Below are positions 1 to 49,125 of a stretch of 49,125 bases of DNA, piece by piece. Source of the DNA: an uncultured Flavobacteriales bacterium (lineage in GTDB: Bacteria; Bacteroidota; Bacteroidia; Flavobacteriales_D; Crocinitomicaceae). A program made the position numbers and the translations under genes. Numbering within the stretch: the stretch's first letter is position 1; each line of letters begins with the position of its first letter. The DNA lies in contig CAJXCU010000011.1 of the NCBI GenBank assembly GCA_913051935.1, forward strand, positions 1-49,125, given 5' to 3'. The notes beneath the pieces are model-generated. The model was not told where the DNA came from, ran no database searches, and saw only the letters and a list, made by a program, of their open reading frames with translations.

Positions 1-80
1 GGTTGGTCTCCCGTAGGTTTAAAATCAGATTGAAGGCTGAAGTCCATGGAGTACAAAAATAGTGATTCAAATGAGACATA

Positions 81-103
81 AAAAAAACGCCCGAAGGCGT
101 TTT
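81..103 (-). terminator. Rho-independent terminator with UUCG tetraloop
   Basis: On the minus strand the sequence forms an 8-bp stem (AAAACGCC/GGCGTTTT, 84-91 with 96-103) closed by a TTCG loop on a C-G pair and followed by an uninterrupted T tract (81-87). It lies 2 nt after the stop of the 48-residue minus-strand gene. The stem is also flanked by T residues on the plus strand, so it may serve a plus-strand gene ending near position 33 as well. Confidence 0.85.
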
Positions 104-105
104 AT

Positions 106-252
106 TTAATTCTTGCAAACCAGTATTTTTTTCCTCTTTAGTTTTTTTACTTCAAAGGCCTTGCTGTAGTTTAAAATGAATTGTACAGACGAAGGGTGTG
201 GTAAAGATTGTGTTTTATACGGCTTACTTTCTGCAGGGTATTTATGCATCAT
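106..252 (-). CDS. Small conserved-type Bacteroidota protein (48 aa)
   Basis: A short open frame of 48 codons starts at ATG 252-250 (a second ATG follows directly at 249-247) and stops with TAA at 108-106. The centre reads VQFILNYSKAFEV, followed by a Lys/Arg-rich segment and KILVCKN at the end. I recall this ILNYSK-type core from small uncharacterised proteins of flavobacteria, but no function is known to me. Support comes from context: a -7 box TAAATTTG lies 33 nt upstream on the same strand (285-292) and a very good terminator begins 2 nt after the stop. It is divergent from fbaA. There is no signal peptide or membrane segment. An alternative is a chance frame in a leader region, which the placement of promoter and terminator makes less likely. 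Confidence 0.65.
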   Translation of the reverse strand: MMHKYPAESKPYKTQSLPHPSSVQFILNYSKAFEVKKLKRKKILVCKN

Positions 253-284
253 AGGCAACGTTTTTTTTAATAACGAACAATTGT

Positions 285-292
285 CAAATTTA
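285..292 (-). promoter_or_regulatory. -7 box of the 48-aa gene
   Basis: Minus-strand TAAATTTG matches the Bacteroidota sigma-70 -7 consensus TAnnTTTG and sits 32 nt before the ATG at 252. No clear -33 TTTG is seen at the expected distance. Confidence 0.5.
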
Positions 293-320
293 TTTTATTC
301 ATTATTTTTTTTAAAATCTG

Positions 321-328
321 TACTTTTG
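321..328 (+). promoter_or_regulatory. -7 box of fbaA
   Basis: TACTTTTG matches TAnnTTTG and ends 20 nt before the fbaA ATG at 349. With the phylum's usual spacing, transcription would start near 332, giving a leader of about 17 nt. No convincing -33 element is visible. Between this box and the small minus-strand gene the region is a divergent promoter region. Confidence 0.55.
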
Positions 329-348
329 CGAAACCAAATATTAAGACA

Positions 349-1416
349 ATGGGACATACAATAAAAAAAGGAGTGGCGACTGGAGATGAAGTCCAAAAAA
401 TATTCTCATATGCCAAAGAAAAAGCATTTGCGCTACCTGCAGTAAATGTCTCTAGTACGAGTACAGTGAATGCAGTAATGGAGACAGCAGCGCGTTTAAA
501 TGCGCCTGTGATTATTCAGTTCTCTCATGGTGGTGCGCAGTTCTTTGCCGGAAAAGGGTTAAGTAATGAAGCTGAACAATCGACGATAATAGGTGCTATT
601 TCCGGTGCAAGGCATGTTCATCGTTTGGCCGAAGCCTATGGCGCTACGGTGATTTTACATACCGACCATTGCCATAAATCAAAACTTCCTTGGATCGATG
701 GATTATTGGATGAAGGTGAAAAGCACTTCGAAACCCATGGTGTTCCATTATACAGTTCGCACATGATTGACCTTTCTGAGGAACCAATCGAGGAGAATAT
801 CGAACTTTGTAAGACTTATTTGAAAAGAATGAGTTCAATTGGTATGACATTAGAAATAGAGCTCGGTATAACAGGTGGAGAAGAGGATGGTGTCGACAAT
901 ACAGATGTTGATAGTTCAAAATTATATACCCAACCTGATGAGGTGGCCTATGCATATGAGGAGCTAATGAAGATTTCACCAAGGTTTACAATCGCTGCAG
1001 CCTTTGGTAATGTTCATGGTGTATATAAGCCAGGGAATGTTAAGCTAACTCCAAAAATTCTAAAAAACTCTCAAGCGTTTGTTGAGGAGAAATTTAATAC
1101 TGGACCAAATCCCGTAGATTTTGTTTTTCATGGAGGTTCAGGCTCCAGTCTTGAAGAAATTCGTGAAGGAATCTCATACGGGGTAATAAAAATGAATATT
1201 GATACAGATCTACAATTTGCCTTTACAGAGGGTTCGAGAGATTATATTTTGAAGAACCAAGATTATTTAAAAACTCAAATAGGCAATCCAGAAGGCGCTG
1301 ATATTCCAAATAAGAAATATTATGACCCCCGAAAATGGTTGCGTGAGGGGGAAATTACATTTCATGAAAGGCTTGAGCAATGTTTTTCTGATCTAAATAA
1401 TATCAACACTTTATAA
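349..1416 (+). CDS. fbaA: Class II fructose-bisphosphate aldolase
   Basis: This 355-residue cytosolic enzyme cleaves fructose 1,6-bisphosphate to DHAP and glyceraldehyde 3-phosphate in glycolysis, and runs the reverse in gluconeogenesis. It is class IIA (E. coli FbaA-like) along its full length. HTDHC at 104-108 carries the catalytic Asp and the first zinc His. It is followed by LPWIDGLLDEGEKHFE, the EIELGITGGEEDGVDN segment with the zinc Glu, FGNVHGVYKPGNV with the second zinc His, and FHGGSGSS with the third. The C-terminal NKKYYDPRKWLREGE motif is also typical. The ATG at 349 lies 20 nt after a -7 box. accD follows after 30 nt, so the two probably share a transcript. The length is normal and the identification is secure. 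Confidence 0.97.
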   Translation: MGHTIKKGVATGDEVQKIFSYAKEKAFALPAVNVSSTSTVNAVMETAARLNAPVIIQFSHGGAQFFAGKGLSNEAEQSTIIGAISGARHVHRLAEAYGATVILHTDHCHKSKLPWIDGLLDEGEKHFETHGVPLYSSHMIDLSEEPIEENIELCKTYLKRMSSIGMTLEIELGITGGEEDGVDNTDVDSSKLYTQPDEVAYAYEELMKISPRFTIAAAFGNVHGVYKPGNVKLTPKILKNSQAFVEEKFNTGPNPVDFVFHGGSGSSLEEIREGISYGVIKMNIDTDLQFAFTEGSRDYILKNQDYLKTQIGNPEGADIPNKKYYDPRKWLREGEITFHERLEQCFSDLNNINTL

Positions 1417-1446
1417 ATCTTTGCTAATTTTAAACAAAGAAATCAA

Positions 1447-2292
1447 ATGAGCTGGTTCAAAAGAAATAAAGAGGGAATTACAACGACGACAAGTGAAAAA
1501 AAGGAAGTTCCAGAAGGCTTGTGGTCAAGGTGTTCGAAGTGTAAGACGATATTTACAAAAGGAGATTTAGAGAAGCTTAACTATGTTTGTGATAGATGTT
1601 CTCATCACGAGCGTATTGGTTCTAGGGAATACTTTTCCATTATTTTCGATGACGGAAAATTTAAAGAACTAGATTCAAAAGTCACATCAGGAGACCCACT
1701 AAAATTTGAGGATACCAAAAAATACGTAGATCGTGTGAAATCTACCCAAGGTAAAACGGGATTAACAGATGCGATAAGAACAGCCAAGGGAAAACTAAAA
1801 AAACAGGATCTGGTAGTTGCCGCGATGGATTTTGGTTTTATTGGGGGATCCATGGGGTCTGTGATGGGTGAAAAAGTGGCGCGTGCCATTGATGAAGCAA
1901 TAAAGCTTAAATGTCCAATTATTATTATTTCCAAATCTGGTGGTGCGAGAATGATGGAAGCTGGTTTCTCATTAATGCAGATGGCTAAGATTTCTGGAAA
2001 GTTGGGACAACTCGCGGATGCCGGTTTACCCTATGTTTCTTATCTGACCGACCCAACTACTGGTGGGGTAACTGCTTCTTTTGCAATGCTCGGAGATATA
2101 AATATTGCTGAGCCTGGCGCACTTATTGCGTTTGCGGGTCCAAGGGTTGTTAGAGAAACAATTGGGCGTGACCTTCCTGAAGGATTTCAGACAGCCGAAT
2201 TTCTTTTGGACCATGGATTTTTAGATTTTATAATCGACAGAACAAAAATTCGGGAGCGTTTATCTTTGGCGCTAGAATTGTTTGCAAAATAA
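1447..2292 (+). CDS. accD: Acetyl-CoA carboxylase carboxyltransferase subunit beta
   Basis: AccD (281 residues) pairs with AccA to transfer carboxyl from biotinyl-BCCP to acetyl-CoA, giving malonyl-CoA for fatty acid synthesis. The N-terminal C4 zinc ribbon is visible (Cys29, Cys32, Cys48, Cys51). The crotonase-fold carboxyltransferase core follows, with [43 protein letters not shown] and the acyl-CoA-binding stretch [18 protein letters not shown]. The family's ending GFLDFIIDR is present. It lies 30 nt after fbaA in the same direction. No accA is in the window, which is usual because the subunits are often unlinked. Length and motifs are normal. Confidence 0.96.
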
Positions 2293-2364
2293 GACATTCA
2301 TTTTCACAACAAGAGGATTTTTTAAATTCTCATTTCTGTGATTTTTAATCAGGTGCTTTTTGAC

Positions 2365-2372
2365 TATTTTTG
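2365..2372 (+). promoter_or_regulatory. -7 box of the PNGase F-like gene
   Basis: TATTTTTG matches TAnnTTTG and ends 15 nt before the ATG at 2388. It overlaps an in-frame TTG at 2370, which argues against that TTG being the start codon. Confidence 0.5.
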
Positions 2373-2387
2373 GTAAAAAACCAAGCC

Positions 2388-5300
2388 ATGCACCTCAAAC
2401 GATTTTTAGGTTCCCTCGTATCAGTAATTTTCTTTTCTAGCTTTCAATCTTTTTCACAAGATACTACCTGGGTTCAAACCTTCACCTTTGATTCGATTAC
2501 TACAAGAAGAGCCAATTTTAACTTCCCTTCAGAATTAAATGACCAAAGGTTTGAAAAGGTTTTAATGTATTATAAGCTTAAATGCAGTCCTCTTACAACC
2601 TGGGATCAATTTAATTGTGGAGAATGGGATTACTTAACATATACGCGCGTGTTTGATCATACCGGGAATTTTGACTCCGTGCGTGTGGATAGCGTAAAAT
2701 ACTTACATAACTATTCTTCTTCAAGTCCTTTTGATTACGAGCCTTGGGGGTATACTTATAAAAATTCGATTGAGGTTTTACAGCATGAGCGTATTGCCGA
2801 ATCGCTTACAGAACATGCTTTAAATCAAACCTCAACGACAACAGCTCTTTATCCATTTGATTTTAACCAAAGAGGGGGTAAATATCAGATGCTTGTCGCA
2901 GCCTCGGAGTTAACTTCTGCGGGTATTTCAGCTGGAGCTATACAGTCACTTTCTTTATATGTTTCCGGCCTCACCGGGGGGGGCGAATTGCTGAATCCGA
3001 TTATACGTTTGAAAGGCACCTCCGAAACTGTGCTTTCAAATTTACATTTCGATGGCTTCACAACTGTATATGATTTGAATCGCGATACTTCGACAGGTAA
3101 TGAATTACAATTGGGAGAAAATGAGTTCTTCTTTTTTCAGCCTTTTTTATGGAATGGCAACGATAATTTAATTGTTGAATTTTCATTTGACCATGGCGTT
3201 GGTGCATCTAATCAAATTGAATTTGAAACTGAGGACCTTACTGCCAATCTTGCGGTAAACTATGGAACAAGAAATGGTGTACTGACTTTTGACGAAACAA
3301 ATCACGCTTTACTTGAAATGTCTGATGTGGATATGGGTGATGATCTTACCATCGGACTATGGGTGAAGGGTGGAGGAAATACGGGTTCTAACACCTCTTT
3401 ACTGGAGGCCTATGATACATTGAACCAAAGAGTCATCAATATTCATATGCCATGGAGTAATAGCCGTATTTACTGGGATTGTGGGGAAGGTTCTGGCTAC
3501 GATCGCATAGATGCTGATATGTCTTCGGCAGGGATTGACGATGAATGGCACCATTGGACCTTTGTGAAATCTCAATCTACAGGGGAGATGTTTATTTATC
3601 GTGATGGTGAGCTTTGGCATTCGGGTTCAGATAAGACAAAATCGGTGGGTTATTTACATAGGTTTGTGATTGGTGCAAATAGAAATTTGGGCAATTCGTG
3701 GAAAGGAAAAATTGATGATTTTCAACTTTTTTCAGCGGCTTTGGATGCATCAACCATTAGTGATTGGTACCAGAGAGCATTGAACAGCAACCACCCAAAT
3801 TGGGCAGATTTAAGGGTGGCGTACTCATTCGACAACACTGCCTTAGCTGTCGATTTAGGTCCCAATAACTACCATCTGATGCCATCATCTAGGGGAATGT
3901 TCGATTTTACCGAAAATCCGCTTTCAGGGGTGGATACCAATATCCGTAGAATGAAAATTTCTTTCGGGACCGGTAATGTTTCATCTTCCTCAAATGATGT
4001 TACTCGTTGGAAAGATGCCCAAATTGAACCAGAGGTGCTCTTTGAATTTCAGACGGTTAATCGGCATTTTGAAATTACAGATGCATTTGCATGTGCTCCC
4101 AGAGGTGCAGAAATCAGAACGGATATTAGCGGAAATATTATTTCTGAATTAGATTATTCTACTTCAGAATCAGTAACCAATGAACAAATTACTTTCTTTG
4201 AAAATCCTTATGAAATAATTTATGACGTAGAAATAGCTCGATATATCACTCCTTATGGTATTCAATTTGATTTGGGCCCGAATGGTTTTTCTTGGATTTA
4301 TGATGTTACGGATTATCAAGATTACCTCAAAGATGTAGTTGATCTCGCCGCGCACAACACACAAGAGCTCTTGGATTTAAGCTTTGCTTTTATTGAGGGT
4401 ATTCCTCCGCGTGATGTTCATAAAAGAGAACCAATATGGTCTGATTTTAGGTCTTATGGTTTTGCAGCAATGGCGGAAGACAACGTTTTACAGGAAAAGA
4501 AAGTTTTTCTTTCAGATTCATCTTCGGGGTTTAAAATAAAAACAAGAATGTCGGGTCACGGTCAGGTTGGAAATGCAGCATGTTGTGAGTGGGTATCGAA
4601 TGATCACAGCATTAAAGTAGACGGTGTTACCCGATTTGAATGGGATATTTATGAAGAAGAAGATTGTGGAAATAATCCACTTACAGGCCAGGGCGGTACT
4701 TGGCCATATGCAAGGGAAGGTTGGTGCCCAGGGGATAAGGTCAAAGAATATGAATTTGAGCTTACGCCTTTTGTTGCGCCTGGAGATTCTGTTGCACTAG
4801 ATTATGTGATCAATAATGTTCCCACTATAGATCCAGGTCAAGGAGGAGGAAATTATCGTGCCGCCTATGATTTAATATCTTACTCAGAACCAAATTTCCA
4901 AAATGATGCGGCGATTGTTGAAATACTAAACCCGAGCAATTACGAATATTACAGAAAATGGAATCCGACCTGCTCAAACCCTAGAGTTTTGCTCAGAAAT
5001 ACTGGTGCTCAGCCATTGACCTCATGTACGATACAATGCTGGATTACCTACGGTGACAATATCAACTTTGAGTGGACGGGAAATTTAGGCTTCATGGAAG
5101 AGGAAATTGTTGAGATTCCTGTGAGCTCGAATGCTTGGTGGACTGATCTTGACCAAAACATGACCTTTACGGCTTATGTTCGTAATGTTAATGGTGCATT
5201 CGGTAATGATGATTATCAACAGAATAGTGTAAACACCTCTAAGTTTGAAGCTCCAGAAAGTATAGATGGACCTTTCTTCGTTTGGTTTACAACCAACAAC

Positions 5301-5870
5301 AAGGCCAACGAAAATTATTATGAACTATTTGACGGGTCAGGTAATTTGATTTTTGAAAGAGATCAGTTGCAGAATAATTTCCAATATAAAGATACATTTG
5401 ATTTGGAGCCAGGTTGTTACTCTATTGTTTTAACAGACAGAGATGATGATGGACTTTCTTTTTGGTATTCATCGCAAGTAGAAGGTGAAACAGCAGGTGC
5501 TTTTAGACTGCGTAAAGTAGGAGGGAGCTACATTGAGATTTTTCCAGGTGACTTTGGGTCTTACCATCGCTTTGATTTTTCTGTAGGATTTGAGTTGGGC
5601 CTTGATGAAACATCTGCTTTAAACGAAATAAAAGTTTTTCCAAATCCAGTTCTCAATGAATTGACGATTGAAATTGAGGGTAAGATATACGGCGCAGCGC
5701 ATATTGAAATACTAGATCTTTCAGGGCGTGTTCTTTTGAGTGATGACATGAATGCAACGAATTCATTTGCGGAGTATATTACCGATGTCTCTGCTTTTAA
5801 AAAAGGCAGCTATATAGTTAAAGTATATACAGAGAACGGAACTTCTACCACTAAATTTGTGAAGTACTAG
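2388..5870 (+). CDS. T9SS-secreted PNGase F-like protein with inserted LamG domain
   Basis: This 1160-residue protein has a signal peptide (about 1-24) and a C-terminal type A T9SS sorting domain (about 1080-1160: KVFPNPVLNELTI ... KGSYIVKVYTENG). It carries the pieces of peptide-N4-(N-acetyl-glucosaminyl)asparagine amidase F. These are NCGEWDYL (77-83; Asp81 matches PNGase F catalytic Asp60), IARYITPYG near 617, a Glu in SFAFIEG near 670, CCEWV (Glu734 matches Glu206), and REGWCPGDKV downstream. About 500 residues separate the first piece from the rest. They include a LamG/concanavalin-like domain (about 290-465, with DEWHHWTFV and WKGKIDDFQLF). The likely role is glycan release or glycan binding outside the cell. 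The start is ATG 2388, because the in-frame TTG at 2370 lies inside the -7 box. Activity is inferred from retained residues only. Confidence 0.78.
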   Translation: MHLKRFLGSLVSVIFFSSFQSFSQDTTWVQTFTFDSITTRRANFNFPSELNDQRFEKVLMYYKLKCSPLTTWDQFNCGEWDYLTYTRVFDHTGNFDSVRVDSVKYLHNYSSSSPFDYEPWGYTYKNSIEVLQHERIAESLTEHALNQTSTTTALYPFDFNQRGGKYQMLVAASELTSAGISAGAIQSLSLYVSGLTGGGELLNPIIRLKGTSETVLSNLHFDGFTTVYDLNRDTSTGNELQLGENEFFFFQPFLWNGNDNLIVEFSFDHGVGASNQIEFETEDLTANLAVNYGTRNGVLTFDETNHALLEMSDVDMGDDLTIGLWVKGGGNTGSNTSLLEAYDTLNQRVINIHMPWSNSRIYWDCGEGSGYDRIDADMSSAGIDDEWHHWTFVKSQSTGEMFIYRDGELWHSGSDKTKSVGYLHRFVIGANRNLGNSWKGKIDDFQLFSAALDASTISDWYQRALNSNHPNWADLRVAYSFDNTALAVDLGPNNYHLMPSSRGMFDFTENPLSGVDTNIRRMKISFGTGNVSSSSNDVTRWKDAQIEPEVLFEFQTVNRHFEITDAFACAPRGAEIRTDISGNIISELDYSTSESVTNEQITFFENPYEIIYDVEIARYITPYGIQFDLGPNGFSWIYDVTDYQDYLKDVVDLAAHNTQELLDLSFAFIEGIPPRDVHKREPIWSDFRSYGFAAMAEDNVLQEKKVFLSDSSSGFKIKTRMSGHGQVGNAACCEWVSNDHSIKVDGVTRFEWDIYEEEDCGNNPLTGQGGTWPYAREGWCPGDKVKEYEFELTPFVAPGDSVALDYVINNVPTIDPGQGGGNYRAAYDLISYSEPNFQNDAAIVEILNPSNYEYYRKWNPTCSNPRVLLRNTGAQPLTSCTIQCWITYGDNINFEWTGNLGFMEEEIVEIPVSSNAWWTDLDQNMTFTAYVRNVNGAFGNDDYQQNSVNTSKFEAPESIDGPFFVWFTTNNKANENYYELFDGSGNLIFERDQLQNNFQYKDTFDLEPGCYSIVLTDRDDDGLSFWYSSQVEGETAGAFRLRKVGGSYIEIFPGDFGSYHRFDFSVGFELGLDETSALNEIKVFPNPVLNELTIEIEGKIYGAAHIEILDLSGRVLLSDDMNATNSFAEYITDVSAFKKGSYIVKVYTENGTSTTKFVKY

Positions 5871-5887
5871 TTTAGGTTTTTATTATC

Positions 5888-6832
5888 CTAAAGCATAAAT
5901 CTATCGTTTTTACGTGCGAGGCGAAAACCTTTGTCTTGTATTTCTTTACACGCAAGATTTTCGATATCTAAGACAGGGTTCGTATGGTTGTAGTGAATAA
6001 AATAAATCTTATTTCTTTCCTCCTTGGACAGTTTCTTAAATAAGCTCATTGATTCCTCTATAAACGGGTGAGGGATTTCAGCAATGTTTCGATGTCCAAT
6101 TTCTTCACCGCTATAAAAAGTCCCATCAATAAACGCGTAATCCACTTTTTTGATTTCTTCCATGATGCTTTGTTCCCATTTATTCCATTTGTCAATGTCG
6201 GGAATGAATAAGGCCGTTTTGTTTTTGCCTTTAATTTTAAAACCAACAGTCTCAGAGAATTCATCCCTATGTGGCACGAGAAATGGAGTAACACTGAGCG
6301 ATTTATTTAGTGTGATTTCTTTTGATGCTTCGAGGCTTACAAGGTTAATATTAGAATTGCTTACAAGTTGACTCCAAGGGCCATTTTGTGTTAAGAATTT
6401 TCTCATTTCACTCATGACATAAACTTTGACATCTTTGCTATTCATGGCCTCTTTCCCCAGATGCATAAGTCCCGTATAATGTCCGATGTGTGCATGCGTT
6501 ATGAAAATACCATTGGGCAATTTAGAATGATTAGATACCTTTTGTAAATGGTGCAATTGGAAGGGAAAGTCCGGAGTGGCTTCAAACAAATATTGTTGCT
6601 TTGTATCGTGGTCAACGGCTCCTAGTGCAACAACCATTCTTTCCGATACTTTTCGTGCCAGTAAGTCTTTGCAACATTTTTTTTTGCATCCAATTTGAGG
6701 TGATCCCGCATCTTGTATGGTTCCAAGGACAACAAGCTCGATACCTGTATTATGCGTCTTCAGATCTTCGGATTCACCGCAGGAAAGTAAAGTGCAAAGG
6801 GCTGCAAAAAAGAAATAAGCTTTCTTTTTCAT
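5888..6832 (-). CDS. PqqB-like MBL-fold lipoprotein
   Basis: This 314-residue protein has a lipoprotein signal (LLSC, Cys18) and a metallo-beta-lactamase fold of the PqqB type. GTIQDAGSPQIGC is followed by a Cys49/Cys53/Cys54 cluster like the PqqB zinc-binding cysteines. The hydrolase motif reads HAHIGH (113-118), with Gly where most family members have Asp. FIPDIDKW and FIDGTFYS are later MBL motifs, and FIHYNHTNP lies near the C-terminus. PqqB takes part in pyrroloquinoline quinone synthesis in other bacteria, but no other pqq gene is present and this copy is exported, so that function should not be transferred. It lies 21 nt downstream of acs on the same strand, possibly in one transcript, and converges with the PNGase-like gene with 17 nt between stops. 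Confidence 0.75.
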   Translation of the reverse strand: MKKKAYFFFAALCTLLSCGESEDLKTHNTGIELVVLGTIQDAGSPQIGCKKKCCKDLLARKVSERMVVALGAVDHDTKQQYLFEATPDFPFQLHHLQKVSNHSKLPNGIFITHAHIGHYTGLMHLGKEAMNSKDVKVYVMSEMRKFLTQNGPWSQLVSNSNINLVSLEASKEITLNKSLSVTPFLVPHRDEFSETVGFKIKGKNKTALFIPDIDKWNKWEQSIMEEIKKVDYAFIDGTFYSGEEIGHRNIAEIPHPFIEESMSLFKKLSKEERNKIYFIHYNHTNPVLDIENLACKEIQDKGFRLARKNDRFML

Positions 6833-6853
6833 AGTAAAGTTGGAAAGTTATTT

Positions 6854-8752
6854 TTACGCATCTCTCCCATTCTTTATTTGTTCTACCACTTCTGGGTTTA
6901 GTAAAGTACTTATGTCACCAAAGTCAGATAGGTTTCCCTCTGCTATTTTTCTAAGTATTCTGCGCATGATTTTACCAGATCTTGTCTTGGGTAAGCCCGA
7001 AGTAAATTGAATCTTATCCAACTTTGCAATCGGACCAATTTTCGCGGATATTAGGGAGTTGATGTCCTTTTTTAGTCGCTCCGGATTGTTGATATCAGCT
7101 TTCGTTGTCACAAATCCATAGAGTGCATTTCCTTTAATATCGTGAGGAAAACCGACTATGGCTGACTCTGCTATGTCATTATGCTCATTGATCGCATCTT
7201 CAATAGGAGCGGTCCCAAGGTTATGGCCTGAAACGATAATCACATCATCAACGCGCCCTGTGATTCTGTACATCCCTTCATCATTCCGTAAGGCGCCATC
7301 TCCAGTGAAATAATACCCTGGATAAGCGCTAAAATAGGTTTCCTTATATCGTTTGTGGTCTCCCCATATTGTTCTTGCGATTGAAGGCCAGGGATGTTTG
7401 ATACAAAGTCTGCCTTCACCCTCAGAATCCTTGATCTCTGATCCCGAGTCATCCATGAGAACAGGTTGTATCCCAGGAAGCGGAGTTGTCGCATAAGTCG
7501 GGATTTGCGGGGATACATGGGGTATGGGTGAAATTAATATACCTCCCGTCTCTGTTTGCCACCAGGTATCAACAATTGGACAGTTCCCTTTGCCAATATT
7601 ATTGTAATACCATTGCCACGCCTCTTCATTGATTGGTTCACCTACGCTACCAATAACTTTTAAAGAGCTTAGCTTATACTTTTCTACATATTCGAGAGAT
7701 TCCTTTGCCAGTGCTCTGATGGCTGTTGGTGCCGTATAAAACTGATTTACTCCAAATTTATCAATAACTTCCCAGAATCGGCTAGGGTTTGGAAAAGTAG
7801 GAACCCCCTCAAAAAGAATGGAAGTAGCTCCATTTAAAAGAGGCCCATAGAGAATATAGGAATGCCCTGTAATCCAGCCAATATCAGCTGTACACCAATA
7901 AATATCACCTTTCTCATAAGCAAAAACGTTCTTGAAGGTATAAGCGGTATATACCATATAACCTCCAACTGTATGTACCATTCCTTTGGGTTTACCTGTC
8001 GAACCCGAGGTGTAAAGAATAAAAAGTGGATCCTCTGCATCCATAGGCTCGGCTTTGTGTACTTCAGAAGCATTTTTCAAAAGCTCATTCAGGTAGTTGT
8101 CTCTAGTTGGATGCATCTCAACCTCTGTCTTTGTACGTTCAGCAACAATAACACTTTGAACGCAGGGGCAATCTTTTAATGCTTCATCTACAATGCTTTT
8201 CAGATCGATTGTCTTACTTCCACGAAATCCGCCGTCTGCTGTTACGACAAGCTTACAGCTTGCGTCATTAATTCTTGCTGCCAATGCGCTTGAGGAAAAG
8301 CCTGCGAAAATTACAGAATGAATGGCACCTATTCTCGCGCAGGCAAGTACGACAATGGCCAGCTCCGGAATCATAGGTAGGTATATCGCTACGCGGTCTC
8401 TTTTTTTGACATCTAATGCCAAGAGGACATTTGCCATTTTACAGACGCGTTTATGAAGTTCGTTATATGAAATGTGTTCAGCTGTTTCAGTAGTGGCGTT
8501 TGGTTCAAAAATAAGCGCTGTTTGCGCTCCTTTTTCCTTCAGATGCCTATCGATACAGTTTTCAGTAATGTTGGTTTTTGCATTTTTAAACCAACTAAAT
8601 TCTGCATTGAACATGTCAAATTCACATACCTCCGTCCATTTTTTAGACCAGCTGAATTCTTGGGCAATTTTATTCCAAAACTCCTTCGGTCTTTCAAGAG
8701 CCTCTTGATATTGTTCCGAATATTGCGCTGCGTTATTGATTTTATATTTCAT
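6854..8752 (-). CDS. acs: Acetyl-CoA synthetase
   Basis: This 632-residue AMP-forming ligase activates acetate to acetyl-CoA through acetyl-AMP. The adenylate motif YTSGSTGKPKGMVHT, the DTWWQTETGG motif, the hinge region YRITGRVDDVI and the C-terminal PKTRSGKIMRR are intact. Lys594 in that last motif is the residue that protein acetyltransferases modify in this family. The N-terminus (about 1-90) is the usual ACAS_N domain (EFWNKIAQEFSW). Length is close to the 652 residues of E. coli Acs. The gene is divergent from the choice-of-anchor-B gene across 181 nt. No strict TAnnTTTG box was found for it, only a TATTTTTA variant on the minus strand upstream of the start. Confidence 0.97.
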   Translation of the reverse strand: MKYKINNAAQYSEQYQEALERPKEFWNKIAQEFSWSKKWTEVCEFDMFNAEFSWFKNAKTNITENCIDRHLKEKGAQTALIFEPNATTETAEHISYNELHKRVCKMANVLLALDVKKRDRVAIYLPMIPELAIVVLACARIGAIHSVIFAGFSSSALAARINDASCKLVVTADGGFRGSKTIDLKSIVDEALKDCPCVQSVIVAERTKTEVEMHPTRDNYLNELLKNASEVHKAEPMDAEDPLFILYTSGSTGKPKGMVHTVGGYMVYTAYTFKNVFAYEKGDIYWCTADIGWITGHSYILYGPLLNGATSILFEGVPTFPNPSRFWEVIDKFGVNQFYTAPTAIRALAKESLEYVEKYKLSSLKVIGSVGEPINEEAWQWYYNNIGKGNCPIVDTWWQTETGGILISPIPHVSPQIPTYATTPLPGIQPVLMDDSGSEIKDSEGEGRLCIKHPWPSIARTIWGDHKRYKETYFSAYPGYYFTGDGALRNDEGMYRITGRVDDVIIVSGHNLGTAPIEDAINEHNDIAESAIVGFPHDIKGNALYGFVTTKADINNPERLKKDINSLISAKIGPIAKLDKIQFTSGLPKTRSGKIMRRILRKIAEGNLSDFGDISTLLNPEVVEQIKNGRDA

Positions 8753-8933
8753 GGCTTCATTTCTATGTCCTATAAAAATAAGCAGTAATATTTAATTCCG
8801 TATTTTTACCCTTCATGAGTTGGAAAAGTACAATTTGGAAATATTTCCCCGATATCTGGCAATATTTGGTAATCATAGTTCTCTTTGTTCTTGCACTTAT
8901 TTTCTATTTATAAATCAAAACTATAAACGCTAC

Positions 8934-11279
8934 ATGTCTCATCTCATTTCGTTGTTACCCCGAGTTTTTTTGCAGTTTTTCATTTATACTTCAATATTTT
9001 CTTCATCCTTTTTATTTGGTCAATCCAATTTGACTTTTATTTCACAAACAGATTTCGTCTCACTCCATAATACCGGCCTCAACGATATTTGGGGTTATGT
9101 GGATGAACAGGGAAATGAATATGCTATTGTAGGAACTGAGGATGGAACCTCAATTATGAACGTAAGTGACCCCGCCAATCCGTTCGAGGTTTTTTGGCTT
9201 CCAGGAGAAAATAGTACACACAGGGACCCAACTGTTTTTGGGGATTATGCATACATAAGTACAGAGGCCGAGGAGGGCTTAACAATTATTGACCTTTCTC
9301 CATTACCAGAGAGCAATGTGCTTGTGTCCACTTTATTCACGGGTGCATCAGGATTATTCTGGGAATCGGCCCATAATTGTCATGTCGATGATGCCGGTTA
9401 TTTGTATGTATTTGGGGCCAATTATGGTGAAGGAGGAGTATTGATATATGATGTGAATGCAACGCCTATGAATCCCTCTTTTGTTGGTGCTTTTGACAAT
9501 TGGTATGTTCATGATGGTGTTGCTTTCGGCGACACCTTATATCTAGCACATGTAAATGATGGATTTTTGAGTATTGTAGATGTTTCTGACCACTCCAATC
9601 CACAGCTTTTGGGAACGAAAATAACTCCTGACTCCTTTACACATAATATTTGGCCATCTGATAACCGTGAGGTTGTATATACAACAGATGAGCTTCCTAA
9701 TGCTTTTATCGCTGCATACGACATAACGGACTTGGATAATATTACTGAACTTGATAGGGTACAGAGCTCACCAGGACAAAATGTGATTCCGCACAATACA
9801 TTCGTTTTAAACGATTACCTGGTAACTAGCTATTATGTTGATGGAATTACCATTCATGATGCACAACATCCTCAAAATTTAATAGAGGTGGCTGCTTATG
9901 ATACATATCCGGGACAGACTCCAACTTTTGATGGTAGCTGGGGTGTCTATCCCTATTTGCCTTCAGGAATTATTTTGGCCTCAGATCGTTCAGAAGGGTT
10001 ATATGTTCTTCAACCTGATTATCAAAGAGCGTCTTATTTGGAGGGGACAATTACCAATCAAAATGATGGAAATCCGATAAGTAATGTTTCTGTCGATATC
10101 ATGGGAAATGATCAAGAAAACCTTTCGAGTAGTGTTGGTTTTTATGCCACAGGAATGCCAGCATCAGGCACCTATGATGTGAGCTATTCCAAGGTGGGCT
10201 ATGAGAGCCAAACAATTCCTACTGAAATAAGCCAAGGTAATATTACGGTGCAGGATGTGATTCTAAACCCCATAGAGCCGTTTTCATTTACTGTGAATGT
10301 TGAAGATGCCTTTGGCAATCCAATCCAAAATGCAAAAATTAAATTAGTCCATCCCTTAATTACCTACGACGGTGAGAGCAATGGGCTTGGTCAAGAAGTT
10401 TTTTCGCTTTATTATGAAGAGGTACATAATTTGCAGGTTGGAAAATGGGGGTATATAACGCAATGCTCTGACTTACAGATTAATGAGGAAACATCCTCTA
10501 TTACTATTATTTTGCAGGATGGGTTTTATGATGACTTTACTTTTGATTTTGGTTGGACGGTTTCCGGTGGTGCCGAGACAGGTGCTTGGGAACGAGGAAT
10601 GCCTAATGCTACTGATAATACGGTCATGTCCGGTGATTTTGAGGGAGATTGCGGTAGTATGGCATATATTACCGGGAATGACTTGAATGTAGATCCAGAT
10701 TTTGACGATGTCGATAATGGTCAAACGCTGCTGAGTTCACCGGTCATGGATTTATCAGATTATTTAAATCCTGTATTGACATTTTACATGGACTTTTATT
10801 GTTATCACGGCCCCGGTGAAATTGATGACACACTGAAAATTATTGTGAGTGATGGAAACATTCAACTCATTGACTCTGTTCCTCCGCAGAACGATGAGAT
10901 GTCATGGAGTTTTTACTCGTTGCTTTTGAGCGGTTTGGATGTTTCAAATATTACCATTTCTTTTCTTGTTTCCGATTTGCCTGGAAACCCCAATATTACA
11001 GAAGCAGCAGTCGATTTATTTAGAGTTGAGGAGCTAAGTGCCTTGAATGGGTTCGGCTTAGAAAAAGACTTTTCAATTCAACCAAATCCAACGATTGGTG
11101 AATTTACGATATTAGGGGCGGAGTTCGGTTCTGAATACCGAATTCAATCCTCAAACGGCAATGAGGTGCAAAAGGGGGTGGTGAAAAGCATCAGTCAAAA
11201 GGTCGATATAAATTCTTTAGATCCCGGTTTGTACATAATTTCAATTGAAGGAAATCAAAAGAAAATCCTCAAGCTTTAA
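8934..11279 (+). CDS. Choice-of-anchor B family T9SS-secreted protein
   Basis: This is a 781-residue exported protein. The start is ATG 8934, followed by a signal peptide (about 1-30); an upstream in-frame TTG at 8820 would put 38 hydrophilic residues ahead of the signal. Residues about 30-385 form the choice-of-anchor-B domain made of LVIVD-like propeller repeats (IWGYVDEQGNEYAIVGTEDG, SIMNVSDPANP, YIST...GLTIIDLSP, GFLSIVDVSDHSNPQLLG, GLYVLQPDY). A carboxypeptidase-regulatory-like domain (about 390-470) and a second similar one follow. Next comes a jelly-roll/MAM-like segment beginning DDFTFDFGWTVSGG, and a T9SS type A sorting domain ends the protein (about 700-781). The function is unknown. 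A surface or secreted location is inferred from the sorting signal. Confidence 0.85.
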   Translation: MSHLISLLPRVFLQFFIYTSIFSSSFLFGQSNLTFISQTDFVSLHNTGLNDIWGYVDEQGNEYAIVGTEDGTSIMNVSDPANPFEVFWLPGENSTHRDPTVFGDYAYISTEAEEGLTIIDLSPLPESNVLVSTLFTGASGLFWESAHNCHVDDAGYLYVFGANYGEGGVLIYDVNATPMNPSFVGAFDNWYVHDGVAFGDTLYLAHVNDGFLSIVDVSDHSNPQLLGTKITPDSFTHNIWPSDNREVVYTTDELPNAFIAAYDITDLDNITELDRVQSSPGQNVIPHNTFVLNDYLVTSYYVDGITIHDAQHPQNLIEVAAYDTYPGQTPTFDGSWGVYPYLPSGIILASDRSEGLYVLQPDYQRASYLEGTITNQNDGNPISNVSVDIMGNDQENLSSSVGFYATGMPASGTYDVSYSKVGYESQTIPTEISQGNITVQDVILNPIEPFSFTVNVEDAFGNPIQNAKIKLVHPLITYDGESNGLGQEVFSLYYEEVHNLQVGKWGYITQCSDLQINEETSSITIILQDGFYDDFTFDFGWTVSGGAETGAWERGMPNATDNTVMSGDFEGDCGSMAYITGNDLNVDPDFDDVDNGQTLLSSPVMDLSDYLNPVLTFYMDFYCYHGPGEIDDTLKIIVSDGNIQLIDSVPPQNDEMSWSFYSLLLSGLDVSNITISFLVSDLPGNPNITEAAVDLFRVEELSALNGFGLEKDFSIQPNPTIGEFTILGAEFGSEYRIQSSNGNEVQKGVVKSISQKVDINSLDPGLYIISIEGNQKKILKL

Positions 11280-11316
11280 GCAACATTTTATATTAACTTA
11301 GTGCAAAAGAAAATAT

Positions 11317-11324
11317 TAAATTTG
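11317..11324 (+). promoter_or_regulatory. -7 box of the glycosyltransferase operon
   Basis: TAAATTTG matches TAnnTTTG and ends only 7 nt before the ATG at 11332, so the predicted leader is very short (a few nt). No clear -33 element. Confidence 0.45.
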
Positions 11325-11331
11325 ACCCTAT

Positions 11332-12288
11332 ATGTCAAAGCAAATTTCTATTGTTGTCCCTCTTTTTAATGAAGAGGAATCTCTTCCGCACCTTATTGAT
11401 TGGATCAAAAAAGTGCTAGATACAAAATTCTCCTACGAAGTTTTACTTGTAGATGATGGTAGCAAGGATGAATCATGGAAGATTATAGAGACTTTGGTTG
11501 CTGAAAACAATGTAGTCCGTGGAATTAAATTTCAACGCAATTACGGAAAGTCAGCGGCGTTGCAAAAGGGATTTGAGTCAAGTAAAGGTGATGTTGTGAT
11601 AACCATGGATGCCGATCTTCAGGATTCTCCCGAGGAAATACCTGAGCTCTATGAAATGATTATTCATCAGGATTTCGACCTTGTTTCAGGGTGGAAGAAA
11701 AAAAGACATGATCCTTTATCTAAAACGATACCAACCAAGCTTTATAATTGGGCAGCTAGAAGGATAACAGGCATTTATTTACATGACTTTAATTGTGGTC
11801 TAAAGGCCTATAAAGGAGCTGTTGTTAAAAGTATTGAGCTGTATGGTGACATGCACCGATATGTTCCTGCTCTGGCAAAATATGCCGGATTCACGAAAAT
11901 AGGCGAGAAGGTAGTTCAACATCAAGCTCGAAAATTTGGGGTGACCAAATTTGGTTTGAATCGATTTTTAAACGGCCCATTAGACCTAATTACAGTGGCA
12001 TTTATGGGCAAGTTTGGGAAAAAACCAATGCATTTTTTTGGTGCACTTGGTTCTTTAATGTTTCTGATTGGGTTTACATTAATATTTTATTTAGGTATTG
12101 ACAAATTATTTATCCATCAAAATGCCAAGCTCCTCGCAGACCGAAGCGAGTTTTACGTTGCTTTAATTTCTATGGTTATTGGTGTTCAGTTTTTTATGAC
12201 CGGTTTTATTTCCGAACTAATAGGTCGAAACTCATCAAGCCGGAATGTCTATCTAATCGAGAAAGAAATTGGCGATGGTTCCCAGTGA
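11332..12288 (+). CDS. Family 2 glycosyltransferase, polyprenyl-phosphate type
   Basis: This 318-residue GT2 enzyme has the ISIVVPLFNEEESL start, the nucleotide-binding LLVDDGSKD (about 38-46) and the metal-binding DADLQD at 93-98. The layout matches GtrB/DPM1-like and ArnC-like enzymes: a cytosolic GT-A domain (about 1-225) followed by two membrane helices (about 233-255 and 273-297). Such enzymes charge a polyprenyl phosphate with a sugar for envelope glycans. The substrate cannot be read from the sequence. It leads a closely packed run with a HAD phosphatase, a YwqK-like protein, a lipoprotein and a GT4 enzyme, which suggests a role in surface polysaccharide or glycolipid assembly. Confidence 0.9.
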   Translation: MSKQISIVVPLFNEEESLPHLIDWIKKVLDTKFSYEVLLVDDGSKDESWKIIETLVAENNVVRGIKFQRNYGKSAALQKGFESSKGDVVITMDADLQDSPEEIPELYEMIIHQDFDLVSGWKKKRHDPLSKTIPTKLYNWAARRITGIYLHDFNCGLKAYKGAVVKSIELYGDMHRYVPALAKYAGFTKIGEKVVQHQARKFGVTKFGLNRFLNGPLDLITVAFMGKFGKKPMHFFGALGSLMFLIGFTLIFYLGIDKLFIHQNAKLLADRSEFYVALISMVIGVQFFMTGFISELIGRNSSSRNVYLIEKEIGDGSQ

Positions 12289-12826
12289 TTTCTTGCGTAA
12301 AATTGACGCCTCTTGGACCCTTTTTATCGATAGAGACGGGGTTATCAATGAACGACTATTCGGGGCATATGTGATGAGTAAAAAGGATTTTGTTTTTAAA
12401 AGTGGTGTCCTTGAAACTAGCGCCAAGCTATTCAGTCATTTTTCCAATGTTTTTGTTGTGACCAACCAGCAGTGTATAGGAAAAGGATTGGTTTCCGAGG
12501 AGGCTATTCAGGAAATGCACCAATGGATGGTTGACGAGTTCCTGAAATATGGAGCAAATATTGATGAGGTTTATGTGGCTCCTGAGCTGAATAACGAAAA
12601 ATCAAGGAGGAGAAAACCAAATGTAACGATGGGATTGGAAGCCAAGAAGAATTTTCCAAGAATTGATTTTTCAAAGTCAATTATGGTAGGTGATACGGAT
12701 TCCGATATTGAATTTGGAAAGGCGCTTGGCATGAAAACTGTTCTAGTAATATCACCGGAGCAATGTTATTCTGCTCCTGATCTTAAAGTAGGCTCATTAG
12801 AGGCGCTTAATAGTTTAATACAATGA
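12275..12826 (+). CDS. HAD-IIIA family phosphatase (GmhB/HisB-like)
   Basis: The protein (183 residues from ATG 12275) has the HAD motifs FIDRDGVIN (nucleophile Asp19 and acid Asp21), VVTNQQ, RRKPN and MVGDTDSDIEFGKALGMKTVLV. Order and size fit the HAD-IIIA group that includes D-glycero-D-manno-heptose-1,7-bisphosphate 7-phosphatase. The Cys/His zinc-binding loop usual in GmhB is absent: the matching stretch reads APELNNEKSRRRKPN without cysteines, so the substrate may differ. The ATG overlaps the 3' end of the GT2 gene by 14 nt. A TTG two codons earlier is possible but less likely. The stop overlaps the next gene as ATGA, suggesting coupled translation. Confidence 0.8.
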   Translation: MVPSDFLRKIDASWTLFIDRDGVINERLFGAYVMSKKDFVFKSGVLETSAKLFSHFSNVFVVTNQQCIGKGLVSEEAIQEMHQWMVDEFLKYGANIDEVYVAPELNNEKSRRRKPNVTMGLEAKKNFPRIDFSKSIMVGDTDSDIEFGKALGMKTVLVISPEQCYSAPDLKVGSLEALNSLIQ

Positions 12827-13575
12827 GAAATCTATTTCATGTATGTGTTTTGGTGTTGACTTTTTGCAGCTATGCCCAAGTCAATCAATTAGATTCTCTT
12901 GGACGAAAACAGGGTATTTGGACAAAGAATTGGAAGGGTACCAAGCAAATCCAATATGAGGGAAAATTCATTGGGGATGTCCCTGTGGGCCAATTTCGCT
13001 ATTACTATCCGTCAGGTGAGGTGAGATCTATTATCGAACATGTGAACCAAAGAGCAGCATTCGTGACGTTTTATTTTAAAAATAAAGAGGTCATGTGTGA
13101 AGGTTTTTACTTAGATCAATTAAGAGATTCATTATGGTTAAATTATGATAGATCGGGACTTACCTTGTCTGCCGAAAATTTTAAGAAAGGGAAATTACAC
13201 GGAAAAAGAGTTGTTTTTTATTTGAGAAACCAATTGGAGAGAGGAGAACTCAAAATATTGTCGGAAACGTTTTACAGAGATAGTATCAAGGAGGGTCCTT
13301 TTTATTCCTTTTTCTCTTCCGGAAAGTTAAAAGAGGAAGGACAGTATAAAATGAATGTCAAGGATGGTATTTGGAAAAGCTACAGCGGTGATGGTTATCT
13401 AAGCTCATTGTCTCGATATAAAAGAGGGAAATTGCATGGTTGGGCAGAGTTTTACGATACCGAGGGGGATTTAATAGATCGTGCACTGTATCAAAATGGT
13501 GAACGTTTAAATGATAAGAGGACAAAGTCTGTTCTTGAAAGTTTACGGCGCAAAGGTTTAGAACCTAACGATTAG
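12823..13575 (+). CDS. Exported YwqK/MORN_2-repeat protein
   Basis: This 250-residue protein has a short signal peptide (about 1-18, ending CSYAQ) and a chain of MORN_2-type repeats of the pattern G.....YY.SG....E...K.GK.HG. Examples are VGQFRYYYPSGEVRS, KKGKLHGKRVVFY, KEGPFYSFFSSGKLKEEG, KDGIWKSYSGDGYL and RGKLHGWAEFYDTEGDL. Databases often call this family a YwqK antitoxin, but no toxin partner is present here, so the antitoxin label is not supported by the context. Its start overlaps the HAD stop in an ATGA junction. Position in the operon ties it to envelope functions. The role is unknown. Confidence 0.8.
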   Translation: MRNLFHVCVLVLTFCSYAQVNQLDSLGRKQGIWTKNWKGTKQIQYEGKFIGDVPVGQFRYYYPSGEVRSIIEHVNQRAAFVTFYFKNKEVMCEGFYLDQLRDSLWLNYDRSGLTLSAENFKKGKLHGKRVVFYLRNQLERGELKILSETFYRDSIKEGPFYSFFSSGKLKEEGQYKMNVKDGIWKSYSGDGYLSSLSRYKRGKLHGWAEFYDTEGDLIDRALYQNGERLNDKRTKSVLESLRRKGLEPND

Positions 13576-13596
13576 ATTTTGTAAATTTAATATGAC

Positions 13597-14277
13597 ATGT
13601 TAAAATTCTTTTCTCTTGTATTGGTTTTGATGCTACTTGTTTCATGTGGTAAGGAAAACAGTAATGTAGATTTGAATACCTATGAATCTTATTTTCCAAT
13701 GGATTTTGGCACCTATGTTGATTATGAAGTTGTGGATATAAAGCATGATATTAATGCTGAAATAATAAACGATACCTCAGTCTATTATTTAAGGACAGTC
13801 ATCGGAGATACCATTACAGATAATTCCGGGCGCTTGGTGAATAAGTTTTTTCGAAAAAAAAGAAATGAGCTTTCTGAGCCATGGCTTACAACGGATGTTT
13901 GGACAACGTTGATTAATGAAAATAGGGTAGAAGTCATTGAAGAGAACAAACGCAAAGTCTGGCTAATAATCCCTCCTTTGAATTCTTCTTCATGGGATCG
14001 AAATGCGTATAATACCGATGATGCAATACTTTGTTTTTACGATGGAATTCATGAAAATTTACCCATACAGAATATTGAATTTGATAGTGTTCTGACTGTA
14101 GAGCAAGAAGAGGTTCTGAACCTTGTCTCATTTCGCAGAAAATACGAGCAATATGCGAACAAAGTAGGGTTGGTCAACAAGTACTATAAGGATTTAAATA
14201 TTTTAAATTTTGATACCCTGAATATCCAATCTGGAAGTGAGCTATTCTTTAAATGTATAGGTTTTGGAGTCGAGTAA
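13597..14277 (+). CDS. Hypothetical lipoprotein
   Basis: This 226-residue protein has a lipoprotein signal sequence with Cys17 in LLVSCGKE. The residues after the Cys (GKENSN) are compatible with surface export in Bacteroidota but do not prove it. The rest is a mixed beta-rich domain (SYFPMDFGTYVDYEVVDIKHD ... YLRTVIGDTI). The opening resembles many uncharacterised Bacteroidota lipoproteins that begin with a Y.P...G....Y.V pattern. No enzymatic motif is seen. It follows the YwqK-like gene by 21 nt and overlaps the GT4 gene by 14 nt, so it is expected to be made with the glycosyltransferases. Confidence 0.75.
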   Translation: MLKFFSLVLVLMLLVSCGKENSNVDLNTYESYFPMDFGTYVDYEVVDIKHDINAEIINDTSVYYLRTVIGDTITDNSGRLVNKFFRKKRNELSEPWLTTDVWTTLINENRVEVIEENKRKVWLIIPPLNSSSWDRNAYNTDDAILCFYDGIHENLPIQNIEFDSVLTVEQEEVLNLVSFRRKYEQYANKVGLVNKYYKDLNILNFDTLNIQSGSELFFKCIGFGVE

Positions 14278-15409
14278 AATTACACAAATAAAGATTGCTT
14301 TTTTATCTGCCCTTCCTCCGTTCCGTGGTGGAATATCCAGTTTTAGTCATTTTTTGGTCAAAGCACTAAACGGTAAATCATTAGTAGAAGCTTTTACCTT
14401 CAAAAAGCAGTACCCGAATTTTTTATTCCCAGGTGAAAGCCAGTTTTCTGAGAACCAAGAGGCTTCCTTTCCGAGAATTGTGACCAGCTACAATCCCCTC
14501 ACATACCTAACGGCAGTGAGAAAGTTAAAGGGCTCAAAACCCGATGTTTTTGTTGTGAATTACTGGATGCCATTTTTCGCCCCTATGTATGCGTTTTTGG
14601 CTCGTCGATTGTCAAATTCAGTATTTAAGGTTGCGCTGATTCATAACCTTACTCCGCATGAGGAACGATTCTTTGATCGATTCCTGAATAAGGTTTTTTT
14701 AAAGAATTTTGATGCCTTTGTGGTTCTTTCAGAGAAAGTAAATAAGGATCTTTTATCATACCGACCCGATGCTATTTCAAAAGTTATTCCTCATCCAACA
14801 TATGCCCAATTTGGTACGAGAAAGGATTTTAAGCATGCAAGAGAATATTTTAGGATCGAAAAAGATGCTAAAGTACTTTTGTTTTTTGGTCTGATTCGAG
14901 ATTATAAGGGTTTGGACATTCTTATCGACGCAATGAATTTTCTTGACGAAAGATATGTGTTATTGATTGCAGGGGAAATTTATGGAGATAAGAAAAAATA
15001 CTTAAATGCTTTAAAAGCAATTAAAAAAGGCAAAGTCATACTGCATGATCATTTCATTGCAGATGCAAACGTGTCAAATTACTTTAGTGCCGCGGATTGC
15101 TGCGTTCTACCCTATAAATCCGGAACTCAGAGTGGTATTCAGGCCATTGCTACCTCCTTCGAGGTACCGGTTTTAGTCTCGAAAAATGGAGGTCTTCACG
15201 AGTCAATCACCGATGGTAAAAATGGTTTCACCCTTGACGAACTGAACCCTAAATCACTTTCCGATAAGATTCAAAGTGTTTTTTCTGGTGGTAAACTACA
15301 GGTTGTAAAGGAGGAGCTGCATCTTAAAAATGATTCGAAGTTAGATCAATGGTCGCGTTTTGCAGATGATTTTTTACACTTTATTTCTTCTGAGAAATGT
15401 AAAAAGTGA
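14264..15409 (+). CDS. Family 4 glycosyltransferase
   Basis: This 381-residue GT-B fold enzyme has the N-terminal loop LSALPPFRGGISSFSHFL, a VVNYWMPF acceptor-side segment, and the donor-site half LLFFGLIRDYKGLDILIDAM. The C-terminal part reads CVLPYKSGTQSGIQAIATSFEVPVLVSKNGGL, with Ser/Gly at the place where many GT4 enzymes have the EX7E first Glu. The start is uncommon: no ATG is available before the conserved domain, and TTG at 14264 is the best candidate. It overlaps the lipoprotein gene by 14 nt. Donor and acceptor cannot be assigned. It probably closes the operon that begins with the GT2 gene. Confidence 0.88.
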   Translation: MESSKITQIKIAFLSALPPFRGGISSFSHFLVKALNGKSLVEAFTFKKQYPNFLFPGESQFSENQEASFPRIVTSYNPLTYLTAVRKLKGSKPDVFVVNYWMPFFAPMYAFLARRLSNSVFKVALIHNLTPHEERFFDRFLNKVFLKNFDAFVVLSEKVNKDLLSYRPDAISKVIPHPTYAQFGTRKDFKHAREYFRIEKDAKVLLFFGLIRDYKGLDILIDAMNFLDERYVLLIAGEIYGDKKKYLNALKAIKKGKVILHDHFIADANVSNYFSAADCCVLPYKSGTQSGIQAIATSFEVPVLVSKNGGLHESITDGKNGFTLDELNPKSLSDKIQSVFSGGKLQVVKEELHLKNDSKLDQWSRFADDFLHFISSEKCKK

Positions 15410-15455
15410 AAGTCCTTTAAACATTCACGTTTTTAGTATTTTAAGTAGGTTTTTA

Positions 15456-15487
15456 TTTGAATATGACTAATGTAAATTCTATATTTG
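15456..15487 (+). promoter_or_regulatory. Complete Bacteroidota promoter of secDF
   Basis: TTTG at 15456-15459 (-33 element), a 20-nt spacer and TATATTTG at 15480-15487 (-7 element) match the phylum consensus in both boxes and in spacing. The ATG of secDF is 31 nt further on. This is the clearest promoter in the window. Confidence 0.75.
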
Positions 15488-15518
15488 CACGCTTATTAAA
15501 ACATTAATCTAAAATTAA

Positions 15519-18464
15519 ATGCGCATTAAAGGATTCTTTTGGTTTCTAACCATTTTATTGACGGCCGTTTGTTTGTATCAATTGTCTTTCACTTGGGTCG
15601 CCAATGACGTTGAAAGTGATGCAGGTATTCGCGCTGATCAAACAATCGCAAAAATTAAAAAGGAAGCAATGGCTTCTAATGACGGAAAAGGGGTAGTTGG
15701 AACCAACAACGATCTTATTGACTTTAATCAACCTGAGTCTAATGAAATTGCGAAGGGTATTCTTGTCAATCAAATCCTGCGAAGCAAAGCAGAAAAGACT
15801 GTTTACCCTGTCCTAGGTTCTACATTTGCTGAAGTTAAAAAACGCTCTTTGGCTTTTGGTCTGGACCTAGTAGGGGGAATGAGTGTTACCTTAGAAATTT
15901 CAGTACCAGACTTTTTAAAATCTCAAGTTAAAAATCAAAATGATGTATCATTCAAAAAGCCCTTTGAGCAGTCGTTACAGAAAATAAGTGATGACCCATC
16001 TGCTGATTTTTTAACGCTATTTTTCCAAGCCTACAGTTCCTACAACGATGGAATGAAGCTCAACGCTATTTTCTACGGGGAAGGTATTGAAATCACCACT
16101 CCAGACGCAGATGTTGAAGCTTCATTGCGAAGACGAATCAGTGAGGCGATGAATGGTATTGAAAATGTAATGAACAAAAGAATCAATCAATTTGGTGTGG
16201 CGCAACCAAATATTCAGAAAGATGAGGCAAATAACCGTTTGTACATAGAACTTCCTGGTGTCCAAGACGAGCGAACAGTTGCAGAGAAATTACAGTCCAC
16301 GGCAAATCTAGAGTTCTTTGAAACTTATTCTTTTGATCAAATTCAAACGAATTGGAGTGAAGCAAATCGTCTCTCCCTCCAGGAGGAAGGCATCGAACTA
16401 GACTCAACAAAAGAGATTTCTTTTGATGATGAGGTTGAGGAGCAAGCAAATGGCTTAGCTTCGTTAATGCAGGGTACAGGCGGATATTCTATCGGATATG
16501 CAAAAAACGATGCGGACAAGTCAACAGTTACCGCATTTTTGAGTAGATCGGATATTGCTGCGCAATTTGATAGTCAACTTCGATTTATGTGGGGTGCCGA
16601 AAGAGAATACACAGACATTAATAAAACAAATAAAGGATGGTATTTGTACGCCTGCCGTATTCCTGAAAATGGAAAAGCACGCGTAAATGGAAGCCATATT
16701 GCAAGAGCTAGCCAAGGCTATGATCAGGTTGCTGGGGATATAACAGTAGATCTTTCTATGAATGACGAGGGTATGGAGCAATGGAGCCGAATGACGTCTG
16801 AGAATATCAATCGATTGGTAGCCATCACCATGGACAATGTAGTATATAGTGCCCCCCAGGTAAGAGGTGCTATCAATCAGGGAAACACACAGATTTCAGG
16901 AAGCTTTACTTTTGATGAGGCAAATGATTTAGCGGGATTATTGAATGGTGGAGCATTGCCTGCACCATTAGTGATTAAGGAGAAAACAAAAGTCGGCCCA
17001 ACTATTGGTAAGGAAAACACTCGAGCGGGTCTTGTATCATTTGGTATCGCTTTTTGTGTTGTACTACTTTACATGGTCTTCTATTATGGTAAATCAGGAC
17101 TTGTTGCTGACATCGCTCTTTTAGCCAATGTAGTTTTCATTTTCGGTTCATTGGCTTCGTTTGGGGCTGTTTTAACTTTGGCAGGTATTGCGGGTATTGT
17201 TTTGACAATTGGTATGGCTGTCGATGCAAATGTTTTAATATTTGAACGAATTCGAGAGGAACAAGCAAATGGTAAAGATTTATCGAGTGCTGTAGAAACC
17301 GGTTTTCAAAAAGCACTGTCGTCCATTATAGACGCAAACGTAACCACTCTTCTGACAGCAATTGTACTGAAGGTATTTGGAACTGGACCAATCGAGTCTT
17401 TCGCAACTACCTTGATTATTGGTATTTTCTCTTCTGTCTTTGCTGCTTTGATCATATCAAGATTGATTTTTGAATGGAGGCTCGGAAAGGGAAAAATAAT
17501 AGAGTTCGATACCAAATTGACAAAAAATGCATTCAAGGGGTTAAATTTCAACTTCCTTGACAAAAGAAAAATGGCTTATGTCCTTTCTACAATAATGGTT
17601 ATCGGATCTCTAGTTCTGTTGTTTTCAAAAGGAATTTCAAGATCAGTTGAATTTTCAGGGGGTCGAACATATTCTGTGAAATTTGAAAAGTCAGCTGAAA
17701 ATAAATCTGAGTTCATAAAGAAACAGCTTTCAGTGACCATGCCTGAGTCGTCTGTAGATGTAAAAACCAAGTCTAGTTCATATAATGTAGAGATTACGAC
17801 CAACTATTTATTAAAAAAAGAGAACGCTGAAAATGATGTGAGAGCTAAGCTTTCCGAGGCAATGGAAAACTGTAAGGTTGAGCTGGGCACCTATTTTATA
17901 GAGCCTGAATCAAGGTTTGTTTCCAATACAGTTTCTGAGGAATTAGGAGATTCCTCTCGTATTTCGATCATCCTTTCATTGGTTATTATTTTTGCCTACA
18001 TTTTCATGCGATTTGGAAAATGGCAATACTCCGCTAGTGCAATTTTCGCATTGTTCCATGATGTCATTATCGTTCTTGGCTTATTCTCATTGCTTGGGGA
18101 TATGCTTCCCTTCAATATGGAATTAGATCAAGCCTTTGTCGCTGCTATTCTTACTGTAATTGGGTATTCAATCAATGATACGGTTGTTGTATTCGACAGA
18201 ATTAGAGAGGATCTTTCTTGGAAACAAGAAGCAGATTTTAAATCCGAAATAAACGGAGCATTGAACTCAACCTTATCGAGAACAATAAATACATCGATGA
18301 CGACACTTGTCGTTTTGTTAATCATATTCTTTTTTGGTGGTGCTGCAATTAAAGGTTTTATTTTCGCTTTGATTTTAGGTATCCTTGTCGGAACCTACTC
18401 CTCAATGTTCGTCGCAACCCCATTGCTAGTTGACTTAACGAAGAAAATTAAGTTAAATAAATAG
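15519..18464 (+). CDS. secDF: Fused protein translocase subunit SecDF
   Basis: This 981-residue inner-membrane protein joins SecD (about 1-640) and SecF (about 660-981). It uses the proton gradient to pull translocating proteins through SecYEG. Visible features are the N-terminal helix, the SecD hallmark FGLDLVGGMSVTLE, and the P1 periplasmic head (about 110-480). The SecD membrane block follows with GIVLTIGMAVDANVLIFERIREE, and the SecF block has FSGGRTYSVKFE and VIGYSINDTVVVFDRIREDL. The fused form is the rule in Bacteroidota. It has its own promoter and ends in a strong terminator, so it is a single-gene unit. The protein is longer than a simple E. coli SecD+SecF sum because of the enlarged first periplasmic domain. 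Confidence 0.97.
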   Translation: MRIKGFFWFLTILLTAVCLYQLSFTWVANDVESDAGIRADQTIAKIKKEAMASNDGKGVVGTNNDLIDFNQPESNEIAKGILVNQILRSKAEKTVYPVLGSTFAEVKKRSLAFGLDLVGGMSVTLEISVPDFLKSQVKNQNDVSFKKPFEQSLQKISDDPSADFLTLFFQAYSSYNDGMKLNAIFYGEGIEITTPDADVEASLRRRISEAMNGIENVMNKRINQFGVAQPNIQKDEANNRLYIELPGVQDERTVAEKLQSTANLEFFETYSFDQIQTNWSEANRLSLQEEGIELDSTKEISFDDEVEEQANGLASLMQGTGGYSIGYAKNDADKSTVTAFLSRSDIAAQFDSQLRFMWGAEREYTDINKTNKGWYLYACRIPENGKARVNGSHIARASQGYDQVAGDITVDLSMNDEGMEQWSRMTSENINRLVAITMDNVVYSAPQVRGAINQGNTQISGSFTFDEANDLAGLLNGGALPAPLVIKEKTKVGPTIGKENTRAGLVSFGIAFCVVLLYMVFYYGKSGLVADIALLANVVFIFGSLASFGAVLTLAGIAGIVLTIGMAVDANVLIFERIREEQANGKDLSSAVETGFQKALSSIIDANVTTLLTAIVLKVFGTGPIESFATTLIIGIFSSVFAALIISRLIFEWRLGKGKIIEFDTKLTKNAFKGLNFNFLDKRKMAYVLSTIMVIGSLVLLFSKGISRSVEFSGGRTYSVKFEKSAENKSEFIKKQLSVTMPESSVDVKTKSSSYNVEITTNYLLKKENAENDVRAKLSEAMENCKVELGTYFIEPESRFVSNTVSEELGDSSRISIILSLVIIFAYIFMRFGKWQYSASAIFALFHDVIIVLGLFSLLGDMLPFNMELDQAFVAAILTVIGYSINDTVVVFDRIREDLSWKQEADFKSEINGALNSTLSRTINTSMTTLVVLLIIFFFGGAAIKGFIFALILGILVGTYSSMFVATPLLVDLTKKIKLNK

Positions 18465-18482
18465 AGAATCCACAAAATAGTG

Positions 18483-18510
18483 AGCTCTCTCATTTCGTGA
18501 GGGAGCTTTT
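18483..18510 (+). terminator. Rho-independent terminator of secDF
   Basis: AGCTCTCTCA (18483-18492) pairs with TGAGGGAGCT (18498-18507), with one G-T wobble, around a TTTCG loop and is followed by TTTT. It starts 19 nt after the secDF stop and separates it from the convergent regulator gene. Confidence 0.85.
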
Positions 18511-18515
18511 GTATT

Positions 18516-19181
18516 TCATTTATCTGGTTTTTCAATGACTAGTAGCGATTGACACACTGGATTGGTCATTATGATTTCTCGGGAATCTGGGAGTAAAATA
18601 CTGAAGCTAAGGTCGAAAGGCTCTATATAATTTACACGTATAAGGTCGCCAAGTTTGATGTTCTTTTTATTGAGATAATTTAGGAGCTCGAAAGAACTAT
18701 CCTTGAGCGCAGCGATGATGACTTGAGTATTTTGTCCTATTTCTGTCAGAGGTTTATAATTGTGCTTAATAATTACACCACTTTTGTTTGGAATAGGTGA
18801 GCCATGAGGGTCTGTGGTAGGAAAACCAAGAAGTTCATCCATTCTTTCAAAATATATATCGGACTTTATATGTTCAATTTGTTCAGCAATATCATGCACT
18901 TCCTCCCAACCAAAACCCATTATTTTTACTAGGAACATTTCAGTAAGCCTGTGCTTTCTGATTACGGAGGCTGCCCTTAGTCTGCCGGCTTTCGTAAGTT
19001 TGATTGGTTTGTATTTCTGATAATCGATCCAACCTTTTTCTTGTAGCTTTTTGACCATGTTATTGATCGTTGGTAGGCTAACCTCTAGTTCTTTACTCAG
19101 ATCAGTTAATGAAACTACCCCATTATTTTGGCTAAGTGCATAGAGCGCTTTTAAATAATTTTCAATTACGATTGTTGCCAT
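18516..19181 (-). CDS. mntR: MntR-type DtxR-family metal-dependent repressor
   Basis: This 221-residue regulator has the DtxR/MntR plan: a winged helix (1-70; VSLTDLSKELEVSLPTINNMVKKL), a metal-binding dimerisation domain (71-140) and a C-terminal FeoA/SH3-like domain (about 145-221). The metal site reads His77, then Glu100-x-x-Glu103-His104. DtxR has Cys at the position of Glu100, and manganese-sensing MntR has Glu, so Mn(II) is the better guess, though Fe(II) is not excluded. It is divergent from a TonB receptor, and the 82-nt gap holds a palindrome over the receptor's -7 box. Repression of the receptor, and perhaps of itself, when metal is plentiful is therefore likely. Confidence 0.85.
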   Translation of the reverse strand: MATIVIENYLKALYALSQNNGVVSLTDLSKELEVSLPTINNMVKKLQEKGWIDYQKYKPIKLTKAGRLRAASVIRKHRLTEMFLVKIMGFGWEEVHDIAEQIEHIKSDIYFERMDELLGFPTTDPHGSPIPNKSGVIIKHNYKPLTEIGQNTQVIIAALKDSSFELLNYLNKKNIKLGDLIRVNYIEPFDLSFSILLPDSREIIMTNPVCQSLLVIEKPDK

Positions 19182-19237
19182 AATTATTAAATATACGAAT
19201 ATAAATATAGTTCAATTTTTATAATACTAATAAAATT

Positions 19238-19253
19238 GTTAGATTTGTCTAAC
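19238..19253 (+). promoter_or_regulatory. Candidate DtxR/MntR operator overlapping the -7 box of the TonB receptor gene
   Basis: GTTAGATTTGTCTAAC is a perfect 6+6 bp inverted repeat with a 4-bp centre, and its arms resemble the core of DtxR/IdeR operators (GTTAG...CTAAC). The -7 element TAGATTTG (19240-19247) lies entirely inside it, 16 nt before the ATG at 19264. A bound dimer would block polymerase. Assignment to the adjacent regulator is inference from position and arm sequence. Confidence 0.65.
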
Positions 19254-19263
19254 TTTTTGAAAT

Positions 19264-21606
19264 ATGCGGCATTTTTACAAATTATTTTTCCTGAATATAG
19301 CTTTACCAATATTGGCTATTTTTAGTTTTTCTTTAGTTCATTCACAGGGAAAAATTACGGGCTATGTCTATAACGACGATGGTGCCATAGAATTTTCTAA
19401 GGTGTCTATTTCTCCTGTAAAAAAGAATGCTTTATCCAATTCAAACGGGAGGTTTGAATTTGATGATTTACCCTTCGGTAATTATGTAATAAAGATATCT
19501 TACATTGGTTATGAATCGGTTACTGATACCATTGAGGTATCTCAAATCATGACCAATGTTAACCGTAATTTTAAATTAAGTCGACCCATTATGGAGCTTG
19601 ACGATATTGTGGTCACGGGAACTAAAACATACAAGAGAAAAACGAATTCAAATGTAATTGTGAATGTACTTAGTGGTGAAAATCTTCAAGTGCTTCAATC
19701 CTGTAATGTAGCAGAAGGCCTTCGTTTTCAGCCAGGATTGCGTGTTGAAACAGATTGTCAGACCTGTAATTATACCCAGCTTAGAATGAATGGTCTGGCA
19801 GGTGGATATAGTCAAATTCTCATCAATGGGCGTCCTATTTTTAGTCCATTGACAGGTTTGTATGGCCTTGAACAGTTGCCCGTGAATATGATTGAGCGTA
19901 TTGAGGTTGTACGTGGCGGAGGTTCTTCATTGTACGGTTCAAGTGCCATAGGAGGTACTGTTAATGTGCTTACTAGACTTCCTCGCAAGAATAGTTTTGA
20001 TGTTAATTATGCCTATCAGAATATCAATGGATTGAGCTCAGACCATATAGTTAACGGAAATTTTACCGTAGTATCGAAAGAACGTGATGCTGGAATTTCC
20101 TTGTTTTTGAATGGACGAAGAAGAGAACTATATGATCACAATGAAGATGAATATTCTGAGCTACCAGAACTGAATAACAATTCTTTTGGGATAACCTCAT
20201 TTTATTTGCCGAAAAAAAATCACAAGCTTGAGCTTAGTGTGAGTAATCTAAATGAATATCGTTATGGAGGCGAAATGAGGCAAGATATAGAGACTCATTA
20301 CAGAGGTCAGGCCGAAGAACGCACTCACAATGTTTGGATGGCAAGCACTGACTATCAAATTAACTTTAATAATAATCTTTCTTCATTTATTGCTTATCTT
20401 GCTTATCAGCATACAAGACGAGATCACTACACTGGTATTTTTCCTGATGACTCCTCGGAGGTTGAGGTTCATTTATCCAATCCTCCTTATGGACTATCAG
20501 CAGTTTCTACGAGTAATATAGGTTTGCAATTTAACCATAAACTTCTCGATTTTATACTTCCAGGAACGAATGTTTTAACTTTTGGTTCTGAATATTTATA
20601 TGATTCAGTCGATGATGAAATACCAGCTTACAACTACGATATAGATCAAAGTACGCAGGATTTCGGAATATTTTTGCAAAGTGATTGGGCATTACTACCA
20701 AATTTAAATCTGCTATCTGGATTCAGAGTTGATGCCCATAATTTAGTCGACAAGTTCATTTGGAGCCCCCGCGTTTCATTACTTTATAAGCTCAAAACAA
20801 ATACTCAGTTCAGGTTGAGCTATGGGACAGGATTTAGAGCTCCCCAGGCTTTCGATACAGATCTTCATATTGCTTTTGCGGGAGGCGGTATATCTCGTGT
20901 AACGCTTTCACCTAATCTTGCTGAGGAACGTTCCGAAAGCTGGAGTGCTTCTATAAATTATGACAAACCATTTGATAAATTCATCATGGGTTTCACTTTA
21001 GAGGCTTTTCATACAAGTCTAAAAGATGCTTTCTTTTTGCAACCTAATGGGTTTGATTCTTTCGGACTTTTATTTGAAAAACAAAATGGACAAGGAGCCA
21101 CAGTTGAGGGACTGACTTTTGAGCTTAGAAGCAATTATAACAGAAAAGTTCAATTTGAATCAGGTTATACCATTCAGAAGAATGAGTTTCAAAATCCAGT
21201 CGAATATATCGATGGAATTGCACCGATCAAAAGATTTATTCGTACACCCAATCATTATGGTTTTGCTGTACTTACTTTGAATCCGAATAAATTTTTTGGT
21301 ATGAATCTCAATTATGTTTATACTGGCAGAATGCTTGTTCCACATTTTGCTGGGTCACCTAATCAAATCACAGATGAGATCGTTAATGTTGAGTCATTTT
21401 CGAATTTGAGTTTCAGGTTAAGCTATTCCGTAGAGGTGAAAAAGTCTAAATTGGTTATAGAATGGTTTGCGGGTGTAAAGAATATACTAAATGCTTATCA
21501 GGATTATTTTGATATTGGTAAGAATCGCGACAGTAATTTCGTTTATGGACCAGCGCAGCCTCGAACATTATTTGGTGGAATTAAAATTCAATCAGGAAAG
21601 CTGTAA
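19264..21606 (+). CDS. TonB-dependent receptor, candidate metal uptake
   Basis: This 780-residue outer-membrane protein has a signal peptide (about 1-27) and a carboxypeptidase-regulatory-like domain (about 30-115, GKITGYVYNDDGAIEFSKVSI). The plug domain (about 130-240) contains LRMNGLAGGYSQILINGRPIF, MIERIEVVRGGGSSLYGSSAIGGTVNV and the CQTC motif just before it. A 22-strand type barrel completes the protein. Plug and barrel resemble the BtuB/FecA/HmuR branch rather than SusC. The Cys pair in the plug may bind a metal. Control by the divergent MntR-type repressor suggests import of manganese, iron or a metal complex. No ABC or NRAMP transporter is adjacent. Confidence 0.88.
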   Translation: MRHFYKLFFLNIALPILAIFSFSLVHSQGKITGYVYNDDGAIEFSKVSISPVKKNALSNSNGRFEFDDLPFGNYVIKISYIGYESVTDTIEVSQIMTNVNRNFKLSRPIMELDDIVVTGTKTYKRKTNSNVIVNVLSGENLQVLQSCNVAEGLRFQPGLRVETDCQTCNYTQLRMNGLAGGYSQILINGRPIFSPLTGLYGLEQLPVNMIERIEVVRGGGSSLYGSSAIGGTVNVLTRLPRKNSFDVNYAYQNINGLSSDHIVNGNFTVVSKERDAGISLFLNGRRRELYDHNEDEYSELPELNNNSFGITSFYLPKKNHKLELSVSNLNEYRYGGEMRQDIETHYRGQAEERTHNVWMASTDYQINFNNNLSSFIAYLAYQHTRRDHYTGIFPDDSSEVEVHLSNPPYGLSAVSTSNIGLQFNHKLLDFILPGTNVLTFGSEYLYDSVDDEIPAYNYDIDQSTQDFGIFLQSDWALLPNLNLLSGFRVDAHNLVDKFIWSPRVSLLYKLKTNTQFRLSYGTGFRAPQAFDTDLHIAFAGGGISRVTLSPNLAEERSESWSASINYDKPFDKFIMGFTLEAFHTSLKDAFFLQPNGFDSFGLLFEKQNGQGATVEGLTFELRSNYNRKVQFESGYTIQKNEFQNPVEYIDGIAPIKRFIRTPNHYGFAVLTLNPNKFFGMNLNYVYTGRMLVPHFAGSPNQITDEIVNVESFSNLSFRLSYSVEVKKSKLVIEWFAGVKNILNAYQDYFDIGKNRDSNFVYGPAQPRTLFGGIKIQSGKL

Positions 21607-21611
21607 TTCTT

Positions 21612-21629
21612 TTTCTGTTCAGACAGAAA
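21612..21629 (+). terminator. Possible weak terminator after the TonB receptor gene
   Basis: TTTCTGT and ACAGAAA form a perfect 7-bp stem around TCAG, 6 nt after the receptor stop, but the stem is AT-rich and the following T tract is poor. It may instead be a 3'-end stabiliser. Confidence 0.35.
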
Positions 21630-21660
21630 TTAATTATCTTGTTCTTGATAAATTACCCAA

Positions 21661-22422
21661 ATGTTCAAAATCCTTTTATCTCCAGCAAAATCTATATCCA
21701 AGGAACCTATTTCTTATGGTAAACCTACCGAACCTATCTTTGAAAAACAAACAATAAAGTTGGTTCAGCTTTTGAGGAAGTATTCACCCAAAGAACTTTC
21801 GTCGCTAATGTCTATATCACCTGCGTTGGCAGATTTGAATTGGTCACGCTATCAAAGTTGGAAGCCTTTGGCTGAAAGCTCATATATTATCCAGCCAGCC
21901 TTGGCATTTACTGGTGAAGTATATAAAGGTTTAGATGCTGAATCATTTTCAAAATCTGAATGGATGAGGGCCCAAGAATCGCTCCGAATCCTTTCGGGAT
22001 TATACGGAGTTTTAAAGCCCTTAGATGGTATTTCGCCTTACCGACTTGAAATGGGTACAAGATTAAAGGTAGATTCATCTAGTAATAATTTATATGAATT
22101 TTGGAAGGAGGGTCTTATAGAATCATTTATTTCTGAGCTTCATGTAAATGACGTAATCATAAATCTTGCTTCTGTCGAATATTCTAAAGTTTTAAATTTC
22201 AAATCAATCAATAATGTGACGGTAACTCCAGTCTTTAAGGATTTTAAGAATGGTAAGCTTAAAACTATCATGATGTATGCCAAAAGGGCCAGAGGTACTA
22301 TGGCGCGTTACATCATTCAAAACAACATTCAGGACTTAGGAGATCTTAAAATGGCATCTATTGATGGATACGTTTACGATGAGGGATTGTCAGATGATAC
22401 GGACTGGGTCTTTACGCGTTAA
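21661..22422 (+). CDS. yaaA: Peroxide stress protein YaaA
   Basis: This 253-residue member of the UPF0246/DUF328 family opens with KILLSPAKS and contains WSRYQSW, FTGEVYKGLDAESF, RILSGLYGVLKPLDGISPYRLEMGTRL, NLASVEYSK and AKRARGTMARYII, all typical. In E. coli YaaA limits free intracellular iron during hydrogen peroxide stress and binds DNA. The cellular role here is by homology. It follows the TonB receptor gene by 54 nt and may be co-transcribed if the weak hairpin between them does not terminate. Its 3' end overlaps the convergent DUF2452 gene by 11 nt. Confidence 0.93.
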   Translation: MFKILLSPAKSISKEPISYGKPTEPIFEKQTIKLVQLLRKYSPKELSSLMSISPALADLNWSRYQSWKPLAESSYIIQPALAFTGEVYKGLDAESFSKSEWMRAQESLRILSGLYGVLKPLDGISPYRLEMGTRLKVDSSSNNLYEFWKEGLIESFISELHVNDVIINLASVEYSKVLNFKSINNVTVTPVFKDFKNGKLKTIMMYAKRARGTMARYIIQNNIQDLGDLKMASIDGYVYDEGLSDDTDWVFTR

Positions 22423-22888
22423 ACTCAAAACCTTCGTTCTTTTCGAGTATATCCCAGGTGTGATCGGCTAGCAGCTTTACACTTGCCACAAAATCAAAAT
22501 TTTTTCGAGATTTTCCCCATTGTTTAGGACCAATCAACGACAACAGGAAGCTACTGTCTTCCCTTTTGTAAAGATGATATGTATGGTTGATGAATGGTTC
22601 GAATCTTGCCTCAGCTGTGTAAATAAGTTCAGAAATTTTCTTGCGCTCACTGAGTCTTTTCGCCTGATCTGCGAGTAGCTGCATTTGCTCATAGATTTGA
22701 CCAAGTTGCATGTCGGTTTGATGGTCCATTGCATTGAGAGCACGACTCTTAAGCTTACCTTGGTCTTCTGGTTTAATGAGCGCACTGCCACTATGGTGTC
22801 CGTATTCCAGGGTGTGCGGATTTTCAGATATCTTATCCGGGTCGATAGGGTTTACAAACTTTTTTGCGTCTTTTTGTTCTTTTTTCAT
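22412..22888 (-). CDS. DUF2452 family protein
   Basis: This 158-residue soluble protein has the DUF2452 pattern: NPIDPDKISENPHTLEYGHHSGSALIKPEDQGKLKSRAL near the N-terminus, a central helical stretch (MQLGQIYEQMQLLADQAKRL) and F.P.INHTYHLY..... LSLIGP..WG. towards the end. It has no signal peptide or catalytic motif that I can name. It starts 1 nt after the stop of the FAD oxidoreductase gene, so the two are almost certainly one transcript. The function is unknown. Confidence 0.88.
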   Translation of the reverse strand: MKKEQKDAKKFVNPIDPDKISENPHTLEYGHHSGSALIKPEDQGKLKSRALNAMDHQTDMQLGQIYEQMQLLADQAKRLSERKKISELIYTAEARFEPFINHTYHLYKREDSSFLLSLIGPKQWGKSRKNFDFVASVKLLADHTWDILEKNEGFEFNA

Positions 22889-22889
22889 G

Positions 22890-24017
22890 CTAAAAATAAC
22901 TGGCTAAAGATTTGCCGACTTGTGAGCCGAGAGCAACTCCCATACCTCCCAATCTAACACCTATAGCCGTATTTTTGTTTAACATTTTTAAAATGGGGCT
23001 TTTTACATCTCCAACACCCATAATACCTGACCAAGCATAATCAATACTAAATTCTTGGTTTGGTATAATCGTAGAACGCATCAACTCTTCTAATTTCTGT
23101 TGAATTTTAGGGGTAGTTTCAAAGGATTCTGTAGTTTCTCCTTTAAAATCTAGGTTTCGACCACCTCCAAGTAATATGCGGTTTCCAATATTTCTAAAAT
23201 AGTAGTATCCTTTCTGAAAATGAAAAGTGCCGTTGACTTTGAGGTTTTTTATTTCGTTTGTAACAATTACTTGTGCTCTCGCTGGATTGATATCATCTTC
23301 AATCCATTTTTTAGCAAAGCCATTTGTTGCGATGATACAATTTGACGTGTCGATTGGACCCTGACTCGTTTGCAAAATCACACCCTGAGCATTTGAACTC
23401 ATTGACAATGCCTCGACTCCGAAGAGTACCTGGATATTTGCGTCAATTGTTTTCTTGTGCATCTCCTTTAGAAGCATTCCAGTATTTATTGCTCCTTCGA
23501 GCTGATTGCAATACGCGGTTTGAATATGATCAAATCCGAAACGTTTTGTTGCTATTTTGTCTTCAAAGTAAACATCATCAATTTGGGTAATTTCTTTTGC
23601 TTTTTTGTTGATGTAATCAATAAATTCTTGATTGATTTCATTTTTCACACCTGATTCTATTAAATCCCAAGACTTGCAAGAAACATAATTGATTGAATTT
23701 GGTGGTATTAGTTCAAAAAGGCATTTCAATCCATTGTAACGATTGGCGAATGTTTCCCAAACCTCGCTTTCATTCATGTTTTTGAGGTCATCATAAAGTT
23801 CTGTTGGACTTCCAAAGCATGTGAAGCCTGCATTCTTTGAGCTAGCCCCTGTGGGTAGATAGCCTCTTTCAATGATAACAATGCTCGCATCACGATATTT
23901 CTTCCTTAAAAAAAGAGCAGTACTCATTCCAACAATACCAGAACCAACAATAAGAAAATCTATATTCTCAAAGTAGACTGATTTTTCCCAAAAGCTCAAA
24001 TCCTCAATTCTAAGCAT
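22890..24017 (-). CDS. FAD-dependent oxidoreductase, DAO family
   Basis: This 375-residue protein has the Rossmann FAD motif FLIVGSGIVGMSTALFL (GxGxxG at 25-30), the acidic end of the second strand (VIIERG) and the SSKNAGFTCFGS segment seen in glycine/D-amino-acid oxidase-like flavoproteins (PF01266). The C-terminal part contains FRNIGNRILLGGGRNLDF and YAWSGIMGVGDVKSPIL, where the second FAD contact lies. The substrate is unknown; amino-acid or amine oxidation is typical of the family. It carries a matched promoter (24059-24092) and is followed 1 nt later by the DUF2452 gene. Confidence 0.88.
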   Translation of the reverse strand: MLRIEDLSFWEKSVYFENIDFLIVGSGIVGMSTALFLRKKYRDASIVIIERGYLPTGASSKNAGFTCFGSPTELYDDLKNMNESEVWETFANRYNGLKCLFELIPPNSINYVSCKSWDLIESGVKNEINQEFIDYINKKAKEITQIDDVYFEDKIATKRFGFDHIQTAYCNQLEGAINTGMLLKEMHKKTIDANIQVLFGVEALSMSSNAQGVILQTSQGPIDTSNCIIATNGFAKKWIEDDINPARAQVIVTNEIKNLKVNGTFHFQKGYYYFRNIGNRILLGGGRNLDFKGETTESFETTPKIQQKLEELMRSTIIPNQEFSIDYAWSGIMGVGDVKSPILKMLNKNTAIGVRLGGMGVALGSQVGKSLASYF

Positions 24018-24058
24018 TTTTTTATTCGTCTTTTTTGCGCATTTTTGTATTGGTGCAA

Positions 24059-24092
24059 CAAAAATAGTTTTTTACGTTTATTGAGCACCAAA
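24059..24092 (-). promoter_or_regulatory. Promoter of the FAD oxidoreductase operon
   Basis: On the minus strand TTTG (24092-24089), a 22-nt spacer and TATTTTTG (24066-24059) match the -33 and -7 elements. The ATG is 41 nt further on. The region is shared with the start of the divergent gene at 24107. Confidence 0.6.
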
Positions 24093-24106
24093 CAACTCAG
24101 TATTCT

Positions 24107-26620
24107 ATGACTAAGGTTATTTTTATTTTGATGCTTCTTTTTTCATTTAGTATCAATGCGCAAAAGAATTTAGAGATTTCACTGGAAGGATACATTAACA
24201 ATTTCACCTCTAAAGAAAAGATTTATGGTGCATCCATGTACATGTTTCAGAATGGAGGAATGGTTTCTAAATCTCTCTCTGATTCAAAGGGATTTTATTT
24301 CATAAGTGGTTCGATAAATACAAGTGTTCCCTTTGAGCTGATGGTTTCTAAACCCGGATATATCACCAAAAAGGTGCTACTCGATTTTCAAGAATTAAAA
24401 ATTAAAAACCCGAATGGAATTCTTCAAGCGATGGAAGAGTTGGTCATCGAGCTTTTTGAGATTCGTGACGGTGCTGACTTAAACTTCGCGAAAAATACAT
24501 ACGCGGAGAAGTTTAGTTGGGATCCTTCAAGAAATATTGCTGTACCTGAGGAAAAGTATAAAAAGGACATTGAGGATGAAGTAGTAAAGGCCTATGCTTT
24601 AGCCGCCGAGGGGTCGAGTGCAGAAAAGTTTAAAAAAATGCTCGCGTCATCCCTTAAAAATAATGTTTACGAAGATGCTGTAAGCCAAATTGACTCGATT
24701 CTCGTATATGAACCGGACAATGCGGCATTACAATCGAAAAAAGATGAGCTAGTATTACTCATTGAAAAAATCAAAAAAGATAGGGAGGAACGCGAACGAT
24801 TTGAGGAGTTCAAAAAGAAGGGGGATCTTGCATTTGCAAAAAGTAACCTTGAGGAGGCCGAAGAAAATTACAAAAGTGCACTTGATATTATTGATGATAA
24901 TCAGGTCAAGTATCGTCTCGGGAAGATTGAGGAGTCAAGAGCGAAAAATAGGGAGCAGTTAGAAAATAATAATGAATTAATCGCACTCAGAAATGAGGCT
25001 GACTCGTTACGCGAAGAGAAGGCATTTCAAGAAAGTGTTGCGAGATTAAAAAAGATTCAAATTTTGGATCCTAGTCAGCGGACTAAAATTCAGTTAGAAA
25101 TAAAAGCAATAAGAAAAGAGTCGGAGGATTTTAGGTTTTCTTCTTCAATTGAAAAATACATTGAGCGGGCACAGGCGCAATATGAAAAAGACTCATTGAA
25201 TGCTGGTTTAGCGAATTATCGCAAGGCAGAATCATTGATAAAGAAATTATCTAGTCAACAGATTATAAATACCTATGCGCAACAGGTAGAAAATGGAATT
25301 GCCGAAATATCTGGTAAGAAATCTTCTGAGGCTTCGGGTTTTCGCAAGCAAATAGAAAAAGCCTATAGTAATGTTTTGAAGGGTCCAGATTTTTATGAGC
25401 TTGCAACTCGGATTCTAGATTCTGAACCTATGAAGGCGCGGTCAAAGGATCCTAAAGTAGTTGCCCTTAAGAAGCAAATCAAAAGTCTTGAAGAGATGTA
25501 CCAACTTAAAGACAGAGCGATTTCAAAGTTTAATTCAGATAAGCAGGGTGCCCTTCTAGAAATGAAAAAGGCATACAATATTGCAAATGTTAATTACCGA
25601 ATTATCCCCGAAGATGATTTAAAACAAATGAAGGATTCTTTGTCGAGCTGGTCTGGTGGTTCTGATTTCATTTCAAATTCAAAATCCGCAACACAAGTTA
25701 CTTCCAACTCCGGAAGAATTGTCGAGGCCCCAGGGGAGCTTCATGAAGGCTCTGATTTTGAAGCATTCAATGATTTATCGGCTACGATTCGCAGGAAAAA
25801 GAACGATCCATTAAAGGGTATTCAGGATGCTAAAAATGAAATTGATTACGAAGTGTTTTTCGCAAAAACAAATGCGAGTGTGAGAAATGAGGCCTCGTCG
25901 GCAGCGATGCAAACATTCATGAATGCAGTTGAGATCAACCAAAAGCAGGTGAATTCTTTGAATATCGATTTACAAGCGGGGCAGCAATCTATACAACAAG
26001 AATTAGATGCGGCAGTGCGAGAGAAGGCTGTAAAATCGAAGGAAAAACAAGAACAATCTGCCTTAATAATAGAAGAATGGAGAACCGAGCGGGAATATTT
26101 ATTGAGCATGGATCGCTTGAATCAGCTTGAACGCGGTGAATCGTTTGCAGAGAGACAAAATAAGATGGATAATGAAAGAATCATGATCAATCGTCAGAAT
26201 GAAATGGACAACGATGATAGACTGAATGCGAGTAAGAAACAATTATTGAATAACGAATTCGAAGTTCAGCTGAGAGATTCTTTGGCGAAAATCGGTGGTG
26301 AGGACAGGGCTCGTGCGCTGCAAAGCCTCAACTCTTCGAAGCCTAATTTTCAGACGCAACCCAATTTTCTGAAAGATGAAAATGGCATTTTATTCCCAAA
26401 TAATAAAATGACGCAACGTGTATTTAAACGAACAAATGCCCAGGGTGATGTAACCTCAGTGACCATTCAACGTGTCGTTGTTGACATTAATGGATACGGC
26501 GTCGTTTATGAACAAACAACAGATCAAAGTGGAAAAGCATTTTATACCAGAAATAATGCCTCAGTTTCGGAACATGTTTGGTTTAATGAGTCTTCAGGAA
26601 CGGATGTTATTCAGGAGTAG
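24107..26620 (+). CDS. Large secreted protein with CarboxypepD-like and coiled-coil regions
   Basis: This 837-residue exported protein of unknown function begins with a signal peptide (about 1-18, ending INAQ). An N-terminal domain (about 22-112) resembles the carboxypeptidase-regulatory-like fold (SLEGYINNFTSKEKIYGASMYMF ... GYITKKVLLDF). A long helical part (about 150-500) has TPR-like pairs such as KKGDLAFAKSNLEEAEENYKSAL and IEKAYSNVLKGPDFYELATRIL. A polar linker follows, then a strongly charged coiled coil (about 585-730, with RTEREYLLSMDRLNQLERGESFAERQNKM split by short turns). The C-terminal tail (about 760-837) carries YVV-type beta strands. The 3' end overlaps apbE by 17 nt, suggesting coupling. 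It may be a periplasmic or envelope scaffold, but this is a guess. Confidence 0.75.
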   Translation: MTKVIFILMLLFSFSINAQKNLEISLEGYINNFTSKEKIYGASMYMFQNGGMVSKSLSDSKGFYFISGSINTSVPFELMVSKPGYITKKVLLDFQELKIKNPNGILQAMEELVIELFEIRDGADLNFAKNTYAEKFSWDPSRNIAVPEEKYKKDIEDEVVKAYALAAEGSSAEKFKKMLASSLKNNVYEDAVSQIDSILVYEPDNAALQSKKDELVLLIEKIKKDREERERFEEFKKKGDLAFAKSNLEEAEENYKSALDIIDDNQVKYRLGKIEESRAKNREQLENNNELIALRNEADSLREEKAFQESVARLKKIQILDPSQRTKIQLEIKAIRKESEDFRFSSSIEKYIERAQAQYEKDSLNAGLANYRKAESLIKKLSSQQIINTYAQQVENGIAEISGKKSSEASGFRKQIEKAYSNVLKGPDFYELATRILDSEPMKARSKDPKVVALKKQIKSLEEMYQLKDRAISKFNSDKQGALLEMKKAYNIANVNYRIIPEDDLKQMKDSLSSWSGGSDFISNSKSATQVTSNSGRIVEAPGELHEGSDFEAFNDLSATIRRKKNDPLKGIQDAKNEIDYEVFFAKTNASVRNEASSAAMQTFMNAVEINQKQVNSLNIDLQAGQQSIQQELDAAVREKAVKSKEKQEQSALIIEEWRTEREYLLSMDRLNQLERGESFAERQNKMDNERIMINRQNEMDNDDRLNASKKQLLNNEFEVQLRDSLAKIGGEDRARALQSLNSSKPNFQTQPNFLKDENGILFPNNKMTQRVFKRTNAQGDVTSVTIQRVVVDINGYGVVYEQTTDQSGKAFYTRNNASVSEHVWFNESSGTDVIQE

Positions 26621-27668
26621 TTTCTTTATCATTAGTATTTTTTCTACGTTTATTTTTAGTTGTAGTAGAGATATTAAAAGTGCTGAAATACAAGCTTTTA
26701 AAATTGAAGGAAATGCACAGGGGACTACCTACACCATTCAGGTGGTTGATTCTAATCTTCACATTTCTAAATTTCAAATTGATTCGCTACTATTTGCTTT
26801 CGATGAGAAGCTATCTACCTACAAGACTAGCTCACTCATATCTCGATTTAATCAAGAATCCTTTAAAGATACCTTGCTTGGAGCCGATGATCTTTTTATT
26901 CAAATGTTGAAGCTAAGTGATTCTGTTTTTCGATGGAGTGAGGGTTTTTTTGATCCATCCATCAAACCAATTGTTGATTTGTGGGGGATAGGAACCGCTG
27001 CCCAAAACAGACCAAAGCAGGTTCAAATAGATTCTGTACTTCAATACATAGGATATACCCGGGACTTGCATTTTATGACCTTTGAAATGGATAGTTTAAT
27101 GAAAATTGAAAAAAAGACAGCAGGTTTTGAATTGGATTTTAACGCCATTGCCCAGGGTTACTCTGTTGACTTACTCGTCGATTTTTTAAAATTAAACGGG
27201 CATCGAAATATTTATGTTGAGCTTGGCGGAGAAATCAAATTATGTGGATTGAAGGCGGGTAACCGTCTATGGAATATTGGTATTGAGGCGCCTATTGAAA
27301 ATAATACGACCAATGCACAGTCCATTCAAAATGTCTTTTCAATAACGGATTGTGCGATTGCTACAAGTGGTAACTACCGTAAATTCTTTGAAGAGGATGG
27401 ACAATTATATGCCCATACAATAAATCCAAAGACAGGAACTCAAAATAGACATAACTTGTTGTCAGCAACTGTTTTTAGCCCGTCCTGTGCAATTTCGGAT
27501 GCCTTAGCAACTTATTTCATGGTTGTCGGCATCGATGCGGCAAAACTATTTCTTGACAAGCATAAAAATATGGGAATTGAGGTTTATCTCATTTATTCAA
27601 AGGAAGGTAAGTATGAAAGTTATTGCTCGCCGAGTTTGTTACTGAGCCAAAAAGACACTAATTCATAA
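26604..27668 (+). CDS. apbE: FAD:protein FMN transferase, ApbE lipoprotein
   Basis: ApbE (354 residues) attaches FMN from FAD to Thr/Ser of target proteins such as Na+-NQR and RNF subunits. The start is ATG 26604, which overlaps the preceding gene by 17 nt. It gives a lipoprotein signal ending FSTFIFSC, so the mature protein is anchored on the periplasmic side of a membrane. Motifs in order: NAQGTTYTIQ, the LSTYKTSSLISRFN stretch, FDPSIKPIVDLWG, DFNAIAQGYSVD (about 178), YVELGGEI, CAIATSGNYRKF (about 251), HTINPKTG (about 270) and SDALATYFMVVG (about 298). No nqr or rnf genes are in view, so its target must be elsewhere. Earlier in-frame starts lie inside the upstream gene. Confidence 0.94.
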   Translation: MLFRSSFFIISIFSTFIFSCSRDIKSAEIQAFKIEGNAQGTTYTIQVVDSNLHISKFQIDSLLFAFDEKLSTYKTSSLISRFNQESFKDTLLGADDLFIQMLKLSDSVFRWSEGFFDPSIKPIVDLWGIGTAAQNRPKQVQIDSVLQYIGYTRDLHFMTFEMDSLMKIEKKTAGFELDFNAIAQGYSVDLLVDFLKLNGHRNIYVELGGEIKLCGLKAGNRLWNIGIEAPIENNTTNAQSIQNVFSITDCAIATSGNYRKFFEEDGQLYAHTINPKTGTQNRHNLLSATVFSPSCAISDALATYFMVVGIDAAKLFLDKHKNMGIEVYLIYSKEGKYESYCSPSLLLSQKDTNS

Positions 27669-27685
27669 ACACGTGTCAGTAACTC

Positions 27686-27705
27686 TACAGATTACTCTGT
27701 TTTTG
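27686..27705 (+). terminator. Possible terminator after apbE
   Basis: ACAGA (27687-27691) and TCTGT (27696-27700) form a short stem with a TTAC loop and run into TTTT, 18 nt after the apbE stop. The stem is only 5 bp, so confidence is low. Confidence 0.35.
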
Positions 27706-27746
27706 GTAGTGATTTGATGTCTACTTTGGTCTAAAGAGTAGCCGAA

Positions 27747-29108
27747 ATGAAAGTACATTTTATAGCGATAGGAGGGAGTGCAATGCACAATTTAGCAATT
27801 GCATTGAGCCGAAAAGGAATAACTGTTTCAGGTTCAGATGATGAGATTTTTGAGCCTTCAAAATCACGTTTGGAACAACAAGGGATACTACCTGCAACCA
27901 TAGGGTGGAATCCAAATGTTATTGATGATACTATAGATGCTGTTATTCTCGGAATGCATGCGCGGGAGGATAACCCAGAATTGTTGGCTGCAAAAGAAAA
28001 GTCGATTCCGATTTACTCTTATCCCGAGTATCTCTATGAGCAGAGTAAAGATAAAAAACGAATTGTCATTGGAGGAAGTCATGGAAAAACGACGATTACT
28101 TCAATGTTATTACATGTTTGTAAAAAACGGCAACTAAATGTTGATTATATGGTCGGTGCTCAGCTCGATGGTTATGATTGTATGGTTAAACTGTCTGAAG
28201 AATCGGAAACTATGATTTTGGAAGGCGATGAATACTTAAGCTCTCCCATTGATAGAAGGCCAAAATTTCATTTATATAAACCTCATGTTGCACTGATTAG
28301 TGGCATTGCATGGGACCATATAAATGTTTTTCCAACTTTTGAAAATTATGTTGAACAATTTGATATTTTTTGTTCTGTAATAGAGAGGAATGGAAGCCTA
28401 GTATACAATAATGAGGACGATGAGGTAGCGAATTTAGCAGTAAAATACAATGGAGAATTAAATCTTCAACCATACGGTATACCGCAATTTGAGGTCAATC
28501 AAGATGGAACAATTGTTGTGCTTAACCAGAAAAGGTATCCATTAGAAATATTTGGAAGCCACAATCTTCAGAATATGATGGGCGCTATGCATCTTGCGGA
28601 ACATTTAGGCATTGATAATGATATTTTTTTATCATCAATGTCTGATTTTACAGGAGCGGGGAAAAGATTACAGAAGGTCGTTGAAAATGAATCATTTGTA
28701 ATGTTTAAGGATTTTGCGCACTCCCCTTCAAAGCTAAATGCGACTACGCAAGCTGTAAAAGAACAATTCGGAAATCGAAAGCTTATCGCTTGTATGGAAT
28801 TACATACTTTTTCATCTTTGCGAAAAGATTTCCTTCCATTATACAAAGGTTGCATGGAATCTGCTGATCACGCCTTGGTATATTATAGTCCAGAAGTCGT
28901 TTTACATAAAAAACTTGAACCATTGAAAAAAGAAGAGGTTCAGCGCGCATTTGGTGGAAATATAATTGTGGTAAATACGACTGAGGAAGTTTTGCGATTT
29001 GTGAAACACTTGAAAAGTGAAAATTCAGTTTTACTTATGATGTCTTCAGGTAATTTTGATAGAATTGATTATGAAGCGCTAGGTGCGGAGTTGTCCGAAT
29101 GCCCCTGA
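27747..29108 (+). CDS. mpl: Mpl-like Mur ligase (UDP-MurNAc:tripeptide ligase)
   Basis: This 453-residue Mur ligase has three domains: a UDP-binding N-terminal domain opening KVHFIAIGGSAMHNLAIAL, an ATP domain with the P-loop GGSHGKTT (109-116) and EGDEYLSSPIDRRPKF, and a C-terminal domain with FKDFAHSPSKLNATTQAVKEQF. The features favour Mpl, which reattaches the recycled tripeptide to UDP-MurNAc, over MurC; Bacteroidota enzymes of this group are often labelled peptidoglycan synthetase. With murQ and NlpC/P60 elsewhere in the window it fits wall recycling. A -7-like TACTTTGG (one base off TAnnTTTG) lies about 20 nt upstream. The last 40 nt overlap the convergent DUF4199 gene. Confidence 0.8.
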   Translation: MKVHFIAIGGSAMHNLAIALSRKGITVSGSDDEIFEPSKSRLEQQGILPATIGWNPNVIDDTIDAVILGMHAREDNPELLAAKEKSIPIYSYPEYLYEQSKDKKRIVIGGSHGKTTITSMLLHVCKKRQLNVDYMVGAQLDGYDCMVKLSEESETMILEGDEYLSSPIDRRPKFHLYKPHVALISGIAWDHINVFPTFENYVEQFDIFCSVIERNGSLVYNNEDDEVANLAVKYNGELNLQPYGIPQFEVNQDGTIVVLNQKRYPLEIFGSHNLQNMMGAMHLAEHLGIDNDIFLSSMSDFTGAGKRLQKVVENESFVMFKDFAHSPSKLNATTQAVKEQFGNRKLIACMELHTFSSLRKDFLPLYKGCMESADHALVYYSPEVVLHKKLEPLKKEEVQRAFGGNIIVVNTTEEVLRFVKHLKSENSVLLMMSSGNFDRIDYEALGAELSECP

Positions 29109-29659
29109 AAAATAAATTTTCTCATGATGAGGGTAACAAAAATACTATATGTTGTGCTTAATAAGAGCATGGCAAGTAGGGATAGACTCATGGTGGGGCC
29201 TGGCGCATAGTTAGAAATGGGTCCTTGCATCATTTGAATTTTTATCTCCTCTTTCTGCATGAATTTAAAGTTCTCGTTAGATTGTTTTAATTTTCTAAGA
29301 AGTTCTTCATCATTTAATTGCGCTTCGATATGATTTTCGGCTTGTGATATTTGATGTCGATTAAATTCAGGATCAACGCTACCGTAATAAAAATAAATAA
29401 AAACTGATACGATTATCGTATAAGGTAACGCCGAGGACATCGCGTTTTTGATATCTGTTAAAATACTTGTGTCATTTCGATTGAACCTTTTCTGAAAGTA
29501 TAACGAGCAAAAAATAGCAAGCAATAAAAACAATATATTAATCATCACTGATGGTATTATATTGTATCGCATTTCTCCTGTTGCGAATAAGAAAAAAATT
29601 AACTTAAATACAATCCAACCTGCCGCGAATAAGATGCCGATGAGAACCGGTTTTTTCAT
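29069..29659 (-). CDS. DUF4199-like membrane protein
   Basis: This 196-residue protein has four predicted membrane helices (about 4-26, 34-54, 77-96 and 155-180). An extramembrane helical segment between helices three and four is rich in Glu, Gln and Lys (NHIEAQLNDEELLRKLKQSNENF). This layout is that of DUF4199 proteins of Bacteroidota, whose function is unknown. The start codon lies 1 nt after the rho stop codon, so it is translated from the rho transcript. Its 3' end overlaps mpl on the opposite strand by 40 nt. Confidence 0.8.
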   Translation of the reverse strand: MKKPVLIGILFAAGWIVFKLIFFLFATGEMRYNIIPSVMINILFLLLAIFCSLYFQKRFNRNDTSILTDIKNAMSSALPYTIIVSVFIYFYYGSVDPEFNRHQISQAENHIEAQLNDEELLRKLKQSNENFKFMQKEEIKIQMMQGPISNYAPGPTMSLSLLAMLLLSTTYSIFVTLIMRKFIFQGHSDNSAPSAS

Positions 29660-29660
29660 A

Positions 29661-31166
29661 TTAGCTATTCATAGAGATCAAGAATTCCTCATTGGAAACT
29701 GTATTTTCCATGTGGTTCTTTAAAAACTCCATTGCTTCAACTGGGTTCATGTCGGCAATGAACTTACGCATTAGCCATATACGTTGCATTACATCTTTGC
29801 TAAGTAGTAGGTCCTCTCGTCTTGTTCCCGAGGCAGTAATGTCGATGGCAGGGTAAATTCTTCGATTTGAGATTTTACGATCCAATTGTAACTCCATATT
29901 ACCAGTTCCCTTGAATTCTTCAAAAATGACCTCGTCCATTTTAGAACCGGTTTCAGTTAGTGCGGTTGCTAGAATGGATAGAGAACCACCATTTTCAATT
30001 TTTCTTGCTGAACCAAAGAACCTTTTAGGTTTGTGTAGTGCATTTGCATCAACACCCCCCGATAGTACCTTTCCAGAGGCAGGTGAAACCGTATTGTAAG
30101 CTCGAGCCAATCTTGTAATTGAATCAAGTAAAATACAAACATCGTGACCACATTCGACCATTCTTTTTGCTTTTTCTAATACAATATTTGCGACTTTAAC
30201 ATGACGGTCCGCAGGTTCATCAAATGTGGAAGCAATAACCTCTGCTTTAACACTTCTGGCCATATCGGTAACTTCCTCCGGTCGTTCGTCGATGAGCAAA
30301 ACAATAAGGTAGGTTTCAGGATGATTTGCGGCGATGGCATTTGCAACATCTTTTAGGAGCATTGTTTTACCTGTTTTAGGCTGCGCTACGATCATTCCTC
30401 TTTGTCCTTTACCAATGGGACAGAATAAGTCCATAATTCTTGTAGAAAGAGAATCTTGCTTATGACCTGTTAGTTTGAATTTTTCAGACGGAAATAATGG
30501 AGTTAGATATTGAAATGGAACTCTATCCCTTATGTATGATGGATCTCTACCATTGATTGATTCAACACGGACCAATGGGAAGAATTTTTCACCCTCTTTC
30601 GGTGGACGAATCGTTCCCTTGACTGTATCGCCAGTTTTTAGACCAAATAGCTTGACCTGGTTCTGAGACACATAAATATCATCTGGCGAAGGTAAATAAT
30701 TGTAGTCAGATGACCTCAGAAAACCGTAGCCATCTTGTATAACCTCTAAAACTCCTTCCGCCGAAACAATACCAACTAAGTCATAGTTACTCTTGTTATC
30801 CTTGTTTTTGTGGTCTTTAGAATGATTTTCTTTGTGATTTGATTTTTGCTCATCTCTGCGTTGGGGTCGTTCTTCATTTGATGGTCTTTCCTCTTTTTTC
30901 TTCCCTCCCGATTCTTTCTTAATTTCTGCCTTTACATCTTCTGTTTCAGTTTTTGTATCTTTTATTGAAGCGTCTGTTGTTGTCTCTTTTGTATTCGTTG
31001 ATTCAGCTTCTTTTGTTTCTTGAACCGGAGCCTCAACTTTAATGCGTTTTCTTGTTCTCTTTTTTACTGGTGCTGGTTTTTGATCTCCTTCTTTTGAAGC
31101 ATCTTTTGCATCATTGGTTGAGTTCGTTAACAAGTCTTTTGAATCTTCAGCGGATGAATTTTCCAT
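29661..31166 (-). CDS. rho: Transcription termination factor Rho with long charged N-terminus
   Basis: Rho is the hexameric RNA helicase that ends transcription at Rho-dependent sites. This copy has 501 residues against 419 in E. coli. The excess is an unstructured Lys/Glu/Thr-rich N-terminal region (about 1-125), common in this phylum. The RNA-binding cold-shock fold (about 130-205, [30 protein letters not shown]) is intact. So are the Walker A site AQPKTGKT (261-268), the Walker B region ([13 protein letters not shown]), the Q-loop neighbourhood ([18 protein letters not shown]) and the R-loop region. A leader of up to about 190 nt precedes it without a clear TAnnTTTG box. DUF4199 follows after 1 nt. 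Confidence 0.97.
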
Positions 31167-31359
31167 TATTTATGAGTTGATTTTAAGATATGATCGACGG
31201 AAATCGTCGGGTATTTTTTGTCGTTATAATTACTTCAATAAAGTTAGTCTATTCGTTATATTTTTTTAGGAACAGAGAAGGAAATGAAAGGCTCAGAACT
31301 TTGCCAATTCGATACAAGTTTAGCAAAAACCTTTCACATACCAATGAAAATAAAAGAAA

Positions 31360-32625
31360 TTATGTTTTTCTTTTCTTCTTTTTAGCGGCAGGAAATAATA
31401 TGTTATTTAGAATTAGTCGGTATCCCGGAGAGTTAGGGTGTAAATTAAGGTCTGTTGGTGGATCTCCAACAAAATGCTGATAATCCTCGGGGTCGTGACC
31501 TCCATAAAAAGTCCAAGTGCCTTGTCCCATTTCACCATGGATGTATCGGGCAGTCTCCGCTGCTTTAGTTTCTCCTAAAATCAATACGCTAGATTTAATG
31601 AGATTTTTTTTAAAATCAGTGGTTTGGCCCATGAAACCTTTAATAACATTTTGATGGCATTGGGTTAGCATTGTCGGCACAACATCCCATTTTGCAGAAA
31701 AGTCAAATAAGGTGAATTCATCTAGCTCTTTTGGAATGGTTCTATTTGTTCTTAGATACGTTCCATCTATATCGGAGTATTCATAAACCATAGGGTCTTT
31801 GATTAATTTGAAATCTTTGAAAGCAAAAGTTTTTGAATAATCGAGTTCGTGATCGCAATTTGGATGTGATGGGTCTCCATCAAAAACGCTCTCACATATA
31901 TCTGTGTTTTGGGCTGCCAAGGCAATGTCAAAGCTATCTGTACCACTACACATCGTAAATAGAAAACCGCCTCCCAGTACGAAATTTTGGATATTCTTTG
32001 CGACAGAAAGTTTGAGCTCAGATACTTTTTCAAAGCCTAAGAGACTTGCATTTCCTTCCGCTACTTCAATTTGCTCTTGATACCATTTTTGGTAGCGCGC
32101 TGATCTGTAAAATTTACCGTATTGTCCTGTGAAATCTTCGTGGTGTAAATGCAGCCAGTCGTATTCTGGCAACTTACCCATCACAATTGATGAGTCATAA
32201 ATTTTATCGTATGGAATCTCGGCATACTCTAAAACCATCGTAACGGCATCATCCCAAGGCTGTTTGTTCGGTGGAGTATAAACCGCAATTTTTGGAGGTT
32301 TTTCGAGTTGAATAACCTCCATATTTACTTCAGGATTTGCAATTTCATTTTTGATTTGTGTCACCTGTCCCTCTGTGAGTATTTGGTATGAGACTCCTCG
32401 AATCATAAGCTCTTCCTCAATTGATACTAAATGAGGCATTAAAAATGAGCCTCCCTGATAATTTAGTAACCATTCAATACTCACATCTTTTTCAATTACC
32501 CAATAGGCGATTCCGTATGCCTTTAGATGGTTTTTTTGTTTCTCACCCATGAAAACAAGAATCTGAGTAGCGTTTGAATACGAACAGCAAAGAAAAAAAA
32601 TGAAAAAGAAAAGACGAAGCCTCAT
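31360..32625 (-). CDS. Exported Bacteroidota protein commonly mislabelled asparagine synthetase B
   Basis: This 421-residue protein starts at ATG 32625, 1 nt after the dnaB stop, and has a signal peptide (about 1-19). It belongs to a Bacteroidota family that carries the database name asparagine synthetase B: QKNHLKAYGIAYW, WLLNYQGGSFL, KQPWDDAVTMVLEYAEIPYDKIYD and YDWLHLHHEDFTGQYGKFY are its hallmarks. None of the AsnB domains is visible: there is no N-terminal Cys nucleophile and no SGGxDS ATP motif. The name should therefore not be trusted. GGGFLFTMCSG and the Cys-rich FDGDPSHPNCDHEL stretch could form a glutamine-amidotransferase-like pocket, but this is speculative. It is likely co-transcribed with dnaB. 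Confidence 0.75.
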   Translation of the reverse strand: MRLRLFFFIFFLCCSYSNATQILVFMGEKQKNHLKAYGIAYWVIEKDVSIEWLLNYQGGSFLMPHLVSIEEELMIRGVSYQILTEGQVTQIKNEIANPEVNMEVIQLEKPPKIAVYTPPNKQPWDDAVTMVLEYAEIPYDKIYDSSIVMGKLPEYDWLHLHHEDFTGQYGKFYRSARYQKWYQEQIEVAEGNASLLGFEKVSELKLSVAKNIQNFVLGGGFLFTMCSGTDSFDIALAAQNTDICESVFDGDPSHPNCDHELDYSKTFAFKDFKLIKDPMVYEYSDIDGTYLRTNRTIPKELDEFTLFDFSAKWDVVPTMLTQCHQNVIKGFMGQTTDFKKNLIKSSVLILGETKAAETARYIHGEMGQGTWTFYGGHDPEDYQHFVGDPPTDLNLHPNSPGYRLILNNILFPAAKKKKRKT

Positions 32626-32626
32626 A

Positions 32627-34201
32627 TTAAAAATCGTTTTCGTCCATGTCTCTCGTATCGAAATCTCCGAGGTCCTCGGATTCATCTGTTTGGTTCATTT
32701 TACTTTTAAGTGTATAGGTCGAATTTTCAGGATTAAGTGCTTTTGATTTAAGGTCTTCCCCCTGTATTTGTTCGTAATCGGGAATCTCGTTAAGGTTATC
32801 AAAGCGGGCATACTGGTCGATAAAACGTAACCTGACCTTTCCTTGTGCACCATTTCTGTGCTTGGCTACAATAATCTCACCTATTCCTGTATTGTCCTCT
32901 CCTGTATCTCCATCCGTAGTAAATCCATAATAATCTGGCCGATAGATAAAGGAAACAATATCAGCATCTTGTTCGATAGCACCTGATTCTCGAAGGTCAG
33001 AAAGAATAGGTCTTTTATCACCACCGCGTTGTTCAACCGATCTACTGAGCTGAGCGAGTGCAATAATTGGAACATTCAGCTCTTTTGCGATTTCTTTGAT
33101 GGATCTTGAAATGGTTGAGATTTCTTGTTCTCTATTTCCGTTACTTTTTGCGCTTTCACTTGTTTTTGCCGACATCAATTGCAGATAATCAATAATGATT
33201 AAATCAATATCATATTGGGATTTGAGTCTTCTACATTTGGCTCTGAAATCAAATATGCTCAAGCCTGGCGTATCATCAATATAAATCGGAGCGGTGGTTA
33301 GTTTTTTAATTCGTGTATGCAGCTGTTGAAATTCATAATCTTTGAGTGTTCCCTTTCTTAGCTTTTCCCCTGGCAATCTAGCTTCACTTGCAATCAGTCG
33401 TTTGACCAATTGAACACAAGACATTTCAAGAGAGAAAACGGCTACCCCCATATTGTGGTCAACGGCAGTGTTTCTTGCCATTGAAAGAACAAAGGCTGTC
33501 TTACCCATACCAGGTCGTGCAGCGAGGACAATCATATCTGAGCGTTGCCATCCAGCGGTAATTTTGTCTAGGTCGTAAAATCCGGACGGAATGCCTGATA
33601 AACCGTCAGTATTTTTTGCCGCTTTTTCAATTTCATCAATTGCCTCTCGAACGACACTCTGCATTGTCGAGGCCTGCTTACTCATATTCGTTTCAGCAAT
33701 TTTAAAAAGATTAGTTTCTGCATTGTTGAGCAATTCAAAAACGTCTTTGGTATCGTCATAAGCATCCTTGATGATGTCACTACTTACCCGAATCAATTCT
33801 CGTTTAATGTGCTTTTCAGATATAATTCTCGCGTGGTATTGTATGTGCGAGGAGGAGGCAACTCTGTTTGTTAAAGAAGAGATATACGCAGCTCCACCTG
33901 CCGCTTCAAGCTCTCCATTTTTTTGAAGTGCCGCAGAAACAGTTACAAGGTCTATTGGACTTGTGCTGGCGAATAAGGAATGTATCGTTTTGAATATAAT
34001 TTGGTGCTTAGGATCATAAAAGCTATGCTCATTCAAAATATCGATTGTATCGTTGACAGCATCTTTCTCAAGCATCATTGCGCCAAGCACAACCTGCTCA
34101 ACATCAATTGCTTGAGGTGGAAGTTTTCCCATCTCATTGACAACACCTGAAGTGTTCTTTAATCTCTGAATAGGTGTTCTTTTTCCTTCTGTTGCATCCA
34201 T
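32627..34201 (-). CDS. dnaB: Replicative DNA helicase DnaB
   Basis: DnaB (524 residues from ATG 34201) unwinds DNA ahead of the replisome. The N-terminal domain (about 25-130) opens GKLPPQAIDVEQVVLGAMMLEKDAV. The RecA-like C-terminal domain has Walker A ARPGMGKTAFVLSMA, the DDTPGLSIFDFRAKCRRLK stretch, IIDYLQLM (Walker B), LAQLSRSVEQRGGDKRP and SDLRESGAIEQDAD. There is no intein. An in-frame ATG at 34222 lies upstream of the -7 box TATATTTG (34213-34206), so 34201 is preferred. That puts the start codon 4 nt after the box and predicts an almost leaderless mRNA. A third candidate is ATG 34132, just before the conserved domain. DnaA-box-like sites lie upstream. Confidence 0.95.
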   Translation of the reverse strand: MDATEGKRTPIQRLKNTSGVVNEMGKLPPQAIDVEQVVLGAMMLEKDAVNDTIDILNEHSFYDPKHQIIFKTIHSLFASTSPIDLVTVSAALQKNGELEAAGGAAYISSLTNRVASSSHIQYHARIISEKHIKRELIRVSSDIIKDAYDDTKDVFELLNNAETNLFKIAETNMSKQASTMQSVVREAIDEIEKAAKNTDGLSGIPSGFYDLDKITAGWQRSDMIVLAARPGMGKTAFVLSMARNTAVDHNMGVAVFSLEMSCVQLVKRLIASEARLPGEKLRKGTLKDYEFQQLHTRIKKLTTAPIYIDDTPGLSIFDFRAKCRRLKSQYDIDLIIIDYLQLMSAKTSESAKSNGNREQEISTISRSIKEIAKELNVPIIALAQLSRSVEQRGGDKRPILSDLRESGAIEQDADIVSFIYRPDYYGFTTDGDTGEDNTGIGEIIVAKHRNGAQGKVRLRFIDQYARFDNLNEIPDYEQIQGEDLKSKALNPENSTYTLKSKMNQTDESEDLGDFDTRDMDENDF

Positions 34202-34205
34202 AAAA

Positions 34206-34213
34206 CAAATATA
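34206..34213 (-). promoter_or_regulatory. -7 box of dnaB, 4 nt from the start codon
   Basis: Minus-strand TATATTTG is a full match to TAnnTTTG. Only TTTT separates it from ATG 34201, so transcription should begin within a nucleotide or two of the start codon. No matching -33 is seen at 17-23 nt. Confidence 0.5.
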
Positions 34214-34254
34214 GGAATTCATACCTCCAATCTGAGGCGTTTTTAAAATATAAT

Positions 34255-34287
34255 TTATTCACACCTTATCAAATAGGCTTATCAACA
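34255..34287 (+). promoter_or_regulatory. Two DnaA-box-like 9-mers upstream of dnaB
   Basis: TTATTCACA (34255-34263) fits the relaxed DnaA consensus TTWTNCACA exactly, and TTATCAACA (34279-34287) differs from TTATCCACA at one base. Both lie in the 95-nt gap between nth and dnaB, 42-74 nt upstream of the dnaB -7 box. Binding by DnaA is inference. Confidence 0.4.
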
Positions 34288-34296
34288 TTTGTTGAT

Positions 34297-34941
34297 TCAT
34301 TTAAGCTCCTTAAGTGCTTTTTTTGTTCCTATTTTTACTGTTATGTAATCAATTTCTTTCCTAGGGCTTCGGGCTGGAGAGTAAGCTCTCCCGTAAAATA
34401 TAATTTGCAAATGCAGTTTGTTCCACGTATTGATTGGGAAAATTCTCTTCGCATCTTTTTCCGTTTGGACAACATTTTTGCCACTCGTTATTCCCCATCT
34501 TGTAAGTAGTCTGTGGATATGCGTATCTACAGGAAACGCAGGCTCACCAAATGCTTGAGAAACGACAACTGATGCTGTCTTATGACCGACACCAGGCAGT
34601 TCTTCTAGCAGCTCCATTTTTTTCGGCACGGCTCCATTGTATTTGTCTACTAGGATATTTGACAATTCCCAAATTGCTTGCGATTTTCTTGGTGAAAGTC
34701 CGCATGGTCGAATAATCGATCGAATCTCTTCTACGTCTTGTTTGCTCATATCGAATGGATTATCCGCCAGCTCAAATAGTTTGGGCGTTATTTTATTTAC
34801 TCGTTCATCTGTGCATTGGGCAGAGAGTAAAACTGCTATGAGTAGTGTAAAAGGATCTTTATGGTCAAGTGGAACAGGGGTTTCCGGATAAAGACTTTCC
34901 AACTCGTTAATAATATACTTTGCTTTTTCTTTCTTTGTCAT
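34297..34941 (-). CDS. nth: Endonuclease III lacking the iron-sulfur cluster cysteines
   Basis: Nth (214 residues) removes oxidised pyrimidines from DNA and nicks the resulting site. The helix-hairpin-helix ELPGVGHKTAS contains catalytic Lys121, and FPVDTHIHRL contains Asp139, the equivalents of Lys120 and Asp138 of E. coli. The C-terminal region that normally holds four cysteines ligating a [4Fe-4S] cluster (C-x6-C-x2-C-x5-C) reads GRAYSPARSPRKEIDYI with no cysteine. The whole protein has only two, at 43 and 80. Catalysis should be retained, since clusterless members of this superfamily exist. It starts 1 nt after the stop of the J-domain gene and ends the dnaX-menE-J-domain-nth run. Confidence 0.93.
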   Translation of the reverse strand: MTKKEKAKYIINELESLYPETPVPLDHKDPFTLLIAVLLSAQCTDERVNKITPKLFELADNPFDMSKQDVEEIRSIIRPCGLSPRKSQAIWELSNILVDKYNGAVPKKMELLEELPGVGHKTASVVVSQAFGEPAFPVDTHIHRLLTRWGITSGKNVVQTEKDAKRIFPINTWNKLHLQIIFYGRAYSPARSPRKEIDYITVKIGTKKALKELK

Positions 34942-34942
34942 T

Positions 34943-35779
34943 TTAAATTATTCCAAATGTAAGGGTTCGTATTATGGTTGGATGCTGAACGATGAAATAA
35001 ATCAACCACGGTGTAGTAACAATTAGAGTTAGGTAATGAAAAAAGACGAACCATCCTGTGTTTTTTCTCATTATAGTGTAAAAGAATAGCGGTATTAACG
35101 AAATAAAAAGAACAATTTGGTATCCCCAGTAGAAGCTGGGTCCCATCGGTGAATATGATACTCTTTGATAAAATGAAACCCCTTCATGAAGGTATGCGAT
35201 AAACAAACCTTGCTTTAAGTATCTGCTTTGAAAAAGGACAAATTCGGTTTTGAACCTTATACTCGAGTGTTTTTCATTTTCCATGACGGTGAATGGGCCT
35301 TCTGGTGTGATAATTTCGGCATTTGCAGAATAATTTTTTAGACTAGTAATAGCCACAATTCTTTGTGTAGGTTCTGCGCGTTGGTCGGCGATTGTAAAAA
35401 GACTAACGATTACCCCCATGATCAGGTTCATTCGAATCCAATTCCTTCTCCAACCTTTGCGAAGGCTTTGGTAAAAAATTTCAATCTCTTGTGCCTTTTT
35501 TGCTTGTCTCTGAGCATATCTTATTCGGCTTTCTTTTTTGTACTTATCCCATCTATCTGCCTTGGAAGACCGGCGATTAGTACTAGCTTTATTTTTTGGT
35601 TTCGGATCTATTAGTGCCTCATATGCCTGGTTAACTTCAAGATATTTTTCATGTGCATGCGGATCTTTTGTGACATCTGGATGATACAGTTTTACTAATT
35701 TTCTGTAGCTCCTTTTAATCTGAGCCTTACTCGCACCTTCTGGCAGATTTAGAATTTCATAATATGTTTTTCCAGGCAC
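34943..35779 (-). CDS. Membrane-anchored J-domain protein
   Basis: This 278-residue protein begins with a J domain (about 4-60, TYYEILNLPEGASKAQIKRSYRKLVKLYHPDVTKDP) containing the HPD motif at 33-35 that stimulates DnaK ATPase. A basic linker (about 62-110) follows, then a membrane helix near 112-130, a domain of about 80 residues, and two more helices near 210-235 and 243-268. It is not a full DnaJ: it lacks the Gly/Phe region and zinc repeats. A co-chaperone acting at the inner membrane is likely. It overlaps the 3' end of menE by 23 nt and is followed by nth after 1 nt. Confidence 0.88.
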   Translation of the reverse strand: MPGKTYYEILNLPEGASKAQIKRSYRKLVKLYHPDVTKDPHAHEKYLEVNQAYEALIDPKPKNKASTNRRSSKADRWDKYKKESRIRYAQRQAKKAQEIEIFYQSLRKGWRRNWIRMNLIMGVIVSLFTIADQRAEPTQRIVAITSLKNYSANAEIITPEGPFTVMENEKHSSIRFKTEFVLFQSRYLKQGLFIAYLHEGVSFYQRVSYSPMGPSFYWGYQIVLFISLIPLFFYTIMRKNTGWFVFFHYLTLIVTTPWLIYFIVQHPTIIRTLTFGII

Positions 35780-36794
35780 AACTTTTAATTTTTGCTACAG
35801 TTTTGACTCTATCTATTTTTCCATTTGAAGTTTGCGAAAACTCATGAATAAAAACATATACTTTCGGAATTTCAAATGGGTGCAGGATTCCAAAAAAATC
35901 CTCTTTAGAAATACCCTTTAAAATCTTTTCCTTCAATAAAATAAGACCAATTTTCTCCCCAAATTCCTCATCTATGATCCCTGTAACCATACAAACTCGA
36001 TTTAAGTGCAGTTGGATCTTTGCTTCTAGCTTTTCGGGCGAAACTTTATAACCACCTGTGTTGATTATAAAATCGGACCTTCCAATCCATTTGAAAGTAA
36101 ACGGATTTATGAGTTCCACTAAATCATTTGTTGTTATAAGCTCAGCCTGTATTTTTGGATAGCTTATTGACAAGCAGCCTTCTTTTTGACGAAAGGAAAC
36201 TCCACTTATTGCCTTGTAGTATTGCTCTCCTTGGTAGCCTGATCTTTTCAAAGCTACATGTGTTGCGGTTTCTGTCATTCCATAGCTTTGATAAATAGAG
36301 ATATGATTGGAAATTAAAAGCTGCTCGATTTCTGTTGATAAAGCAGCTCCACCAACGAGTATACATCTTGATTTCTTCAAAGCCATAATTCCCTTATTAG
36401 TTGAAAGTAATCCTTGAAGCTGTTTAGGAAAGAGGGCAATGAATTCAGTAGCTTCGATCAACGCTGATAGGGAAGAACTTACAGGTAATACTTTTAATTC
36501 AAGTCCGGCCATCATCGCACGTACAAGCATCATTTTACCTGCGATAAAGTCGATTGACATACACAGTATTGCAGTTTCTTTTGGCTTCAACTTGAAGAAA
36601 TCGATAGTTTTTTTGGCAGAAACTGCCAATGATGTTTTTAAAATTTCTATTTGCTTCGGTGTTCCTGTTGAACCAGATGTTGTACACAAAATACTTGAGG
36701 AGTCATCTCTGAGGATTGACAAAAAAGCTTCTATTTTTTCTTCTTGATCCTGTGCGACGTAGCTTATTTTAAAATCCTTATGTTCTGCAATCAT
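35757..36794 (-). CDS. menE: O-succinylbenzoate-CoA ligase-like AMP-binding enzyme (MenE)
   Basis: This 345-residue short acyl-adenylate enzyme has the phosphate loop CTTSGSTGTPKQIEI (37-51), SYGMTETATHVAL, the hinge WIGRSDFIINTGGYKVSPEKLE and the C-terminal SNGKIDRVK with the catalytic Lys. The compact size and these motifs match Bacteroidota MenE, which makes OSB-CoA in menaquinone synthesis. No other men gene is adjacent, so the substrate is assigned by family only. The start ATG shares one base with the stop of the dnaX -1 frame (TAATG), a junction typical of translational coupling. Its output may therefore depend on ribosomes that read the long tau form of dnaX. Confidence 0.85.
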   Translation of the reverse strand: MIAEHKDFKISYVAQDQEEKIEAFLSILRDDSSSILCTTSGSTGTPKQIEILKTSLAVSAKKTIDFFKLKPKETAILCMSIDFIAGKMMLVRAMMAGLELKVLPVSSSLSALIEATEFIALFPKQLQGLLSTNKGIMALKKSRCILVGGAALSTEIEQLLISNHISIYQSYGMTETATHVALKRSGYQGEQYYKAISGVSFRQKEGCLSISYPKIQAELITTNDLVELINPFTFKWIGRSDFIINTGGYKVSPEKLEAKIQLHLNRVCMVTGIIDEEFGEKIGLILLKEKILKGISKEDFFGILHPFEIPKVYVFIHEFSQTSNGKIDRVKTVAKIKSCAWKNIL

Positions 36795-37445
36795 TAAAAC
36801 TCAATATCTAAATTGAACAAGTTCTTAAGGGTATTAAGTTCAGGGTTTTTTTTGGCCATTACCTCAAATTTGTCCTTACCATTTAAAAACTTGACATCCT
36901 CAGCTGGATTTTCAATCAGCTCAATCAATACATTAATATTATGATTCTTGAGGCTATTTCTCAAAAAGGAAATGAGGTCATTTAGTAATGGAGCAATGTA
37001 ATCAACCTGAATTTGATTTTCCACAAATAATTTAAGGACATCATCTTTTTCAATCAACGGATCTCTTTTGACCAATGCATTATAGAAAGTCTCTTTTCCT
37101 TCGTCTTTTAACTGAAATGCATACTGTCGCCATATCCGTGTCAGTCGGTCAGAGGTGTATTTTTCTTCTGGAAGTGCTTCACTCGATTGGTTTTTTAGTG
37201 CTTTTTCTCTTTCGAGCATTTCCTTGATAGAAAGGCGCGTACTGCTTCTATTGACAACGGTTTTTGGTGGTGCTATGTCTTTCTTTGCGGATAAATCTGA
37301 TTTTAATTTTTCAATCTCCTTAGGGGGGTCAGATTCATTTTTTTTAATTGGATGTTCCTTGGGGCTTGGATTACTTTTTGATTTTCTCAGTGAACCTTGA
37401 GGGATAGGTAAAAATTCAATAGGTGCCTTTAGGGCTTTTTTTTTT
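36794..37445 (-). CDS. dnaX: DnaX tau-specific C-terminal region, reached by -1 shift
   Basis: This -1 frame is open from well upstream of the A10 run (from about 37516) down to TAA at 36796-36794. From the run it reads KKKALKAPIEFLPIPQG, a Lys/Pro/Ser-rich linker, RLSIKEMLEREKAL, and then a folded domain beginning LTRIWRQYAFQLKDEGKETFYNAL and ending NTLKNLFNLDIEF. That domain is the usual C-terminus of Bacteroidota DnaX (tau), which contacts the polymerase alpha subunit and DnaB. Joined at the run, the total is 1752 nt read, or 583 residues. An internal ATG at 37219 could yield only a 141-residue piece and is not the likely start. The absence of any stop across the linker in this frame shows it is under coding selection. 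Confidence 0.85.
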
Positions 37446-37446
37446 C
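37429..37446 (-). promoter_or_regulatory. Frameshift/slippage site in dnaX
   Basis: Minus-strand zero-frame codons are GAA AAA AAA AAG CCC TAA. The run of ten A (37445-37436) holds A AAA AAG in the same phase as the E. coli dnaX slippery heptamer, and the zero-frame stop follows one codon later. A -1 shift moves ribosomes into the tau frame. A run of this length also permits RNA polymerase slippage, as described for Thermus dnaX. I see only a weak GCC/GGC mini-hairpin downstream and no close Shine-Dalgarno-like stimulator. Confidence 0.75.
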
Positions 37447-38544
37447 TTGCTCTTGTTTCAAAGAACAGAGCTCCATTAGCAAGACTTCTACCAGCAAGCG
37501 CTTGTTTTTTGAAGCTTTATAGGAGGTATCTGCCTTACTTAGGGCATAAAGTGCACGGGTTATGGTGTGGTAGGGTAAAAGTTTGGATTGTTCAACATAC
37601 TTTTTCTGAGTGGTCTCGGGTACTTCGAGCAAGACGGAGGACTTTTCATTTTTACATACAAGCAAATTTCTGTAATGCGTAGACAATCCTCCCAAGAAAT
37701 GATGTGCATCAAAACCTTGGTCCAATATCTCATTGAATAACAGTAGAGAGCCCGGTATGTCCTCCTCATCAGCATGATCTACAAATTTGAAAAAGTAATC
37801 ATAGTCGAGTATGTGCAAATTTTCAACAACTTGTTTGTAAGTCAATTCATTGTCTGAAAAAGTAATCATTTGATCAAAAACAGAGAGTGCATCTCGTAAT
37901 GCTCCATCGGCTTTTTGTGCAATTAAGTGAAGTGCTTCGGCTTCAGCCTTTACTTTTTCTTTTTTCGCTATTTCCGAGAGGTGGTCTGCGATGTCTTTGA
38001 CTTTGATTCTTGAAAAGTCAAAAATTTGACACCTTGATAAAATTGTGGGAATTATTTTGTGTTTTTCCGTGGTAGCTAAAATAAATATCGCATGTTTTGG
38101 TGGTTCCTCTAAGGTTTTAAGAAAGGCATTGAACGCACTCGCTGAAAGCATATGTACCTCATCTATGATATATACCTTGAAATCTCCGAGCTGTGGGGCA
38201 ATTCGAACCTGGTCAATTAAATTTCTAATATCCTCAACAGAATTATTAGACGCCGCGTCGAGTTCATACACATTTAGTGAAGCACCTGAGTTAAAGCTTA
38301 AGCATGATTCACAGCTGTCACAAGCCTCTGTTTCTGACGTTCTTTCAATGCAGTTGATTGTTTTTGCTAAAATTCTTGCTGTGGTCGTTTTACCAACCCC
38401 TCGTGAACCACAGAATAAAAAAGCTTGCGCCAAATGGCTATTTTTTATGGCATTTTTGAGTGTGCTTGTAATGGGCTTTTGTCCTACAACCGTATCGAAA
38501 GTCTGTGGTCTATATTTTCTTGCCGAAACAATGAAATCACTCAT
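37429..38544 (-). CDS. dnaX: DNA polymerase III clamp-loader subunit DnaX, gamma-like zero-frame product
   Basis: The zero frame encodes 371 residues: domains I-III of the clamp loader ATPase. Walker A is GSRGVGKT (46-53), and the zinc module uses Cys65, Cys75, Cys78 and Cys81. IIDEVHMLS is Walker B, LEEPPKHAIFILATTEKHKIIPTILSRCQIFDF carries the SRC finger, and the collar domain runs to about residue 350. The frame ends EQEKKKP-stop exactly at a run of ten A. This length is that of a gamma-type product without the tau domains. The start ATG 38544 is 4 nt after the -7 box TATCTTTG. It heads the run dnaX-menE-J-domain-nth. A one-base homopolymer error would also explain the split. Confidence 0.93.
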   Translation of the reverse strand: MSDFIVSARKYRPQTFDTVVGQKPITSTLKNAIKNSHLAQAFLFCGSRGVGKTTTARILAKTINCIERTSETEACDSCESCLSFNSGASLNVYELDAASNNSVEDIRNLIDQVRIAPQLGDFKVYIIDEVHMLSASAFNAFLKTLEEPPKHAIFILATTEKHKIIPTILSRCQIFDFSRIKVKDIADHLSEIAKKEKVKAEAEALHLIAQKADGALRDALSVFDQMITFSDNELTYKQVVENLHILDYDYFFKFVDHADEEDIPGSLLLFNEILDQGFDAHHFLGGLSTHYRNLLVCKNEKSSVLLEVPETTQKKYVEQSKLLPYHTITRALYALSKADTSYKASKNKRLLVEVLLMELCSLKQEQEKKKP

Positions 38545-38548
38545 ATAT

Positions 38549-38556
38549 CAAAGATA
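38549..38556 (-). promoter_or_regulatory. -7 box of dnaX, 4 nt from the start codon
   Basis: Minus-strand TATCTTTG is a full TAnnTTTG match and is separated from ATG 38544 by only ATAT. A TTG at 38582-38580 lies 23 nt upstream, at the outer limit for a -33 element. The mRNA is predicted to be leaderless or nearly so. Confidence 0.5.
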
Positions 38557-38583
38557 TTGATTTCTACCAATCTGAGTAACAAT

Positions 38584-38592
38584 TGTTGATAA
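38584..38592 (-). promoter_or_regulatory. DnaA-box-like 9-mer upstream of dnaX
   Basis: Minus-strand TTATCAACA is identical to one of the two sites upstream of dnaB and one base from TTATCCACA. It lies 27 nt upstream of the dnaX -7 box. Confidence 0.35.
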
Positions 38593-38623
38593 CAAAAAGC
38601 TGCGGACAAAATCATCTGCAGCT
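38593..38623 (-). terminator. Rho-independent terminator of the M16 peptidase operon
   Basis: On the minus strand AGCTGCAGA (38623-38615) pairs with TCCGCAGCT (38606-38598), with one wobble, around an 8-nt loop and is followed by TTTT (38597-38594). It lies 36 nt after the stop of the 690-residue M16 protein and isolates dnaX from that operon. Confidence 0.75.
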
Positions 38624-38658
38624 CTATGTTCATGAAATGAGGCTAAACTTCGGGTTTA

Positions 38659-40731
38659 TTACTTGAAGTCTTTCTTACTTACTCCTTCATTAATTTTAAT
38701 TTCAGACGCCGAAAACGTAATGATTTGAGGGCCAGCATTGATTACTTTTGTATGAGGCATTAATACACCATCAATATCTTTATAATCTGAAATATCCGTT
38801 AGTTGAGTGATACTTTGACCTTGTGCCTCTTGCGCACTCTCTGTTCGAATAAGTAACCCGGTTTCTGCGTTATAATAGCGGAATGAACCGTTGTCTTTAT
38901 CAACCTGAATTTTGTATGCGTCCACTCCATTGACGGATATCAAGCTAACTAAAACGAGTTCTTCAGGATCTAGGTATGTCTCAGCAAAAAGACCTTTCTG
39001 TTTTTGCTTTTTTAAAATCTCTGACTCGGGCATATCTTGCTTATTACCTTGCTGTTCCGTGTAACCTGATTTCCCATTAAATACTTGCTTCATAATGGTG
39101 CCCATACCCTGAACTGACATTTCCATTGATTCCTTGTTTGGCCCCATGGTTTTAATCACGGCAGTTGGTTTGAATGGCGCACCTTGTATAGTAACATCTA
39201 CATTTGTTAGGACTGTCTTGACATCTTCGACTGCCTTTTTACCACCGATTGCATCTATATAATTGTCCATTATAATTTTTACTGTGACGCCTTCTGGAAT
39301 TGGTTTTTTAAACTCAGGCTTATTCACAGGATTTGCCTCTTTGTCAAAATATTTTATTGGAATTCCAGTTTTTTCCAGGTTTTCAATAATGTCGCTACCT
39401 TTCCCAACAACAATAAATCGCGCGTTTTTCGCGTTGAAATATTTGTTAGCTACCCGCTGGACATCAGCTACAGTGACAGCATTTATTTTCTTTAAATACT
39501 CCGAATAGAAATTTTCCGGTAGGTCGTTTGTTTTGATATTTATTGCATATCGAGCTACTGTTGATGGCCTTTCCAAGGCCAATACAAAGTCACCTACATA
39601 TTTTGCCTTAGCGTTTGCCAAAGCATCTTCTTCAACCGGATACTCTTGAATTCTTTTGATCTCTTTGATTGTCTGCACCACAGCACTGTCTGTCACCTCG
39701 TTTCTCACTGAAGTACCAGCGTTAAACCTCGTGATGTATTTATCTGCTGCAACAGAAGATCGGGCACCATACGTATATCCATGTTCTTCCCTTAAATTCA
39801 TATTCAAATAACTATTGAATCCTCCGCCTAGTATTTTATTGGCAATCAATACAGCATGATAATCCTCATCACTCATTTTAAGTTCGACATTACTGGTCAA
39901 TGAGATGTTAGACTGAACCGCATTTGGCATATCTACAAAGTTAATTTCCAATTGTACCGGATTGGCGTTTGCTTTAGGGATACTGATTTTCTCGGATACC
40001 GTATTTTGCCATGGACCAAAGTGCTTCTCAACCAACGCTTTTGTTGAGGCCACATCGATATCTCCCAAAACAACGAGGTAAGCTTGTGAAGGCTGAAAAT
40101 AATTTAAGTAGTATGTTTTAACGAGATCAAAGGTGACATTGTTGATACTTTTCTCAGTTTCAATTTCTCCATAAGGATGCGATAAACCAAACGATAATGC
40201 TGATCCAACATTAGCGGCCGCCGCGTCCACACTTTTTTCTTGACTTTTTAGCCCTTCTAATAAGAGGTCTTTATTCTTTTCAAACTCTTCTTCTGTGAGC
40301 AGTGAATTTAGGGTGGCGTCTGCCAATAATTCAATGATTCTTTCGTGGTATTTTGTGAGGCAGCTGGCAAATCCTCCATTAAAACCGAAGGATAAATTCG
40401 CCCCTAAAAAGTCAATTTCTTCGTTGAAATCATCTTTTGTAATGGATGCTGTTCCGTTACCTAGCATAGCTCCTAGGATAGAGCTTACACCCGCTTTATC
40501 TCCCTCCAAAATTGGTGTTCGGTCGAAAGCAAGATTCATACTTACTCTTGGGAGTTTATGGTTCTCTACGATCAATACCTTTAACCCATTTTCTAACGTA
40601 AACTCTACAGGTTTTTCAAGTGTAATCTCTGGCGCTGGTCCTGGTTTTGGTTGCTGTGTTCTGTCTATTTGAGCGTTTAAGCAAAGTGATAGATATAGAA
40701 AAGCGGATAATGTATATAGTCTAATGTTCAT
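38659..40731 (-). CDS. Catalytically inactive M16 family protein with C-terminal extra domain
   Basis: This 690-residue exported protein (signal peptide about 1-20) has two M16 peptidase-like halves (about 35-240 and 245-455). The zinc motif HxxEH is missing: the matching stretch reads GVSSILGAMLGNGTASITKDDF. The second half keeps the Arg/Tyr pair region (ERPSTVARYAI) that M16B partner subunits use to bind substrate. Residues about 485-690 form an added domain that resembles outer-membrane lipoprotein-sorting (LolA-like) proteins (YIDAIGGKKAVEDVKTVL ... DISDYKDIDGVLMPHT). It lies 16 nt downstream of an active M16 gene, so the two probably form a heteromeric periplasmic peptidase like the mitochondrial processing peptidase pair. 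Confidence 0.88.
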   Translation of the reverse strand: MNIRLYTLSAFLYLSLCLNAQIDRTQQPKPGPAPEITLEKPVEFTLENGLKVLIVENHKLPRVSMNLAFDRTPILEGDKAGVSSILGAMLGNGTASITKDDFNEEIDFLGANLSFGFNGGFASCLTKYHERIIELLADATLNSLLTEEEFEKNKDLLLEGLKSQEKSVDAAAANVGSALSFGLSHPYGEIETEKSINNVTFDLVKTYYLNYFQPSQAYLVVLGDIDVASTKALVEKHFGPWQNTVSEKISIPKANANPVQLEINFVDMPNAVQSNISLTSNVELKMSDEDYHAVLIANKILGGGFNSYLNMNLREEHGYTYGARSSVAADKYITRFNAGTSVRNEVTDSAVVQTIKEIKRIQEYPVEEDALANAKAKYVGDFVLALERPSTVARYAINIKTNDLPENFYSEYLKKINAVTVADVQRVANKYFNAKNARFIVVGKGSDIIENLEKTGIPIKYFDKEANPVNKPEFKKPIPEGVTVKIIMDNYIDAIGGKKAVEDVKTVLTNVDVTIQGAPFKPTAVIKTMGPNKESMEMSVQGMGTIMKQVFNGKSGYTEQQGNKQDMPESEILKKQKQKGLFAETYLDPEELVLVSLISVNGVDAYKIQVDKDNGSFRYYNAETGLLIRTESAQEAQGQSITQLTDISDYKDIDGVLMPHTKVINAGPQIITFSASEIKINEGVSKKDFK

Positions 40732-40747
40732 AATTTCTTTTTTTATT

Positions 40748-42067
40748 TTATTCTTGGTCCGTTTCTGGCAGGTACTCGAGAATCAACCTTTGGTTGGGAT
40801 TCAGGTATTTTCTTGCAACCTGCTGAATTTCCTCCCTTTTTATCGAACGGTAAATATCAATTTCATTATTTATGAGGCTAATATCGCCATAGAGCATGTA
40901 GTAGCGAGCTAATGAATTTGCAACTCCTTGAATACTTGAATTTGAGTTTACAAAACTATTTTCCAGTTTATTTTGAATTTTTTGAAAATCTCTTTCAGAA
41001 ATAAGTTCATTTTGAATTTTTACTATTTCTTCATCTATTTCTATCACAAGGTCATCAAGCTCTGTTTCTCCTTGAGGGAGTCCATAAATAATATAAGTGC
41101 CATAATCCTCTTGACTATAGTCAAAAGCACCGACCTGCAATGCCATTTTTTTATCATCAACCATTTTCTTGTACAATTTTGATGTTTTACCATCGCTTAG
41201 GTAAGTAGAAATCATACTTAATATATAAGCATCTCGATCCTTGAAAGAAGGCGTTCTATATGCCGCAAGAATTGCTGGTATTTGAATATTTGCATCGTAA
41301 GCTTTTTCTCGCATTGGTTCTGTTATTGGCTCTTCTTGAGGAAAGCTTCTAACAATATCCTCTCCACGCGGTATAGGTCCGAAGTAGTCTTCTACCATTT
41401 TTTTAACCGCAGGTACATCAATGTCTCCAGCAACCACTAGAACCGCATTATTTGGCACGTAATATTTTTTGTTAAATGCTTTGAATTCTTCCAATGTAGC
41501 GGCATCTAAATGGGCCATTTTGCCAATCGTTGTTCCTTTGTAAGGGTGCTTTTTGAACATATGTAATTTTATACTTTCAAGGAACTTTCCATAGGGGCTA
41601 TTGTCGACGCGCAACCTTTTTTCCTCTTTCACTACTTCATTTTGTGTATCCACGCCAATTTGATTAATTATAGGGTGCATTAGTCTTTCGGATTCCATCC
41701 ACAAGCCGAGCTCTACACTATTCGAAGGAAATACCTCATAGTAATACGTTCGGTCGTCTGTTGTATTGGCGTTATTGCTTCCTCCATTAGAGGTGACAAT
41801 GGTGAACCACTCACCACGTGCTATATTCTCAGTTCCCTCAAATAGCAGATGTTCAAAGAAATGAGCAAAACCGGTTCTTTCCGGATTTTCATCTTTTGCC
41901 CCTACATGGTACATGACAGCTGTAGTTACAACTGGTGCAGAGTGGTCTTCATGCAAAATGACATGCATTCCATTTTTGAGGTCATATTCAATATACTCGA
42001 TTTTTGCCTGTCCAAAAACACCGACAGTAATTAGCAGCAATATGAAACTTAAAATAATTTTATTCAT
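40748..42067 (-). CDS. Active M16 family zinc metallopeptidase
   Basis: This 439-residue exported protein (signal peptide about 1-20, ending GVFGQ) contains the inverted zinc motif HFFEH at 69-73. The third-ligand region NEVVKEEKRLRVDNSPYGK lies about 75 residues later. The second half (about 215-420) is a typical inactive M16C domain. Such proteins degrade peptides in the periplasm. The enzyme is the catalytic member of a pair with the downstream inactive 690-residue partner. A -7 box TATTTTTG lies 18 nt upstream of the ATG at 42067. Confidence 0.93.
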   Translation of the reverse strand: MNKIILSFILLLITVGVFGQAKIEYIEYDLKNGMHVILHEDHSAPVVTTAVMYHVGAKDENPERTGFAHFFEHLLFEGTENIARGEWFTIVTSNGGSNNANTTDDRTYYYEVFPSNSVELGLWMESERLMHPIINQIGVDTQNEVVKEEKRLRVDNSPYGKFLESIKLHMFKKHPYKGTTIGKMAHLDAATLEEFKAFNKKYYVPNNAVLVVAGDIDVPAVKKMVEDYFGPIPRGEDIVRSFPQEEPITEPMREKAYDANIQIPAILAAYRTPSFKDRDAYILSMISTYLSDGKTSKLYKKMVDDKKMALQVGAFDYSQEDYGTYIIYGLPQGETELDDLVIEIDEEIVKIQNELISERDFQKIQNKLENSFVNSNSSIQGVANSLARYYMLYGDISLINNEIDIYRSIKREEIQQVARKYLNPNQRLILEYLPETDQE

Positions 42068-42085
42068 AATCTAAATTTTGTGAAC

Positions 42086-42093
42086 CAAAAATA
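42086..42093 (-). promoter_or_regulatory. -7 box of the M16 operon
   Basis: Minus-strand TATTTTTG matches TAnnTTTG and ends 18 nt before the ATG at 42067. No exact -33 TTTG is visible; TTTAGG is nearest at the right distance. Confidence 0.5.
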
Positions 42094-42187
42094 CGGCTCT
42101 TTTCCTAGATTCCTAAATTTATCTAATTATTGAGTTTAGAAATTGTCATTGTTGGTAATTCAAGTTGGTCTGAATTTTGATAACTTT

Positions 42188-43276
42188 ATGGTCGTGAAAA
42201 CTATATTGCTCTTTTTGCTATTGATTGGGACGAGGGTATTGGCTCAGGGGGTAATTCCAGTCATTGACTTTAATAATTTTTTCCTAAGCTTTCAGGATGG
42301 TTATTTTAGGTCCATTGAAGTACAGCCAATACTTGACTTTAAAGCAGGTGATGAACTAGTGGCTTATAGAGATACTCGAGGTAACCTCAGATTATATGAT
42401 GGTATTACCAGAAAGGACATTACCAATCTCAATGTCCAATACCAAGTTTCTGACCATTTATTGGGATATATGATTGGACCAACGCTAAATATGTGGGACG
42501 ATGGTGAGCTTTCTACACTCACATATTTTGCTAGAAACTTCTTGGTTAAGGATAGCATGATTGTATTTGAGGACACGCGGTTTAACACGATCAATACTTA
42601 TTGGCAGGATTCATCTTATATGCTTTCTACTTTGATGCGCGATTTAGAAATGCCTGTGGCAACTGGGGAAAATCTGCTTGTATTTAAAGACAATGGTAAT
42701 ATGTACAAGGTTTTTTGGAATGGGGATATTTATGAAATCGATGTTTGGAACAACCAACAGAATATTTCATTTAATGTTGGGACAGACATTTTATGCTTTA
42801 ATGATCCGACAACACAGACTTTTGCTGTGTTCGATAGAGGAGCCTTTTATGATGTTGAGCAGCTTCCTATGGTTCGTTACAAGGCGGGTAGAGGTTTTGT
42901 TGTTTATGAAGATAATGGTGGTGATTTATGGTATTATAAAGACGGAGAGAATTTTCAGCTTTCTAATTTTGGTACTGATTCATGGGATGTTAAGGACGAT
43001 ATAGTTGTTTGGACTGAGAGCTCTTATTTTTTTGCATATTGTAATGGCGAAAAAACGGAGATTAGTAATTTTAAACCCTTGGATTACAAAATTAAAAATG
43101 ATGTTTTGGCGTTTAGAAATATTTTAGGTGGTGTGAATGCTTTTGTCAATGGACAAGCTTATGAGCTCACCAATATGCCTGATTCTAATTATGAAATATA
43201 CGGAAGCCGTGTTTTGGTATCATTATTCAATAATTCTTTTATTGTTTTAGAAAATGGGAAGCAATTCAAAAACTAA
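42188..43276 (+). CDS. Secreted protein with propeller-like internal repeats
   Basis: This 362-residue exported protein has a signal peptide (about 1-20, ending RVLAQ). I chose ATG 42188 because it begins the signal peptide; an earlier in-frame TTG at 42143 would add 15 residues before it. The mature part is built of about six repeats of roughly 50 residues. Each has a pattern like G..LV.Y.D..GN....Y.G.....L.N: DELVAYRDTRGNLRLYDG, ENLLVFKDNGNMYKVFWNG, TDILCFNDPTTQTFAVFDRG, RGFVVYEDNGGDLWYYKDG, DDIVVWTESSYFFAYCNG and NDVLAFRNILGGVNAFVNG. This suggests a beta-propeller. I do not recognise a named family. The 3' end overlaps the NlpC/P60 gene by 23 nt. Confidence 0.75.
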   Translation: MVVKTILLFLLLIGTRVLAQGVIPVIDFNNFFLSFQDGYFRSIEVQPILDFKAGDELVAYRDTRGNLRLYDGITRKDITNLNVQYQVSDHLLGYMIGPTLNMWDDGELSTLTYFARNFLVKDSMIVFEDTRFNTINTYWQDSSYMLSTLMRDLEMPVATGENLLVFKDNGNMYKVFWNGDIYEIDVWNNQQNISFNVGTDILCFNDPTTQTFAVFDRGAFYDVEQLPMVRYKAGRGFVVYEDNGGDLWYYKDGENFQLSNFGTDSWDVKDDIVVWTESSYFFAYCNGEKTEISNFKPLDYKIKNDVLAFRNILGGVNAFVNGQAYELTNMPDSNYEIYGSRVLVSLFNNSFIVLENGKQFKN

Positions 43277-44162
43277 TATAAAAATCACCCTTGTATTCTT
43301 TTTACTTATCGGAATTCAAGGGCTATATGCACAAAATAAGAAGCTAGATAGATTGGAGCAATTCTATACGCAAGGTTATTATAAGACCGTTTACCGAAAA
43401 GCAAACAAACTATTGCGAGACCCAATGTATGACGCGTATATTCTTCCTTCCTATTACAGTGCAATGAGCACCTTTCAATTGCTCCATAATCCGTATTGGA
43501 TGAAACGTAATATTTCTAAAATTGATGAGAGCTGTCGAATCATGTCTACTATTTTTAAAAGCGAAAAATGGCCCGGGATTCAGGAGAGTCATGCCCAGGA
43601 ATTGGGGGCTATGGCGGTATTGTTTGAAAAATGGCTCAATGACAAAAGTGCAATCGTAGGCGATTCAGACAAGCAGCAACTCCGGGATTGGATTCAGAAT
43701 GTCTATAAAAAATATAAGTTCAAAAATCCCATAATTGAGGAGGTCGGGGAGGACGGTTTGGTTTCAGAGGGCATGAGTTCTTCCCAAAGATCTGACCTTG
43801 TACATTATTCTTATGAATTTATGGGTATTCCGTACAAATGGGGTGGAGCTGATGCGGAAGGTTTTGACTGCAGTGGATTTACGAGTCATGTTTTTAAGCA
43901 CGCTGAACTTCCCCTTCCGCGAGTTGCCTCAGATCAATATAAATATGCCAAAACGATAGCTGCCAAGCGGGCACATATGGGGGACTTAGTTTTCTTTTCT
44001 GAAGGAAAAGAAATCACACATGTAGGCATTTTAGTGAATCAACCTAATGAACGCAAACGGATGATTCATTCTTCTTCATCTAAAGGAATATCTGTAGTCA
44101 ATATAGACGAGTCAGATTATTGGCGAAGCAGACTAGTTGGCTATGGCAGAGTTATTGAATGA
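43254..44162 (+). CDS. Secreted NlpC/P60 family cell-wall hydrolase
   Basis: This 302-residue protein has a signal peptide (about 1-27), a helical N-terminal region (about 30-165) and a C-terminal NlpC/P60 domain (about 180-300). The domain shows YKWGGADAEGFDCSGFTSHVF with nucleophile Cys206, GDLVFFSEGKEITHVGIL with His256, and a third polar position around His273 (RMIHSSSSKGI). Members cut peptide stems in peptidoglycan, usually gamma-D-Glu-diaminopimelate bonds. Its start lies inside the end of the propeller-like gene (23-nt overlap), suggesting the two are made together. It converges with murQ with 2 nt between the stops. Confidence 0.93.
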   Translation: MGSNSKTNIKITLVFFLLIGIQGLYAQNKKLDRLEQFYTQGYYKTVYRKANKLLRDPMYDAYILPSYYSAMSTFQLLHNPYWMKRNISKIDESCRIMSTIFKSEKWPGIQESHAQELGAMAVLFEKWLNDKSAIVGDSDKQQLRDWIQNVYKKYKFKNPIIEEVGEDGLVSEGMSSSQRSDLVHYSYEFMGIPYKWGGADAEGFDCSGFTSHVFKHAELPLPRVASDQYKYAKTIAAKRAHMGDLVFFSEGKEITHVGILVNQPNERKRMIHSSSSKGISVVNIDESDYWRSRLVGYGRVIE

Positions 44163-44164
44163 TT

Positions 44165-44977
44165 TTAGTTTTGGTCTTTGTATGCATTAATTGCTGAGCG
44201 TACATTTCCATGTTTCAAAAGTAATGCCTTGCCGTTTTCGTAAGGAATTCCCAATTGATCACATACCATCCTTGTTCCGCGATCTACAAGTTTATTATTA
44301 CTCAGCTGCATATCAACCATCTTATTGCCTTTTACATGCCCAAGTTGAATCATTAGCGCTGTTGAAATCATATTCAATACGAGTTTTTGGGCCGTTCCTG
44401 ATTTCATTCTAGTAGATCCTGTAACGAATTCAGGTCCAACAACCGGTGTAATGGCATGCGTCGCTGATTGAGAAAGTTTTGAACCTGGATTACAAGATAT
44501 CCCAGCAGTAAGCATTCCATGTTGGTTGGCTTTTTCGATGGCGCCTATTACGTATGGCGTTCCACCAGAGGCCGCTATTCCAACAAGAATATCTTTGGTG
44601 CATACCTCGTATGTAGCGAGGTCCTTCCAGCCTTGTTCCGTATCATCTTCAGCAAATTCGACTGCTTTTCTTATGGCTTGGTCACCACCGGCAATAAGCC
44701 CGACAACAATTCCGTGGTCTACCCCAAATGTTGGAGGACATTCACTAGCATCTACAACCCCGAGCCTACCGCTTGTGCCAGCTCCAATGTAAAATAACCT
44801 TCCGCCCTCTTTCATTCTTAGCAGCGCCTCTTTTAAAAAACATTCAATTACTGGTATTTCTTTTTGCACAGCCAGAGCAACGGTCTGGTCCTCTTTATTG
44901 ATTCCGATCAATAATTCCGAGGTGCTCATCAACTCTAAATTGTCGTGATTTGAGGTGGCCTCCGTTGGTTTTTTCAT
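44165..44977 (-). CDS. murQ: N-acetylmuramic acid 6-phosphate etherase
   Basis: MurQ (270 residues) cleaves the lactyl ether of MurNAc-6-phosphate to GlcNAc-6-phosphate and lactate in wall recycling. The SIS-domain core shows RLFYIGAGTSGRLGVVDASECPPTFG with Glu79, and EFAEDDTEQGWKDL with Glu110; these match the two catalytic Glu of E. coli MurQ. GIAASGGTPYVIGAIEKA and PEFVTGSTRMKSGTAQKLVLNMIST are also characteristic. It is somewhat shorter than the E. coli enzyme at the C-terminus, as is common in Bacteroidota. Its start overlaps the stop of the phosphoribosyltransferase gene in an ATGA junction. Confidence 0.95.
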   Translation of the reverse strand: MKKPTEATSNHDNLELMSTSELLIGINKEDQTVALAVQKEIPVIECFLKEALLRMKEGGRLFYIGAGTSGRLGVVDASECPPTFGVDHGIVVGLIAGGDQAIRKAVEFAEDDTEQGWKDLATYEVCTKDILVGIAASGGTPYVIGAIEKANQHGMLTAGISCNPGSKLSQSATHAITPVVGPEFVTGSTRMKSGTAQKLVLNMISTALMIQLGHVKGNKMVDMQLSNNKLVDRGTRMVCDQLGIPYENGKALLLKHGNVRSAINAYKDQN

Positions 44978-45468
44978 AATAAAAACGCTTTGGTTTTTCC
45001 CTTCGTAAAGTCTACTTCGACGCGGTCTTTGAGTGTAGTTGATAATGATAGTCCAACAAAATTCGCCTTTACGGGGTACCTTCTATGCTTTCTGTCAACA
45101 AGAACTACCGTTTTTATTGCTTTTGTTGGTTGTTCCAAAAATTTAACGAGTGCGTATTGGAGCGTCTTTCCTGAGTTAATGACATCGTCAACGAGAACGA
45201 TATATCCTTTTTTTAACGCTTTCTGATCAGTGCTGAGCTCAACGGGATGATTCCAGGGTTCATTTTTGTCAATTGAAATTTCAAAACAAGTTACCTTAAC
45301 GGAGGAGTTCTTTTCAATAATGCCCGTTAGCCTTTCTGCCAACTCAAAACCGTTCCCTGAAATACCTCCTACGAAAATATGAGACTCTTCAAAGCAATTT
45401 TCTATCAGCTCATGTCCGAGCCTTGTTATTTTTTGTTGGGTTTGCGTATGGTTGAGTATTGTTTGCAT
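44974..45468 (-). CDS. PyrR-like phosphoribosyltransferase
   Basis: This 164-residue type I phosphoribosyltransferase has the PRPP loop YIVLVDDVINSGKTL (89-103), the flexible-loop region with CFEISIDKNEPW before it, and the C-terminal hood TVVLVDRKHRRYPVKANFVGLSLSTTLKDRVEVDF. The overall pattern is close to PyrR/uracil phosphoribosyltransferase. Use as an RNA-binding attenuator cannot be claimed because no pyr operon or attenuator is present. It heads a two-gene transcript with murQ (4-nt overlap). A -7 box TATATTTG lies 16 nt upstream. Confidence 0.85.
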   Translation of the reverse strand: MQTILNHTQTQQKITRLGHELIENCFEESHIFVGGISGNGFELAERLTGIIEKNSSVKVTCFEISIDKNEPWNHPVELSTDQKALKKGYIVLVDDVINSGKTLQYALVKFLEQPTKAIKTVVLVDRKHRRYPVKANFVGLSLSTTLKDRVEVDFTKGKTKAFLL

Positions 45469-45484
45469 ACATTTTGACTTTGTA

Positions 45485-45492
45485 CAAATATA
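45485..45492 (-). promoter_or_regulatory. -7 box of the PRTase-murQ operon
   Basis: Minus-strand TATATTTG is a full TAnnTTTG match, 16 nt before the ATG at 45468. No -33 TTTG is found at the usual spacing. Confidence 0.5.
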
Positions 45493-45584
45493 TCTCTTTT
45501 ACTGATTCGATAAAGGATAACTTTAGATTCTATCTTTCCATGCTTAGATGTCGATGAAGTGCTGATATTTCGTACATTCGTTCT

Positions 45585-46604
45585 ATGTCGAATGTCAATG
45601 ATTCATTAAGCATACTAAGGCACATGACCGCAAGAAGGATTTGGAATTTGTTCCTATTGAGGTTGAGCTTTTCAGCGACCAGGCTACTAAAGGTGCCAGT
45701 GCATTTTGGAAAGCCTGCCTCGATGAGTATTGAGCCAACTACCTCATGTAATTTAGGTTGTCCCGAGTGTCCCAGTGGCCTTAAGCAATTCACACGACCT
45801 ACCGGTAAAATCGATATGGAACTGCATAAGAAATTATTAAACCAAATCAACAAATCGGTTTTTTATATCAATTATTATTTCCAAGGCGAACCGTTTTTAC
45901 ATCCAAGATTTTTAGACTTAATAAAGGAAGCAAAGCGTTCGCGCATTTACACATCGACCTCATCAAATGTTCATTTTGTTAGTCCTAAAAAAGCGTTAGA
46001 AATTGTTGATTCGGGTTTAGACCGTTTGATTATATCAATCGATGGTTTGACGCAGAAAACATACGAACAGTATCGTGTAAATGGTAAACTTTCTAGAGTT
46101 CTAAAGGCAAGTCAGTATTTGGTTGAAGCGAAAAAGGAAAGAGGTTCAGCAACACCGCATTTAATTTTTCAGTTTTTGGCTGTTAAGCCCAACGAGCATG
46201 AAATCCCTCAGGTTTTTGAGCTTGCTTCAGAAATGTCAATAGATGAGGTTCGCATAAAAACGGCTCAGCTATATGTTTACAAGAATGGTAATCCCTTGAT
46301 GCCTGAGAATGAACAGTATTCACGGTATACCAAACAAAAAGATGGGAGTTACAAGCTAAAAGGAAATCCTGGAAACCATTGCTGGAGAATGTGGTCTGGA
46401 TCCGTGAGCACATGGGACGGAAGTATTGTTCCATGTTGCTTTGATAAAGATGCAAAACACGTTCTGGGTAGTATTCAGCATAATCATTTTGATGAAATAT
46501 GGAATGCCTCATCTTATAAGAACTTTCGCAAGGCCGTCGTTACGAACAGGCAAGCTGTCGATATCTGTAATAATTGCTCTGAAGGCACAAAAGTGTGGGC
46601 TTGA
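45585..46604 (+). CDS. Radical SAM/SPASM domain protein
   Basis: This 339-residue enzyme has the radical SAM cluster motif SCNLGCPEC (Cys55, Cys59, Cys62; CxxxCxxC). It is followed by YYFQGEPFLHP (the GE motif that binds the SAM amino group) and LIISIDGLTQKTYEQYR. The C-terminal SPASM part has CWRMWSGSVSTWDGSIVPCC and CNNCSEG, enough Cys for an auxiliary cluster. The family includes peptide-maturing and MoaA/NirJ-like enzymes. No small precursor peptide is visible next to it, so the substrate is unknown. ATG 45585 gives an N-terminal helix before the core. It is divergent from the PRTase gene and converges with the T9SS gene at 46610. Confidence 0.92.
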   Translation: MSNVNDSLSILRHMTARRIWNLFLLRLSFSATRLLKVPVHFGKPASMSIEPTTSCNLGCPECPSGLKQFTRPTGKIDMELHKKLLNQINKSVFYINYYFQGEPFLHPRFLDLIKEAKRSRIYTSTSSNVHFVSPKKALEIVDSGLDRLIISIDGLTQKTYEQYRVNGKLSRVLKASQYLVEAKKERGSATPHLIFQFLAVKPNEHEIPQVFELASEMSIDEVRIKTAQLYVYKNGNPLMPENEQYSRYTKQKDGSYKLKGNPGNHCWRMWSGSVSTWDGSIVPCCFDKDAKHVLGSIQHNHFDEIWNASSYKNFRKAVVTNRQAVDICNNCSEGTKVWA

Positions 46605-46609
46605 TTCGA

Positions 46610-47560
46610 TTATTGCTTCATGAATTTCACTGTTTTTGTCCCTTGCTTTAAAAAATATAAACCAGGCGATAAATTACTTACGGAGTATGATTCTTCCCAA
46701 AATTCTGCGATTAATTTTCCATTTATATCTGTTATATATTTTTGTGCGTTGCTAAATCCTTTCAAGTAAATTTGGTGCTTTGTGGGGTTTGGAAATACTT
46801 CAAATGTTTGATTTAATTCATTCAAGTGAAGTTCAGCATTATGAATTACACCGATAGCGTCTAAGTCAAACCCTCCTGATTCGAAAGGAGTAGGATAGGG
46901 GTCATTTATCACATTTCCTTGACTATCATAGCTGGCGATATCTGAGGAGATACTGCCGACAACATCAATTATTCTTATGTGGGTGATGTTATTGATGTTA
47001 AGTCCAGCTATGCCTGATAACTCTTCAAGATCAAATGGGGTGCCGAAATATACACGATACTTTCCAGCAAGATTGTACAAATAGCGACAATCAGAGTAGC
47101 TGAAATTATCAATTTGTACATCTGTCGGTGTTTCAGATATCGATTCAAATCTGCTGTAATTTATTCCGTTTGAGCTTACTTCAACAAAGGCCAATTCCAT
47201 GTAATGATTTGCAAAGCCATTTTCGAAAATTGCGAAATCAGGTCCTGGCCCATTGCCAATAGCTTCTGAAAAAGTAGCTATCGCTTGTCCACCATCACCG
47301 AGAGAGACGACACTATTATCCGCAATGAAGTTTCCATTCTCTGCTACACCATAATTAGTCAACCCTAAGCTCGGGTCTTCTATATTCATTGGGCCTCTTG
47401 TTATTACGATGTCATTCGCCCAGCCAACAAATATTGAGGAATCTTTGTGTATCGCATCCGATCCAACTTCTTCCGGTTCAGGAGCGAAGGATTGCGCAAA
47501 TATTACTGGTTTTAAAAAAACAATAACAACAATGCTTAAAATGACTTGACACTTATTCAT
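46610..47560 (-). CDS. T9SS-sorted cell-surface protein of a probable B12 locus
   Basis: This 316-residue exported protein has a signal peptide (about 1-22) and a type A T9SS sorting domain (about 240-316, VFPNPTKHQIYLKGF ... LSPGLYFLKQGTKTVKF). The middle domain (about 30-235) shows VVSLGDGGQAIATFSEAI, GPGPDFAIFENGF and ELAFVEVSSNGINYSRFESI. I recognise this pattern from cell-surface proteins found beside BtuB and BtuG genes in Bacteroidota. The biochemical role is not established as far as I know; ligand binding at the surface is likely. Its start overlaps the stop of the BtuG-like gene by 8 nt, so it is the third gene of the locus. Confidence 0.8.
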   Translation of the reverse strand: MNKCQVILSIVVIVFLKPVIFAQSFAPEPEEVGSDAIHKDSSIFVGWANDIVITRGPMNIEDPSLGLTNYGVAENGNFIADNSVVSLGDGGQAIATFSEAIGNGPGPDFAIFENGFANHYMELAFVEVSSNGINYSRFESISETPTDVQIDNFSYSDCRYLYNLAGKYRVYFGTPFDLEELSGIAGLNINNITHIRIIDVVGSISSDIASYDSQGNVINDPYPTPFESGGFDLDAIGVIHNAELHLNELNQTFEVFPNPTKHQIYLKGFSNAQKYITDINGKLIAEFWEESYSVSNLSPGLYFLKQGTKTVKFMKQ

Positions 47561-48608
47561 AAAATAAGATTTTAGAAGGGTTTAGCCCAACATGGTAGCT
47601 TTGTATGTAGTTTCCTTGGGCGTCATATTCTCGTATATATCCTGTATTGGTATAACCCATCGCATCTGAAATGTATATTTTATTATTTACAGGATTGTAG
47701 CTAAGGCCATAAAGCGTTTGGATTTCGTTTAGCGGCATAAATTCGGCTAGCTCAATGTTTTCGGTATTGGTATTAAATAATCCTACATTGTTTTGTGCCG
47801 TGGCAAAATCATAATACGTAATCAAGAAATCGTTATGAAATAATGAAATACCTGAAATGTCAGCACCAAAAGTTTCTTCCACATTATCGGTTTGACTATT
47901 TATTCTTTTCATTCTAGAGGGCACGTTGCTGTAATTTCCACGTGCAACGACGTAGATATCACCATAAGGATCTGCTTTTATTGTTCCGGGATTCATACCA
48001 ACTGTGATCTTCTCTATTTCTTGCTGTGTGTTTAAGTCAATGATAGATACTGTTGAATCCATTAGCGGAGTATTTAGCCCCCCTGAATTGGTAACATAAA
48101 GCTTATTATTCGCAATAGCCATTCTTTCTGGGTTCAGTCCTACTTGTATGCGGCTGTTTATGGTTAATGAAATGGTATCTATGACATCTACATACCCATC
48201 AAAACAGGTAACGTATGCGAGTCCCTCATGAAAGGCTATTGAACGCGGCTGTTTTGCCGTAGCACCATTCATCATTGATATTTGCTTTATCGATGCAAAG
48301 CTATTTGCATCAAGAATTTCAATGGTACTCGAGACATTGACAACAATGTAAATTTTATCACCATATCTTTTCAAATCATTCCCTGTATCACCTAGCTGAC
48401 GATTATTTCGGTTAAGGAAAAAATTATTCTCAACTTGATTATTTTCAAAACTCACAAAAGAAAGCTGAGAATTGTTCTGCTGAAACAACCCCTCACAAAG
48501 TACAAGTGCACCATTAGATATCGTATCAATGGTAACAGGTGGCTCATTGTCTTTTCCGCAAGAGAAGAGCAAAAGACATAGGCATGAAACAAGTTTAATT
48601 AAACGCAT
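47553..48608 (-). CDS. BtuG-like (DUF5074/YncE-type) surface propeller lipoprotein
   Basis: This 351-residue lipoprotein (LLFSC, Cys17) is followed by GKDNE, an acidic/Lys context compatible with surface export in this phylum. The rest is a seven-bladed propeller of YncE/YVTN type with repeats such as KIYIVVNVSSTIEILDANSF, LAYVTCFDGYVDVIDTISL, KLYVTNSGG...STVSIIDLNTQQEI and KIYISDAMGYTNTGYIREYD. BtuG of Bacteroides belongs to this class and binds cobalamin tightly while capping the BtuB receptor. Here the gene lies directly after a TonB receptor gene (14-nt overlap) and before the T9SS surface protein, matching that arrangement. Cobalamin binding is inference. Confidence 0.8.
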   Translation of the reverse strand: MRLIKLVSCLCLLLFSCGKDNEPPVTIDTISNGALVLCEGLFQQNNSQLSFVSFENNQVENNFFLNRNNRQLGDTGNDLKRYGDKIYIVVNVSSTIEILDANSFASIKQISMMNGATAKQPRSIAFHEGLAYVTCFDGYVDVIDTISLTINSRIQVGLNPERMAIANNKLYVTNSGGLNTPLMDSTVSIIDLNTQQEIEKITVGMNPGTIKADPYGDIYVVARGNYSNVPSRMKRINSQTDNVEETFGADISGISLFHNDFLITYYDFATAQNNVGLFNTNTENIELAEFMPLNEIQTLYGLSYNPVNNKIYISDAMGYTNTGYIREYDAQGNYIQSYHVGLNPSKILFYE

Positions 48609-49125
48609 ATTTTAAAACAATTAAATAATTCCGCTCAGGCATAACAAAACTTCGAATAACCGCATACTGTGTGTTGAATAAATTCTTAATAGTAAACCTA
48701 AATGTCAATGTGTTTTTATTTTTTAAAATTACTGAATAGTATGTACTCAGAGTACTTACCCAAAATCCGTCTACCTGATTGGTGCTTATATTTTCATTTA
48801 ATGCATAACGTAAAGAATTGGTGTAATTGGAAAACCTGATACCAAGATGTTTATAATTGATGGATAAATCAATATTTCCAGTATGCACTGGGATGTAGGC
48901 AATTTGATCTTTATAGCTAGGAGAATTCGGATCTGAAATATCTCGAGCATGCTGAAGGCTATAATTAAGGTCTAAGTCAAATTTTAAATATTTATAAACA
49001 TTCCATTTTGACCCAATTTTAAAATCAGTCCCGAAAATATTAGCACTTTGCACGTTCTGCATGGACCACGTAAATAGATTTTTTGTGGGAATTGCCACAA
49101 TTTTATTGTTGACATAATTGAGGTA
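48595..49125 (-). CDS. TonB-dependent receptor, C-terminal part (BtuB-like by context)
   Basis: This is the 3' end (176 residues) of a gene that runs off the right edge of the window. It has outer-membrane barrel strands with alternating polar and hydrophobic residues (KWNVYKYLKFDLDLNYSLQHA, HTGNIDLSINYKHLGIRFSNYT) and a typical TonB receptor ending (FRFTIKNLFNTQYAVIRSFVMPERNYLIVLKYAFN, with the terminal aromatic pattern for BAM insertion). The frame is open to the edge, so the GTG at 49098 is not the start. The plug and TonB box are outside. Its stop overlaps the BtuG-like start by 14 nt. A cobalamin riboswitch, if present, would lie upstream beyond the window. Confidence 0.82.
   Translation of the reverse strand, partial: YLNYVNNKIVAIPTKNLFTWSMQNVQSANIFGTDFKIGSKWNVYKYLKFDLDLNYSLQHARDISDPNSPSYKDQIAYIPVHTGNIDLSINYKHLGIRFSNYTNSLRYALNENISTNQVDGFWVSTLSTYYSVILKNKNTLTFRFTIKNLFNTQYAVIRSFVMPERNYLIVLKYAFN

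Follow-up and report, generated by a model that had tools for sequence, protein, structure and literature searches.

The window, i.e. the whole stretch of 49,125 nucleotides analysed here (contig CAJXCU010000011.1), comes from an uncultured Flavobacteriales bacterium of the Crocinitomicaceae. The host is a marine bacterium. On the minus strand, positions 18516-19181 encode a metal-dependent repressor of the DtxR superfamily (221 aa, assigned by its Pfam domains), and on the plus strand a TonB-dependent receptor of 780 aa, likewise assigned with Pfam, occupies 19264-21606. The two genes diverge from an intergenic region of 82 nt with 13% GC (19182-19263). Within this gap lies a perfect inverted repeat at 19238-19253, with the arms GTTAGA and TCTAAC around a TTTG centre (GTTAGATTTGTCTAAC), which the first-pass annotation had reported and which a re-reading of the sequence bears out. 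We treat it as a predicted operator on the strength of its conservation in relatives and its absence where the regulator is absent at the locus.

A yaaA-type peroxide-stress gene (21661-22422, plus strand; PF03883, E 8e-80) starts 54 nt downstream of the receptor. It is a possible co-transcribed neighbour. It follows the receptor in this genus only and is outside the conserved core of regulator, operator and receptor. No Rfam element was found in the window, so there is no manganese riboswitch there.

The regulator and the receptor

The regulator consists of a winged helix (Fe_dep_repress, PF01325; E 3e-16, 59.8 bits), the Fe_dep_repr_C domain (PF02742; E 2e-28, 98.4 bits) and a C-terminal FeoA/SH3-like domain (E 6.5e-5). 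The first two score above their cut-offs, which places the protein in the DtxR superfamily, and the FeoA domain, with 23.4 bits, passes its cut-off of 23. It is the sole gene found in this genome with an Fe_dep_repr_C domain. Its best solved relatives, matched over the whole length (phmmer E 4e-34 to 3e-33), are 5zr4, which we take to be a DR2539-type regulator, ScaR (3hrs) and SloR (5cvi).

Alignments put the predicted primary metal site at Glu100, Glu103 and His104 (codons at 18870-18884, minus strand), residues that had been numbered correctly in the first reading, with Asn8 (19158-19160, minus strand) as another candidate ligand. The residues at the ligand positions of Bacillus subtilis MntR are Asn8, Lys11, His77, Glu100, Glu103 and His104, whereas MntR itself has Asp8, Glu11, His77, Glu99, Glu102 and His103 (PMC4805248). 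MntR also differs in having two domains and about 140 aa, without the FeoA/SH3-like domain, and the NCBIfam MntR models match our regulator below their cut-offs. The iron site of DtxR and IdeR is not preserved either, as Met10 and Cys102 of DtxR are replaced by Asn8 and Glu100; His96, the equivalent of DtxR His98, is retained. Judged by a ligand set of Asn8 and Lys11 together with Glu100, the regulator departs from canonical MntR and canonical DtxR alike. The label ‘MntR-type’ given in the first-pass annotation is thus apt for Glu100, which replaces the DtxR cysteine, and does not extend to Asn8 and Lys11, which stand in for Asp8 and Glu11, or to the extra FeoA domain.

By its full-length similarity, Lys11 and His96 the protein resembles the three-domain type of ScaR and DR2539, except that it lacks Asp8; among its relatives, position 8 is Asp only in several copies linked to a ZIP permease. 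The Streptococcus proteins ScaR and SloR show about equal similarity along the whole sequence, C-terminal domain included, but carry Asp opposite Asn8 and CPHG in place of the regulator's DPHG. DR2539 of Deinococcus radiodurans, a repressor of mntH from the DtxR family that responds to both manganese and iron, shares the three domains and the DPHG motif, as well as a Lys in place of MntR Glu11 and the His equivalent to DtxR His98 (PMC3327659). It differs in its target, which is mntH and not a TonB receptor, and the 5zr4 chain has Asp where the regulator has Asn8. Within the Bacteroidota, PgMntR of Porphyromonas gingivalis is also a DtxR-family regulator of a manganese transporter, binding the promoter of the transporter gene; unlike the regulator studied here it has Asp19 and Cys108 in its metal site, carries two FeoA domains and regulates FeoB2 instead of a TonB receptor (PMC4805248).

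The receptor has a signal peptide followed by CarbopepD_reg_2 (E 1.8e-13), plug (E 2.2e-20) and beta-barrel (E 1.5e-33) domains. PF07715 and PF00593 both score above their cut-offs, as expected of the plug and barrel of a TonB-dependent receptor. The nearest solved folds are mostly ferric-siderophore receptors, together with B12 and zinc receptors, including ZnuD. A siderophore receptor by name was also considered; this identity is uninformative, as the family models match below cut-off. In the AlphaFold model the barrel is confident and the plug has a pLDDT below 50, which leaves the surroundings of the CxxC motif unreadable.

The Cys-x-x-Cys of the plug, noted at first reading, is C165-Q-T-C168 (19756-19767, plus strand), and neither cysteine varies in any of 28 homologues. 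In a profile alignment the plug CxxC stood at the same position in 45/45 regulator-linked receptors, which are related by descent and so are not 45 independent cases, versus 0/20 unlinked TonB receptors of the same genomes.

The palindrome and the receptor promoter

Taken in a single genome the palindrome is a mild signal, and it is conservation across relatives that settles whether it is real. Shuffling the 82-nt gap produced some 6-bp inverted arm in 80% of shuffles, and a 6-bp arm with at least two G/C in 0.9%. Conservation was assessed with a motif model derived from the relatives, for which the 99% and 99.9% quantiles of shuffled sequence are 6.0 and 11.0. The operator scores 25 and the next site in the window 9.5, and of 45 stretches upstream of regulators, taken from the order and from related Bacteroidota, 36 score above 9. 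The motif in these 36 takes the form GTTAGACnn(A/G)TCTAAC or, by ZIP-type loci, the variant TTTAGAC..GTCTAAA. The first-pass annotation had likened the palindrome to DtxR/IdeR operators; the likeness extends to the TTAG/CTAA half sites and fails for their spacing, which differs.

The site and the regulator also disappear together. A perfect operator is found in all eight regulator-bearing genomes of the genus. In four further genomes of the genus secDF lies directly next to the receptor gene without an intervening regulator, the operator is absent from each, and a genome-wide search found no regulator. These genomes are drafts, with the secDF-receptor junctions inside single contigs, and their receptors are 61-71% identical. 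In the receptor tree one of them (G074) is sister to a regulator-bearing genome (support 100/99) and the other three form a separate clade, so that the regulator-less genomes represent at most two independent events.

The -7 consensus of Bacteroidota promoters is TAnnTTTG. In relatives, 16 of 24 loci have a match to it in the direction of the receptor that begins 20-21 nt from where the site starts, and in many of those a TTTG stands directly at the left edge of the site, i.e. at the -33 position; by these two signs the operator fills the spacer between the -33 and -7 boxes. The genus itself is arranged differently. Its box at +20/+21 is missing, and the sole -7 match is TAGATTTG (19240-19247, plus strand), which lies inside the palindrome, fits TAnnTTTG and recurs as a consensus match at offset +2 in six listed loci of the genus. 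No good candidate for a -33 box was found near it in the genus, and with so weak a partner TAGATTTG is put forward as a proposal for the receptor -7 box. The earlier suggestion that the palindrome contains the -7 box fits only this genus; in other relatives the box is just downstream.

In the genus the candidate -7 box of the regulator, TATATTTA (19202-19209, minus strand; TAnnTTTn), has an offset of +44 relative to the operator, and the corresponding TAnnTTTG is at +37 to +47 in relatives. Since the likely -7 box of the regulator is 37-47 nt away on the other side of the site, it is mainly the receptor that should be repressed.

Other genes that carry the site

In 150 genomes the exact 16-mer occurs at 37 sites, compared with 36 for a reversed control pattern. 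As it is no commoner than the control, only its position is informative. Sixteen of the 37 sites precede regulators of the same kind. Other exact sites lie upstream of further transport genes in relatives. One precedes a gene for an Nramp-Usp fusion with the motifs DPGN and MPHN, whose nearest relatives of solved structure are MntH proteins. Another precedes an operon of binding protein, ATPase and permease, the binding protein being closest to TroA. A third lies upstream of a CxxC receptor that is unlinked, with the regulator on another contig, and in Persicobacter the TTTAGAC variant is found upstream of a CxxC receptor. The remaining exact sites probably reflect chance, most of them falling within or close to unrelated genes. 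No Feo or siderophore genes were found at the sites examined.

Gene order points to similar partners. A ZIP permease sits behind the regulator in many relatives, in two of them in the order operator, regulator, ZIP, receptor, and in another a TroA-type ABC operon comes after the receptor.

The genome under study is sparser. Here site counts come from genome-wide pattern searches and the motif model was scored on selected stretches. GTTAGAnnnnTCTAAC has a single perfect copy in the 2.36 Mb. With the motif model, no operator was found at the TroA-type ABC operon on contig 10 or at the ZIP gene that was examined, the two candidates for a partner of the receptor in the inner membrane, and the receptor appears to be the sole clear target of the regulator in this genome. 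The search for the same 16-mer before other transport genes that the first-pass annotation had called for hence succeeds in the relatives, with the Nramp, ABC and receptor genes described above, and adds no other examined metal-transport promoter here. Two further candidates were set aside as likely chance matches: a one-mismatch copy with a score of 12 at contig 21:30785, between mechanosensitive-channel-like and pirin-like genes, and TTTAGATTTTTCTAAA on contig 5, which is within a coding frame.

A probable switch for manganese uptake and its rivals

We think it most likely that regulator, operator and receptor form a switch for the uptake of manganese, possibly iron, built from known kinds of parts. 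Specifically, we give a probability of roughly 0.7 to control of a manganese-importing CxxC receptor by a repressor that is loaded with Mn2+, perhaps Fe2+, and sits on the 16-bp palindrome. The metal-loaded repressor would dimerise on the palindrome and stop RNA polymerase at the promoter of the receptor gene. Once the metal falls in the cytosol, the repressor would let go, the receptor with its CxxC plug would be made, and manganese, free or chelated, would be brought across the outer membrane. Binding by the regulator, the direction of regulation, the identity of the metal and the transport of manganese are what we infer here, and the palindrome is the predicted binding site of the repressor.

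The closest precedent comes from Stenotrophomonas maltophilia, where MntR represses a TonB receptor whose plug carries CQNC and whose gene is adjacent to mntR-mntH; the receptor is derepressed without MntR and induced under limitation of manganese and iron (PMC13217887, 2026). Likened by motif and layout, the receptors of the two systems share control by an adjacent DtxR-superfamily regulator (MntR in Stenotrophomonas), a CxxC at the centre of the plug, a regulon with MntH in it and a regulator box between the boxes of the receptor promoter. CQTC at 165-168 under a DtxR-family regulator fits this pattern. The differences are that the Stenotrophomonas MntR box is a palindrome of 25 bp, and that a periplasmic thioredoxin-fold gene follows the receptor there, where our locus has yaaA. 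Synteny of the CQNC module was shown in Lysobacterales, Sphingomonadales and Opitutales with no mention of Bacteroidota (PMC13217887), so the present locus would extend the module to a further phylum. No proteobacterial CQNC receptor was found among plasmid records, where all relatives of our receptor above 30% identity were from Bacteroidota. The MnoT-type receptors of Burkholderia, cited in PMC13217887, are also TonB-dependent importers of manganese across the outer membrane, but are linked there to TseM, a secreted manganese-binding protein.

Manganese is our best guess for the metal of regulator and receptor because an MntH-type Nramp and a TroA-type ABC transporter share the operator, because of Glu100 and because of the Stenotrophomonas case. 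Two points count against it: Asn8 and Lys11, by alignment, depart from the manganese-selective site of B. subtilis MntR, and neither ZIP nor TroA-type proteins are confined to manganese, since zinc or iron can be their cargo too.

The main rival is iron, with the regulator as a sensor of Fe2+ like IdeR or DtxR and the receptor as an importer of iron chelates. We consider this unlikely, with the following in its favour: DtxR-type folds with a FeoA domain are often iron-sensing, His96 and Lys11 are as in the manganese- and iron-responsive DR2539 (PMC3327659), most of the nearest solved folds of the receptor bind ferric siderophores, FeoB was not found in this genome, and the Stenotrophomonas receptor is induced when manganese and iron are both short (PMC13217887). 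Against iron stand the replacement of Met10 and Cys102 of DtxR and the company kept by the site, whose MntH-type Nramp and TroA-type ABC neighbours lean towards manganese, with no Feo or siderophore genes among them.

A zinc sensor that governs zinc uptake is considerably less probable still. It would account for the ZIP permease behind the regulator in many relatives, the PDB also lists TroA as a protein that binds zinc, CxxC is a typical pair of zinc ligands and ZnuD is among the structural matches of the receptor. However, DtxR-superfamily regulators physiologically sense manganese or iron, and it is usually Zur that governs the uptake of zinc. Both the Nramp target and the CQNC receptor controlled by MntR (PMC13217887) speak against zinc as well. 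The last rival, that an AT-rich promoter holds this palindrome by chance or for an unrelated reason and that its pairing with the two genes is incidental, is very improbable: AT-rich inverted repeats are frequent in the gap and the 16-mer shows no genome-wide enrichment compared with its control, but conservation in 36/45 regions, the fixed spacing to the promoter, the joint absence with the regulator and the repeated placement before metal transporters are hard to square with it.

Our searches of the open-licence literature turned up neither a manganese TonB receptor nor this operator in Bacteroidota. If the manganese reading is right, a signature of two parts, i.e. a DtxR-family neighbour with a GTTAGAC..GTCTAAC site and a CxxC plug, would single out such receptors and pick candidates among the dozens of TonB receptors in each genome. 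A broader idea, which we offer tentatively and at somewhat less than even odds, is that CxxC-plug receptors are a widespread class in Bacteroidota dedicated to manganese import across the outer membrane. The class would be marked by linkage to a DtxR-family sensor of the Asn8 type and by the 16-bp operator in the -33/-7 spacer, and the cysteine pair would either help to capture the metal or act as a redox gate. The motif itself varies among these receptors: a linked subfamily only about 25% identical has CNVC in place of CQTC, and CQNC occurs in more distant Bacteroidota relatives of the receptor.

Genes adjoining the receptor

A yaaA-type peroxide-stress gene (21661-22422) lies on the same strand as the receptor, 54 nt downstream of it. 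This order is kept throughout the genus, including in genomes that lack the regulator, and it is possible that metal import and peroxide defence are co-expressed through this pair.

Sites and receptors in other genomes

Two genomes of the same genus (G003 and G081) encode a short DtxR-type protein of 136 amino acids. Each has one copy of the exact palindromic site, joined in G003 by a one-mismatch copy, before a different TonB receptor (L201:2308-4770 and L202:2601-5063) without the CxxC motif. In Bacteroides and Parabacteroides records, a protein of 117-126 amino acids with no Pfam match (L176:4443-4823 and L177:4539-4892) is encoded upstream of a CQNC receptor, and these loci have no operator of the GTTAGA-TTTG-TCTAAC type.

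Variation among DtxR-type regulators

The N-termini of regulators adjoining ZIP permeases (L083-L090 and L092) mostly carry Asp at the position of Asn8, a candidate metal ligand. This suggests that ZIP-linked and receptor-linked regulators may differ in metal preference.

Two Flavobacteriaceae MAGs (L032 and L033) contain another DtxR-like sequence besides the regulator, in a 345-aa frame at about 6620-7660. The end of the regulator gene overlaps with this frame, which has an apparent N-terminal membrane segment. A metal ABC-3 permease in G088 (L098:914-2188) has a DtxR-type regulator fused to its C-terminus, recognised by HTH similarity and Fe_dep_repr_C; several frames of 420-480 amino acids in other relatives resemble this fusion.
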